Assembly (NCBI GenBank): GCA_021730945.1
Contig: JAKFYH010000033.1
Coordinates: forward strand, 1 to 49,360
Length of the DNA stretch: 49,360 nucleotides
From: Acidobacteriota bacterium
GTDB taxonomy: Bacteria; Acidobacteriota; Vicinamibacteria; Vicinamibacterales; UBA2999
Direction of reading: 5' to 3'
Position numbers and translations under genes: made by a program. Below the pieces are notes generated by a model. That model had not been told where the DNA came from, searched no databases, and saw nothing but the letters and a program-made list of their open reading frames with translations. Positions 1-49,360 of this stretch are shown in pieces (positions within the stretch are counted from its first letter, which is position 1; each line of letters starts with the position of its first letter).

Positions 1-28
1 GGGCGTGGGGCGTGGGGTACGGAGGGCG

Positions 29-1660
29 ATGGCTTTAGCCGTCGCCACGCTGCTACTCGCCGCCACGGTCAACGCTGCCCATGACACGGTCGCCGAGGCC
101 GCAAGGTCAGGCGACGCGGCTGCCGTGAAAGCGCTGCTCAAGCAGGGTGCCGACGTCAACGCCGCGCAGGGCGACGGGATGACGGCGCTGCACTGGGCGG
201 CCACCAACGGCGATGTGGCGATGACGCAGATGCTGCTCGCCGCCGGCGCCAACGTGCGCGCGACCACCCGATTGGGCGGCATTACCGCGCTGCACCTGGC
301 GTCGCAGAACGGCCAGGCGCAGGTGGTGGCGGCCTTGATCGTGGCCGGCGCCGATCCCAAACTGGCGACCACGACCGGCGCCACGCCGCTGATGCTCGCC
401 GCTCGTTCCGGCAACACCGAGACCGTCACCAGGCTGGTGGAAGTCGGCGCGGATATCAACGCCGTGGAAACGACCTACGGTCAGACCGCGTTGATGGTGG
501 CCGCTGGTCTTGACCGCGCCGATGTCGTGCGCGCGCTGCTCGCCAAGGGGGCGGATGCCACGCTCGCCTCGTCTGTGGTCGACCTGACCGCGCTGACCGC
601 TTCCACCGAGGGCCGCGGCGGGGCCGCCGCCGGGCCGCCGGGACGCGACGTCGCCGGCGTGACGCGCGGCTATCGCTATAACGAGTTGATCGGCGCACAG
701 GGCGGCCTCACCGCGCTGCACTTCGCCGTGCGGCAGGGCAGTGCCGGCGCCGTGCACGCCCTGGCCGAGGCCGGTGTCAACGTGAATGCGCCCAGCCCGG
801 GCGATCGCGCCACGCCGCTGCTCGTGGCCCTGATCAACGGCCACCTCGATCTGGCGGCCTACCTGCTCGAGAAGGGCGCCGACCCCAACCTGACGAGCGA
901 TGCCGGCGTGTCGCCGCTCTACGCCACGCTCAACGTGCAGTGGGCGCCGATTGCGGCGTACCCCCAGCCGCGGGCGCACCTGCAACAGTCGCGCTCGTAT
1001 CTCGACATGATGAAGCTCTTGCTCGACAAGGGCGCCGACCCCAACGCGCGCGTGCGCCGGAAGGTGTGGTACTCGGGCTACAACTTCGATCAGTCAGGGG
1101 TGGACGAAGTCGGCGCGTCACCGTTCTGGCGGGCCGCCTACGCCGCCGACGTGGCGGCGATGAAGCTACTGGTGTCGTACGGCGCCGATCCGCTGATCCC
1201 CACCGTCAAGCTGTTCTCGCGGCGCGGTCCCGAAGACCCGACCGCCGGCGCCGACAAGTCGGGCCTGCCGGTGCTGCCAATCGGCGGCCCCGGTGCTTCG
1301 CCGCTGCTGGCGGCCGCGGGTCCCGGATACTCGACCGGATTTGCCGGCAACTCGCATCACCATGCCCCAGGCGGCATGCTGCCTGCGGTGAAGTACCTGG
1401 TGGAGGAACTCGGACTCGACGTCAACGCCGTCGATCAGGATGGCAACACGGTGGTCCACAACGCCGCCGCGCGCGGCGACACCGAGATGGTGCGCTACCT
1501 GGCGTCAAGAGGCGCGGATGTGAAGCGCTACAACCGTTCCGGCCAGACGACCATCGATGTCGCCAACGGCCCGGTGCAGCGCACGCAGCCGTATCCGGAG
1601 ACCATCAAGCTCCTGGAGAGCTTGGGTGCGGTGAACAACCACAAGTGCGTCACGTGCTAG
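29..1660 (+). CDS. Secreted ankyrin-repeat protein
   Basis: Predicted 543-aa exported protein made almost entirely of ankyrin repeats, which mediate protein-protein contacts. The ATG at 29 is chosen because GGAGG lies four bases upstream and the first residues (MALAVATLLLAATVNA) form a signal peptide; an in-frame GTG at 5 would add a charged tail in front of it. Repeats with the GADVNA / TALHWAA / TPLMLAA signatures run from about residue 25 to 190. A second group (about 220-300) is followed by a more irregular stretch, and a last pair lies near 465-515. The protein ends in HKCVTC, a closely spaced cysteine pair that could form a disulfide or bind metal. It is probably periplasmic. The partner is unknown. 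It reads into the remnant in front of the CHAT operon, with no terminator seen. Confidence 0.85.
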   Translation: MALAVATLLLAATVNAAHDTVAEAARSGDAAAVKALLKQGADVNAAQGDGMTALHWAATNGDVAMTQMLLAAGANVRATTRLGGITALHLASQNGQAQVVAALIVAGADPKLATTTGATPLMLAARSGNTETVTRLVEVGADINAVETTYGQTALMVAAGLDRADVVRALLAKGADATLASSVVDLTALTASTEGRGGAAAGPPGRDVAGVTRGYRYNELIGAQGGLTALHFAVRQGSAGAVHALAEAGVNVNAPSPGDRATPLLVALINGHLDLAAYLLEKGADPNLTSDAGVSPLYATLNVQWAPIAAYPQPRAHLQQSRSYLDMMKLLLDKGADPNARVRRKVWYSGYNFDQSGVDEVGASPFWRAAYAADVAAMKLLVSYGADPLIPTVKLFSRRGPEDPTAGADKSGLPVLPIGGPGASPLLAAAGPGYSTGFAGNSHHHAPGGMLPAVKYLVEELGLDVNAVDQDGNTVVHNAAARGDTEMVRYLASRGADVKRYNRSGQTTIDVANGPVQRTQPYPETIKLLESLGAVNNHKCVTC

Positions 1661-1774
1661 GAACCGGCCGGGGCGACGCTCGGTGGTGAGAGCGGCGGAG
1701 AGCACCGCTCCGACGGGCGACGGCCGTCAGTGGCCCGTACTCGTCATGGGCGCCGATTCCTATCCGGCGTTTCC

Positions 1775-1876
1775 ACAGGAGCAACTCCCCGGTTGTGCGC
1801 GGAGTCGGGTGTCATCCTGGCCAAGGGATCGATGGGCGCGAATCTGAACATCACAGTGCAGTGGGCGAAGGCGTGA
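1775..1876 (+). pseudogene. C-terminal remnant of a trypsin-co-occurring domain 1 (trypco1)-like gene
   Basis: In the frame that ends at the TGA at 1874-1876, the last ~25 codons read AESGVILAKGSMG... and finish NITVQWAKA. This is the pattern of the C-terminus of trypco1-type proteins (AExGxIxAKxxxxAxxxVxW, then stop). Those are small ~100-130-aa proteins found in NTPase-linked conflict operons. No start codon or N-terminal half can be found between the ankyrin stop (1660) and here, so I read it as a 5'-truncated relic. Its stop overlaps the GTG start of the CHAT gene (GTGA), the coupling expected if it was once the first gene of the operon. The family assignment is from memory of the family pattern, not from a search. 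Confidence 0.5.
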
Positions 1877-4032
1877 AGAGCTACCTCGAAGTCACGGTGT
1901 TTGTCTCACCGGGGACCAACGGTTCTTACACTGTCAGGGTCGAGTCGCGCCACGGCGGCGTCGCGGGCTATCCGCTGATGCTGCCCTTCGCGTTAGGCGA
2001 CCTGGCCGGAATCGTGACGGGTGTCGCCGCGTCGGTGCGAGAGATTGGCGAGGCGGCGACCCCGGCGACGAATCCCGAGCGCGGCCTGCCGGTTCCTGCT
2101 GGCCGCCGTGCCAGCATCGCCACCAGCGGACGAGACTTCGGCGCCGAGATGTTCGAGGCGCTCTTCAAGGGGCCCGGACTCGAAGTGCTGGCGGCCACCG
2201 TCAGCCGGGCCAAATCCCTGACGAACGACGGCATCGACACCGGGGTACGTATTCGGATCTCGATGGACCTCGAGAACCACGGGATGGTGGAGGTGGCCGG
2301 CCTGCCGTGGGAACTGATCAGCCGCAAGGGTGATGACCCGCTGGTGGTCTCGGACAAGACCCCGCTGGTCCGCTCGTTCGACGTGCTGGAGGCCAGGGAC
2401 TCGGTGCCGCTGAAGGGGGCGCTCCGCATCCTGGTGGTGATGTCAAATCCAAGAGGCACGCCGCCCCTGAATCTCGAAACGGAACGCACGCGAATCGAGC
2501 AGAGTTGGCGGGCCTTGGGCATGACGGTGGACTTCGCGCGACCGGTCCGGGCCGACCTTAGAAAGCAGTTGGGGGCCGAGGTATATCACGTGGTCCATTT
2601 CATGGGCCATGGCGACTTCGACCTGACGAAGGGCGGCATGCTGCTGCTGGAGAAGAACGACGGCGAGCCCGATCCGATCAGCGGGAAAGAGTTCGCCGTG
2701 ATGCTGCAAGACGAACCCCTGCGACTCGTTTATCTGAATGCGTGTAAGACCGGCATGGCCGGGATGACCGGCACCGGGAGCCCCGTGCACCCGTTCGCCG
2801 GCGTCGCCTCGGCGTTAATCAAGAAGGGCGTGCCAGCGGTCGTGGCGATGCAGTTTCCGATCTCAGACGAGGCCGCGATTGCGTTTGCGACGACCTTCTA
2901 CGAGCGCATCGCCCAGAGATTCCCGGTGGAGGCGGCCGTCGCGCAGGCCCGCAGCGCCCTCTACCAGGACGGACACTCGGAGTGGGTGACACCGGTCCTC
3001 TACCTACGTTCCAGCGACGGCGTACTGTTCGACCCATCGGCGGAGCCGGCCCACGCCGCTGCGGCCGGTGTCGCGTCGGCTGCAGCCGCGCCGGCTGCGA
3101 CCACTTCCGGCGCCGCGGATCTCTGGGAACCAGGAGCGGACGACGCAGCGCGCATCTTCCTCGCCGCGTCGTGCAAGGAATTGAAGTCGCTTCAGCGAAC
3201 GCTGGGCGCCGAGCTCAGGGCCCTGGGCCACCGGGTGGTGGACTCGGTACCGCCGCCCGATGATGCCGCGGGGCACGAGACCACCGTGCGCGCCCTCGCC
3301 GCGCGCGCGGACTTGTGCGTCCACTTGATGGGCGACACGCCGGGAAAGAGCATCGGCGAGCCCGGCGCCCTGCGGACCTACCCGGTCGAGCAGTTGCGCA
3401 TCGCGCTCGAGAGTGCGCGTGCGCAACTGGTGATCATTCCAGATGTCGACCTCGACACCATCGAAGATGCCGAATACCAGCAGTACCTGGTGTCGCTCAA
3501 GACCCGGACGTACGACGCCGGGCGATTCGAGTTGGTGCAGACCAGCAAGCTCGAAGTGAAGGCAGCCATCACAGCCAGCCTGCAGCGACAGAAGGACGCA
3601 CGGTCTGCGGCGGCGACACGGAGCTCCGCGGGCGACCCGGTACTGACGGCGTTTGTGGACGCGCACGAGCTCGATCAGGACGTTGCCAACGAGCTGGTGA
3701 CCTTTCTGAGCACGCGTGACGTCGAGGCCTTCTTCCAAACCAGCGACGGCTCGACCGATGACGCGCTCAGGCAGCTTGGTGACAACATCAAGAACTACCC
3801 GCTCTACATCCTGGTCACGGGAAAAGCCGACAAGGAATTCGTCACCAACCACGCGAATAAGGCGCGGACGTCTGCCAACGCCTCGCGCCGGCAAATCCTG
3901 ATCGCCAGGTACGAGAGCGGTGACGACCCGGCCATCGACCTGTCGCGGCTGAAAATTACCAGTGCGTTAAAGCGGCCCACGCCGAACCCCGTCGACGCGA
4001 TGTTCAAGACCCCGGCCGAGCCCAAATCATGA
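1873..4032 (+). CDS. CHAT-domain cysteine protease with two C-terminal TIR-like modules
   Basis: A 719-aa protein. The GTG at 1873 is preferred because it overlaps the preceding remnant's stop as GTGA; in-frame upstream codons give non-protein-like sequence. Residues ~100-400 form a CHAT (caspase-HetF-associated with TPRs) domain. Its catalytic dyad is visible as HFMGHG (His ~246) and YLNACKTG (Cys ~291). The N-terminal ~90 residues hold a beta-rich segment and a hydrophobic stretch (LMLPFALGDLAGIV). After an Ala-rich linker come two Rossmann-like modules, at ~427-560 (begins RIFLAASCKEL) and ~588-690 (begins DPVLTAFVDAHEL). They resemble TIR/DUF4062-type folds seen in conflict proteins; whether they hydrolyse NAD is not shown. 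The stop overlaps the next gene's ATG (ATGA). Likely role: a protease effector released or activated by the downstream NTPase. Confidence 0.85.
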   Translation: MKSYLEVTVFVSPGTNGSYTVRVESRHGGVAGYPLMLPFALGDLAGIVTGVAASVREIGEAATPATNPERGLPVPAGRRASIATSGRDFGAEMFEALFKGPGLEVLAATVSRAKSLTNDGIDTGVRIRISMDLENHGMVEVAGLPWELISRKGDDPLVVSDKTPLVRSFDVLEARDSVPLKGALRILVVMSNPRGTPPLNLETERTRIEQSWRALGMTVDFARPVRADLRKQLGAEVYHVVHFMGHGDFDLTKGGMLLLEKNDGEPDPISGKEFAVMLQDEPLRLVYLNACKTGMAGMTGTGSPVHPFAGVASALIKKGVPAVVAMQFPISDEAAIAFATTFYERIAQRFPVEAAVAQARSALYQDGHSEWVTPVLYLRSSDGVLFDPSAEPAHAAAAGVASAAAAPAATTSGAADLWEPGADDAARIFLAASCKELKSLQRTLGAELRALGHRVVDSVPPPDDAAGHETTVRALAARADLCVHLMGDTPGKSIGEPGALRTYPVEQLRIALESARAQLVIIPDVDLDTIEDAEYQQYLVSLKTRTYDAGRFELVQTSKLEVKAAITASLQRQKDARSAAATRSSAGDPVLTAFVDAHELDQDVANELVTFLSTRDVEAFFQTSDGSTDDALRQLGDNIKNYPLYILVTGKADKEFVTNHANKARTSANASRRQILIARYESGDDPAIDLSRLKITSALKRPTPNPVDAMFKTPAEPKS

Positions 4033-7000
4033 GCGGCGACGGCCTGCGCGCCAACCCCTACATCGGCCTGCGCCCGTTCCGTGACGACGACGTCCTGTAT
4101 TTCTACGGCCGTGATCAGCAGACGGCCGAACTACTGGCGATTCTCCGCGAGCATCGTTTTCTGGCCGTGGTGGGCAGTTCCGGTAGCGGCAAGTCGTCAC
4201 TGGTGCGCGCGGGACTGCTGCCGAGCCTGCTGGGCGGCTTCCTGGTGCAGGATCGCGACCGCTGGCGCACCGTGCAGATCAAGCCCGGCGATGCGCCGAT
4301 CGGCAATCTCGCGGCCGGACTCGTCGAGGCGATGGGCCGCCCGGCCGGCGAAGCGGCCGAACTTGAGCGCGACATCCGCGAGAACCACACCGACGCCGTC
4401 GTCACCTTTCTTACAACGCATCTTGGGGACCGGAGCAACCTGTTCCTGCTGGTCGACCAGTTCGAGGAGATCTTCGCTTTTCGTGGTCGCGATGAGGAAG
4501 CGGATCCCAATGCCACCGACCTGAAACGACGGAAAAAGCGCATTCGGCGCCGCGCCGAAGCGGCCGATTTCGTGGACCTGCTGCTCGGCCTGGCCGAGCG
4601 GCGGGAGTTGCCGATCTACGTGTCGCTGACGATGCGCACGGATTTCCTGGGGGAGTGCGACCTCTTCTACGGGTTGCCCGAGGCGCTCAATCGCGGCCGC
4701 TACCTGGTTCCGCGACTGACGCGCGAGCAATTGCGCGATGCGATTGAGTGCCCGGTGCTGCTGCTGAATGCGGAGATGGCGGCCCCGCTCCTGGATCACG
4801 TGCTCAACGAATTGGGCGCCCGCGGCGATCGGCTCCCGGTGCTGCAACACGCGCTCCTGCGGACGTGGGACGCCTGGGACAAGGCTGGCCGCATCGGCCC
4901 GATCGGTCTGGCGGACTATCACGCGGCGGGTGGCATCGACGGCGCGCTCAATCAGGATGCGGAGGGCGCGCTCAAAGGCCTCGACGTCGCCGTGACGGCG
5001 CGCATCTTCAAGCGGCTGACCAATACCGATGCGGGCCTGCGCAGTGTGCGGAGTCCCGCCCGCATCAGCGAGCTGATGGCGGCGTCTGGTGCCGACCGCG
5101 CCACTGTCAGCGCGATCGTCGAGAGATTCGCGCGCGATGGCCGCAGCTTTGTGCACCTGTCCGACGACGGGCAGCCGGGCGACCCGCGCGTGGACATTTC
5201 ACACGAGAGCCTGATCCGTCAGTGGCAGTCGCTGAAGACCTGGGTGGAGGAAGAGCGTGTCTCGCGTGACCACTACCAGGACTTGTTGAAGGCCACCAAG
5301 AGGGCGCGTGGCGCGGCGGCGCTGCTGCAGGACCCCGATTTGAAGATCGCCTTCGACTGGCGCGAACGGGAGCACCCATCGAGCGGATGGGCCCAGCGCT
5401 ACTCAAATGCGGATGGCGACTTCGCGAGCGCCACTGACTACCTCGACGAGAGCGTGCGTGCGCGCTCCATAGAGTTGGCGGAGACGGAACTGTCCCGACG
5501 CTGGAGGCGGGTCGGTCCCCCCGTGGCCATGCTGCTCGTCGCCGCCCTGCTGGGGGCCGGCTTCTACCTGGAATGGCACGAACGGTTGTCGAGCTGGGCA
5601 ATGGGCCGGTTTGGTGTGGACCAGGTCTCGGTAGCTGAAGGGACGGTGGGGATTAGGGGCCTCACGTGGACGACCGACGATCATCGGGCGACGATGACCT
5701 GGGACCAGGCGGACAGGTACTGTCAGGCGCTCAAGATTCCGACACAGGCCGGTGGCCCGGCCTTCGACCACTGGCGCCTGCCGACCCAGAGTGAACTGCT
5801 CGACCTCTACGCGCCAACCGAGGGCAGCGATTTCCTGGGCCGGAAGCTGCTACCGGCGTTTCAACCGGGCGTGAACGCCGACTACCTGTGGAGTTCGGAC
5901 GCCGCCGACCCCTCGTCCAGCACCTCGGACCGGATCGCCGCCGACTTTAGTCGCCAACAGCTGGTGCCGCTGCCACGGGATACGGCCCAGGCGGCGAGCG
6001 CGCTGTGCGTGAACGCAGCTGCCGTGTTTTCCGTGGGCCAACCGACGACGGGGCGAGAGGCCCAGTTAGCCAAGAGAGCCAAGGCCACGGCTGAGGCCCA
6101 GCGGAAACGAGACTTGGTGGTGGGGCTCGCCGGTACCCTGATTCTGGCGCTGCTGTTGACCGTTTACTACCTGCTGGCCACCGGCGGCAGATGGCTGCAA
6201 CGGAAGCTGATCTTCAACCACGTCGTGCATCGCTTCATGGCGTTCGGCGGGCGAAGACAAGTCGAGGTGCCGATCGACGCCGGCCAACGCGTGGATGCGG
6301 TGACGGCCCACGCTACGGCCTATGCCTCGACCGTCCGACGCGTGTTCGGTTGGGGGATCGACGTCGCGGTCTTTCTGCCGGTGGTGGTCGCGATGCTGGT
6401 CGCCATTCTCCAGGGCGATCCTCGTGTCTCGGTCACTCAAGCGGACGGCACGCCGATCGCAGGCGCCTTCCAATACTGGGATGACAAAGCGCTGAAGCTG
6501 ACGCTGACAACTGACGACGGCAGGACGCTGACACTGGACACCGAAGCGCCTCCCCAGCCGGAATTCCTGGGTTGGTCTGGTGGAGACGCGGTCAAGACGA
6601 CCTTGCCGTCAGGGGCGTCGGTAAATGCGACGTCGTTCTTGACGCGTGTCGTCAAGGTGGCTGAGACCGACGACAATCAGGCCAAGACCGGCGTGGAGTG
6701 GTACGGCACCGTCGACGGGACTCAGGCCCGCGATGGCAAGATGTTGTTGAATTACACCTTGGACCACTGGCAGGCGACCAGGGACGCGTGGGCCCAGGAT
6801 CTGGCGTGGCAGTTGGGCCCCGATCAGGCCAAGGTCCGCCAACAGCTCGACAAATGGATCGCGGACAACCCACCGCCGGGCAAGGCTGGCGGGCAGCGCG
6901 AGTTTCCGTCCAGGGGCGCCGTCGTCGACGAGTTCGTTGAGCCGCCGAGTGACGCCGCCGCGATCGTCGTGATCATGGCCAGCCTGATACTCGCCTGGCT

Positions 7001-7889
7001 GTACGAGGTGCTCCAGATTGCTTCGACGCGACAGGCCACGATCGGCATGCGGCTGGCTGGCGTGATGCGGACCGATCTGCATGGCGGGCGGCTCACCTTC
7101 GCACGGGCCAGCGCGTTGTATGTCTACCGGCTTGGCTCGTACCTCACCTTTGGTCTCGGCTTTCTGGTACAGCCGGTGACGAAGAAGAAGCAGACCCTGC
7201 ACGATCGTCTGGCCGGTAGCGTCGTGCTTCGACAACTGAAACCTGATGCTCCCCGGGTTGTCGCGCCGGTGACGCGGAAGGCCGGCATGCTCAACCGGCG
7301 GTTTGCCGCGGTGTGCGTGTTGCTGCTCATGTCCGTCGTCGTCTTTGTTGGCGTGTGGGACGCGGAGCGGTTGGAGAGCGTAGGGGCACCGGGTGAAGAG
7401 CCGACGACCTGGACCGACCCTTGGTCAGACTTAGGCATCCTGTTGACGGTTGGCGAGCTGTCGTTGAACGGTCAGCGCCTGTCTGCGCCCTCGCCATTCA
7501 CCACCCTCGAGGAAATGCAGCCGTCGCTCGTGGTTGCACCTGGCGCGCCGATCGCGGCATTGCTCAAGGCTACTGTCGCCATCACACCGCCGGCCCGTTG
7601 CCATGCAGCGAGTGGTTGTCCCGTTGGATTCGCCATTGGCTACGATTCGGTCAGCGAGTTCATTTCCACGACCAGCCATTGGTCGGGCTGCGACCTGCCG
7701 GCACTCTTCGTGTCCGACCCGCAGGCGGGCAAACCGTTTCCGGTTGAGGCCTCGCTGAGCGCTCCGACGGAGCCAGGCCGGTACCTGGTGTGGTTTGATT
7801 TCATCAAGCTTGGTTCATGCGGAGAGGGCGGGCTTCCGCCCGAGGGGTCGTTATCGAGGCTCGACATGACGATGATCGAGGTGAAGTAG
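4029..7889 (+). CDS. nSTAND1-type NTPase fused to an Lcl/DUF1566-like domain and a split RDD-like membrane domain
   Basis: A 1286-aa protein starting at the ATG of an ATGA overlap with the CHAT gene. The N-terminus NPYIGLRPFRDDD is the hallmark of the novel STAND NTPase 1 family. The P-loop GSSGSGKS lies at 49-56 and the Walker B/sensor LFLLVDQFEE at 138-147. STAND winged-helix and helical regions run to ~490. A first membrane helix lies at ~499-516. Next is an extracytoplasmic C-type-lectin-like/Lcl (DUF1566) domain at ~540-670, with MTWDQADRYC, HWRLPTQSELLDLY and YLWSSD. A second helix lies at ~695-717. An RDD-like membrane domain follows, whose first helix (~770-795) is separated by ~170 soluble residues from its second half (~980-1075; TIGMRLAGV, LHDRLAGSVV). 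One more helix (~1091-1110) and a Cys-containing extracytoplasmic tail end the protein. Probably an envelope-anchored sensor/switch that gates the CHAT protease. Confidence 0.85.
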   Translation: MSGDGLRANPYIGLRPFRDDDVLYFYGRDQQTAELLAILREHRFLAVVGSSGSGKSSLVRAGLLPSLLGGFLVQDRDRWRTVQIKPGDAPIGNLAAGLVEAMGRPAGEAAELERDIRENHTDAVVTFLTTHLGDRSNLFLLVDQFEEIFAFRGRDEEADPNATDLKRRKKRIRRRAEAADFVDLLLGLAERRELPIYVSLTMRTDFLGECDLFYGLPEALNRGRYLVPRLTREQLRDAIECPVLLLNAEMAAPLLDHVLNELGARGDRLPVLQHALLRTWDAWDKAGRIGPIGLADYHAAGGIDGALNQDAEGALKGLDVAVTARIFKRLTNTDAGLRSVRSPARISELMAASGADRATVSAIVERFARDGRSFVHLSDDGQPGDPRVDISHESLIRQWQSLKTWVEEERVSRDHYQDLLKATKRARGAAALLQDPDLKIAFDWREREHPSSGWAQRYSNADGDFASATDYLDESVRARSIELAETELSRRWRRVGPPVAMLLVAALLGAGFYLEWHERLSSWAMGRFGVDQVSVAEGTVGIRGLTWTTDDHRATMTWDQADRYCQALKIPTQAGGPAFDHWRLPTQSELLDLYAPTEGSDFLGRKLLPAFQPGVNADYLWSSDAADPSSSTSDRIAADFSRQQLVPLPRDTAQAASALCVNAAAVFSVGQPTTGREAQLAKRAKATAEAQRKRDLVVGLAGTLILALLLTVYYLLATGGRWLQRKLIFNHVVHRFMAFGGRRQVEVPIDAGQRVDAVTAHATAYASTVRRVFGWGIDVAVFLPVVVAMLVAILQGDPRVSVTQADGTPIAGAFQYWDDKALKLTLTTDDGRTLTLDTEAPPQPEFLGWSGGDAVKTTLPSGASVNATSFLTRVVKVAETDDNQAKTGVEWYGTVDGTQARDGKMLLNYTLDHWQATRDAWAQDLAWQLGPDQAKVRQQLDKWIADNPPPGKAGGQREFPSRGAVVDEFVEPPSDAAAIVVIMASLILAWLYEVLQIASTRQATIGMRLAGVMRTDLHGGRLTFARASALYVYRLGSYLTFGLGFLVQPVTKKKQTLHDRLAGSVVLRQLKPDAPRVVAPVTRKAGMLNRRFAAVCVLLLMSVVVFVGVWDAERLESVGAPGEEPTTWTDPWSDLGILLTVGELSLNGQRLSAPSPFTTLEEMQPSLVVAPGAPIAALLKATVAITPPARCHAASGCPVGFAIGYDSVSEFISTTSHWSGCDLPALFVSDPQAGKPFPVEASLSAPTEPGRYLVWFDFIKLGSCGEGGLPPEGSLSRLDMTMIEVK

Positions 7890-7890
7890 C

Positions 7891-7970
7891 GTGACCCTAA
7901 CACCCGGTAACCGCCTGGGCGCCTACGACATCACGGCACCGCTCGGCGAGGGTGGGATGGGTCAGGTCTA
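7891..7970 (+). pseudogene. 5' fragment of a Hanks-type Ser/Thr protein kinase gene
   Basis: A GTG one base after the nSTAND1 stop opens a frame reading TPGNRLGAYDITAPLGEGG then MGQVY. This is the N-lobe start and Gly-rich loop of bacterial Ser/Thr kinases, which normally continues RARDxxLGRxVALK. The kinase pattern stops at codon 27 and is replaced by unrelated sequence, so the kinase is lost. The frame stays open beyond this point but encodes only the reverse complement of another truncated gene. The 1-nt spacing implies that the intact operon was CHAT - nSTAND1 - kinase. Confidence 0.75.
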
Positions 7971-8072
7971 CATGCGCCTGGCGATCGCCAGGCGTCCGGC
8001 TCCCGACTTCGTTCGAAGCACGGCCGCCATGTCTTCGTCGAGGACCTCGATGCGAGGGTCGGGAACCGGCAA
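7968..8072 (-). pseudogene. Truncated small gene, short conserved acidobacterial family
   Basis: Read on the minus strand from a TTG at 8072: MPVPDPRIEVLDEDMAAVLR and onward to GRLAIARRM, then TAG. This resembles the N-terminal half of a ~70-aa protein family (pattern IEVxDxxMAxxLRxKTxxERLxIAxxM...) that I recall from acidobacteria and other environmental bacteria. It stops at the point where the family would continue. The truncation point coincides with the broken kinase on the other strand, so both were cut by the same rearrangement. Function unknown; the family match is from memory. Confidence 0.45.
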
Positions 8073-8089
8073 GGTGCGTGAACGGGATG

Positions 8090-9004
8090 CTACTGCTGCC
8101 GCGAGGCGGCGAGCGCGGCGTCGGCCGCGTCGGCCTGTTCGTGCGCGTGATAGGAGCTGCGGACGAGCGGACCCGATTCAACATGGGCGAAGCCCAGGCC
8201 GAGGGCAATCTGCTTGAGTTCGCGGAACTCATCCGGGGTGTAATACCGCGTCATCACCGCATGGTCGCTTGACGGCCGCAGGTATTGCCCCAGTGTGAGA
8301 ATCGAGACGCCGACGTCGCGCAGGTCCTTGAACACCTGGACAACTTCGTCCTTCTCCTCGCCGAGTCCCATCATCATGCCGGTCTTGGTCGGGATCCCCG
8401 GCGCATACTTGCGCGAGCGGTCCAGTAATTCCAGCAGGCGGGAATACTTGCCGCCGGAGCGGACCGCGCGATACAGGCGGGGGACTGTTTCCGTATTGTG
8501 ATTCAGCACATCAGGACGGGCGTCGAGCACCGTCCGCAGTGACGACTCTTCGCCCTTGAAATCCGGGATCAGCACTTCGACGCGGCAGTCCGGAAGACGC
8601 CGCTTGATGTCGCGGATCGTCTGGGCATAAATCCCGGCGCCGCAGTCCGCGAGGTCGTCGCGATCGACGGACGTGATCACCGCGTACTTCAGTCCCATCT
8701 TCTCGACGGCTTCGCCGACGCGCCGCGGTTCGTCGATGTCGAGCGTGGCCGGCCGGCCGTGCGCGACCGCGCAGTAGGTGCAGGCGCGGGTGCAGATGTC
8801 GCCCAGAATCATGAAGGTCGCCGTGCCGTGGTGCCAGCACTCGCCGATGTTGGGGCAGTGGGCGTCTTCGCAGACCGTATTGAGCTTGAGCTCGCGCATG
8901 ATGCCGCGCAGCCGCAGGTAGTTCTCCGACCCGGGGGCACGAACCTTCAGCCACTCCGGCTTGGGCTCACGGGGATTGATGAACTGCAGGGGGGCTTCGA
9001 TCAT
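8090..9004 (-). CDS. lipA: Lipoyl synthase (radical SAM)
   Basis: Inserts two sulfurs into octanoyl groups on lipoyl domains (pyruvate and 2-oxoglutarate dehydrogenases, glycine cleavage H protein), in the cytoplasm. Family landmarks are all visible: the auxiliary-cluster motif VCEDAHCPNIGECW, the radical-SAM motif CTRACTYC, and the C-terminal RSSYHA whose serine ligates the auxiliary cluster. The ATG at 9004 (MIEAPLQFINP) gives 304 aa, a normal LipA size. An in-frame ATG at 9034 would add ten poorly conserved residues. TACACT (9018-9013) upstream is a possible -10. No lipB or dehydrogenase gene lies nearby. The gene is intact although it sits beside a rearrangement point downstream and the repeat-bounded cassette upstream. 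Confidence 0.96.
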   Translation of the reverse strand: MIEAPLQFINPREPKPEWLKVRAPGSENYLRLRGIMRELKLNTVCEDAHCPNIGECWHHGTATFMILGDICTRACTYCAVAHGRPATLDIDEPRRVGEAVEKMGLKYAVITSVDRDDLADCGAGIYAQTIRDIKRRLPDCRVEVLIPDFKGEESSLRTVLDARPDVLNHNTETVPRLYRAVRSGGKYSRLLELLDRSRKYAPGIPTKTGMMMGLGEEKDEVVQVFKDLRDVGVSILTLGQYLRPSSDHAVMTRYYTPDEFRELKQIALGLGFAHVESGPLVRSSYHAHEQADAADAALAASRQQ

Positions 9005-9039
9005 CTCTGGTCCAGTGTAACTGATGTCGCACATTTGAT

Positions 9040-9123
9040 GAGCTCTTGATGTGGTGATGTGGGGATCGATGTCGTGAGCTTATGAGCGGGTGATCTGTTG
9101 AGCGGGGTTTCGATCTGGTGATC
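9040..9123 (+). repeat. Left arm of an 84-bp imperfect inverted repeat
   Basis: Starts GAGCTCTTGA and is rich in GTGATC-like words. Compared by hand with the reverse complement of 9631-9714, it matches at 60 of 84 positions without gaps, with the outermost 10 bp identical. It encloses the four-helix-bundle gene. Confidence 0.7.
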
Positions 9124-9256
9124 TGGATTGGGTGATTGAGGCAAGAACTGCCACGGCGGGAGCCGCGACAGGTGGCTGATTTTGCGACCTGGCGAACCCT
9201 CAAACGGGAGATTGCCGGCAAATTCTCGCGGCACGAGTGATGCACCTCCTGCCCCT

Positions 9257-9616
9257 ATGGAACGACCAGAATTGGAACGACGGAGTCTCGCGTTCGCGAC
9301 CAATGTAATGGCGCTGTGCGCAGAGGTCAGGAAGCTGCCGACCGGGCGAACGCCGGCCGACCAACTGCTGGACGCGGCCACATCGGTCGGGGCAAACTAC
9401 AGGGCATCGTCCCGGGCGCGTTCGCGGGCGGAGTTTGTCGCGAAGCTGGGGATCGTCGCCGAGGAGATCGACGAGTCAGTCTACTGGCTGGAACTCATGC
9501 TGCGTGCCGGGCTCGGCGATCCCAGTGTCATCGGGCGCTTGTTGCCAGAGGCCAAAGAGCTGCGGGCGATCTTCGCCGCGTCGTACCGAACGGCCCGCCT
9601 GGGCAAGAAGCGGTGA
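9257..9616 (+). CDS. Four-helix-bundle protein (S23/IVP-like)
   Basis: A 119-aa helical protein of the family related to the 23S rRNA intervening-sequence protein. The pattern ELERRSLAFATNVMALC, ADQLLDAATSVGANYRASS, KLGIVAEEIDESVYWLELM and the final LRAIFAASYRTAR give the four expected amphipathic helices and the conserved GANYxEA/ASRARS-type turn. The ATG at 9257 is preferred over an in-frame ATG at 9182, which would add a Pro/Gly-rich non-family stretch. No clear Shine-Dalgarno sequence is present. The biochemical role of the family is not established. The gene is the only one inside a 675-bp unit bounded by inverted repeats, which suggests it travels as a cassette. Confidence 0.85.
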   Translation: MERPELERRSLAFATNVMALCAEVRKLPTGRTPADQLLDAATSVGANYRASSRARSRAEFVAKLGIVAEEIDESVYWLELMLRAGLGDPSVIGRLLPEAKELRAIFAASYRTARLGKKR

Positions 9617-9630
9617 GGTCACCCGGCTCA

Positions 9631-9714
9631 GGCCACCAGATCAAACGATCGTTCACAAGATCACAAGTTCACCACGTCAAGACCTCGATCACTAGATCAC
9701 CAGCTCAAGAGCTC
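9631..9714 (-). repeat. Right arm of the 84-bp imperfect inverted repeat
   Basis: Ends TCAAGAGCTC, the exact reverse complement of the left arm's outer 10 bp. Composed of GATCAC/TTCAC words. It stops six bases before the start codon of the UPF0173 gene at 9720. Confidence 0.7.
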
Positions 9715-9719
9715 ACCAC

Positions 9720-10415
9720 ATGCAGAATCTATCTATTACCTGGCTCGGCCATTCGTCGTTTCGCGTTCGAACCCCGGGAGGCAAGGAAATCCTGTTCGAC
9801 CCCTGGTACACCGGCAACCCGTCGTTTCCCGAAGCGGCGCGGCCGACCCAGGCCGACTTGATCCTGGTGTCGCACGGCCACTTCGACCACATTACCGACG
9901 CCGCCGCGTTGGCGAAATCGACCGGCGCCACGGTGGTGGCGATCTGGGAGATCTATCGCTACCTGGCATCGAAAGGCGTGCAGAACCTCGAGCCCATGAA
10001 CAAGGGCGGCACCATTCAGGTGCAGGGACTGCGCATCACCATGACCGACGCCCGCCACAGCAGCAGCTTCGAGGACAACGGTGTCGTCTACCTCGGTGCC
10101 GCCGCCGGCTTCGTGATCACGCTTGAGAACGGGCAGGTCATCTACTTCGCCGGCGACACCTCGCTTTTTGGCGACATGAAGTTGATCGCCGAACTCTACA
10201 AGCCCGACATTGCCTTCCTGCCGATTGGCGACCGCTTCACCATGGGACCCGACACCGCGGCCATCGCCGCGCGGTGGCTGGGCGTAAAACTTGTGGTGCC
10301 CATGCACTGCGCGACCTTTCCCCAATTGACCGGCACGCCCGAGCAGCTCGAGCAGCACCTGGCGGGGTCGGGCATCGACGTGCTGAAGCTGCAGCCGGGC
10401 GAGACGGCCGAATGA
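9720..10415 (+). CDS. UPF0173 metal-dependent hydrolase (metallo-beta-lactamase fold)
   Basis: A 231-aa cytoplasmic protein of the YtkL/UPF0173 type. The metal-binding motif SHGHFDH lies at ~51-57. A second histidine is in DARHSSS (~102), the aspartate in FAGDTSLF (~143) and the last histidine in VPMHCATF (~195), as the fold requires. Length is normal. The substrate is unknown for the family; hydrolase activity is inferred from the fold. The ATG at 9720 lies directly after the inverted-repeat arm and has no clear ribosome site. The stop overlaps the next gene's ATG (ATGA at 10412-10415), so the downstream binding protein is co-translated. Confidence 0.92.
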   Translation: MQNLSITWLGHSSFRVRTPGGKEILFDPWYTGNPSFPEAARPTQADLILVSHGHFDHITDAAALAKSTGATVVAIWEIYRYLASKGVQNLEPMNKGGTIQVQGLRITMTDARHSSSFEDNGVVYLGAAAGFVITLENGQVIYFAGDTSLFGDMKLIAELYKPDIAFLPIGDRFTMGPDTAAIAARWLGVKLVVPMHCATFPQLTGTPEQLEQHLAGSGIDVLKLQPGETAE

Positions 10416-11158
10416 GCCGGATCATCACAGCGCTTCTGGCCGTCGTCCTGGTTGTCGGCCTGGCCCGTGTCGCTCCGGCTCAGCAGCCGGCTCCTGCGAT
10501 CAAGACCATCGAACCCGGCGTCTTGACGGTTGCCGTCACGACGATCACGCCGACCGGCCCCTACGACTCCCAGCAGTGGATCCGGCGCTACGTCGAACGG
10601 TTCGCCGCCGAACATCGCCTCACCATCCGGTGGGTGGTCGTGCCGTTTGACCAGTCGTGGTGGCGGGCGAGCCGCAGCGAAGTCGACCTGGTGGCCACCA
10701 ACGTCGCCAGCTTTCCGGATCGGCGCAGCCCGGGCGCGACCTTTTCGGCGCCGTTCATGTATGAGCGGCGGGCTTTGCGCATCCGCCCGCCGGATCGCGG
10801 GCGCTATGCGCATATCGACGACTTCATCGGGCGCACTGTCGGCGTGGTCCAGGGCATGGCCGCCGAGCGCGATGTGCGCCGCCGCGCCAAGCCAGAAGTG
10901 GGCGTGGTCACCACGTCCAGTTTCGCCGAACTCTACGAGCGATTCGGCAAGGGCGAGCTCGATGCCATCGCCGAAGCCGAATACTATGCGCTCGATGGTG
11001 CGGTGATCCCGTCTCACGGAGATGATGTCGTGCTGGTGGACTTGCACGACCTGACTCCGGGACAACGCGAAGAGTCGGTGTTCGTGGTGTCAGACGCCAG
11101 CACGGGACTGCTCGCCGCGATTAACCGTTTCATCGCCGCGACGCGTTTCCCGCTGTGA
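10412..11158 (+). CDS. Periplasmic solute-binding protein, family 3-like
   Basis: A 248-aa exported protein. The signal peptide is residues ~1-24 (ends APAQQP). The body has the extracellular family-3 solute-binding layout: GVLTVAVTT near the start, FSAPFMYERRALRI in the middle, IGRTVGVVQGMAAE, and FGKGELDAIAEAEYYA. The ATG is fixed by the ATGA overlap with the preceding hydrolase. Its own stop overlaps the MFS gene's GTG (GTGA at 11155-11158). No ABC permease is adjacent, so it may instead serve as a sensor or lytic-transglycosylase-like accessory. The ligand cannot be read from the sequence. Confidence 0.8.
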   Translation: MSRIITALLAVVLVVGLARVAPAQQPAPAIKTIEPGVLTVAVTTITPTGPYDSQQWIRRYVERFAAEHRLTIRWVVVPFDQSWWRASRSEVDLVATNVASFPDRRSPGATFSAPFMYERRALRIRPPDRGRYAHIDDFIGRTVGVVQGMAAERDVRRRAKPEVGVVTTSSFAELYERFGKGELDAIAEAEYYALDGAVIPSHGDDVVLVDLHDLTPGQREESVFVVSDASTGLLAAINRFIAATRFPL

Positions 11159-12390
11159 GCGAGACGAGCAGTCCGCTTGACCTCTCGGCGCTGGAACGCC
11201 GGCGCGCCTACTCGGCCATCTTCGTGGGCGTCGCCGTGTCGACCACGGGATTCTTGGCCTCGAACACCGTCAACAGCCTGATCGCCGAGGACCTGACTGG
11301 CAGCGCCTCCTGGAGCGGCGTGCCCGCGGCGGCCAGCGTCCTGGGCACGGCAGTCGGGGCGACGGCGCTGGCGGCCGTGGTCCGCCGCCTGGGTCCGCGA
11401 ACCGGCCTGATGATCGGCTACGCCGTCGCCAGCGCGGCGATCACCGCCGCGGCCTACGCCATCCTGGCGCGCAACTTCACCCTGTTCGTGGCGGCGCTGT
11501 TCGTGTTCGGCGTCGGCTACGGCTCGAACCGGTTGGCGCGCTACGTCGCGGCCGATCTGTATCCGGTGTCCGAGCGCGGCACGATGATCGGCTGGATCGT
11601 GTGGGCGTCCACCATCGGTGCCGTCGCCGGTCCGGCGCTGCTGGCGCCGTCGCGCGAACTGGCCGAGTGGATTGCCGTGAACGGGATGATCGGTCCGTAC
11701 CTGGTCTGCATTCTGGCCACGGTCCTGTCCGGGGCGGCCATGCTCGCGGCGCCTCGACGGCTGGACGACCGCCTGCCGGTGTCGGTGAGTGCGGCCGGTG
11801 TCCCGGCCACGTCCCTGTGGACCCTGTTGCAGCAGACGCCGGTCACCATCGCGCTCGTGTCGATGGTGTCGGGGCAGTTCGTCATGGTGCTGTTGATGAC
11901 GATGACGCCGGTCCACATCCGGCACGAGGGCCATGGCCTCGGCGCCATCGGGCTGGTGATCTCGGCCCATACCCTCGGCATGTTTGCGCTCTCGCCGATT
12001 ACCGGCCGGCTGTCCGACCGCCTCGGGCGGCTGCCGCTGCTGGTCGGCGGAGTCGCCGTACTGGTGGTGGTGTGCCTGGCCGGTGTGCTGGCGGCGTGGC
12101 AGTCGTCCTATGCGCTGACGCTGGTGGCACTGCTGCTGCTCGGAATTGGCTGGAACCTCGGCTTCGTCGGCGGCAGTGCGCTGCTTACCGACAGCGTGAC
12201 GCCGCGCGAACGTTCGCGCGTGCAGGGGTTCGGCGACTCGTTGATCTGGGGCGGCGGCGCCATTGCCAGCCTCGCCTCCGGATGGATGCTGGAACGCACC
12301 GGCTTTGCCGTGTTGAGCCTGATCGGCGCCGTGCTGGCGCTGGCCCCGCTGGTGCCGCTCTGGCGCCTGCGCGCGGCGAAGCCGGCGTGA
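11155..12390 (+). CDS. Major facilitator superfamily transporter
   Basis: A 411-aa inner-membrane protein with about twelve hydrophobic helices (first FVGVAVSTTGFLASNTV, last LSLIGAVLALAPLVPLW). The loop after helix 8 carries GRLSDRLGRLPLL, the MFS motif A repeat. The drug/sugar-efflux-like length and two six-helix halves are typical. The GTG at 11155 overlaps the binding-protein stop, so the three genes from 9720 form one operon. Substrate unknown. It converges with the CorA gene 19 bp downstream. Confidence 0.88.
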   Translation: MSETSSPLDLSALERRRAYSAIFVGVAVSTTGFLASNTVNSLIAEDLTGSASWSGVPAAASVLGTAVGATALAAVVRRLGPRTGLMIGYAVASAAITAAAYAILARNFTLFVAALFVFGVGYGSNRLARYVAADLYPVSERGTMIGWIVWASTIGAVAGPALLAPSRELAEWIAVNGMIGPYLVCILATVLSGAAMLAAPRRLDDRLPVSVSAAGVPATSLWTLLQQTPVTIALVSMVSGQFVMVLLMTMTPVHIRHEGHGLGAIGLVISAHTLGMFALSPITGRLSDRLGRLPLLVGGVAVLVVVCLAGVLAAWQSSYALTLVALLLLGIGWNLGFVGGSALLTDSVTPRERSRVQGFGDSLIWGGGAIASLASGWMLERTGFAVLSLIGAVLALAPLVPLWRLRAAKPA

Positions 12391-12409
12391 GGCGAGTCGC
12401 TCGGCCGCG

Positions 12410-13480
12410 TTATCCCCGACGGTTCGGCCGCCCGATCCAGCCGCGGCGCCGGAAGTAGACGATCATGCCGGCGGCGACGATGGTCATGGCGGTCAGCGCG
12501 CCGAAGTAGCCGCGCGGCGCGTGCAGTTCCGGCATGTTGTCGAAGTTCATGCCGTAGATGCCGGCGATGAAGGTGAGCGGAATGAAGATGCTCGCCATCA
12601 GCGTCAGCACCTTCATGATCTCGTTGGTCTTTTGTCCCACCAGCGACAGCAGTTCATCGGCCAGCGCGGTGGCCATGTCGCGCGAGGCGTCGGCCAACTC
12701 GACGATCTGGGCGATGTGGTCATAGGTGTCGCGCAGGTAGTCGCGGGTCGTGGGACTGAACCAGGGCGACGGGTCGCGTTGCAGATTGCCGACCATCTCG
12801 CGCTGCGGCAGGCCGATGCGCCGGAGCATGACCACCCGCCGGCGGGCCCGGCGCAAGCGGTTCAGCAGTTCCGACTCGGCGTCGTCCAGCAGGGCATCCT
12901 CAATTGCGTCGAGGTCTCCCGACAGCGCTTCGGCGACCGGGTAGTAGCGGTCGACCATGGTGTCGATCAGCGCGTAGGCCAGGTAATCGGGACCAGAGCG
13001 GCGCATCGGCCCCATCCCGGCGCGGATGCGTTCGCGCACCGGATTAAACAGGCCAAGCGGCTTCTCCTGGAAGGTGACCAGGACGCGGGTGCCGATGATG
13101 AAGCACACCTGCGGCAGCGACAGGATGTCGCCGTCGACGATCGGTACCCGTGAGATCACCAGGTGGTGGTCGGGGTAAACCTCGCTCTTGGGCCGTTGCG
13201 GCGCGTTGATCGCATCCTCAAGAGCCAGCGGCGACAGCCGGAAGTGATCGCCGATTGCCCGGATGATCCCCTCGTCGCCGTAGCCCTGGACGTCGACCCA
13301 CGTCACCGTGCCTTCCGGGAATTCCCCAGGCAGGTCGACGGGCGTGGCAATGGGCTGCTCGGTCACCGAGTCGGGGCCGTAGCGAATCATGGTCATGCGA
13401 GGCGGTGGCGATCCGGCCGGGATGACCAGCGTGCCGGGCCGCGAGCCGGCCGCTGGATGCGCCTTGTGGAAACTGCTCAT
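12410..13480 (-). CDS. CorA-family divalent cation channel
   Basis: A 356-aa protein with the CorA layout: a long soluble N-terminal funnel and two C-terminal membrane helices. The signature YGMNF is followed by the acidic-loop variant DNMPEL at the end of the first helix. It mediates Mg2+ (also Co2+ or Ni2+) movement across the inner membrane; direction and ion are not determinable here. The start ATG (13480) overlaps the stop of the MscS gene upstream (ATGA), so the two are co-translated, pairing ion transport with osmotic release. A basic, proline-rich N-terminal ~30 residues precede the conserved region. Confidence 0.92.
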   Translation of the reverse strand: MSSFHKAHPAAGSRPGTLVIPAGSPPPRMTMIRYGPDSVTEQPIATPVDLPGEFPEGTVTWVDVQGYGDEGIIRAIGDHFRLSPLALEDAINAPQRPKSEVYPDHHLVISRVPIVDGDILSLPQVCFIIGTRVLVTFQEKPLGLFNPVRERIRAGMGPMRRSGPDYLAYALIDTMVDRYYPVAEALSGDLDAIEDALLDDAESELLNRLRRARRRVVMLRRIGLPQREMVGNLQRDPSPWFSPTTRDYLRDTYDHIAQIVELADASRDMATALADELLSLVGQKTNEIMKVLTLMASIFIPLTFIAGIYGMNFDNMPELHAPRGYFGALTAMTIVAAGMIVYFRRRGWIGRPNRRG

Positions 13481-14361
13481 GCCGGCTCTTTCGGGCGGTC
13501 GCGCACGACCCGCACGTCAAGCGGAGTGAGCGTGTCGAGGTGGACGTCGCGTTGCGGGAAGGCAATCACGACACCATTCTCGCGGAACAACTCGTCAATG
13601 CGGTAGCGCAAGTCGCTTTCGACCTGCCGCCGCTCCAGCATGGTGCGCGCGCGCAGCCAGAAGATCGCTTCGAACAGCAACGAATTGTCACCGAAGTCGC
13701 TGAACAGCACCCTGGGCTCGCGGTCGTGCAGGACGGCTGCGTGTCCCTGAAGCGCCTGGTAGAGCAGCCGCTCGGTGAGCCGGACGTCCGACCCGTACGC
13801 CACCCCCACCAGGACCCGCGTCCGCACGATGTCGTCGGACAGCGTGAAGTTGATCAGGCTGTTCTCGAGCAGCTTGCTGTTGGGGACGATCATGTGGGTG
13901 TTGTCGGGCGTCCGGATGCGCGTGCTGCGTCCGCCGATGTGCTCCACCACGCCGTATGTGCCTTCCACTCCGACCAGGTCGCCCGCGCGGATCGGGCGTT
14001 CGAACAGCAGGATCAGACCGCTGATGAAATTGTTCATCACGTTCTGGCTGCCGAAACCTATGCCGATGGCGACCGCGCCGCCGGCAATGGTGAACACCGT
14101 CAGCGGAAAGTTGACCAGATTGAGCGAGACGAAGACGAACGTGACCAGCAGGGCGTAGAAGCTGAGGCTTTCGAAGGCATTGGCGGCGCCGGGCTCGAGG
14201 TCGACCCGGCGAGCAAGGATCCTCGCGGCCAGGGTGCTGGTCGCGCGCGACACGAAATAGCCACCGCTGATGAGGACGGCGGCCAGAACGATGCTGCCGA
14301 CGGTGACGGGTTCGCCACCGACATTGAACAGGGTGGCCGTCCACAAGGTCGCCAACGACAT
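13477..14361 (-). CDS. Small-conductance mechanosensitive channel (MscS family)
   Basis: A 294-aa inner-membrane channel opened by membrane tension. Three membrane segments fill the first ~115 residues. The pore-lining helix and beta domain show IAGGAVAIGIGFGSQNVMNN, FERPIRAGDLVGVEGTYGVV and RSTRIRTPDNTHMIVPNSKL, which are diagnostic. The ATG at 14361 is preceded by TAGGAT and exactly six bases, a leaderless-type arrangement. The TetR gene lies 47 bp upstream in the same direction, so partial readthrough is possible, although the function is unrelated. Confidence 0.93.
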   Translation of the reverse strand: MSLATLWTATLFNVGGEPVTVGSIVLAAVLISGGYFVSRATSTLAARILARRVDLEPGAANAFESLSFYALLVTFVFVSLNLVNFPLTVFTIAGGAVAIGIGFGSQNVMNNFISGLILLFERPIRAGDLVGVEGTYGVVEHIGGRSTRIRTPDNTHMIVPNSKLLENSLINFTLSDDIVRTRVLVGVAYGSDVRLTERLLYQALQGHAAVLHDREPRVLFSDFGDNSLLFEAIFWLRARTMLERRQVESDLRYRIDELFRENGVVIAFPQRDVHLDTLTPLDVRVVRDRPKEPA

Positions 14362-14374
14362 GCGGGCATCCTAG
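14362..14374 (-). promoter_or_regulatory. -10-like element TAGGAT at a leaderless spacing before mscS
   Basis: On the minus strand TAGGAT (14373-14368) is followed by GCCCGC and the ATG at 14361, which puts the expected transcription start on the start codon. Same geometry as upstream of boxC, the 25011 gene and the 42451 gene. Confidence 0.4.
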
Positions 14375-14408
14375 CATGCACCGTGGACGCGGGCCGTGGC
14401 GCCGAGGG

Positions 14409-14993
14409 TTACTTTGTCAGCAGCCCGCCGACCAGGTAATCGGCAAACGCATCACCGATCTGATCGGAGGTGGCCGGGCCCGCGGGGTCGAACCACTTCG
14501 GGATCCAGTTCACCGCACCCATCATGGCGAACTCGATCAGCTTGGGGTCGCCGGCCTTGAACAGCCCCTCGTCGATGCCTTGCTGGATGATCGCCCGCAC
14601 GCCCTGGTCGAACAGATCGCGCTTGGCCGTCACCTGCTTGAAGAGCCCCGGCGAGAGCGCCTCGGGATCGAGCGTCAGCGCGGTGCCGTGCAGTTCGTCG
14701 AGAATCAAGTGCACAAAGGCGAGCACCAGCTTGCGCAGCTTGGCCTCGGGGCTCGACGCCTCGGCCTGGACGTCAGTCATCAGCGCCAACAACATATCGA
14801 GCGAGTAGTCGTGGCAGGCGAAGAGAATCTCTTCCTTGTTGGTGAAGTAGTAGTAGAGATTGCCCTTGGTCATCTCCAGAGCCGACGCGATCTCGTCGAC
14901 ACTGGCGCCGTGATAACCGCGCCGGCGAAAGGCCGCGGCGGCGCTCTTGAGAATCTCGGTCCGGCGATCCGACGTCGCGGCGGTTCTGGCCAT
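14409..14993 (-). CDS. TetR/AcrR-family repressor, likely regulator of the box cluster
   Basis: A 194-aa protein. The N-terminal helix-turn-helix (ILKSAAAAFRRRGYHGAS, then VDEIASALEMTKGNLYYYF, then KEEIL) is classic TetR. The remaining ~140 residues form the helical ligand/dimer domain. It is transcribed divergently from boxC, with 58 bp between the start codons and an 18-bp near-perfect palindrome in the shared promoter region. I therefore infer that it represses both itself and the benzoyl-CoA genes and is released by an acyl-CoA-type ligand. The ATG at 14993 has TATACT twelve bases upstream. Confidence 0.93.
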   Translation of the reverse strand: MARTAATSDRRTEILKSAAAAFRRRGYHGASVDEIASALEMTKGNLYYYFTNKEEILFACHDYSLDMLLALMTDVQAEASSPEAKLRKLVLAFVHLILDELHGTALTLDPEALSPGLFKQVTAKRDLFDQGVRAIIQQGIDEGLFKAGDPKLIEFAMMGAVNWIPKWFDPAGPATSDQIGDAFADYLVGGLLTK

Positions 14994-15005
14994 GGTTCGA
15001 GCTCA

Positions 15006-15045
15006 AGTATATCATTTGAACGAGCGTTTAAAGCCGTAGTAAACT
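15006..15045 (+). promoter_or_regulatory. Divergent tetR/boxC promoters with operator palindrome
   Basis: The palindrome TTTGAACGAGCGTTTAAA (15015-15032) has one mismatched pair. For boxC, -35 TTGAAC (15016-15021) and -10 TAAACT (15040-15045) are separated by 18 bp. The start should fall on the GTG at 15052. For tetR, TATACT (15011-15006, minus strand) is the -10. The palindrome covers the -35 of boxC and lies within the tetR promoter, as expected for a TetR operator controlling both genes. Confidence 0.65.
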
Positions 15046-15051
15046 TTGTAA

Positions 15052-16710
15052 GTGGAACAAACTGCGACGCCCCTCCAGGTGAACTTCGAGACCTCCCCAG
15101 ATCAATACCAGCACTGGAAGCTGACGATCGACGGCCACGTCGCGACCTTGGCGATGGACGTGAATGAAGATGCCGGCATGCGCCCGGGCGACTACAAGCT
15201 GAAGCTCAATTCCTACGACCTCGGGGTCGATATCGAGCTGGCCGATGTGCTGCAGCGCCTGCGCTTCGAGCACCCCGAAGTTCACGCGGTGGTTCTCACC
15301 AGCCTCAAGCCGCGTATTTTTTGCGCCGGCGCCAACATCTACATGCTCGGCACCTCCAGTCACGCCTTCAAAGTGAACTTCTGCAAGTTCACCAACGAAA
15401 CGCGACTGGGCATGGAAGACATGAGCGCGCACAGCGGCATCAAGTTCATGGCGGCGGTGAACGGCATCTGCGCCGGTGGCGGATACGAACTGGCCCTGGC
15501 CTGCGACGAGATCCTGCTCGTGGACGATGGCACGGCGTCGGTCGGGCTGCCCGAGACGCCGCTGCTCGGCGTGCTGCCTGGCACCGGCGGCCTGACCCGC
15601 GTGGTCGACAAGCGCAAGGTGCGCCGCGATCTTGCCGACGACTTCAGCACGCTGGTCGAGGGCGTGCGCGGCAAGCGCGCCGTGGAAGGCCGCTTCGTCG
15701 ACGCGGTGATTCCCACCAGCAAGTTCCAGGAAGGCGTCACCAAGCGCGCGCAGGAACTGGCGGCGCTGTCGGATCGTCCCAAGACCGGCCCCGGCATCAG
15801 CCTCAGCCCGTTGATGCCCGTGGTCGACGGCGACCGGATTCGTTACCGCTACGTGACCGGCGTCATCGACCGCGAGAAGCGCCTGTGCGAGCTGACCATC
15901 AGCGCCCCTGATACGCCACAGCCGGCCACGGCGAACGAGTTCCTGAGGGCGGGCGATCAGTCGTGGGCGGTGCGCGCGTTCCGCGAACTGGACGACGCGT
16001 TGCTGCGTCTTCGCCTCAACGAGCCGGAGATCGGCACCATCGTCTTGCGCACCACCGGCGATCCCAAGGCCGTGCTGGCCGTGGACGCCGCGCTCGACGC
16101 CCACAAATCGGACTGGCTCGTGCGCGAGATCACCAGCTTGATTCGCCGCACGCTGAAACGGGTCGATCTGACCTCGCGCAGCTTCTTCGCCCTGATCGAG
16201 CCCGGCAACGCGTTTGCCGGCACGCTGCTGGAGTTGGCGCTGGCCGCCGACCGCGTCTACATGCTCGACCATCCCGACCAGGCCAACACCATCGAGCTGT
16301 CGGCGATGAACGGCGGCGCCTACCCGATGAGCAATGGCTTGACCCGTCTGCAGGTGCGCTTCCTGGGCGAACCGGAGTCGGTCGGCAAGGCCCTCGATCA
16401 CGACGGCCCGATCGATGCCTCGTCGGCGCTGGACGCCGGCCTGGTATTTTCGGCGCCCGACGATCTCGACTGGGATGACGAGGTGCGCATGGCGCTTGAG
16501 GCCCGCGCGGCCTTCTCGCCCGATGCCCTGACCGGGATGGAAGCCAACTTGCGGTTCGCCGGTCCGGAGACGATGGAGACCAAGATCTTCGGCCGCCTCA
16601 CCGCCTGGCAGAACTGGATCTTCCAGCGTCCCAACGCGGTGGGCGAGCACGGCGCGCTGATGACTTACGGCCGCGAGGGCCGCCCGACCTTTGATTTCAA
16701 CCGGACATAG
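15052..16710 (+). CDS. boxC: 2,3-epoxybenzoyl-CoA dihydrolase (benzoyl-CoA-dihydrodiol lyase)
   Basis: A 552-aa, two-lobed crotonase-superfamily enzyme of the aerobic box pathway. It hydrolytically opens the ring of 2,3-epoxybenzoyl-CoA to a C6 aldehyde-CoA plus formate. The length matches BoxC. Landmarks are MRPGDYKLKLNSYDLGVDIE, the oxyanion-hole region IFCAGANIYMLG, AHSGIKFMAAVNGICAGGGY and LPETPLLGVLPGTGG. A second crotonase-like half begins after ~300. The start is the GTG at 15052, lying at the predicted transcription start with no Shine-Dalgarno sequence. It is first in the box operon and is followed by a 134-bp repeat-filled gap before boxB. Confidence 0.95.
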   Translation: MEQTATPLQVNFETSPDQYQHWKLTIDGHVATLAMDVNEDAGMRPGDYKLKLNSYDLGVDIELADVLQRLRFEHPEVHAVVLTSLKPRIFCAGANIYMLGTSSHAFKVNFCKFTNETRLGMEDMSAHSGIKFMAAVNGICAGGGYELALACDEILLVDDGTASVGLPETPLLGVLPGTGGLTRVVDKRKVRRDLADDFSTLVEGVRGKRAVEGRFVDAVIPTSKFQEGVTKRAQELAALSDRPKTGPGISLSPLMPVVDGDRIRYRYVTGVIDREKRLCELTISAPDTPQPATANEFLRAGDQSWAVRAFRELDDALLRLRLNEPEIGTIVLRTTGDPKAVLAVDAALDAHKSDWLVREITSLIRRTLKRVDLTSRSFFALIEPGNAFAGTLLELALAADRVYMLDHPDQANTIELSAMNGGAYPMSNGLTRLQVRFLGEPESVGKALDHDGPIDASSALDAGLVFSAPDDLDWDDEVRMALEARAAFSPDALTGMEANLRFAGPETMETKIFGRLTAWQNWIFQRPNAVGEHGALMTYGREGRPTFDFNRT

Positions 16711-16844
16711 GCCGCAGATTTCATGCGGGCCAGGGCCGCAGATGACACCGTGCAGCCAGGGCCGCAGATGACACCGTGCAGCCAGGGCCGCAGATGACAC
16801 AGATAACGCAGATAACGCAGATCTAAGGGCAAGGGGCAAGGCGC
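16711..16844. repeat. boxC-boxB gap: 26-bp tandem repeat plus 9-bp repeats
   Basis: Two full copies of a 26-bp unit (16730-16755 and 16756-16781) and most of a third carry the word GGGCCGCAGATGACAC. They run into a short AGATAACGC repeat (16800-16821). An older copy of GGCCGCAGAT lies at 16711-16720. The same words recur at 41414-41615. No open frame or terminator is evident. Confidence 0.8.
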
Positions 16845-18272
<1,428 letters not shown>

Positions 18273-18290
18273 CTGCCGTCCCAGGACACC

Positions 18291-19088
18291 ATGACCAAGA
18301 TTCAATACGCTGTCGCCGACGGCGTCGCCACTATCACGCTGCTTGATCCACCGGCCAACACCTACTCCTACGCAATGATGCAGGAGCTGGATGCGGCGAT
18401 CCTTCAGGCGCGCATGGACGAGGCCGTGCATGTCATCGTCCTCACCGGCGCGGGCGAGAAGTTCTTTTGTGCCGGCGCCAACATCGGCATGCTGAAAGAC
18501 GCCGATCCCGCGTTCAAGTACTACTTCTGCCTGCACGCCAATGAGACGCTCAACCGCCTGGAGCAGACGCCGAAGCTGGTGATCGCTGCGCTCAACGGGC
18601 ACACCGTGGGCGGCGGGCTCGAGGTGGCGATGGCCGCCGACATTCGCATTGCCCGCCAGGGCGGCGGCAAGATCGGCATGCCGGAAGTGGCCCTCGGCGT
18701 GTTGCCGGGGACCGGCGGCACACAGCGGTTCGCCCGCCTGGTCGGCAAGGCTCAGGCGATCGAGACGCTGGCGCTCGGTTCGCTGTTCACCTTCGAGGCC
18801 GCCCGCGACATGGGCCTGGTCAACCACGTGTGGGGCGAGGCCGAGCTCAACGGCCGGTCGTTCGCCGCCGCCGTGCACGACTACGCCCGGCAGTTCACGC
18901 CGCCCAACAAAGCCAGCAAGGCCGTCGGTCACATCAAGCGAGCGGTGCAGTCGGGCCTGGAAGTGGGTTTCCACGAGGGCCTGGCGCTCGAACGCGAACT
19001 CCAGCAGCGGCTGTTCGAGAGCGACGATGCGCGCGAAGGCATTGCCGCCAACCTGGAAAAGCGAAAGGCCGACTTCCATGGACGTTAA
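18291..19088 (+). CDS. Enoyl-CoA hydratase/isomerase (crotonase family)
   Basis: A 265-aa enzyme. The oxyanion-hole motif FFCAGANIGML and both catalytic-type glutamates, in GGGLEVAMAADIRIA and GMPEVALGVLPGTGG, are present, so hydratase activity is likely. It starts 18 bp after boxB with AGGA before the ATG. It overlaps the following dehydrogenase by 11 bp. In context it should act in the beta-oxidation-like part of the box pathway, after ring cleavage. The catalytic half resembles the N-terminal half of BoxC, but this is a separate single-domain enzyme. Confidence 0.92.
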   Translation: MTKIQYAVADGVATITLLDPPANTYSYAMMQELDAAILQARMDEAVHVIVLTGAGEKFFCAGANIGMLKDADPAFKYYFCLHANETLNRLEQTPKLVIAALNGHTVGGGLEVAMAADIRIARQGGGKIGMPEVALGVLPGTGGTQRFARLVGKAQAIETLALGSLFTFEAARDMGLVNHVWGEAELNGRSFAAAVHDYARQFTPPNKASKAVGHIKRAVQSGLEVGFHEGLALERELQQRLFESDDAREGIAANLEKRKADFHGR

Positions 19089-19926
19089 CACCGTCGCCGT
19101 CCTCGGGGCCGGCACCATGGGCCACGGCATCGCCCACGCCGCGATGACGGCCGGGTTTGCCACCGTGCTCTACGACGTGTCGCAGGCGCAGCTCGACAAG
19201 GGCAAGTCGGCAATCGATGCCGTGATCCAGAAGGGTGTCGAGCTCGGCAAGGTGAGCGCCGTCGATGCGACGGCGATGCGTGGGCGGCTGCGCCTGGCGA
19301 CCGTGGTGGCCGACGCCGTCCGCGACGCCGACATCGTGATCGAGGCGGCGCCAGAGAAGATCGACCTCAAGCTGTCGCTGTTTCGCGAGGTCGAGGCGGC
19401 CGCCCCGGCGCACGCCGTGCTGGCCTCCAACACCTCGGCGCTCAGCATCACCGAGATGGCGGCGGTGCTGGCCAGTCCCGGCCGCATGGGCGGCATGCAC
19501 TTCTTCAATCCGGTTCATCGCATGAAGCTGATTGAAGTGGTGCGGGCCCTCGACACCTCGCCCGAGACCGTGGCGACGATGGAGGCGGTGTCGAAGCGGA
19601 TGGGGAAGGAGACGGTGCTGGTGAAAGAGTCGCCGGGCTTTGTCACCAGCCGCATCAACGCCATGATCGGCAACGAGGCGTTCTACATGCTGCAGGACGG
19701 CGTGGCGAGTGCCCGCGACATCGACAAGGCGTTGAAGCTGGGGCTGAACCACCCGATGGGCCCGTTTGAGCTGGTCGACCTGGTCGGCTTGGACACGCGG
19801 CTGAGCATCCTGCAGTACCTGCACCGGACGCTCGGCGAGAAGTTTCGCCCCTGCCCCCTGCTCGAGCAGCACGTCCGCGACGGACGGCTGGGCCGCAAGG
19901 TCGGCAAGGGCGTCTACGACTATTGA
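19078..19926 (+). CDS. 3-hydroxyacyl-CoA dehydrogenase (3-hydroxybutyryl-CoA dehydrogenase type)
   Basis: A 282-aa NAD(P)-dependent dehydrogenase. The Rossmann motif GAGTMGHGIAHA is at the N-terminus, IEAAPEKIDLK follows, and HFFNPVHRMKLIEVV carries the catalytic His. The C-terminal domain includes GFVTSRINAMIGNEAFYML and LGLNHPMGPFELVDLVG. The ATG at 19078 starts inside the last codons of the hydratase gene in another frame, so the two are translationally coupled. Together they would oxidise the CoA-bound ring-cleavage product. It ends overlapping the convergent cupredoxin gene by a few bases. Confidence 0.95.
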   Translation: MDVNTVAVLGAGTMGHGIAHAAMTAGFATVLYDVSQAQLDKGKSAIDAVIQKGVELGKVSAVDATAMRGRLRLATVVADAVRDADIVIEAAPEKIDLKLSLFREVEAAAPAHAVLASNTSALSITEMAAVLASPGRMGGMHFFNPVHRMKLIEVVRALDTSPETVATMEAVSKRMGKETVLVKESPGFVTSRINAMIGNEAFYMLQDGVASARDIDKALKLGLNHPMGPFELVDLVGLDTRLSILQYLHRTLGEKFRPCPLLEQHVRDGRLGRKVGKGVYDY

Positions 19927-20342
19927 ATGACGATCGACCCCTTCAGGCCGGCGTTGTCGGGCAAGTTGTGGTCGTGGAACCGGCAGGTGCGTGCGGTATT
20001 GAGGTTGCCAGAAGTCCGCTGCTGCCCGGCGGTCAGGAACCCGATCTGATTGAGTTCGGGGCAGTCGCTGTGTTCGGGATGTGGATCCGAGGACATATCG
20101 TGCGCCCGGCTGTCGTTATTGATGATGGTCACGCGTCCGCCGCGCGTCACCGTGACACTGGACGGGCTGATGGAGCCATTCGCCCCAATCGTGATGGTGG
20201 CCAGTTCAACCGCTGTGGCGGTTGGCGTGGGTGTCGCCGTCGGCGTCGTCGGCGTGGAACCGCCGCTACTGCCACCGCCGCACGCCGTCGTCAGCACCAG
20301 GGCGATCGCGGCCGCCCACCCCTTGTAACTCGTGTCCGTCAT
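19920..20342 (-). CDS. Cupredoxin-fold lipoprotein
   Basis: A 140-aa exported protein. The start MTDTSYKG at 20342 gives a signal sequence ending in the lipobox-like LTTAC. A Ser/Gly then Thr/Pro linker (GGSTPTTPTATPTPTATA) follows. The ~95-residue C-terminal domain has the cupredoxin pattern ISPSSVTVTRGGRVTIINND, with His in SRAHDMSS and Cys-x-x-His-x-His in RTCRFHDHNLP, suitable for copper. The final Met ligand is not obvious, so type-1 copper binding is inferred. The protein would be anchored at the cell surface or periplasm. It faces the CuA/DUF5777 genes in the same orientation. Confidence 0.8.
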   Translation of the reverse strand: MTDTSYKGWAAAIALVLTTACGGGSSGGSTPTTPTATPTPTATAVELATITIGANGSISPSSVTVTRGGRVTIINNDSRAHDMSSDPHPEHSDCPELNQIGFLTAGQQRTSGNLNTARTCRFHDHNLPDNAGLKGSIVIQ

Positions 20343-20404
20343 TCGTGACCGCTCCGTCATTTCCACGTTAGACCGCCTGCCGGGCCGGCAGGTTACCAGC
20401 CGCC

Positions 20405-21223
20405 CTAGAAAAACTTGCGCGACAGGTTGAAGCCCAGGTACCAGTCGTCACGACCGGTGCCGCCTCGCGCGACCTGCGCCAGCGTGGTCCCGAACCCGTT
20501 CGAAAAGTTGAGCTGAAACAAGTGGCCGCCGGCCCGCTGTTCGAAGCCGAAGCTGATGAGCGTGACCCCCTGCTTGTAGCCGGCCAGCCGGGGCGATGCC
20601 TCGATGAAGAGGAACGTGTTCTTTCGGGCGCGCACCCGGGCGCCGACCCCCGCCAGCAGCGTGTAGTCATCACCGGCCGGATCAAGGGCCAGGTTGGTGT
20701 TGGCGACCAGCGCCGGCTGCAAGTACAGCGCCCCTTGCTCGCCAAGTTCTCGCGACACAATCACCGCCGCCCCCGGCGAAAACTCATCGCTGAAGTTGTC
20801 GGTGCCGTCGATGTTGACGGCGATCCCGATGCCGACCGGCGCGCGCTTCTGCGACACGGCGTCGTACTGCGCCGAGAACTGAATGGTGCGGTCGGAGGTG
20901 CGATACACACCGATCTGGCCGCCGCGAAACAGGCCGTACTTGAGGTCGACGCCAATCTGGGCGCCGCTGTCGAAGCCAAACGCCCGGGCCGCCAGGTCGC
21001 CGAAGTCGCCGTCGCCGAGCGTACGCAGGAAGCGGTGGGTCAGCCGGAACGCCAGCTTGCCCTTCGGCAGGCGCAGGTTGGTCGGCATCGTGGCGACGTA
21101 GAAATCCGGTTGCGCGTGGTTGGGATCCCGGTCCGGGTCGTCGGGCGGCGCCTGGGCGGCGGCCGGCCCGGCCAGGCCGGCCACCAGCACAAAGGGCAGC
21201 AAGCAATAGACGGCGCGCTTCAT
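20405..21223 (-). CDS. DUF5777-type outer-membrane beta-barrel protein
   Basis: A 272-aa exported protein. The start at 21223 (MKRAVYCLLPFVLVAGL) overlaps the stop of the CuA gene by one base and begins a clear signal peptide. After an acidic PDDPDRDPNHAQPD segment it shows alternating strands typical of a barrel (KLAFRLTHRFLRTLGDGDFG, GVDLKYGLFRGGQIGVYRTS) and ends in phenylalanine, a common outer-membrane C-terminus. I recognise the DUF5777 pattern. The function is unknown, but such proteins often sit beside YceI, cytochrome c or cupredoxin genes, consistent with the copper neighbours here. Confidence 0.75.
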   Translation of the reverse strand: MKRAVYCLLPFVLVAGLAGPAAAQAPPDDPDRDPNHAQPDFYVATMPTNLRLPKGKLAFRLTHRFLRTLGDGDFGDLAARAFGFDSGAQIGVDLKYGLFRGGQIGVYRTSDRTIQFSAQYDAVSQKRAPVGIGIAVNIDGTDNFSDEFSPGAAVIVSRELGEQGALYLQPALVANTNLALDPAGDDYTLLAGVGARVRARKNTFLFIEASPRLAGYKQGVTLISFGFEQRAGGHLFQLNFSNGFGTTLAQVARGGTGRDDWYLGFNLSRKFF

Positions 21224-21732
21224 CAACAGCAACTCTCCTGGCGGGACTTCCGGGCGGCGACCACGAGCATGCCCGTCATGTCGTCGTGGCCGTTCCCGCA
21301 ATACTCTGAGCACAACACCGGAAACTCGCCGGGTGCCGAGGCCACGAAGTCTATCGTGACTGGCGTGCCGCCGCGCGGCACCGACTTGTCGATGCGAAAC
21401 TTCTTGATGGCGATTCCGTGCACGCCGTCCGCGGACGTCACGACCAGGCGAATGCGCTCGCCTTCGCTGACCTCGATTCGGGCCGGTTCGAAGGCAAATC
21501 GTTTCGCCACCACCTCGATCACGCGTGGCTGATCTTGAGCGTCGGCGGGCTGGCCCTGAGCGAGAAGGCGAACGGCGCTGCCGTTCGCCCTCAAGTCAAA
21601 GGGCGCAGAAGCCGCGGCAGGGTCCTGCTGAGGGGACATGACTGCCACACCCAACAGGAGCGCCGTCCCCGCCGCGGCAACTGAATCAACCCAAGAGGAC
21701 AGTCCCGAAGTCACCTGGTGTGGAATAAGCAA
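21223..21732 (-). CDS. Exported CuA-domain protein (cytochrome oxidase subunit II-like)
   Basis: Up to 169 aa. The cupredoxin domain carries CSEYCGNGHDDMTGM, a complete binuclear CuA motif (C-x3-C-x3-H-x2-M), with an upstream His in DGVHGIAIKKF. A hydrophobic segment near the N-terminus (AAAGTALLLGVAVM) probably exports it. The longest reading starts at a TTG (21732) that overlaps the -12 region of a candidate sigma-54 promoter. A GTG at 21714 is an alternative, so the start is uncertain. It is not part of an oxidase operon: no subunit I is present. The tail ends in Cys-Cys. Likely a periplasmic electron carrier or copper sensor. Confidence 0.8.
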   Translation of the reverse strand: MLIPHQVTSGLSSWVDSVAAAGTALLLGVAVMSPQQDPAAASAPFDLRANGSAVRLLAQGQPADAQDQPRVIEVVAKRFAFEPARIEVSEGERIRLVVTSADGVHGIAIKKFRIDKSVPRGGTPVTIDFVASAPGEFPVLCSEYCGNGHDDMTGMLVVAARKSRQESCC

Positions 21733-21744
21733 GGGTGATGCCTA
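21727..21744 (-). promoter_or_regulatory. Candidate sigma-54 promoter before the CuA gene
   Basis: Minus strand reads TAGGCATCACCCTTGCTT, which has GG and GC exactly ten bases apart and the TTGCT of the -12 element. It lies downstream of an NtrC-class regulator gene. The predicted start near 21717 conflicts with the TTG at 21732, so either the coding start is later or the match is chance. Confidence 0.35.
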
Positions 21745-21814
21745 AGTTGAAAGGGAGCCAACGAGCAGTCCGGCCGGGGGATGGGCCCTCGTGGTGTCCT
21801 GGTTATCCGTTCGC

Positions 21815-21845
21815 CCGGCGTAAGGGTTTACGGCCGGCGTAAGGG
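21815..21845. promoter_or_regulatory. Alternating CGTAA/TTACG half-sites, possible enhancer
   Basis: CCGGCGTAAGGG occurs at 21815-21826 and again at 21834-21845, and TTTACG lies between them. This gives three half-sites in alternating orientation, with spacers of 4 and 5 bp. They lie ~75-100 bp upstream of the candidate sigma-54 promoter, where an NtrC-type activator would bind. Confidence 0.4.
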
Positions 21846-21847
21846 GC

Positions 21848-23212
21848 CTAGTCATCAATCCGGTACTTGGCGAGATAGTGGCTCAAGGCGCGCTGGCTGA
21901 TTCCCATCAGCTCCGCCGCGTCCTTCTTGACCCCGCGCGCCTGGGCCAGGGCCCGCCGCATGGTCTCGCGTTCGGCCCACTCGAGGTTCGGGTGCAACTT
22001 GAGCGACGGCACGGCCGCCGCCGCCGGCGCGGCCGTGGCGCCGATCAGCCACACCGACTGACTAGTAAGCCTGGTTCCGGTTGAGAGCACGACGGCCCGC
22101 TCAATGGTGTTCTCGAGCTCACGCACGTTGCCCGGCCAGCCGTATGCGGTCAGATCGGCCATCGCCTTGTCGTCGACGCCTTCGATCTTCCTGCCGGTGC
22201 GCTCGGCAAAGCGCCGGACGAAGTGATCGACCAGCAGCGGAATGTCCTCCGGCCGCTCGCGCAGTGGCGGCATCTCGATCGGGATGACGTTCAGGCGGTA
22301 GAAGAGATCCTCGAGGAACTTGTCCTCAGCGACCAGTTGGCGCAAGTCACGATTGGTGGCGGCGATCACGCGAACGTCGACTCGCTGGGTTCGTTCCGCG
22401 CCGAGCGGCTCAAACTCCCGGTCCTGCAGCACGCGCAACAGTTTGGCCTGCACGCTGACTGCCAGCGTGCCGATTTCGTCGAGGAAGATGGTGCCGCCGT
22501 CGGCCAGGGCGAACCGGCCCTTCTTGGTGAACGAGGCGCCGGTGAATGCGCCACGGACATGACCAAACAGCTCCGATTCAAGCAGCGCCTCGGGGATGGC
22601 GGCGCAGTTCACCTTGATCATCGGCATCTGCCGCTGGCTGCTGCGCGCATGGATCGCCCGGGCCACCAGTTCCTTGCCGGTGCCGGTCTCGCCGGTCAGG
22701 AGCACGGTGCTCTTCGACTCGGCCACCCGCTCGGCGCGGGTAATGACATCGCGGATCGGCCGGCTGCGGCCGATGATGCCGTAGTGATCGAACTCGGCGT
22801 CGCGCTCGCTCAGCAGGTAGCGCAGCCCGGTGCGCGCCCGTTGATCGTCCAGGGCGTGGCGCACGAGCGCCAGCAACTCATCGACCTCGAACGGTTTCTG
22901 CAGGTAGTCGCGGGCGCCGAGCTTCATGGCCTCCACGGCGCTGTCGACGCTGCCGTGCGCCGTCATCATGACAATCGCCGGCCGTTCGGCCTCGGGGGTT
23001 GCCGCCGCCAGTTCGCGCAGGACATCGAGGCCGGTACGATCGGGCATCAGGAAGTCGATCACCAACAGGTCGAACGCGCGTTCGTTCAGGCAGCGCGCCG
23101 CCTGGCTCGCGTTGGCGGCGGTCGTGACTTCGTAGCCCTCGTCGCGCAGGGCCCGCCCGAGCGTCTTGAGGATTTTTTCCTCGTCGTCGGCGAGAAGGAT
23201 GCTGCCGGCCAT
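21848..23212 (-). CDS. NtrC-family sigma-54-dependent response regulator
   Basis: A 454-aa protein with three domains. The receiver (1-~120) has DDEE, phospho-acceptor Asp in LLVIDFLMPD and Lys in LQKPF. The AAA+ domain (~145-380) has Walker A GETGTGKE, the sigma-54 contact loop GAFTGA and Walker B GGTIFLDEI. A Fis-type helix-turn-helix (ELMGISQRALSHYLAKY) ends the protein. It should activate sigma-54 RNA polymerase when phosphorylated by the kinase encoded 5 bp upstream. The nearest target is the CuA-DUF5777 operon directly downstream, whose upstream region has both half-site repeats and a GG-N10-GC element. Confidence 0.95.
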   Translation of the reverse strand: MAGSILLADDEEKILKTLGRALRDEGYEVTTAANASQAARCLNERAFDLLVIDFLMPDRTGLDVLRELAAATPEAERPAIVMMTAHGSVDSAVEAMKLGARDYLQKPFEVDELLALVRHALDDQRARTGLRYLLSERDAEFDHYGIIGRSRPIRDVITRAERVAESKSTVLLTGETGTGKELVARAIHARSSQRQMPMIKVNCAAIPEALLESELFGHVRGAFTGASFTKKGRFALADGGTIFLDEIGTLAVSVQAKLLRVLQDREFEPLGAERTQRVDVRVIAATNRDLRQLVAEDKFLEDLFYRLNVIPIEMPPLRERPEDIPLLVDHFVRRFAERTGRKIEGVDDKAMADLTAYGWPGNVRELENTIERAVVLSTGTRLTSQSVWLIGATAAPAAAAVPSLKLHPNLEWAERETMRRALAQARGVKKDAAELMGISQRALSHYLAKYRIDD

Positions 23213-23217
23213 GTGGT

Positions 23218-24963
23218 CTATAGCCTAACCCGCGGCCCGGCCGGGGCGTCGCCGACCTCGACCTGGAAGTCGGTGCCGGCGCCGGGGCGGGTGACCACGC
23301 TGATCGATCCGCCCAGCCCGTCGACGATGTTCTTGGCGATGGCCAGGCCGAGGCCTGTGCCGGCCCGCTTGGTCGTGAAGTACGGATCGAAGATGCGCGC
23401 CAGGTCTTCGTCGGCGATGCCCGTGCCGTTGTCGCTGACGGTGATGGCCACCCGCCGATCGGCGGCCACGACAGTGCGCAGGCACACCTGCGCGCCGGGG
23501 ACGGCTGCCACGGCATGCCGGGCGTTGGCGAGGAGGTTGACCAGCACCATGCGCAGGCGTTCGGCGTCGGTCACGAGCGGCGGCAGGCCAGTGGCGAGCG
23601 ACAATGCCACGGCCGGCCCGGGGCCGGCGGCGACGGCGGCGGCGGCCTCGCGACAGACCTGGTTGACGTCAGCCGGTGCCGGGTCGAAGCGAATCGGCCG
23701 CGCGACGTCGAGCACGTCGGTGACCAGCCGGTTCAGCCGGTCCGTTTCCTCGTCGATGTCGGCCGCGGCATCGCGCACGTCGGCCGGCGTCGCACCGTCT
23801 CGGGCCAGCGTGCGCAATGCGCCCTTGATGATCATCAGCGGGTTGCGGACTTCGTGGGCGATCACGGTCGACATCCGGCCCAGTGAGGACAGCCGCTCGC
23901 GCTGCCCGGCCTCGCGCTGGAATCGCACGAGCGAGTCGATCAGCAGATTGAACGTCGTTGCCAGGGTGTGCGCATCGTCATCGTTCCAGCCACCACGGCG
24001 GCTGGTGGGAATCGTCCGCGTCAGGTCGCCGGTGTCGGCAATCTGACGCATGTGGTCGGTGATGGTGGCCAGGGGACGGGAGATGGTGCGGGCCACCGCG
24101 TAGCTGACGACAATGGCCAGGAGGGTTGCGCCGAGCGCAATTCCGCCGAGGGTGGCCTGGATGCCGCTCAGCGAGCGCAACCGCTCGCTGCGCGAGCGCA
24201 GGACGATGGCGAGGGGATCGACGGTGGCCGCGCCCAGTCCCAATGGCTGGATCAACGTGACGTATTCTTCGCTGCCGATCACCAGCCGGATGAGGCCGCT
24301 TCCCGCCAGCAGCGGTGCCAGGGCGTCGCGCGATTCGGGCAGCGACGAGGCGCGGGCGACGCCACCCATCGTGAACGCGATGTCGGCGCCGGTCAGTGCC
24401 TTGAACTCTGCCGCCCGCCGGTCGTCCAGCAGGTAGCCCACGCTGAGCACGCCCATCACGTCGGGGTTTTCGAGGCCGATCGTGACCGGGACGCTGACCA
24501 CCTCCATCACCCCGCGGGGATGTGGCCAGAAGGCAGGAGCGACCTCGCCGTCGCGTGTCCAGGTCGGGCCGCCTGGCGGGAGCAGCACCGGTTGGGTGAG
24601 ACCCTCTCCGGCCAGCGCCAGCAATTCACCCTGCCGGCCGGTCACCATCAACAAGTCGGCTCCCGCCTGGATGCGGTAGTCGACGGCAATCGGTTGCAGG
24701 GTCGGCGGATCGGCGAGCTCCACCACCGCCTTGAACTTCGGCAGGTCGGCGATCAAGCGCGCCGTGCGCGCCACATTGTCGAACTGCGTGCGACGTTGCA
24801 CGTCCACCAGCGCGGCCGCCTCGGTCAGGTCGAGCTGCAGTTGCGCTTCGGTCTCACTGGTCAAGCGCGTGGAGACTAAGTAAACCGCCGCGCCGATCGA
24901 CAGCATGGCCAGCAGCGCGCTGGCGAGAAAAATGCGATTGGTGAGTGAACCAAGCACCCGCAT
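23218..24963 (-). CDS. Membrane sensor histidine kinase
   Basis: A 581-aa protein. The first membrane helix is at ~5-28. A ~240-residue extracytoplasmic sensor follows (cache-like; FKALTGADIAFTMGG), then a second helix at ~272-295 (GATLLAIVVSYAVA). HAMP starts SRPLATITDHM. HisKA has the phospho-acceptor in VIAHEVRNPLM. The ATPase domain shows NLLANARHA, DNGTGIADEDL, FDPYFTTKRAGTGLGLAIAK. The ATG at 24963 is preferred over the GTG at 24966 because TAGGGT plus six bases precedes it, a leaderless arrangement. It forms a two-component pair with the regulator 5 bp downstream; the sensed signal is unknown, possibly copper or redox given the neighbours. Confidence 0.94.
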   Translation of the reverse strand: MRVLGSLTNRIFLASALLAMLSIGAAVYLVSTRLTSETEAQLQLDLTEAAALVDVQRRTQFDNVARTARLIADLPKFKAVVELADPPTLQPIAVDYRIQAGADLLMVTGRQGELLALAGEGLTQPVLLPPGGPTWTRDGEVAPAFWPHPRGVMEVVSVPVTIGLENPDVMGVLSVGYLLDDRRAAEFKALTGADIAFTMGGVARASSLPESRDALAPLLAGSGLIRLVIGSEEYVTLIQPLGLGAATVDPLAIVLRSRSERLRSLSGIQATLGGIALGATLLAIVVSYAVARTISRPLATITDHMRQIADTGDLTRTIPTSRRGGWNDDDAHTLATTFNLLIDSLVRFQREAGQRERLSSLGRMSTVIAHEVRNPLMIIKGALRTLARDGATPADVRDAAADIDEETDRLNRLVTDVLDVARPIRFDPAPADVNQVCREAAAAVAAGPGPAVALSLATGLPPLVTDAERLRMVLVNLLANARHAVAAVPGAQVCLRTVVAADRRVAITVSDNGTGIADEDLARIFDPYFTTKRAGTGLGLAIAKNIVDGLGGSISVVTRPGAGTDFQVEVGDAPAGPRVRL

Positions 24964-24998
24964 CACGGCACCCTAGCACTTCCTTCGAGTTCGGAAAG

Positions 24999-25010
24999 TA
25001 TAATGCTCGC
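24999..25010 (+). promoter_or_regulatory. Consensus -10 TATAAT at leaderless spacing
   Basis: TATAAT at 24999-25004 is followed by GCTCGC and the GTG at 25011, so the start of transcription should coincide with the start codon. No good -35 is seen. It lies back-to-back with the histidine kinase promoter. Confidence 0.6.
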
Positions 25011-25736
25011 GTGTGGCTTGTCCCGTTGGTCGCGCTGGTCCTGGCGGCCAACTTCGATACCACGGATCGACAGACCCGGAGCCTGCCGCTCCCCGAGGGC
25101 CGCGCCCTGACGGTTGACGTCACCGTTGGTTCGGTGCGGATCGACGGGTGGGATCGGCCGACCGTGGAGATCGCGATCGACCGGCACGTCCCATCGCCGG
25201 CGCATCAAGCGCAACTCCCCATCGTCATCGACGACTCCCCGTCGCGCATTGCCATTCGGGCGGTGCAGGCCGATGGTGGCACCAACCCGGCGCTGCGGGT
25301 CGAGCTGGTGTTGCGGGTTCCGCGCGCGGCGTTGATCGAGCATGTTCGTGTGTTGGAGGGCCGGCTCACGATCACTGGATTGAACGGCAGCATCACCGCC
25401 GACGTGCGCCGAGGGCCGATCAATGCCAGCGGGCTGTCGGGCCGGGTGCGGCTGGAAACCGGCATCGGATCGATTACCGTGGCGGCGGCGCCGCTCGATC
25501 CGGCCGGCGTGCTGCGGCTGCGGACGTTCAACGGCGATGTGCGGCTAGGTCTAGGCCAGCGTCCGGCCCACGCGCGCATCCTGGCGTTGGCCTTGAACGG
25601 CAGCATTGCCTCCACTATTCCCCTGGCGATGAAGGACACATGGGGGCCACGGTGGGGCGAAGCGACACTGGGGGACGGCGAACCGGTGATTTCGATCGAT
25701 GTCGTCACCGGGACGATCGAGATTCGCAGCCCGTAG
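25011..25736 (+). CDS. Exported DUF4097-like beta-helix protein
   Basis: A 241-aa protein. The GTG at 25011 starts a short signal sequence (MWLVPLVALVLAANF). The body is a run of short beta-strand turns such as GSVRIDGWDRPTVEIAIDRH, LNGSITADVRRGPINASGLS and GSITVAAAPLD, ending FDVVTGTIEIRS-like. This is the pattern of DUF4097/DUF2807 putative adhesin-type solenoids. The function is unknown; such proteins are often near anti-sigma or sensor genes. It has its own leaderless-type promoter and converges, with an 8-bp gap, on the kinase gene. An upstream in-frame ATG at 24945 would overlap the histidine kinase gene and lacks support. Confidence 0.7.
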   Translation: MWLVPLVALVLAANFDTTDRQTRSLPLPEGRALTVDVTVGSVRIDGWDRPTVEIAIDRHVPSPAHQAQLPIVIDDSPSRIAIRAVQADGGTNPALRVELVLRVPRAALIEHVRVLEGRLTITGLNGSITADVRRGPINASGLSGRVRLETGIGSITVAAAPLDPAGVLRLRTFNGDVRLGLGQRPAHARILALALNGSIASTIPLAMKDTWGPRWGEATLGDGEPVISIDVVTGTIEIRSP

Positions 25737-25743
25737 CGCGCCG

Positions 25744-27906
25744 CTACTTGCGGGTGAGACGGCGCTGCGCTTCGTTGTAGCGCGACGAGTCCTGCGGGAC
25801 CTTGGCGTATGCCTCGCGCGCCTTCACCGGATTGTTCAACCGGCGTTCGTAGGTCTCGCCCAGCCGGAACCAGACATCCATCGGATTGCCGGGGAAGGTG
25901 GCGCCGAGGTCCTCGAGCACTTGAGCCGACTCGGCGTGCCGGTTCATGCCGGTCAGCAGGGTCGCCAGCCGGTTACGGGCTGCCATCGATTGCGGCGCGT
26001 CGGGGAACTGCTCGATGATGGTGCGCAGCGTCACCATCGCGGCCGGCACTTCCACCTTCAGGACCGGGTCGATTTCCTTCAAGTCCTTCCGGTCGTTCTC
26101 GATCTTCAGCTTGGTATTGAGCGCCGCGGCGGCTTGCGGGCTTCCCGGGAACTCGCGGGCGACTTCACCCAGCAAGTCGCGCGACTGAATCTGCGCCCGC
26201 GGTTGCCGGACACGGCTGAGCATCATCGAGCGTCGTAACTTGCTGTCGGCCGCGCGGCGATCGCCGGCGAACCGGCTTTCAAACTCCACCAGCGCCGCCA
26301 TCGCGTCGTCGATACGGCCGCCTCGTTCATGGAGCTCGGCGGCCAGCAGCGAGGCCTCGGCCCCGGCGCGCGTCCCGGGATAGTCGGTGATGATTTGCCG
26401 CAGGTCAGCGAGCGCCTGATCGTTCAGGTTGTTGGCCACCTTCGCGCGAGCCACCTCCAGCCGTTGATTGGCCTCGGCGTCAGGTGAGACCGCCGGCGCC
26501 GGCGCCGGCGTCACGGCGGCGGTCTTGGCCGCCGGCCTGGCCGTGGCGGCGCCTGCAGGCTTGGACGTTCCTGCACCGGCCGCCGATACCGGCTTGGTGG
26601 GCGCCGCGGTCGGCGCCGCAGGCACCGCTGTTGGCGCGGCCGGCACCGCGGTTGGCGCGGCCGGCGGTGCCGCGTTGTTGGGATCCGGAGCCTGCGCGAC
26701 CGCAGTCGATTCCGCTGGATCGAGTGCCGGACTGTCACCGCCCCGGCTCGCGAAATATGCCCCCAGGCCGCCGGCGATAACCGCGATGGCCAGCACGGCG
26801 ACGCCGGCCCCGGCCATCACCGACTTGCTGACGCCGGATTGGAGTGCGGCGGGTGGCACCTGTGCAGCGGAGGAAGAACTGGGCGCGACCGCTGGCATGG
26901 CCGCGGCGGGGGCGGACGGCTCGGCCGCCACGTGGGTGGTGCCCGACGGCACCACGACGGTGGCCGCGTCGGGACTGCTGCCGGTGGTCGGGATCGCGGC
27001 CGACCGCGATCCGGAATCGCGCCGCAGCCGCTTGAGGTCGGCGCCGAGGTCGGCGGCGGTCTGGTAACGCAGCGTTCGATCCTTCTCGAGCGCCTTGGAC
27101 ACGATGCGGTCGAACTCGGCCGGCACGGCGGCGTTCATGGAACTGGGCGGCGCCGGCTCGCGATTCAGAATGCCGTCGAACACGACGGCGGTCGTGTTGC
27201 CGGGAAAGCTCTGCCGCCCGGTCGCCATTTCGTAGAGGACGACGCCGAACGAGAACAGATCCGTGCGGGGATCCACTTCGTCGCCGCGCGCCTGCTCTGG
27301 CGACATGTACGCGATCGTGCCGACCGTGGTACCCGCGGTGCTGGTGAAGTGCTCGGGCACGCGCGTCTCGTTCCGGGTGTCGAGCTGCCGAGCCGAGCGG
27401 CGATAGTCTGGCGACAGCTTCGCCAGGCCGAAGTCGAGCACCTTGACCGGACCGCGGCGCGTCACGAAGATGTTGGCCGGCTTGACGTCGCGGTGGAGGA
27501 TCCCTTCGGTGTGCGCGGCGTCGAGCGCATCGGCGACCTGCGCGGCGATGTCGAGCATGAGGCGCAGCTCGAGGGGGCGCCCCGACAGACGGCGATCGAG
27601 CGGGTCGCCGTCGAGCAACTCCATGGCGAGATAGAGCTGGCCATCGTGCTCGTCGAAGCCGTAAATCGTGCAGATGTTGGGATGGTTCAGCGCCGAGGCC
27701 GTGCGGGCTTCGCGCTTGAAGCGCTCGATGGCTTCGTCGCTGTCGCTGCTCGATGCCGGCAACACCTTGAGCGCCACCTGGCGGCCCAACTTGAGATCTT
27801 GAGCGCGGTACACCACCCCCATGCCGCCAGCACCCAACTGATCGACGATGCGGTAGTGCCCGAGAGTTTGGCCGATCATGGATTTCGACACGGTGCGGAC
27901 GTTCAT
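25744..27906 (-). CDS. Membrane Ser/Thr protein kinase with C-terminal TPR domain
   Basis: A 720-aa protein. The kinase domain occupies ~10-290: Gly-rich loop [16 protein letters not shown] lysine, catalytic loop [17 protein letters not shown], and SPEQARG in the activation segment. A Pro/Ala-rich stretch follows. One membrane helix (~365-388; [22 protein letters not shown]) leads to an exported Ala/Pro/Thr linker and ~230 residues of TPR-like helices ([40 protein letters not shown]). Cytoplasmic phosphorylation is thus coupled to an extracytoplasmic interaction domain. An internal ATG at 27879 ([12 protein letters not shown]) is an alternative start. This is an intact kinase, unlike the fragment at 7891. 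Confidence 0.92.
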
Positions 27907-27923
27907 GCTATCCCCGTAACGCC

Positions 27924-27973
27924 TTGACAGGGAAGGGGGCTAACGGTAGAGTCTAGAATCTGAAACTCGTTTC
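27924..27973 (+). promoter_or_regulatory. iclR-type gene promoter with GAAAC-GTTTC operator
   Basis: TTGACA (27924-27929), a 17-bp spacer and TAGAGT (27947-27952) form a good sigma-70 promoter. The palindrome GAAACTCGTTTC (27962-27973) sits just after the predicted start of transcription, an ideal place for autorepression by the IclR-type protein encoded at 27980. Confidence 0.6.
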
Positions 27974-27979
27974 CGCATA

Positions 27980-28744
27980 GTGGAATCACCTGAACCACAG
28001 CCGGCCCGGTCGGCAGGCAGTCTCACCTCGATCGACAAGGCACTCGAAGTGTGCGAAGTGCTCAGTGGCGTGCCGCGCGGCATGACCCTGTCGGACCTGG
28101 CCCGCGCGCTGCGCCAGCCGGCGTCGACGGTGCATCGGCTGCTGGCGGTGCTGCGTCGCCGCGGCTACGTCCGTCAGGACGATGAGACCCAGCGGTACGG
28201 GCTGACGTTGAAGATGCTCGATCTCAGCTTCCGCTCGCTCGGCCAGTCCGAATTGCGGCTGCATGCCTATCCGATCATGCGGGAGTACGTATTGCGGACG
28301 CCGTATCGCGGTTTCATCGCCATTCCCGCGAGCGGAGAAGTGACTTACGTCTGGAGCACCGGTCCCGACGAAGTAGCCATGCGCACGGTCTACGGCAAGG
28401 AGATGCCGGGCCACTGCGCGATCTATTTTTCGCCGCGGCAGGCGACGCGGCGCCTCAGTTGCCTGCGGCTGGCCTCGGCCTCGGAACTGGGCCGGCCTGA
28501 AGCCACCGTTGTGCGCATGGGGCCGCCGCCGATCGAACCGGACGCGTTGCAGCGGCTGTTCTGCACCTGTGCACCGGTGCGCGACTATACCGGCCAGGAA
28601 GTCGCGCGCGTCGGCGTGTTTGGCCACGGCGCCGACGACCGTCCCATCCTGACCGAACACCACCGCGGCGCGTGGGACCTGGCGCGGCGCATTTCCATGC
28701 GCCTGGGCCACGTCCCCCCCAGTGCCCTCGAAAGCACCGCATAA
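27980..28744 (+). CDS. IclR-family transcriptional regulator
   Basis: A 254-aa protein. The N-terminal winged helix-turn-helix is IDKALEVCEVLSG, MTLSDLARALRQPASTVHRL, LLAVLRRRGYVRQDDETQRY. The C-terminal ~170 residues form the effector-binding domain (YPIMREYVLRT, RTVYGKEMPGHCAIYFSP). The usual final motif is present in altered form (RVGVFGHGADDRPILTEH). The start is the GTG at 27980, 21 bases after the predicted transcription start, without a clear Shine-Dalgarno sequence. IclR-like proteins often control aromatic or acyl-CoA catabolism; the ferredoxin downstream may be its target. Confidence 0.9.
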   Translation: MESPEPQPARSAGSLTSIDKALEVCEVLSGVPRGMTLSDLARALRQPASTVHRLLAVLRRRGYVRQDDETQRYGLTLKMLDLSFRSLGQSELRLHAYPIMREYVLRTPYRGFIAIPASGEVTYVWSTGPDEVAMRTVYGKEMPGHCAIYFSPRQATRRLSCLRLASASELGRPEATVVRMGPPPIEPDALQRLFCTCAPVRDYTGQEVARVGVFGHGADDRPILTEHHRGAWDLARRISMRLGHVPPSALESTA

Positions 28745-28826
28745 CTGAAACTGAAACTCCAAACTGAAACTCCAAACTGAAACTCCAAACTGAAACTCCA
28801 AACTGAAACTCCAAACTGAAACTGCC
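28743..28826. repeat. 13-bp tandem repeat, about 5-6 copies
   Basis: The unit AAACTGAAACTCC repeats from 28761 to 28825 in five copies, the last varied, with partial copies on the left. It contains CTGAAACTC, a 9-bp word also present in the putative operator at 27960-27968. It lies between the regulator gene and the ferredoxin gene. Confidence 0.9.
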
Positions 28827-28868
28827 AACTTTCAACTCTAGAACTTTCAACTATCGAGGATCGCCCCC

Positions 28869-29129
<261 letters not shown>

Positions 29130-29259
29130 TCGGTTGCCGGACCGGGCTTTGCCCTTAGAATCGGCCCATTGCCCCTCGGGTCCGCGCCCCCCGGGCGGCG
29201 TCTGTTGATCTTGTAACCGTGACGCGCTGCCAGCTGGGCGGCGCTGTGGAAGAGGATCT

Positions 29260-30771
29260 ATGCCGATTCGACCTCGCATGGCGTTGGTGGCTGCGGCAGT
29301 GCTCGCGGCCTTGGTGACAGGTGTTCAGGGCCGCGGTCCGGCCGACGATGCGGCGCTTCAGTTTCAGCTGGGTACGCTGCTGTTCGAGGAAACACGCTAT
29401 CGCGAGGCGCTGGCAGCGTTCCGCAAGGCGGTGGACGCCGACACCAAGTCCATGGCGGTCCAGGCCCGCATCGGCGTGGTCAAATCGGCGCTTCGGATCG
29501 GAGAGTTTCTCGAGGCCCAGAAAGAGGCCCAGACGCTCAAGCTGCAGGATCCCCGCAGTGCCGAGGTGCTGACCGTACACGCCGACGCGTTGTGGTCGGC
29601 CGGCCTGTTTGACGAAGCCCACCAGGAGTTCAAAGACGCGATCGCGCTGGTGCCGGACCTGTCGCGTGGCCACCATGGCCTGGCGCGGGCGCTGGCCTCG
29701 CAGAACCGGCTCGACGAAGCCCTCAACGAAGCGCAGGCCGCGCTCAAGCTGTCGCCCCGCGACGAGGAAATCCACCACACGGTCGGATCGATCTTCGAGC
29801 GCATGCGCCGCTACGAACAGGCCGCGGCGGCGTATGGCAACTACGTCAACCTCCTGCCAAACAAGGATCGCAGCGACAAGGCCTCGTGGTCGCGATCGCA
29901 AATCCGCTTTCTGCGCTCGTTTGGCGAGCGCGAGCCGATCGCGATGGACGAGGAGGCCGCCAGCGGCCTGCACACGGTTGATTTCCGGGTGATCGACGAC
30001 AAGGTCATCGTCAAGGCCAAGGTCAACGGCGGGCGGATGCAGGACTTCGTGCTCGATACCGGATCGGAGCTCACCACCATCTCGCGTCAGACCGCCTCGT
30101 CTGGCGCCGTGCGTCCGATTACCTATACCCTCAGCGCCGGCGTCGGCGAGGTCGGGCTGCGCGGCTTGCAACTGGGCCGGCTCGACACCCTCGAGATCGG
30201 CACCATGAAACTGAGCAACGTCCCGGCGCTCATCAAGGCGCCGGCCCTGCGCGGCATCCCCAAGCGCGAGACCGAGAGCTTTTCACCGCTCGGACTGGGA
30301 CTGTCGATGACCATCGACTACGCCACCCGCAAGCTCACCCTCGGCCGCCATTTACCCAGTGAACCGGCGGAGTTCACCCTGCCGATGCGCCACCACCGCC
30401 TGTCGATGGTGCGCGGCATGATTAACCAGACGCGGCCGACCTATTTCGTGGTCGACACCGGCGGCGAGGTGATTTCAATCAGCACCGCCACGGCCGGCGA
30501 ACTCGACACCGAGTTGCCCCGCAAGATTGCGCTGCGCGTCTACGGCACGTCGGGCTGGGATCGCGACGCCTTCCTGATGCCGGGTGTGAACCTGCGCTTC
30601 CAGGACATTGCGTTCAATAATTTCGCGGTGGTGGTGCTGAACCTGCAGGCGCCGAGTGTGCTGCTCGGCTTCCAGGTGGGCGGCATTGTCGGTCACCGCT
30701 TCCTCAGCCCGTATCGGGTGTCGCTCGACCTCGACCGCAGCGAACTGCGCATGACGAAGGCGATGAACTAG
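29260..30771 (+). CDS. Exported TPR protein with two retropepsin-like DTG motifs
   Basis: A 503-aa protein. The signal peptide is ~1-25 (MALVAAAVLAALVTGVQG). TPR-like helices occupy ~30-230 (QLGTLLFEETRYREALAAF, GHHGLARALASQNRLDEALN). From ~245 there is an aspartyl-protease-like region with FVLDTGSELTTIS (Asp ~266) and a second, YFVVDTGGEVISIS (Asp ~399). One chain therefore carries both lobes that retropepsins normally bring together as a dimer. GAAGAGGA precedes the ATG. Catalysis is plausible, but the hydrophobic flap and the ILG partner motif cannot be confirmed by eye. A periplasmic or secreted protease is inferred. Confidence 0.85.
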   Translation: MPIRPRMALVAAAVLAALVTGVQGRGPADDAALQFQLGTLLFEETRYREALAAFRKAVDADTKSMAVQARIGVVKSALRIGEFLEAQKEAQTLKLQDPRSAEVLTVHADALWSAGLFDEAHQEFKDAIALVPDLSRGHHGLARALASQNRLDEALNEAQAALKLSPRDEEIHHTVGSIFERMRRYEQAAAAYGNYVNLLPNKDRSDKASWSRSQIRFLRSFGEREPIAMDEEAASGLHTVDFRVIDDKVIVKAKVNGGRMQDFVLDTGSELTTISRQTASSGAVRPITYTLSAGVGEVGLRGLQLGRLDTLEIGTMKLSNVPALIKAPALRGIPKRETESFSPLGLGLSMTIDYATRKLTLGRHLPSEPAEFTLPMRHHRLSMVRGMINQTRPTYFVVDTGGEVISISTATAGELDTELPRKIALRVYGTSGWDRDAFLMPGVNLRFQDIAFNNFAVVVLNLQAPSVLLGFQVGGIVGHRFLSPYRVSLDLDRSELRMTKAMN

Positions 30772-30799
30772 GATCCGGGGGCCGGGAGCGGGGGAACGG

Positions 30800-31279
30800 G
30801 TGAAAGCGAAGCGTTGGCAGGATTCGACAGCCGAAACCGTTCAGGTCGTTCTACCCAACGACTCCAACCCGTTGGGCTTCATTCTCGGTGGCACGGTGAT
30901 GCATCTCATCGACATCACCGGCGCGATCGCGTGCCATCGGCACACCAACATGCTGGCGCTGACCGCCGGCGTTGATTCGCTCGACTTCATTCACCCGATC
31001 AAGGTGGGCGACCTGATCCTGCTGAAGTCGCGGGTGACGTGTGTCTTCAACACCTCTCTCGAAGTCGAAGTGAACGTGTACTCCGAAGGAATTGAGAGTG
31101 GCGAGCGGAAGCTCACCAGCAAGGCCTATTTGACGTTTGTGTCGCTCGACAAGAACGGCAATCCGGCGAAGGTGCCGCCCCTGGTCGTCGAGACGCCAGA
31201 GGATGAAGAGTTGGGCCGTCAGGCCAGGGCGCGCCGCGCCGAGCGGTTGAAGCGGAAGGCTGGCGACCAGGGGCGTTGA
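30800..31279 (+). CDS. Acyl-CoA thioesterase, hotdog fold (YciA/BFIT type)
   Basis: A 159-aa cytoplasmic enzyme. The hotdog helix and catalytic-type region read NDSNPLGFILGGTVMHLID, with the Asp and GG pattern typical of YciA-like thioesterases. DFIHPIKVGDLILLKSRVT is the conserved core strand. The GTG at 30800 has a GGGGG-rich purine stretch before it and lies 28 bp after the retropepsin gene. A Lys/Arg-rich tail ends the protein. Substrate chain length cannot be assigned. It converges on the PD40 gene 44 bp downstream; no terminator hairpin is evident in that gap. Confidence 0.88.
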   Translation: MKAKRWQDSTAETVQVVLPNDSNPLGFILGGTVMHLIDITGAIACHRHTNMLALTAGVDSLDFIHPIKVGDLILLKSRVTCVFNTSLEVEVNVYSEGIESGERKLTSKAYLTFVSLDKNGNPAKVPPLVVETPEDEELGRQARARRAERLKRKAGDQGR

Positions 31280-31323
31280 GGTCCGACCCCCTCAAGCCCC
31301 AAGGCCCAGGCCCCACGCCCGGT

Positions 31324-34300
31324 TTACCAGTCGTAGCCAATCCAGAGTGAGAACTTGACCTTGCGGAAGGCCTCGCTGCCGCCGGTCTGCGCGAACACCA
31401 CGTCTTCCCACTGCTTGTTCATGAGCGTCTTCCACGACCAGTCGAAGTGGACCGGGAAGCCGAGCGCGAAGGTGGCGAGGCTGATGCCGTAGGAGCCGCG
31501 GGCATCGACCAGGCGATTGCCCGATACCGGCACCGGTGCGCCGAGAATGGGGACGCCGGTGTCAGTGAAATCAACCACCGGCCGCTCGGTCGTGGTGTCG
31601 CGGCTGAAGATCTTGAACGGCGTGCCTTCAAAGTAGGCGCCGCCAACACCGGCGAACAAGGTCGCGCGCACGCCGCCCAGGACGCCGATCGGCGTCGCCA
31701 TCGCGTCGATCAGCGGGAAGCGCAGCTCGACGTTGGTGAAGAAGGCGTTCTGGCCGATGAACTGCAGATACTCGTAGCCGCGCAGCTCCGAGTTGCCGCC
31801 AAAGTAGGTGTAGTCGGGGTTGGTGCCCCAGCTCTTGAAGCCGCGGGCGCGCAGCGCCAGCAGGCCATTGGCGCCCAGCCGGAAGTACTTGCGGGCGTCG
31901 CCGTCCATGGTCTGGCGGGTGAGCGAGTTGCCGACCTTGGGCGCAATCTCGTAGGACAGCCGCATGGTGCTGCCCGACAACGGGCCGAATTCGCGGAAGA
32001 TGGTGGTCTCCTGCACGAACGCCGCGCCCACCGGCATCATGGTGCCGTTGTTGAAGAGCGAGCGGCCAAACTGCTGCTGCTGGTACTGGGTGGAGTAGGC
32101 CTCGAACCCGGGGTCGTTGTAGCGCTCCTGGTAGCGGCTGAACCCGCCGAACACCTCGATGCGGCGATACCGGTTGAACGGGTAGATGGCAAACAGGGTG
32201 CCGCCCTGCATGGTGCGGGTGGCGGTCGCCAGGTCGCGGTCGATCAGGCCGCTGAAGGCCGGGTCGTAGAACACGCCCTCGAGCTGGCCGTAGTAGAACT
32301 GCGTGGTGTTAAACGCCTGGGCGGCCAGCTGCAGGCGCCGCTCCATGTTGATCCAGGTGAACTGCATGGTGCGGTACTGCGAGACCGACGACACAAACAG
32401 GTTGAACTGCTGGTCGCCCAACACGTCGGAGAACACCACTTGCGTGCCGCCGAAGACGTCGCCGCCGCTCGTGACGCCCAGCGCCACCGGTGGCCGGCCT
32501 TCGAGGTAGAGCTTCTCGAACCGCCCCTTCTTCTTCTGGTTGTCGGTCACCAGCGTGTGGCTGAGCGGCGCCTGGAAGTCGACGATCGGACCGGGCGACC
32601 CGAAGTCGGCTGATGCCACTTTCGTGATTTCGTCTTTGCGGTCGAGCACGTGCAGCCCGTACTCGCCCTTGAAGTAGGTGACAAACGCCAGCTTGTTGGC
32701 GGCGCCGTCGCGCAGCACCACCGGCGACAAGTTGCCGGCCAGCGCATCGGTGTACTGCTTGAGTTCGCTGGTCTTGAGGTCCAGCGTCCACAGGTTGTAG
32801 ATCTGGCCGTTCTTGGCGACCTCGGGGTCGATCGGCTCGGCCGGGTTGACCCCGGTCGAGGCGAAGACCAGCGTGTTGGCGTCGAGGAACTGGGCGCCGC
32901 TCTCGTCGTGCGTGCCAAAGGTGAGCTGCAACTTGTTGCCGCCGTCGGCGTCCATCCGGAAGATCTTCTCGTTGCCGCTCACGCGGACGAGATAGACCAG
33001 CGAGCGGCCGTCGGGCGCCCAGGTCGGCGCGTAGTTGGCGAACGGATCCTTGGTGAGGTTGGTGACCTCCTGGGTGTCGAGGTCGATGGTGAAGATGTCG
33101 GCGACGCTGTCGCGCATGCCCGAGAAGGCGATGGTCTTGCCGTCGGGCGAGAAGTCGGGCGACTCGGGGGCGTCGATGCTGTTGAGGGCCACCCGCACCT
33201 CGATTTTGCGCGACACCACGTTCTGGACGATCAGCGAGCGATCCTTCTCGGTGCGGACAAAGTAGGCCAGGCGGTCACCAGACGGCGACCACGACATCCA
33301 CGGCACCGAGTTCCAGCGACCGCCGGGCGTCGCCAGGTACTCAAAGCCCATGCTCTGGTCGAAGCCGCTCGTCAGGTTGCGGATGACCGCGCCGTCCTTG
33401 GCCGAAATCAGCACGATGTCGTATTCGCGGTCGCGCCCGTTGCCGGTCATGCCGGCAATCAGATCGCCGGACGGGGAGGGCTCAATCGACAGCACGTTGG
33501 CGAACTTGCCCTTGCGCGGATCGGGCGCCAGGTCGCGGCCGTAGTCAGCGGGCCGCTCCTTGTCGCGAAACGGCCGGAAGCGTTCCTTCAGGTAGCGGTC
33601 GAACTGCTGATCCCACTCCTCGGGCGTCATCTGGAACGCCTCCTGGTAGGCATCGTCGCTGCCGCCAATGACCGAGCGCCGCAGGGCGAAGACATAGGCG
33701 CGCACGCCTTCCTTGCCCCAGCGCGATTCCATGAACTCGAAGGCGGCGTGGCCCAGGTTGTAGATCAGGCGCGGGTTGCTGAACCCGCCGTAGTCCTGCA
33801 TCTCGCTCATCTTCGGCACGATGTCCGAGACCGCCGCGTCACGGACGGTCATCATGTCGAGCGGGCGCCAGTAGCCGGTCATGTAGTCCGACATGCCCTC
33901 CATGGTCCACAGCGGCATGTTGCGGCGAATCAGGCCGGTCGGGATGATGTCGAACTGGAACTGGTGGGTCAGCTCGTGGACGATCAGCCGATACAGCAGA
34001 TCGGGCGGTTCGTCGATCGGCATCACCATGCGGTAGCGGCCGGGTTCGGCAAAGGCGCCGACACCCTCCTGGGCGGCGCCGGGAATCACGTTCTGCTGCC
34101 AGAACTCGCTCGCCGTCGAGAACAGGATCAGCGGCAGCTTCATCGACAGGTCGTGCTTCAGCTCGGAGCTGACATGCTGGTAGGCGCTCTCGGCGTAGCC
34201 GGCGATGCGTTCGAGGTGCGGCTCGATCTCGGGGTAGTAGTAAATCTCGAAGTGCTCGGTCTGGTAGGTGTGCCACTCGAAGCGGTCGTAGCGGATCTGG

Positions 34301-34428
34301 TTCTTGCCAAAGTAAGGGACGTAGCTGGTCTGCGCCTCGACGGGGGCGGGCGCCACGATGGCGACGGCCAGCACGGCGAACAGGGCCATTGCCAGTGGCG
34401 TCAAGGCGTTCCGCTGCGGGGTGCGCAT
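31324..34428 (-). CDS. Peptidase-MA-like / PD40 propeller / outer-membrane barrel protein
   Basis: A 1034-aa exported protein. The ATG at 34428 has AGGAGA upstream and a signal peptide (ALTPLAMALFAVLAVAIVAP). Residues ~50-300 form a zinc-metallopeptidase-like domain with HELTHQ (~150) and WTMEGMSDYM, the gluzincin-type second part. Residues ~330-680 are WD40/TolB-like PD40 repeats (FSPDGKTIAFSGM, WAPDGRSLVYLVR). The last ~350 residues are barrel-like (YTYFGGNSELRGYEYL, as in surface-antigen/BamA-type barrels) and the protein ends in YDW. I recognise the architecture from acidobacteria, but no specific substrate. Likely an outer-membrane protein that binds or cleaves envelope material. Confidence 0.85.
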   Translation of the reverse strand: MRTPQRNALTPLAMALFAVLAVAIVAPAPVEAQTSYVPYFGKNQIRYDRFEWHTYQTEHFEIYYYPEIEPHLERIAGYAESAYQHVSSELKHDLSMKLPLILFSTASEFWQQNVIPGAAQEGVGAFAEPGRYRMVMPIDEPPDLLYRLIVHELTHQFQFDIIPTGLIRRNMPLWTMEGMSDYMTGYWRPLDMMTVRDAAVSDIVPKMSEMQDYGGFSNPRLIYNLGHAAFEFMESRWGKEGVRAYVFALRRSVIGGSDDAYQEAFQMTPEEWDQQFDRYLKERFRPFRDKERPADYGRDLAPDPRKGKFANVLSIEPSPSGDLIAGMTGNGRDREYDIVLISAKDGAVIRNLTSGFDQSMGFEYLATPGGRWNSVPWMSWSPSGDRLAYFVRTEKDRSLIVQNVVSRKIEVRVALNSIDAPESPDFSPDGKTIAFSGMRDSVADIFTIDLDTQEVTNLTKDPFANYAPTWAPDGRSLVYLVRVSGNEKIFRMDADGGNKLQLTFGTHDESGAQFLDANTLVFASTGVNPAEPIDPEVAKNGQIYNLWTLDLKTSELKQYTDALAGNLSPVVLRDGAANKLAFVTYFKGEYGLHVLDRKDEITKVASADFGSPGPIVDFQAPLSHTLVTDNQKKKGRFEKLYLEGRPPVALGVTSGGDVFGGTQVVFSDVLGDQQFNLFVSSVSQYRTMQFTWINMERRLQLAAQAFNTTQFYYGQLEGVFYDPAFSGLIDRDLATATRTMQGGTLFAIYPFNRYRRIEVFGGFSRYQERYNDPGFEAYSTQYQQQQFGRSLFNNGTMMPVGAAFVQETTIFREFGPLSGSTMRLSYEIAPKVGNSLTRQTMDGDARKYFRLGANGLLALRARGFKSWGTNPDYTYFGGNSELRGYEYLQFIGQNAFFTNVELRFPLIDAMATPIGVLGGVRATLFAGVGGAYFEGTPFKIFSRDTTTERPVVDFTDTGVPILGAPVPVSGNRLVDARGSYGISLATFALGFPVHFDWSWKTLMNKQWEDVVFAQTGGSEAFRKVKFSLWIGYDW

Positions 34429-34762
34429 AGTCTCTCCTTGGTGCATCTTACCGATCCTCGGACAATAGCCGCAAACCAGCGGCCGCCTGGCGTTCCGCAG
34501 AGCAAGATTCGATCCGCCGGGCGTCGTCCTCAAGTGGGGACGCGGCCAGAACTCCTGGGGTTCACCCCGTGCCGGACCGCCCACCGGGAATCGCCTGGCG
34601 GCCGGCGTTTTGCTGGAAGTCCGCCCGATCTTACCTGTTTAGGGGAACCGCCCCGCCCCCAGTCGCCGGATCGGGACGAATTCGCCGGTGCGGCCGGCAC
34701 AGGTGACATGGCCGGGCCGGCGAACGTGGCGCCCGACCGGCGGAATGAGGCAAAATAGCTGG
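34429..34762. other. 334-bp divergent intergenic region
   Basis: Separates the PD40 gene (minus) from the thioredoxin gene (plus). I see no open frame with family features and no riboswitch I recognise. It contains GGGG-TTCA-CCCC (near 34558) and a CAAAAT six bases before the ATG at 34763, which may be a weak leaderless promoter. TAAGAT near 34446, with AGGAGA closer in, serves the minus-strand gene. Confidence 0.5.
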
Positions 34763-35455
34763 ATGGAACAGCACGATGGTCCCCTCGACGGTTCTTCTGC
34801 TGACGCGCCCGCGGCGCCACCGGCGTCCACGCCGGGTGTTGCCGCCTCCGGCGGGTCGATGATGCGCATGGTGGCGATCGGCGCGACGGCCGTGGCCCTG
34901 CTGGGCATCAGCATCCCGTTTGTCTGGCAGACCGACGCGCTGTCCGACCCCACCGCCACGATGGCGGCGGAGGTGTCACCGGCCGCCTCTCACGAGGTGG
35001 TGGCCGACGCCGCCGCTGACAGCGGCGCGTGCATGGCCGACGCCAAGCCCGCCAACTTCGACTTCACCTTCAAAGACCTCGATGGCAAGAATGTGCCGCT
35101 GTCGACCTACAAGGGCAAGGTCGTGCTGTTGAACTTCTGGGCGACCTGGTGCGGCCCGTGCAAGGCCGAAATCCCCGGCTTCGTGGAACTCCAGGAGGAA
35201 TACGGCGACCGGCTCGCGATTGTCGGCTTCTCGGTCGACGATACCGCCGAAAAGGCGCGCGCGTTTGCCACTGAATACAAGATCAACTACCCGATCCTGC
35301 TGGGCGAAGGCCGCGAGGAACTGCAGGAGGCCTATGGGCCGATCTGGGGGATCCCGGCCACGTTCCTGATCAGCAAGGACGGCAAGGTCTGCCGCAAGCA
35401 CCTGGGTATCGCGCCCAAGGCGGTGTTCGACAAGGAAATCAAAGCGTTGATGTAG
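34763..35455 (+). CDS. Membrane-anchored TlpA/ResA-type thioredoxin
   Basis: A 230-aa protein. The N-terminal ~30 residues are a hydrophilic Ala/Pro tail. One membrane helix follows (~34-53; MVAIGATAVALLGISIPFVW), and a periplasmic AhpC/TSA-TlpA domain begins near 95 (DFTFKDLDGKNVPLSTYKGK). The redox site WCGPC is at Cys ~130/133 and the cis-Pro loop is GIPATFLIS. It probably reduces or isomerises periplasmic disulfides, for example in cytochrome c or copper-site assembly. The ATG at 34763 follows CAAAAT plus six bases, without a Shine-Dalgarno sequence. Confidence 0.92.
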   Translation: MEQHDGPLDGSSADAPAAPPASTPGVAASGGSMMRMVAIGATAVALLGISIPFVWQTDALSDPTATMAAEVSPAASHEVVADAAADSGACMADAKPANFDFTFKDLDGKNVPLSTYKGKVVLLNFWATWCGPCKAEIPGFVELQEEYGDRLAIVGFSVDDTAEKARAFATEYKINYPILLGEGREELQEAYGPIWGIPATFLISKDGKVCRKHLGIAPKAVFDKEIKALM

Positions 35456-35491
35456 CGGACGGCCGGCGTCGGTAGTATGATCGACCGTATC

Positions 35492-35716
35492 ATGCTGAAG
35501 GGATTCGCGCACGCTCGCCTCGCTTGCGGGTGCCAGCTTGGGTTTCGTGAAGGGTCAGCGGGCAGTCCCGTCCTGGTCATGCTCGAAACCAAGTCGACCG
35601 GCTGCGTGAACCCGCGCCACGTATCGGGCCTGCCGCTCTACGACTATCGCGAAGCGCTGCGTCCCTCGACGCGTCTCGGCCCTCCGGGCGAAGAAGAGTT
35701 CGAAGAAGAAAACTGA
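35492..35716 (+). CDS. Small 74-aa conserved-looking protein of unknown function
   Basis: Begins MLKGFAHARLACGCQLGFRE and ends with an acidic tail (EEEFEEEN). It has three cysteines, two as CGC near the N-terminus and one in STGCV. The pattern strands-then-acidic-tail and the YDYREALRPSTRLGPP segment look like a genuine protein. I associate the N-terminus with small hypothetical proteins in acidobacteria, but from memory only. TAGTAT (35472-35477) lies 14 bases upstream of the ATG as a possible -10. It may bind metal through the cysteines. It is followed immediately by two hairpins. Confidence 0.6.
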   Translation: MLKGFAHARLACGCQLGFREGSAGSPVLVMLETKSTGCVNPRHVSGLPLYDYREALRPSTRLGPPGEEEFEEEN

Positions 35717-35765
35717 GGCGAGGCTTCAGCCTCGCCCTCCAGCAGGGCGGCCCTTCAGGGCCGCC
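35717..35765. terminator. Two tandem GC hairpins with TTCA loops
   Basis: GGCGAGGC-TTCA-GCCTCGCC (35717-35736) and GGCGGCCC-TTCA-GGGCCGCC (35746-35765) are perfect 8-bp stems. They fill the gap between the small plus-strand gene and the convergent ABC permease gene. No T-tract follows, so they may be bidirectional transcription stops or a small palindromic repeat. Confidence 0.6.
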
Positions 35766-35770
35766 AGTCC

Positions 35771-36961
35771 CTACAACTCCCGCAGCGCCGTTGGAATCGG
35801 CAGCCGCGCGGCGCGCACGGCGGGGAAGAGTCCGCCAATCAAGCCCATCACCAGGGCGTAGACCAGACCCATTACCAGCAGCTGCGGCGTCACCTGGAAG
35901 GCGAATGCCACCTGGCTGAAGGTGGAGAAGTTCATGGTCGAGGTCTGATAGCCATTGAAGGCCAGGTAGGCGCCGACGCCACCGAGGGCGCCGCCGATCG
36001 CCGCCAGCGCGAGTGATTCGGCCAACACCGACACCACGACCGACGTGGAATTAAAGCCCAGCGCGCGCAGCGTGGCGATTTCGCGCGACCGGGTCGAGAC
36101 CGCGGTATACATCGTCAGGATGGCGCCGAACACCGCGCCGATGCCCATCAAGGCGGCGATGCCGAACCCCACGCCCTGAATCAGGCCGCTCAGCGCCCGT
36201 GACTGCTGCGCATAGTAGTCGGCCTCGCGCCGTACCTGCACGTTGACCTGCGGGTTGGCGGTCAGCCAATCGCGAAACGTATTGAAGCTGTCGGAGCTGT
36301 CGAGTTGTACCAGTACCGTCTGGTAGCTGTTGCCACGCCGATAGGCGCCTTGCAGGACGCGTGAGTCGCACCAGATCTCGGTTTCACTAACCCCGCCGTC
36401 GGTCTCGAAGACGCCGACGACCTTCCAGGTGTCCTGGCCCGACTTGAACTCATTGCCGACGGTCAGTCCGGCGAACTGGCCGCTGGCGCCACGCCCGACC
36501 ACGATCTCGTTGGTGCCGAACTCGAACATGCGCCCCTCGATAATCGAGGCCTCGTTGCGCACTGCCAACACGGTGGGCTCGACGCCGCGCATGGGCACGT
36601 TGGCCGAGGTGTTGGTCGACTTCTTGGCAATATCGATGATCACGTAGAGTTCGGCCGAGGCGACCACGGTCTGGCCGTCGCGGCGCAGGCCGGGCGCCTG
36701 CTTGATGACGTCGACCTCGGCGCCGGCCAGGCCGCTGGTCATCTCGCTATCGGCGCCGCTGCGCATCACGATCGCGCGCGACGGCGAACCCGAGTTCTGC
36801 ATCGCCGCGGTGAAGCCGGCGGCAATCGACAACACCGAGACCAGCACGACGACCACGCCGGCAATGCCGACAATCGCCACGCCGGATGACCCCAGGCGCT
36901 GGGGAATGGTGCGGAGGTTGAGCGCGGTGACTGCCAGGGTCTGGCTGATCCAATTGAACAC
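35771..36961 (-). CDS. ABC transporter permease, MacB/LolE type (second)
   Basis: A 396-aa inner-membrane protein. One N-terminal helix is followed by a large periplasmic domain (~45-260), then three C-terminal helices in the FtsX domain (GFGIAALMGIGAVFGAILTMY, STRSREIATLRALGFNSTS, GGLFPAVRAARLPI). The GTG at 36961 is one base after the stop of the upstream permease, so the two are coupled and probably form a heterodimer. Last gene of a four-gene module (adaptor, ATPase, two permeases). Such systems use mechanotransmission to export toxins, lipids or lipoproteins; the cargo cannot be assigned here. Confidence 0.92.
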   Translation of the reverse strand: MFNWISQTLAVTALNLRTIPQRLGSSGVAIVGIAGVVVVLVSVLSIAAGFTAAMQNSGSPSRAIVMRSGADSEMTSGLAGAEVDVIKQAPGLRRDGQTVVASAELYVIIDIAKKSTNTSANVPMRGVEPTVLAVRNEASIIEGRMFEFGTNEIVVGRGASGQFAGLTVGNEFKSGQDTWKVVGVFETDGGVSETEIWCDSRVLQGAYRRGNSYQTVLVQLDSSDSFNTFRDWLTANPQVNVQVRREADYYAQQSRALSGLIQGVGFGIAALMGIGAVFGAILTMYTAVSTRSREIATLRALGFNSTSVVVSVLAESLALAAIGGALGGVGAYLAFNGYQTSTMNFSTFSQVAFAFQVTPQLLVMGLVYALVMGLIGGLFPAVRAARLPIPTALREL

Positions 36962-36962
36962 G

Positions 36963-38111
36963 TCAGGCTCTCCTCAAGGCGTCGGTGATCTTCAGGTTCA
37001 TGGCATTGGTCGCCGGCAGCGCGCCGGCCAGCAGGCCCAGGCCGACGATCAGGGCGCCGCCCAGCACGACGTCGCGGGTCGGCAGCACGAAGATGGGCAG
37101 CATGCCACCGGTGGGATCGCCCTGTTGCACAAACGCCCACGCCGCCGCCAGGCCGAGGCCGCCGCCCAGCACGGCAATCAGCACCGATTCACCCAGCACC
37201 AGGACCAGGATCGAGGTATTCGAGAACCCCAGGGTCTTGAGCACGCCGACTTCGCTGGTGCGCTCGCGCACCGATTGCGCCATGGTATTGGCCGCCACCA
37301 GGATCATGGTGAACAGCACGGCGATGGTGATGGCGATCATGATCGCGCCGATGTCGCCGACCTGCTTGGCGAAACCCTCGACGAAACCCTTCTCGGTGGT
37401 GGTCTTGGTTTCTGCCGATGAATTGGCGAACATCCCGTCGAACTTCGCGCCCATCTGTTGGGCCGCGCCCGGGTCGGCGATCTTGACGATGTACCAGCCG
37501 ACCAGGCCGGCGCCGCCCCGGCGGTTCTCGTCCAGGTAGTCGTAGCGGAAGAAGAACTGCGTCTTGTCGACGCCGGCCTCGCCGTCGTAGAGACCGGCAA
37601 TGTTGAACTCCCACACCTGGCCCTGCTTGGGTTGCCAGATGGTGCCGACGATGGGAATGCGGTCACCAACCTTCCAACCGAAGCGCTTGGCGAGGTCGAC
37701 GCCGACCATCACGCCCTGGCGGTCGGCCAGCCACGCCTTCATGTGCTCGGGCGCGACCCGGTACTCCGGATAGAGCTGCATGAACGCCTCCGGCTCCACG
37801 GCAATCTGCGCGAAGAAGTTGGCCGGGTCCTGGTAGACGCCGCCGAACCACGTGTTGTGCGTAGCCAGGGCGACGCCCTCGGTGGTCTTCAGGCGATCGA
37901 GGTACGACACCGGCAGCGGCATGATCAGGCTGACCTTGTGGATCAGCACCAGCCGATCGAGGCCGGCAATGTCGACGCCAAACGAGAAGGCGCCGCGAAT
38001 GGTCATCAGCAGGCCGAACAGCAGGAACGCCACGAAGATCGACAGCAGCGTGAAGATAGTGCGGATCTTCTTGCGCCACAGGCTGCTCCACAGCAGAGGG
38101 AAGAACTTCAT
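36963..38111 (-). CDS. ABC transporter permease, MacB/LolE type (first)
   Basis: A 382-aa partner permease. N-terminal helix at ~17-38, periplasmic domain ~40-250, and FtsX-type C-terminal helices (IGAIMIAITIAVLFTMILVA, ERTSEVGVLKTLGFSNTSIL, LLAGALPATNAMNLKI). The ATG at 38111 overlaps the ATPase stop (ATGA at 38108-38111). The Ser/Thr-rich coupling loop TSEVGVLKTLGFS is the MacB/LolC/E signature. It is related to, but clearly different from, the next permease, which supports a heterodimeric transporter. Confidence 0.93.
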   Translation of the reverse strand: MKFFPLLWSSLWRKKIRTIFTLLSIFVAFLLFGLLMTIRGAFSFGVDIAGLDRLVLIHKVSLIMPLPVSYLDRLKTTEGVALATHNTWFGGVYQDPANFFAQIAVEPEAFMQLYPEYRVAPEHMKAWLADRQGVMVGVDLAKRFGWKVGDRIPIVGTIWQPKQGQVWEFNIAGLYDGEAGVDKTQFFFRYDYLDENRRGGAGLVGWYIVKIADPGAAQQMGAKFDGMFANSSAETKTTTEKGFVEGFAKQVGDIGAIMIAITIAVLFTMILVAANTMAQSVRERTSEVGVLKTLGFSNTSILVLVLGESVLIAVLGGGLGLAAAWAFVQQGDPTGGMLPIFVLPTRDVVLGGALIVGLGLLAGALPATNAMNLKITDALRRA

Positions 38112-38794
38112 GCGTGCGCCCCTTCCAGCAGGATGCCTTTCTCGAGATGGAGCGTGCGCTTGGCGCGCTCGGCGGCGCGGGGGTCGTGCGTCACCATGAC
38201 GATGGTCTTGCCGTGGTCGCGATTGAGCGCCTGCAGCAGATCGAGAATCTCATCACCGGCCTTGCGGTCGAGATCGCCGGTCGGTTCATCGGCGAGCAAC
38301 AGCGTGGGGTCGGTGACGATCGCGCGGGCAATACCGACGCGCTGCTCCTGGCCGCCCGACAGCTGGCGGGGATAGTGCTTGGCGCGATCGGCCAGGCCCA
38401 CCACCTTGAGCGCGATGTCGACGCGCTTCTGGCGCTCGGCCTTCGACAGCTTGGTGAGCAGCAGCGGCAGGTCGACGTTGCGCTCGGCCGTCAACACCGG
38501 CAGCAGGTTGTACAGCTGGAAGACGAAGCCGATGTGATGCGAGCGCCAGCGCGAAAGCTGGCTGCCCGACAGGCTGGCGATGTTGGTGCCGCCGACGTCG
38601 ATGGTGCCGGCCGACGGCTGGTCGAGCCCGCCCATGAGGTTGAGCAGGGACGTCTTGCCAGAGCCCGACGGCCCCATCAAGGCCAGGAAGTCGCCCTTGG
38701 GAATTTCGAGGTTGACGCCCTGAAGCACGTCGATCCGTTCGCTGCCGCGGGTGAAGTACTTGTGAACGCCGTTGACCTTGACCAGTGCTTCCAT
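38108..38794 (-). CDS. ABC transporter ATPase, MacB/LolD type
   Basis: A 228-aa ATP-binding subunit. Walker A GPSGSGKTS, Q-loop FQLYNLLPVLTAERNV, signature LSGGQEQRVGIARAIV, Walker B LLLADEPTGDLD and switch His in VMVTHDPRAA are all present. The ATG at 38794 (MEALVKVNGVHKYF) is chosen over a longer reading starting in the hairpin. The stop overlaps the first permease's ATG. It energises the two permeases at the cytoplasmic face. Confidence 0.95.
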   Translation of the reverse strand: MEALVKVNGVHKYFTRGSERIDVLQGVNLEIPKGDFLALMGPSGSGKTSLLNLMGGLDQPSAGTIDVGGTNIASLSGSQLSRWRSHHIGFVFQLYNLLPVLTAERNVDLPLLLTKLSKAERQKRVDIALKVVGLADRAKHYPRQLSGGQEQRVGIARAIVTDPTLLLADEPTGDLDRKAGDEILDLLQALNRDHGKTIVMVTHDPRAAERAKRTLHLEKGILLEGAHA

Positions 38795-38811
38795 GAACTG
38801 ACTCCCTGCAT

Positions 38812-38833
38812 GGCCGGCGCTCAGGCGCCGGCC
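38812..38833. other. Intra-operon hairpin between adaptor and ATPase genes
   Basis: GGCCGGCGC-TCAG-GCGCCGGCC is a perfect 9-bp stem with a 4-base loop in the 47-bp gap. Without a T-tract it is more likely an RNA stability or attenuation element than a strong terminator. Confidence 0.5.
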
Positions 38834-38841
38834 TCCTGGCA

Positions 38842-40059
38842 TTACTTGACGATGATCTTGACGCCTTCGGCGAGCGCCGGCGGCGGCGACACCACCACGC
38901 GATCGCCGCCCTTGAGTCCTGCCGTCACTTCGATCCGGTCGCCGTCGGTGCCGCCGGTCTTGATGGCGCGGCGCTCCACCGTGTCCTGCACGACGAGAAA
39001 CACGTAGCCGGCGTCGCCGTCGGAAGTGATCGCGCCCTTCGGCACCAGCGTCATGGCCTGCGCCACCGGCGCCGCCGCGTCGGCTTCGCGCAGGAACGTG
39101 ACCTTGACGCCCATGTCGGGCAGAATCCGCGGGTCAAGTTCGCTGAAGCCAATGCGCACCAGCACTGTGGCCTTCTGCCGGTCGGCGGTCGGCACCACCG
39201 CAATCACCTTGGCGGGAATCTGGAAGTCCGGGTAGGCATCAAGCACCGCCGTCACCGGCTGGCCCGCGCTGACACGATTGATGTAGCTCTCGTTGACGTC
39301 GACTTCGATCTCGAGCGATCGCATGTCGACAATGGTGCTGATGCCGGTGCGGGTGAAGCCGCCGCCGGCCGAGACCGGCGAGACCATTTCGCCCGGCTGG
39401 GCATCCTTCGATAGCGCGACGCCGCTAAACGGCGCCCGAATGACCATGTCGTCGATCGCGGTCTGCTGCAGCGCGACCTGGCTTTCCGCCACCTTGATCT
39501 GTTCGCGAGTGGAATTGATCCGCGCGATCAGCGAATTCACCTCGGCCTGCGCCTGATCGATGGCCGACGGGGTCGTAAGCCCATCTTTCATGAGCTGCTG
39601 CTGGCGCTGCAGGTTGACCCGCGCTTCGGCCAGCCGCACTTCGATTTCGGGTACCGCCTGCCGCGTCGCTTCGAGTTGCGCCCGCGCCAGGGTCATGGCC
39701 GCGCGCAACGTCGAGTCGTCCAGCCGCGCCAGCACCTGGCCTTCGCGCACGGCCATGCCTTCCTCGACGTTCACCTCGATGACCTTGCCGGTGACCTTCG
39801 ACGAGACGGTGGCGCGCCGCCGCGCGGTCACGTAACCGGAGGCGTTCAGCACCGAGGCCTGGGTGCCCGCGGCCCGCTCGGTGACGGTGGCGATCTCGAC
39901 TTCGACCGGCCGCTCACGCGTGAGCCAATACCAGGCGCCGCCACCGGCGCCGCCCAGGATCAAGAGCAGGACCACCCATTTCACCCAGCGGCCGCCACCT
40001 GTGTTCAGGGGCTCACGCTCAATGCGCAAGGCCGACAAGTCGTCGATCGAATCAGTCAC
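38842..40059 (-). CDS. Periplasmic adaptor (membrane fusion protein, HlyD/MacA family)
   Basis: A 405-aa protein. A cytoplasmic N-terminal ~28 residues is followed by one membrane helix (VKWVVLLLILGGAGGGAWYWL). The body has the biotinyl-lipoyl halves (GYVTARRRATVSSKVTGKVI and VIRAPFSGVALSKDAQPGEM) that flank a long coiled-coil hairpin (~110-185). Barrel and proximal domains complete it. The GTG at 40059 has GGGAAG upstream. It is the first gene of the ABC module and would link the permeases to an outer-membrane component, which is not present here. Confidence 0.93.
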   Translation of the reverse strand: MTDSIDDLSALRIEREPLNTGGGRWVKWVVLLLILGGAGGGAWYWLTRERPVEVEIATVTERAAGTQASVLNASGYVTARRRATVSSKVTGKVIEVNVEEGMAVREGQVLARLDDSTLRAAMTLARAQLEATRQAVPEIEVRLAEARVNLQRQQQLMKDGLTTPSAIDQAQAEVNSLIARINSTREQIKVAESQVALQQTAIDDMVIRAPFSGVALSKDAQPGEMVSPVSAGGGFTRTGISTIVDMRSLEIEVDVNESYINRVSAGQPVTAVLDAYPDFQIPAKVIAVVPTADRQKATVLVRIGFSELDPRILPDMGVKVTFLREADAAAPVAQAMTLVPKGAITSDGDAGYVFLVVQDTVERRAIKTGGTDGDRIEVTAGLKGGDRVVVSPPPALAEGVKIIVK

Positions 40060-40212
40060 GGTTTGGCTTCCCTCGGAAACCCAAGATCATATGCGAACAA
40101 AAGGCGAAGAACAACGAATTCTTCACAACCACACTGTCATGGACGTCGATCCACGGGTCGGGGGTTCGACCGGAACCGGCCGCTGGCGGAAATTGAGGGT
40201 CGATCGGCGGGA

Positions 40213-40395
40213 TCAGGACTTTGGCGGGTCAGAAGCCCCGCTGCTGTCCGCGGCACGGCCCGCCTGCTGGACGGCGCGGCGCAGCACGAACTCGATCTGG
40301 CCATTCAGGCTGCGCAGATCGTCGTTCGCCCAGCGCTGGAGCGCCTCCAGCAGGGCAGGGTCGACACGAAGCAGGAACGGTTTACGCTCGGCCAC
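40213..40395 (-). CDS. Arc-type ribbon-helix-helix DNA-binding protein
   Basis: A 60-aa protein. KPFLLRVDPALLEALQRWA provides the beta-strand and first helix, and DLRSLNGQIEFVLRRAVQQ the second helix of an Arc/CopG-like fold. A Ser/Ala-rich tail follows. The GTG at 40395 comes 14 bases after a strong hairpin. It is downstream of, and in the same direction as, the SPFH gene. SPFH plus a small RHH protein is a pairing I recall from many genomes. RHH dimers bind direct repeats about one helical turn apart, and two such 11-bp repeats lie in the SPFH promoter, so autoregulation is inferred. Confidence 0.8.
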   Translation of the reverse strand: MAERKPFLLRVDPALLEALQRWANDDLRSLNGQIEFVLRRAVQQAGRAADSSGASDPPKS

Positions 40396-40409
40396 AAGTA
40401 ATTCCCGTT

Positions 40410-40440
40410 CCCGCCGGGGCAGCTGGCTGCTCCCGGCGGG
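40410..40440 (-). other. Strong hairpin between SPFH and RHH genes
   Basis: CCCGCCGGG at 40410-40418 pairs with CCCGGCGGG at 40432-40440, with an inner GCAGC/GCTGC stem (14 bp total, one bulge). It ends just ahead of the RHH start codon and probably limits readthrough or translation of the regulator. Confidence 0.55.
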
Positions 40441-40484
40441 TGTTGCTGAGCCTGCCGACGGATGTCTGGCGGACTCCCGTCACG

Positions 40485-41360
40485 TTATTGATAGATGGTG
40501 CCCGTGTTAATCACCGGCTGCGTGCTGCGATCCCCGCACAGCACCACCAGCAGGTTGCTGACCATGGCGGCCTTGCGTTCCTCATCGAGCGCGATGATGC
40601 CCTTCTGGGCCAGCATTTCGAGCGCCATCTCCACCATGCCGACCGCGCCTTCGACAATCTTCTGGCGCGCGGCGATAATCGCGCCGGCCTGCTGACGCTG
40701 CAGCATGGCGGCGGCAATTTCCGGCGCGTAGGCCAGGTGGCTGATGCGCGCCTCGATGACTTCGACGCCGGCTTTGACCAGCCGGTCGCCGATCTCCCGC
40801 TTCAAATGATCGGCCACGGCCCCGGTATGCCCCCGCAGCGACACCTGCGCATCATCGTGCGCGTCGTAGGCGTAGCTGGTGGCCAGGTTGCGAAGCGCGG
40901 CCTCGCTCTGCACCTTCACGTAGTGCTCGTAGTCGTCCACCTCGAACACGGCTTCGGCGGTTTCAAAGACCTTCCACACCACGACCGCGGCAATCTCGAT
41001 CGGGTTACCGTCGATGTCGTTGACCTTGAGGTGCGAGCTTTCGAAGTTGCGGATGCGCAGCGACACCTTCTTCTTCATGAGGAAGGGGTTGGCCCACCGC
41101 AGGCCCTGCTCCTTGGCGGTGCCCCTGTAGGCGCCGAACAACTGCAGCACCTTCGCTTCGTTCGGGTTGACCATGAACAGGCCCGCCAGGAAGAAGGTGG
41201 TGATGACCAGGCCGGCTATGGCAGCCAGAACCTCGGGAATCGCTTCCTCCCGGGCGTTCATGACCAGCATCCAAAGGAAACCGGCATCCACCAGGAGCAG
41301 CGTAAGCAGGACTGGCAAGCCGGGTAAACCGTTGTGGGCGCGTTCGCGAATCATCGACAC
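40485..41360 (-). CDS. SPFH/band-7 membrane protein
   Basis: A 291-aa protein. Two N-terminal membrane helices (~12-62) lead into the SPFH domain ([52 protein letters not shown]). A helical region follows ([20 protein letters not shown]). The GTG at 41360 is chosen because AGGAGG lies six bases upstream. The family scaffolds membrane microdomains or controls proteases. The promoter is unusually clear (see 41384-41413). It is followed by the RHH gene 89 bp downstream. Confidence 0.9.
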
Positions 41361-41383
41361 AGATGTCCTCCTTGACGATTTCA

Positions 41384-41413
41384 ATTAGATATCACATGGA
41401 TATCATATGTCAA
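41384..41413 (-). promoter_or_regulatory. SPFH promoter with tandem 11-bp operator repeats
   Basis: On the minus strand, TTGACA (41413-41408), an 18-bp spacer and TCTAAT (41389-41384) form a near-consensus promoter. The spacer is filled by two head-to-tail 11-bp repeats, GATATCACATG (41388-41398) and GATATCATATG (41399-41409), which differ at one base. This suits two RHH dimers side by side. Confidence 0.65.
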
Positions 41414-41615
41414 GGGCCCGACACAGATGGACGGGGCCACAGATGACGCAGATGACACAGACTGGCGGGATTTCGGACGGGGGCCGCAGATGACGCAGAT
41501 GGCGCAGATGACGCAGATGACGCAGATCAGGTCCATCCAATCAGGCCAATTTCACTCAAACCGATCTGTGTCATCTGCGTCATCTGTGGCCCTGGAGTAA
41601 GGGCCCATCTGTGTC
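41414..41615. repeat. Large inverted-repeat element built of 9-bp words
   Basis: A perfect 28-bp inverted repeat joins 41434-41461 with 41565-41592. An outer 11-bp pair (GACACAGATGG at 41420-41430 and its complement at 41605-41615) extends it. The loop holds further GATGACGCA copies (41484-41528). The right end overlaps the stop codon of the EEP gene. Related words occur at 16711-16822. Confidence 0.85.
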
Positions 41616-42348
41616 AGTCGAAGCCGATCTTGAGGTCGGCCACCAGGGGCAGGTGGTCGGAGGCCATCAGTGCCATGCGGTCGCGCGGCAGCGTGACCTT
41701 CATCACCTCGACCTGGCCTTCGTAGTAGATGTGATCCAGGTGAAGAATGGGGAAGAAGCCGGGGTAAGTCCGCCGTCGGCTCAGGTGTTGGCTGAGATCG
41801 ATGCTTTGCAGCCGCTCGGCCAGTACATCTTTGGCAATGCCACGGGCCCACTCGTTGAAGTCGCCCAGGACAATCTTGGGACCGGTCACGCGGCGGTCGT
41901 GAACGAGCGAGGCCAGCCGCTCGGCCTGGTGCCGGCGCTCCAGCAGGGAGGTGCCCAGGTGCACGTTGTAGAAGTGCAACGTGTCGTCTTCGAGGCCCAC
42001 GTCGACGCGCTGGACGCCGCGATTCTCACAGGTCTTCCAGGTCACGTCGTACTGCACGTGATGGCGCACGGGGAAGCGGGTGAGGACGACGTTGCCGAAA
42101 AGGGCGGTGCGCAGGTGACGGGTCGGCGCCATCACCCAGCCCATGCCGAGCGCCGCACCCAGTTCGGCGGCCTGTCCCGGCTTGAGCGGACTGGCGCCCA
42201 CCACTTCCTGGAGCGCGACGATATCGGCGTCGATGGCGGCGAGGACCGCGGCAATGCGCTCGAGCCGGGTACGGCCGTCAAGGCCGCGGCCGCGATGAAT
42301 GTTGTAGGTGGCGACCCGGACCGTCCGCGTGCGCCTGGACCCTGCCAT
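41614..42348 (-). CDS. Endonuclease/exonuclease/phosphatase-family protein
   Basis: A 244-aa protein. The fold's metal and active-site motifs are in order: RVATYNIHRGRG, DADIVALQEVV, FYNVHLGT, KIVLGDFNEWA and the final MASDHLPLVADL. It could hydrolyse phosphodiesters in DNA or lipids; substrate not identifiable. There is no signal peptide, so it is probably cytoplasmic. The ATG at 42348 has GGAG four bases upstream and TACCAT farther back. It shares a divergent promoter region, containing the GGGATCA array, with the zinc-ribbon gene. Confidence 0.9.
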   Translation of the reverse strand: MAGSRRTRTVRVATYNIHRGRGLDGRTRLERIAAVLAAIDADIVALQEVVGASPLKPGQAAELGAALGMGWVMAPTRHLRTALFGNVVLTRFPVRHHVQYDVTWKTCENRGVQRVDVGLEDDTLHFYNVHLGTSLLERRHQAERLASLVHDRRVTGPKIVLGDFNEWARGIAKDVLAERLQSIDLSQHLSRRRTYPGFFPILHLDHIYYEGQVEVMKVTLPRDRMALMASDHLPLVADLKIGFD

Positions 42349-42365
42349 CAGGCTCCATGGTAGCG

Positions 42366-42435
42366 GGGATCAGGGATCAGGGATCAGGGATCAGGGATCA
42401 GGGATCAGGGATCAGGGATCAGGGATCAGGGATCC
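42366..42435. repeat. 7-bp tandem repeat GGGATCA, nine copies plus one variant
   Basis: GGGATCA is repeated exactly from 42366 to 42428 and closes with GGGATCC, which makes the palindrome AGGGATCCCT. It lies between the divergent start codons at 42348 and 42451. Confidence 0.95.
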
Positions 42436-42438
42436 CTG

Positions 42439-42450
42439 TAAGCTATCCCC
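42439..42450 (+). promoter_or_regulatory. TAAGCT at leaderless spacing
   Basis: TAAGCT (42439-42444) and six bases precede the ATG at 42451. Any -35 contact would fall inside the GGGATCA array. Confidence 0.35.
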
Positions 42451-42753
42451 ATGGCCAAGCTGGAAAGCGAACGCGAACTGCCCTGTCCCTGCTGCGGCGC
42501 GGTCTTGACTGTCGACCTCAACCTCGGCCGCATTGTCAGTTTCGAGGCGCCGGCCAATCCCGATCGGCCCGAGCTCGATCAGGCGCACCGGATTCTGGCC
42601 GAACAGGCGGCCAAGCGCGACGCGCTGTTTGCGCAGTCGTTCGAGGCGGAGAAGAACAAGGGCGATGTCTTGTCCAAGCGCTTTGAAGAAGCGCTCAAGG
42701 AAGCGAAGAAGGCGCCGGTGTCGAAGCCGCTGCGCGGCTTCGACCTGGACTAG
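42451..42753 (+). CDS. Small zinc-ribbon/coiled-coil protein
   Basis: A 100-aa cytoplasmic protein. ELPCPCCGAVLTVDLNLGRI carries a C-P-C-C knuckle that can bind zinc only with help from another pair, so the ribbon is incomplete within one chain. Residues ~45-90 are a charged helix (HRILAEQAAKRDALFAQSFE) that likely forms a coiled coil and could dimerise to complete a site. Function unknown. It looks like a conserved small protein. It has a leaderless-type promoter and ends before a terminator-like hairpin. Confidence 0.75.
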   Translation: MAKLESERELPCPCCGAVLTVDLNLGRIVSFEAPANPDRPELDQAHRILAEQAAKRDALFAQSFEAEKNKGDVLSKRFEEALKEAKKAPVSKPLRGFDLD

Positions 42754-42765
42754 GGCGGAACCGGG

Positions 42766-42783
42766 GCGCAACCAAAGTTGCGC
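42766..42783. terminator. Hairpin between convergent genes
   Basis: GCGCAAC-CAAA-GTTGCGC is a perfect 7-bp stem, followed by TCTCCT, in the 48-bp gap between the zinc-ribbon gene and the convergent transglutaminase-like gene. Probable bidirectional terminator. Confidence 0.6.
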
Positions 42784-42801
42784 TCTCCTGGCGCCGGGCG
42801 T

Positions 42802-43461
42802 CTAGAGAAATTCGCCGGGGATCGGCTCCCACTTCTCGCGGTCCCGGTAGTAGATGGGTTTACGGTCGTCGTTCGCTTTCCGATAGGCGCGGTAGCGCTT
42901 CAGTAACTGGCGGTAGCGGCGGGTCGAGCTCTTCAGCTTCTTGTGCGGCAGGTCGATCAGCATCTGCTCGACCTTCCACACGCTCTTGTCGGTGAATCGC
43001 CAGTCGTAGTTGCCCATCGCCGTCGCCAGATTGGCCACGCCGAAGCCCTTCATGCGCCCGGTGTGGTCCACATACGCATCCATGTAGCTGCGCGCCAGCG
43101 CGCGCGGCGAGCGGAACCGGGGTTTGCGGCCATGAAGACCGGGGTCGCGCGATCGCGCCACCGAGCCCCAACGGCCGTGGTGCTGGTAGATGAAGATCAC
43201 GTGGTCGAGCCAGTCCTGCGACTCGAGGCTCATCACGAGCGGCGGATAGCCATGCTGCTCGAGCACGACCGCGGTAAAGAGCGCCGCCTCCATGCAGTGC
43301 GCGGTGCCCAGGCGGACCACCGGCCGGAAGCTGTGCTGCGTCTCGCCACCCTTTTCAGTGTTGTACGGCAAGGCGTTCAGCCACCGCTGCACCTTGGCGG
43401 GGGTATTGAGCCGCGCGATCAGCGCGCGTTCAGCGCGCGAGAACTGCCGTCTTGATTTCAT
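42802..43461 (-). CDS. Transglutaminase-like (papain-fold) protein
   Basis: About 219 aa (start MKSRRQF at 43461; MSMKSRRQF at 43467 is equally possible). A Cys in LGTAHCMEAALFTAVVLEQH and a His in DWLDHVIFIYQHHG sit in the order and spacing of a transglutaminase/NlpC-like Cys-His core. A basic C-terminal half (KLKSSTRRYRQLLKRYRAYR) follows. No signal peptide. It starts inside the 3' end of the Sco1/CusF gene (about 32-38 bp overlap), which implies co-expression. Substrate unknown; both protease and amide-crosslinking roles remain possible. Confidence 0.75.
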   Translation of the reverse strand: MKSRRQFSRAERALIARLNTPAKVQRWLNALPYNTEKGGETQHSFRPVVRLGTAHCMEAALFTAVVLEQHGYPPLVMSLESQDWLDHVIFIYQHHGRWGSVARSRDPGLHGRKPRFRSPRALARSYMDAYVDHTGRMKGFGVANLATAMGNYDWRFTDKSVWKVEQMLIDLPHKKLKSSTRRYRQLLKRYRAYRKANDDRKPIYYRDREKWEPIPGEFL

Positions 43462-44287
43462 CGACAAGAGTGGCCGCCGACCAGGCGTTGCTGTCGTGGA
43501 TGGACACGATCCGGCCGTGCGGATCGATCACGGCGGTGCGCAGGTTGTGGGTGATGGTGCCGTCCGCCTCGCGAATCACATTGACGCCGAACGTGGCTGC
43601 GAGACGATCGACCACCGCTTCGTCGGCGGTGGCAAACCGCCACACCGCTGGATCGGCGCCGGCTTTGGCCGCGTGCGCCCGCAAGGCCGCCGCATCGTCG
43701 TTTGCGGGATCGAAGCTGATCGACAGCAGCCGCAGCTTGCCCGCCACCGCCGGATCGGCCGCCGCCAGCGACTGAATCTCCGCGAATCGTCGATCCATCA
43801 AGGGACAAAACTGCGGCAACGGGCAGCGCGTGTAGATGAAGGTGACGACGATGGCCGAGCCCTTCCAGGCGGTGAGGGCCAGCGGCTGGCCGTCCTGATC
43901 GATGAGTGCGGGGGCGGCCACCTCAGCGCCGGGCTTGAGCAAGGTGACGCCGGAGGCCGCCGGGATCGTGGTGTTGGTATCCGCGGGGATCGGCGCGCTG
44001 CCCGTCTTGGTAATGGCCGAGAGCCAGGCCAGCTCGGGCGCAACCTGCAGCGTCGCGGTGATCAGATCACCCGGCGCCCGGCCGTTCAGCAGCGCCAGAT
44101 CCTTCACGTGGTACGGCATGGTCATGGCCGGCATGAAGCCCTTGATGTCTTCATGCTTGACCAGGATCTCGCTGGTCTCGGGCCTGACGGCCAGCACCTG
44201 GCCGTGGAGCTCGTAGCTGCGGGTTTCAGGTGCGGCGCTGCAGGCGGCAGTCAGCAGGCCAATCAAGACGAGCGCCGATCGGGGCAT
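43430..44287 (-). CDS. Sco1/SenC-type copper protein fused to a CusF-like domain
   Basis: A 285-aa lipoprotein. MPRSALVLIGLLTAACSAAP gives a signal with the lipobox LTAAC. Residues ~25-95 form a copper-binding CusF-like domain (LVKHEDIKGFMPAMTMPY: His plus Met-x-Met). From ~125 the Sco thioredoxin fold follows, with YTRCPLPQFCPLM (two Cys separated by five residues rather than the usual three) and the copper His in GTITHNLRT. It should deliver copper to a CuA site or handle periplasmic redox copper. The ATG at 44287 is preferred because TATCAT plus seven bases precedes it; 44296 is the alternative. It is divergent from the transhydrogenase gene. Confidence 0.9.
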   Translation of the reverse strand: MPRSALVLIGLLTAACSAAPETRSYELHGQVLAVRPETSEILVKHEDIKGFMPAMTMPYHVKDLALLNGRAPGDLITATLQVAPELAWLSAITKTGSAPIPADTNTTIPAASGVTLLKPGAEVAAPALIDQDGQPLALTAWKGSAIVVTFIYTRCPLPQFCPLMDRRFAEIQSLAAADPAVAGKLRLLSISFDPANDDAAALRAHAAKAGADPAVWRFATADEAVVDRLAATFGVNVIREADGTITHNLRTAVIDPHGRIVSIHDSNAWSAATLVDEIKTAVLAR

Positions 44288-44321
44288 CGTGACCATGATA
44301 GTCTGCGCCGGTTCCACCTCT

Positions 44322-45602
44322 ATGGCCAATGACTTTGCATTCGAGATGGCGGCGTCGGCCGTTCGCTTCGGCGCCGGTGTCACCCGTGAAGTAGGCGCGG
44401 ACCTGGCGGAACAGGGTGCACGGCGGATCCTCGTGATTACCGATCCGGTGATACGCCGGCTGGCTCCCGTGCAGGTGGTATTGGAGTCCCTCGAGGCCCA
44501 CGGCCTCTCGGCGAGGCTCTACGATCGCGTCCGGGTGGAGCCCACCGACGAGTCGTTCCTCGCAGCCATCCAGTTCGCTGAGCAGCAGCCCTTCGATGCG
44601 ATCGTCGCCGTCGGCGGCGGCTCCACCATCGACACCGCCAAGGCGGTGAATCTCTACACCACCTATCCGCCGGCGGACTTTCTCGACTATGTCAACCCGC
44701 CGATCGGCATGGGCCTGCCGGTGCCGGGGCCGTTGAAGCCACTGATGGCCATCCCGACCACGGCCGGAACGGGCAGCGAGACGACCGGTGTCACGATCTT
44801 TGACTTGAGCCGGATGCATGCCAAGACCGGCATTGCCAGCCGGCGGCTGAAGCCCACGCTCGGCTACCTCGACCCTGAGAACACGCGCACCATGCCGCCA
44901 GAAGTCGCGGCGTCGAGTGGGCTCGACATCCTGAGCCATGCGATCGAATCGTTCACAGCCATGCCGTTCACCGGGCGCCCGCTACCCGAACGTCCGGCGT
45001 TGCGGCCCGCCTACCAGGGGTCGAATCCGATCAGCGACATCTGGTCATTGCAGGCGTTGCGGATGGTGTCGCAATTCCTGGTGCGCGCCGTGGACGATGC
45101 CGGAGATGATGAGGCGCGCGCCCAGATGCTGCTGGCCGCCTCATATGCCGGCGTCGGCTTTGGCAACGCCGGCGTGCATTTGCCGCACGGCATGTCGTAC
45201 CCCGTGTCGGGTCGCGTCAAGCAATACCACGCACCGGGCTACGCCGCGGATCACCCGCTGGTGCCTCACGGCATTTCGGTGATCCTGAACGCGCCGGCGG
45301 TGTTCCGCTTTACCGCGCCCTCGACTCCAGCGCGCCACCTGCAGGCCGCCGAGGCGCTCGGCGTCGATGTCTCGGGCGCCAGGCACCAGGATGCCGGCGC
45401 CATCCTGGCCGATCGCATCACCTGGTTCATGCAACGGCTCAAGACCCCCAACGGCCTGGCCGCGCTCGGCTACTCATCGTCTGATATTCCGGCGCTGGTC
45501 GAAGGCACACTGCCGCAGCATCGCGTGACGAAGCTGTCGCCACGCACCGCCGGTCCCGAGGAATTGGCCCGGTTGTTCGAGGAGGCGATGGTGGCGTGGT
45601 AG
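44322..45602 (+). CDS. Iron-containing hydroxyacid-oxoacid transhydrogenase (HOT/ADHFE1-like)
   Basis: A 426-aa member of the iron-dependent alcohol dehydrogenase superfamily. NAD-binding residues are in VAVGGGSTIDTAKAVNLYTT. Metal site motifs are in SSGLDILSHAIESFT and in GNAGVHLPHGMSYPVSGR. GYLDPENTRTMPPEVAA and RPAYQGSNPISDIWSLQAL are the features I associate with HOT, which couples oxidation of a hydroxyacid (such as 4-hydroxybutyrate) to reduction of 2-oxoglutarate. The ATG at 44322 (MANDFAFEM) is preferred over the in-frame ATG at 44289, which adds a Cys/Ser-rich stretch. It is divergent from the Sco gene; start codons are only 34 bp apart. Confidence 0.88.
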   Translation: MANDFAFEMAASAVRFGAGVTREVGADLAEQGARRILVITDPVIRRLAPVQVVLESLEAHGLSARLYDRVRVEPTDESFLAAIQFAEQQPFDAIVAVGGGSTIDTAKAVNLYTTYPPADFLDYVNPPIGMGLPVPGPLKPLMAIPTTAGTGSETTGVTIFDLSRMHAKTGIASRRLKPTLGYLDPENTRTMPPEVAASSGLDILSHAIESFTAMPFTGRPLPERPALRPAYQGSNPISDIWSLQALRMVSQFLVRAVDDAGDDEARAQMLLAASYAGVGFGNAGVHLPHGMSYPVSGRVKQYHAPGYAADHPLVPHGISVILNAPAVFRFTAPSTPARHLQAAEALGVDVSGARHQDAGAILADRITWFMQRLKTPNGLAALGYSSSDIPALVEGTLPQHRVTKLSPRTAGPEELARLFEEAMVAW

Positions 45603-45643
45603 CGTACAAAGGTGCTGAGGTGCTGAAGTGCTGAAGTGCTGAT
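45603..45643. repeat. Short GTGCTGAA tandem tract
   Basis: Four degenerate copies of (A/G)GTGCTGA(A/G/T) run from 45611 to 45643 between the transhydrogenase and DUF72 genes, immediately ahead of the GGGAG ribosome site. Confidence 0.7.
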
Positions 45644-45659
45644 GAGCGGGAGTGCGTGG

Positions 45660-46370
45660 ATGATTCTGGTCGGGACCAGCGGTTACAACTATCCGGAGTG
45701 GAAGGGCAGTTTCTATCCCGCCGATCTCGCGGCGGCCAAGATGCTGCCGTATTACGCCAGCAAGTTTCGCACCGTTGAGATCAACTACACGTTCTACCGC
45801 ATGCCCACCTCGAAGATCGTCGCCGGTTGGGCGGCGCAGGTGCCGGCGGAGTTCCGGTTCACGCTGAAGGCGCCCAAGCGCATCACGCACGACAAGCGCC
45901 TGCGCGCGGCGGAGGTGGCCGATTCGTTGCGGACGTTCGTCTCGGTGGCCGGTGAGCTGGGACCGCAATTGGCGGCACTCCTGTTCCAGTTGCCGCCCAA
46001 CCTCAAGAAGGACATCGTCCTGCTGAACGAGTTTCTCTCGCTGCTGCCGCCCAGGACCACGGCGGCGTTTGAGTTCCGTAACCAGTCGTGGCTGGACGAT
46101 GAGGTGTTCGACGCGCTGCGGGCGCGCAACATTGCGCTCTGCATCGCTGACAGCGAGGCGCGCCAGACGCCGGCGATCGCGACCGCCGACTACGCCTACC
46201 TGCGCCTGCGCGATGAAGGCTACGGCGACGCCGAGATCGCGAAGTGGAGCGAGACCGCGAAACAACTGGATGCCACCTGCTCGGACGTCTTCGTGTATTT
46301 CAAGCACGAAGACGAGGGCAAGGGGGCCGCGTTTGGACAACAGATGATGGGGCTATTGGCAGGAGGGTAG
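45660..46370 (+). CDS. DUF72-family protein (YecE-like)
   Basis: A 236-aa TIM-barrel-like protein. MILVGTSGYNYPEWKGSFYP, YYASKFRTVEINYTFYRMP, RFTLKAPKRITHDKRL, LLFQLPPNLKKD, AFEFRNQSWLDDEV and VYFKHEDEGKGA are all DUF72 landmarks in order. The ATG at 45660 follows GGGAG and starts at the conserved G-T-S-G motif; an upstream in-frame ATG (45636) lies in the repeat tract. The biochemical role is unknown; the barrel suggests a nucleotide- or sugar-related enzyme. Confidence 0.93.
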   Translation: MILVGTSGYNYPEWKGSFYPADLAAAKMLPYYASKFRTVEINYTFYRMPTSKIVAGWAAQVPAEFRFTLKAPKRITHDKRLRAAEVADSLRTFVSVAGELGPQLAALLFQLPPNLKKDIVLLNEFLSLLPPRTTAAFEFRNQSWLDDEVFDALRARNIALCIADSEARQTPAIATADYAYLRLRDEGYGDAEIAKWSETAKQLDATCSDVFVYFKHEDEGKGAAFGQQMMGLLAGG

Positions 46371-46436
46371 GAGACCAGGAGAAGAAATTGGCTCCTGACC
46401 GCTTGTTCTCTTGTTAGGTTCTTGGGGAAAGCACAA

Positions 46437-48005
46437 ATGGTGAAGCAATGGTTTCTCGCCGGCGTGGTGGTTCTGAGTGGGTGTGCGCCACAACCTGCCC
46501 AACCGGCCCCACCCGCCCTGGTGGATGTCGTCGAACTCAGTGCCACTGCGGCGAAGGCGCGCATGGCGTCGGGCGAGCTCACCTCGGCCGCGCTGACGCA
46601 GGCGTATCTCGATCGCATTGCCAAGGTCGATGATGCCGGGCCGACGCTGGGCGCCGTGATCGAGGTCAACCCACAGGCGATGGCCGAGGCGGCGGCACTG
46701 GACGGCGAGCGCAACGCCGGCACGCTGCGCGGACCACTGCACGGGCTGCCAATCCTGCTGAAAGACAACATCGACGTGACGGGCATGGTGAACTCCGCCG
46801 GCTCGCTTGCCCTGGCCGAGAACCGGCCGGCCGCCGACGCGTTTGTGGCGGCGCGGCTGCGTGCGGCCGGCGCGGTGATTCTCGGCAAGACCAACCTGAG
46901 CGAGTGGGCCAACTTCCGCTCGACCCGGTCAACCTCTGGGTGGAGTTCGCGCGGCGGACAGACCAGGAACCCGTACGTGCTCGATCGCAACCCCTGCGGG
47001 TCGAGCTCCGGCACCGGCTCGGCGATTGCCGCCAGCCTCGCCTCGTTCGGCGTCGGCACGGAAACCGATGGCAGCATCATCTGCCCCGCCTCCGTGAACG
47101 GCCTGGCCGGTCTCAAGCCGACCGTGGGGCTGGTGAGCCGCACCGGCATTATTCCGATCTCGATCTCGCAGGACACCGCCGGGCCAATGGCGCGCACCGT
47201 GTCCGACGTGGCGCTGCTGCTGAACGGCATGGCGGCGGTCGACGCTGCCGACCCGGCCGGCGCGGCTGCGGCCGGCAAGATCGCGGCGGACTACACCTCG
47301 TTCCTCAAGGCCGACGCCGTGAAGGGCAGGCGCTTTGGCGTGCTGCGCCAGGCCATGGGCTATCACCCTGATGTCGACAAGTCGATGGCAACGGCCATCG
47401 AGGCCCTGAAGGCCGCGGGCGCCGAAGTGATCGATATCAAGGTGCCGACCTACAACGACTGGAACGACGCCGAGTTCAGCGTCTTGCTGTATGAGTTCAA
47501 GGACGGGCTGAATGCCTACCTGAAGAACAGCGGGTCGCCGCACCAGTCACTCGAGGCGTTGATCGCGTGGAACACGGCGAATGCGGCGAAGGCCATGCCG
47601 TTCTTCGGCCAGGAAATCTTCGAGCAGGCGCAGGCCAAGGGGCCACTCACCGAACCGGCGTATCGCAAGGCGCGAGATGAGGCGCGCCGGCTGGCAGGGA
47701 AGGACGGCCTGCTGGCCGCACTCGCGAAAGACAAGCTGGATGCCGTGATCGCGCCGAGCTTGTCTCCGGCGTGGCCGACCGACCACGTATTGGGTGATCA
47801 CTTCGTCGGCGCCGGCTACGGCATGTCGGCGGTGGCCGGCACGCCAAGTCTCACGGTGCCGATCGGCGATAGCCACGGCCTGCCGCTCGGCATCACGTTC
47901 ATGGGTGCCGCGTACTCAGAGGGTGAGCTGATCGGCTACGGCTTCGCGCTGGAACAGGCGACGAAGGGGAGGAAAGCGCCGGAGTACAAACCGACGCTGC
48001 CTTGA
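46437..48005 (+). CDS. Amidase-signature lipoprotein
   Basis: A 522-aa enzyme. The lipoprotein signal MVKQWFLAGVVVLSGC precedes a Pro/Ala linker. The amidase signature domain follows, with catalytic Lys in GLPILLKDNIDVTG, cis-Ser in CGSSSGTGSAIAAS and nucleophile Ser in TETDGSIICPASVNGLAGLK. The length is usual for extracytoplasmic amidases that hydrolyse amides such as N-acyl or peptide amides. The ATG at 46437 has GGGGAAAG upstream. It converges, with a 3-bp gap, on the small secreted protein gene. Substrate not assignable. Confidence 0.93.
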   Translation: MVKQWFLAGVVVLSGCAPQPAQPAPPALVDVVELSATAAKARMASGELTSAALTQAYLDRIAKVDDAGPTLGAVIEVNPQAMAEAAALDGERNAGTLRGPLHGLPILLKDNIDVTGMVNSAGSLALAENRPAADAFVAARLRAAGAVILGKTNLSEWANFRSTRSTSGWSSRGGQTRNPYVLDRNPCGSSSGTGSAIAASLASFGVGTETDGSIICPASVNGLAGLKPTVGLVSRTGIIPISISQDTAGPMARTVSDVALLLNGMAAVDAADPAGAAAAGKIAADYTSFLKADAVKGRRFGVLRQAMGYHPDVDKSMATAIEALKAAGAEVIDIKVPTYNDWNDAEFSVLLYEFKDGLNAYLKNSGSPHQSLEALIAWNTANAAKAMPFFGQEIFEQAQAKGPLTEPAYRKARDEARRLAGKDGLLAALAKDKLDAVIAPSLSPAWPTDHVLGDHFVGAGYGMSAVAGTPSLTVPIGDSHGLPLGITFMGAAYSEGELIGYGFALEQATKGRKAPEYKPTLP

Positions 48006-48008
48006 GCC

Positions 48009-48377
48009 TTACTTCTTCGCGGCGGAGAACGTGCCGGTGGCGAGGCCGCCGTAGTCGGCTTCGCCTTCGATTTTCGCGCCGTCGATCTTGCCCGCATAGG
48101 TGATCGTCATCGGCGACCCGTTGTACGAGATGGTGATCACCAGCGTGATCTTGCTGCCCTCGACGGCGACGCTGTCGTAGGCGCGCTCGCCCTGCGGGCT
48201 CTTGCCGACCGCGATCAGCTTGTCGCCTTCCTGGCGGACTTCCATCACCGAATTGAACGTGCCTTCAGGGGAGATCGTAGTCAGATCCCAGGTGCCGACG
48301 GCGGCATTCTGGGCCTGGGCGGCCGAAGCGGCCAGGACCAGGGCGGCGGTCGCGACGACGAGACGAAGAGTTTTCAT
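48009..48377 (-). CDS. Small secreted beta-sandwich-like protein
   Basis: A 122-aa protein. Signal peptide 1-22 (LRLVVATAALVLAASAAQAQ) then a compact strand-rich domain (GTWDLTTISPEGTFNSVMEV, ITLVITISYNGSPMTITYAG, GEADYGGLATGTFSAAKK) that resembles small lipocalin-like or DUF-type periplasmic proteins. I do not recognise a named family. The ATG overlaps the stop of the upstream alpha/beta-hydrolase gene (ATGA at 48374-48377), so it is co-translated with it. Confidence 0.75.
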   Translation of the reverse strand: MKTLRLVVATAALVLAASAAQAQNAAVGTWDLTTISPEGTFNSVMEVRQEGDKLIAVGKSPQGERAYDSVAVEGSKITLVITISYNGSPMTITYAGKIDGAKIEGEADYGGLATGTFSAAKK

Positions 48378-49360
48378 AGTTGGGTCCTCAGAAAATCCAC
48401 GACGGTTCGTTCCGCGAAGTAGCCATCATAGCCGTTCTCAACCTCCGGCTTGTCCGCTGCCCGTTCGACAAAGGCGCAGTGGCCACCATGCGAGGTTACG
48501 ACGGTGGTGATGTGCGGATTGTTCCGCACCGCCGGATCGCCGAAGATGCCGGGCGGCACAAACGGGTCGTCGGCCGCGCTCAGGATCAGCGCCGGGCGGG
48601 CCACCCGGTCGATCACGCGCATGGCGCTGGCGCGGTAGTAGTAATCAGACGCGCCGTCGTAGCCGTGGTGCGGCGCCGTGTAGCGGTCGTCGAAGGTGCG
48701 GATCGACCACACCTTCCAGAGGCCGGACAGGTCGAATTGCCCGGGAAACACCCGGTGCTTGCGCCGCATGCGCGCCTGCAGGTTGCGGCAGAAGTTCCAC
48801 TCGTAGATGCGGTTCTCGCGCCGTTCGATCGACTGCATGCAGGCTTCCAGTTCGATCACCGGCGAGACGGCGGCAAACGCCTTCGCCTCCGGGAACTCGC
48901 CCGCTCCCAACTCGCCGGCCAGCTTCATGGTGATGTTGCCGCCAAGTGAGTAGCCGGCGACCGCCAGTCGCGACAGCCCGTCACGATTGCGCAGTTCGCG
49001 CAGCACGAACAGGGGATCGGCGGTCAGGCCCGAGTGATACAGCCCGCGAGACAAGTGCTCGGTGCCGCCGCAGTTGCGCTGGTTCAGCCGGACGACGTTG
49101 AAACCGGCGGCGAAGGCTTTTTCGGCCAGTCCGCACATGTAGTGGGCGAGGCTGGACCCTTCGAGGCCGTGCAAGGCCAACAGCGTCGGCGCGGCCAGGC
49201 GGTCAGGCTGCCAGTTGCAATGGGCCAGCACGCGCGCGTCGGCGGCCACATCAAAGTAGCGGGGCTCAGCGGTGGCGAGCGACGGAAACTGCCGCCGGCG
49301 GGCCCAGGCATACAGCGTCATCTTGTGCCCGCCAGCCCAGCGGGGAACGGGGACGTAGGG
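48374..49360 (-). CDS. YheT/ABHD-type alpha/beta hydrolase (5' end beyond the window)
   Basis: At least 315 aa from the ATG at 49321. The frame stays open to the window edge (PYVPVPRWAGGHK before MTLYAWA), and this family usually has a GGHxMT-like segment internal to the protein, so the true start is probably upstream, outside the window. The nucleophile elbow VAGYSLGGNITMK, the acid DDPFVPPG and the His SHGGHCAFVE form the triad. Related proteins hydrolyse esters of short or medium acyl chains. Substrate unknown. It is followed by the small secreted protein. Confidence 0.9.
   Translation of the reverse strand, partial: PYVPVPRWAGGHKMTLYAWARRRQFPSLATAEPRYFDVAADARVLAHCNWQPDRLAAPTLLALHGLEGSSLAHYMCGLAEKAFAAGFNVVRLNQRNCGGTEHLSRGLYHSGLTADPLFVLRELRNRDGLSRLAVAGYSLGGNITMKLAGELGAGEFPEAKAFAAVSPVIELEACMQSIERRENRIYEWNFCRNLQARMRRKHRVFPGQFDLSGLWKVWSIRTFDDRYTAPHHGYDGASDYYYRASAMRVIDRVARPALILSAADDPFVPPGIFGDPAVRNNPHITTVVTSHGGHCAFVERAADKPEVENGYDGYFAERTVVDFLRTQL

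Follow-up and report, generated by a model that had tools for sequence, protein, structure and literature searches.

Closest in layout to the locus described here, going by the portion of PMC3116915 that deals with them, are the REPINs and their RAYT partners: REPINs are inverted doublets dispersed in extragenic space and linked to the gene of a partner protein. The intervening sequence (IVS) of the Coxiella 23S rRNA is described, in the pertinent passages of PMC4990558, as carrying an S23 open reading frame (ORF), a terminal stem and, depending on strain, two or three tandem GACAGAT heptamers ahead of the ORF, and as being cut by RNase III; IVS mobility was proposed earlier, as cited in those passages. 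Heptamer repeats of the form GGGNATC occur in Xanthomonas and Nostoc, with 70 convergent inverted pairs in X. campestris, and the excerpted text of PMC4692102, which contains neither S23 nor four helix, describes them as not generally associated with mobile elements. For TAACTGA heptamers, the excerpt of PMC4679880 mentions transmission by some mobile element merely as a possibility, and a passage of PMC10053308 states that PF05635 resembles Avd. Among the matches listed in a search of open-licence PMC full texts, taken in excerpt, none connects genes for S23 or GxxExxY with short-repeat arrays in inverted orientation.

We analysed a window of 49,360 nt from an Acidobacteriota bacterium (contig JAKFYH010000033.1; genome G000 below), in which an S23 gene lies outside the 23S rRNA gene, where an rRNA IVS would be located, and instead between lipA and a UPF0173 gene (Table 1). 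The original prediction, made from the sequence, was of a single S23-like gene enclosed by inverted 84-bp arms, and both parts were borne out. Positions 9040-9123 and the reverse complement of 9631-9714 are identical at 60 of 84 positions, with the outer 10 (GAGCTCTTGA) exact, and ungapped extension lengthens the arms to 104 nt at 71% identity (9032-9135 and 9619-9722). The best inverted alignment, 9005-9256 against 9617-9719, scores 84, far above 2,000 Markov shuffles (mean 22, maximum 49). The enclosed ORF belongs to the S23 family by profile score (TIGR02436, 64.3 bits against a cut-off of 24; PF05635, 43.4 bits against a cut-off of 33.8). Read from their sequence, the arms are a degenerate array of TGATCTGG-like 8-mers, and a fixed terminal repeat is ruled out; the arms of three further loci (L078, L081 and L082) resemble them in the same orientation. 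The S23 frame is open from TTG 9182, and the start is probably ATG 9257 rather than 9182, because the 119-aa version aligns from its first residue with the same-site relatives L129, L130, L131 and L133. Similarly, lipA probably starts at 9004 and not 9034, judging by the gene caller and by related gap sequences compared by eye. An Rfam scan of 7800-10600 returned nothing at the gathering threshold. Elsewhere in the window, the arms of the pair at 41434..41592 best resemble those of the sole GxxExxY gene found in this genome (G000:C7:74724), and 4029-7889 holds a 1,286-aa ORF with, by eye, an ATPase-like N-terminal part and membrane segments.

Table 1. Positions of the features in the window and the basis on which each was assigned
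Feature	Position	Strand	Basis
lipA (lipoyl synthase), flanking	8090..9004	-	profile, gene caller
Left arm, degenerate array of TGATCTGG/TGATGTGG 8-mers reading inward	9032..9135	+	alignment
S23 / 23S rRNA-intervening-sequence protein, four-helix bundle, 119 aa (probable start)	9257..9616	+	profiles, structure model
Right arm, left-arm array inverted; extends to next gene's start codon	9619..9722	-	alignment
UPF0173-type metal-dependent hydrolase (PRK00685), flanking	9720..10415	+	profile
Solo array of GCAGATGAC/CGCAGATAA words	16729..16822	+	best match: GxxExxY arms of L256 (own genome)
Solo array AAACTGAAACTCC	28748..28828	-	best match: arms of L016, another S23 gene of the window's genome
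Gene-less inverted pair, 9-nt words such as CACAGATGA	41434-41461 / 41565-41592		matches GxxExxY arms
Solo array GGGATCA x 9.9	42366..42434	+	best match: S23 arms of L046 (G005); weaker: L011 (own genome)

To our knowledge, no function has been assigned to S23/IVP proteins, whose structures have been solved since 2006, and we know of no nuclease fold among them; in a published structure the protein is reportedly a homopentamer ring. The AlphaFold model of the window's S23 protein has four helices (mean pLDDT 87.6), with which Foldseek ranked the S23 structures 2rld and 2gsc first, and it is a four-helix bundle with TM-scores of 0.79-0.86 to 2rld chains, normalised to the query. Avd of a diversity-generating retroelement (8ub7 chain E) was a weaker match, similar in fold by TM-score (0.70/0.75) but with an E-value of 0.18; in contrast to diversity-generating retroelements, no template/variable repeat was seen in the window gap. 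Across S23 pairs with finite dS, dN/dS was 0.05-0.11 in four of five and 0.24 in the orthologous pair L015/L078, values from which we conclude that the protein is maintained. A small palindrome, GGCATGAGCCATGC, lies between the left arm and the S23 start codon in L061 and L064 and is a possible regulatory site.

The stretch 9005-9730 folds strongly (z -5.65), as would be anticipated if the arms formed an RNA stem around the S23 message that was processed by RNase III as in rRNA IVSs, with copies kept for regulation; the Coxiella IVS, with its terminal stem, tandem heptamers, S23 ORF and RNase III cut (PMC4990558, in the passages cited above), would be a precedent for such an RNA device. The reverse strand folds strongly too, however (z -4.39), and gene-less copies of the arms are dispersed. 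Selection on the stem at the RNA level was considered and rejected: though both strands fold well, mismatches had no strand asymmetry, with 172 GU-tolerated versus 175 GU-intolerant transitions, whereas selection on a coding-strand stem predicts an excess of the former. We therefore consider it very improbable that the arms are an RNA device of this kind.

Arms of this kind are widespread around S23 genes. Six of the eight S23 genes in the window's genome have strong inverted pairs, each with another word (GTTTCAG, GGTGCCG, an 18-mer, GGGATCC, a long GC-rich word that also forms direct repeats, and the window's 8-mer), while the seventh has marginal GGAGTCA arms and the eighth none. Taking as score the best inverted alignment between 500-nt flanks, we found values of at least 50 in 69 of 95 S23 loci from this genome and relatives of the same order (median 66; 98 loci from among the matches listed, three dropped for short flanks), with direct repeats reaching 50 in 8/95. 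Inverted scores of at least 50 were obtained at 10/740 uniform places, 0/66 small genes and 1/30 PIN genes; the uniform and small-gene controls came from G000, G005 and G008, all of one genus, and the S23 loci from at least 30 genomes. Across named genomes of many phyla, arms at z>4 were present in 57 of 78 S23 loci versus 5 of 143 control places of the same loci, this set being the best 80 of 584 matches to one peptide pattern, less two with short flanks. Word length was mostly 7 (30/69 order-level and 37/56 named loci), and arms were G-rich when read inward in 60/69 and 54/56, respectively, polarity having been counted for 56 of the 57 named armed loci. Counting against an element reading, 26/95 order-level and 21/78 named loci fell below the arm thresholds, and all four plasmid S23 genes inspected sit in operon-like gene rows (34 plasmid records had an S23 match, about 28 of them cyanobacterial by name). 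No match to S23 was found in the phage sequences searched. In Bizionia (L211) and Faecalibacter (L215), the repeats flanking S23 are long and direct instead of inverted (scores 251 and 174, respectively); the genes there may have been duplicated, or the layout may be a different one.

The type of arm follows the S23 clade. Among 2,346 pairs of the 69 armed loci, arm similarity reached 50 in 25, every one with a protein identity of at least 0.4, and in none of the 2,021 pairs below that identity; none of the 2,346 pairs reached it in the opposite orientation to the gene. By tblastx, the outer flanks of 20 of these 25 pairs are without homology; four of the five pairs with outer-flank homology represent the same site. 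Two S23 copies within G002, for instance, encode proteins that are 94% identical (dN/dS 0.05) and share ~560 bp between unrelated flanks. As far as such comparisons of sequence go, the S23 gene and its arms turn up together, as one unit, between flanks that are unrelated. Left-right arm identity within a locus is in most cases about that between orthologues and is higher in G008, which is suggestive only of concerted evolution of the two arms.

These data bear on another possibility, that the arms delimit a conventional or REP-like element for which some ordinary transposase, such as a Y1/RAYT enzyme, is supplied by a gene at another place, with S23 as cargo. Hairpin ends, gene-less copies and the lack of target-site duplication do resemble REPINs, as these are presented in part of PMC3116915. 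Cargo would not, however, be expected to co-vary with the ends, and a single transposase would be hard put to act on arm words that differ from one S23 clade to the next; we consider this explanation distinctly unlikely.

Orthologous sites differ in whether they hold a cassette. Comparing the lipA-UPF0173 gap across relatives, as had been suggested with the original prediction, revealed that the gene is not universal there: in G003 and G007 the two genes are 48 nt apart, with nothing between them, and an S23 gene lies upstream of UPF0173 in G000, G001, G002, G008 and G013, the last from another genus. The G004 counterpart has the stop codon of a TetR-like gene abutting the UPF0173 start, where G008 has the S23 cassette. 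The same gap in G005 (L127, C4) contains no S23 but a different gene-less inverted pair, of CCACGGAAGCACAGAA / TTCTGTG type by eye, as though elements had landed in this gap more than once. At a second site, between VWA-like and M20-peptidase-like genes (named by eye), G002 has a cassette and G007 and G008 are empty; G004 has a pair without a gene, and in G005 there is a solo array built of similar words. Flanking homology at the L082 site is short.

Inverted pairs lacking a gene were sought in stretches of five genomes of the genus (1.25 Mb), picked to avoid known S23 genes, although one stretch (L333) contained one. We found 34 such pairs, with spacers of at most 147 nt. When compared with 69 S23 and 20 GxxExxY arm sets, 24 of the 34 matched S23 or GxxExxY arms and 10 fitted none. 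For 13 of the 24, the best arms were those of their own genome, compared with a mean of 2.7, and never 13, in 2,000 label shuffles; the remaining 11 were better fitted by another genome's arms than by any sampled from their own genome, which counts against the association. Surveying 1.2 Mb of S23-rich genomes yielded 33 inverted pairs, 22 of them tandem-armed; in two relatives that had no match to S23 or GxxExxY, and that are also more distant, 0.4 Mb yielded three pairs, not one of them with tandem arms. S23 arms in Rhodanobacter sp. DHB23 are of the word GGGATTC, and a pattern search located 13 distinct sites of inverted GGGATTC pairs in that genome; none was found in three genomes with other S23 arms, nor for the reversed control pattern.

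The largest gene-less family, with ends AGTTGAAAGTT / AACTTTCAACT, gave at least 87 match pieces in G002, at least 84 in G000 and at least 57 in G005, against 0-3 in the other six genomes; these counts are lower bounds on match pieces, with palindromes counted on both strands, so that the sites are fewer. An S23 protein at least 72% identical to that of the gene with AGTTGAAAGTT / AACTTTCAACT-type arms is found in exactly G002, G000 and G005; relatives at 65% and 52% identity are present in G001, where the word is related but not the same, and in G004, respectively. Counting against an element reading, the G002 S23 gene expected to own this family has an array downstream only. Gene-less pairs of the window's own arm family occur at G000:C62:4149-4352 and in G001, G002, G006 and G008. 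Copies in G006 are an exception to the correlation with S23, no S23 gene of that clade having been fetched from this genome. A weak pair of this type lies between tRNA-Val and tRNA-Asp genes (G000:C5:163022-163151, L008). Other matches to the window's arm family had no inverted pair at the place of the match. The original prediction had allowed that the repeats might prove to be GTGATC low-complexity sequence shared by unrelated gaps: such sequence does occur in other gaps, but in several of these, though not in every one, it takes the form of a gene-less inverted pair with arms of the window's type, which is what non-autonomous copies would look like.

At 28 of 40 AGTTGAAAGTT / AACTTTCAACT-family sites examined, an inverted pair exceeded the threshold. 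We looked for target-site duplications in 28 sharp-ended gene-less copies anchored at both ends (25 of those sites and three copies from earlier stretches), a sister family of the window's, and found no exact duplication of at least 3 bp (shuffled mean 0.5). The idea of classical terminal inverted repeats with target-site duplication, also part of the original prediction, thus did not hold: the arms consist of tandem arrays, with a different word in different clades, and the 28 sister-family copies are without duplication. The element accordingly has neither the conserved terminal inverted repeat nor, in the sister family, the target-site duplication of a classical DDE insertion sequence or MITE. 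It is like a MITE in that gene-less copies have ends matching a gene-bearing copy in the same genome, and unlike one in the lack of duplication in these 28 copies and in that no transposase is known for S23 elements. The broader reading of the unit as a cassette or mobile element gained support from unrelated flanks, empty sites and dispersed gene-less copies. Some gene-less copies lie at the same site in different species, with lengths that change between orthologous copies; because of these shared sites, many are old, which counts against the element reading.

GxxExxY (PF13366) genes of the same genomes have the layout of S23 loci, their words being 9 nt long, for example CACAGAGAC and CACGAAGGA. 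Inverted scores of at least 50 were found in 14 of 27 loci and direct ones in 4 of 27 (30 loci, with two partial ones left out and one dropped for short flanks). At one GxxExxY locus, L238 (G029:C32), very strong direct repeats (score 421) lie beside inverted ones. Since GxxExxY is unrelated to S23 and has arms of the same build, the making of arrays is not unique to S23.

This second family is among the observations that would fit arms arising as by-products of replication slippage and template switching, with S23 and GxxExxY as passengers in tolerant gaps and without a role in spread. Solo arrays without an inverted partner exist, lengths vary between orthologous copies, one S23 gene has an array on a single side, and an unrelated protein has the same layout. 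Slippage would not, however, explain why the S23 clade sets the type and orientation of the arms, why arms and gene recur jointly in unrelated flanks, or why gene-less families resemble the arms of resident S23 genes and vary with the presence of S23. We consider a passenger role for S23 and GxxExxY unlikely, if the least so of the three alternatives weighed here.

Taken together, the S23 gene, the mirrored arrays and the scattered gene-less copies across bacteria point to an unrecognised family of mobile elements. We estimate a probability of roughly 0.6 that the window unit is a copy of a widespread REPIN/RAYT-like element that has inverted short-word arrays as its ends and S23 as its dedicated protein, its movement being deduced from the distribution of copies. 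Such an element would consist of a single S23 gene between two inverted arrays, with a word mostly of 7-9 nt but also of 13-18 nt, and would spread into intergenic gaps, giving rise to gene-less pairs with the same arms. The S23 ring may bind its own arm array as a single-stranded DNA or RNA hairpin and may thereby mobilise the arms both in cis and in trans, the part proposed for RAYTs with respect to REPINs. Because S23 has no nuclease fold that we know of and Avd, which it resembles in fold, has a reverse transcriptase as partner, a contribution in trans by host replication and repair or by a reverse transcriptase is plausible.

As with REPINs, the inverted doublets here are extragenic and go with a partner gene resident in the genome, S23 standing where REPINs have RAYT, although exceptions such as G006 exist. 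The REPIN partner, however, is a tyrosine transposase, whereas S23 is a four-helix bundle and the ends are made of short tandem words. The rRNA IVSs of Coxiella and Leptospira likewise have a lone S23 ORF within terminal inverted repeats and look like a special case of the S23 element; the elements here differ in that they are intergenic, have an array on either side, come with gene-less families and use words specific to the clade. Heptamer repeats share the 7-nt words, and an S23 locus of X. vasicola has GGGAATC-like arms. The cyanobacterial STRRs may also be linked to S23 arms, going by one locus, in Nodularia. A bolder proposal, to which we give somewhat less than even odds, is that S23 and, independently, GxxExxY would define a new class of mobile elements, as the proteins of elements that have no recognised transposase. 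The S23 ring would read its own array as a single-stranded hairpin of DNA or RNA, copying would proceed via template switching or with a host reverse transcriptase, and rRNA intervening sequences, the heptamer repeats of cyanobacteria and Xanthomonas, and other simple-repeat hairpins like them would be copies.

If S23/IVP proteins do belong to array-ended elements, the family would gain a testable role, and the erratic spread of S23 genes and of rRNA intervening sequences would be explained together. The arms alone would predict which dispersed repeats belong to which gene, many heptamer repeats that are now orphans would gain an owner, and GxxExxY would provide an independent second case.
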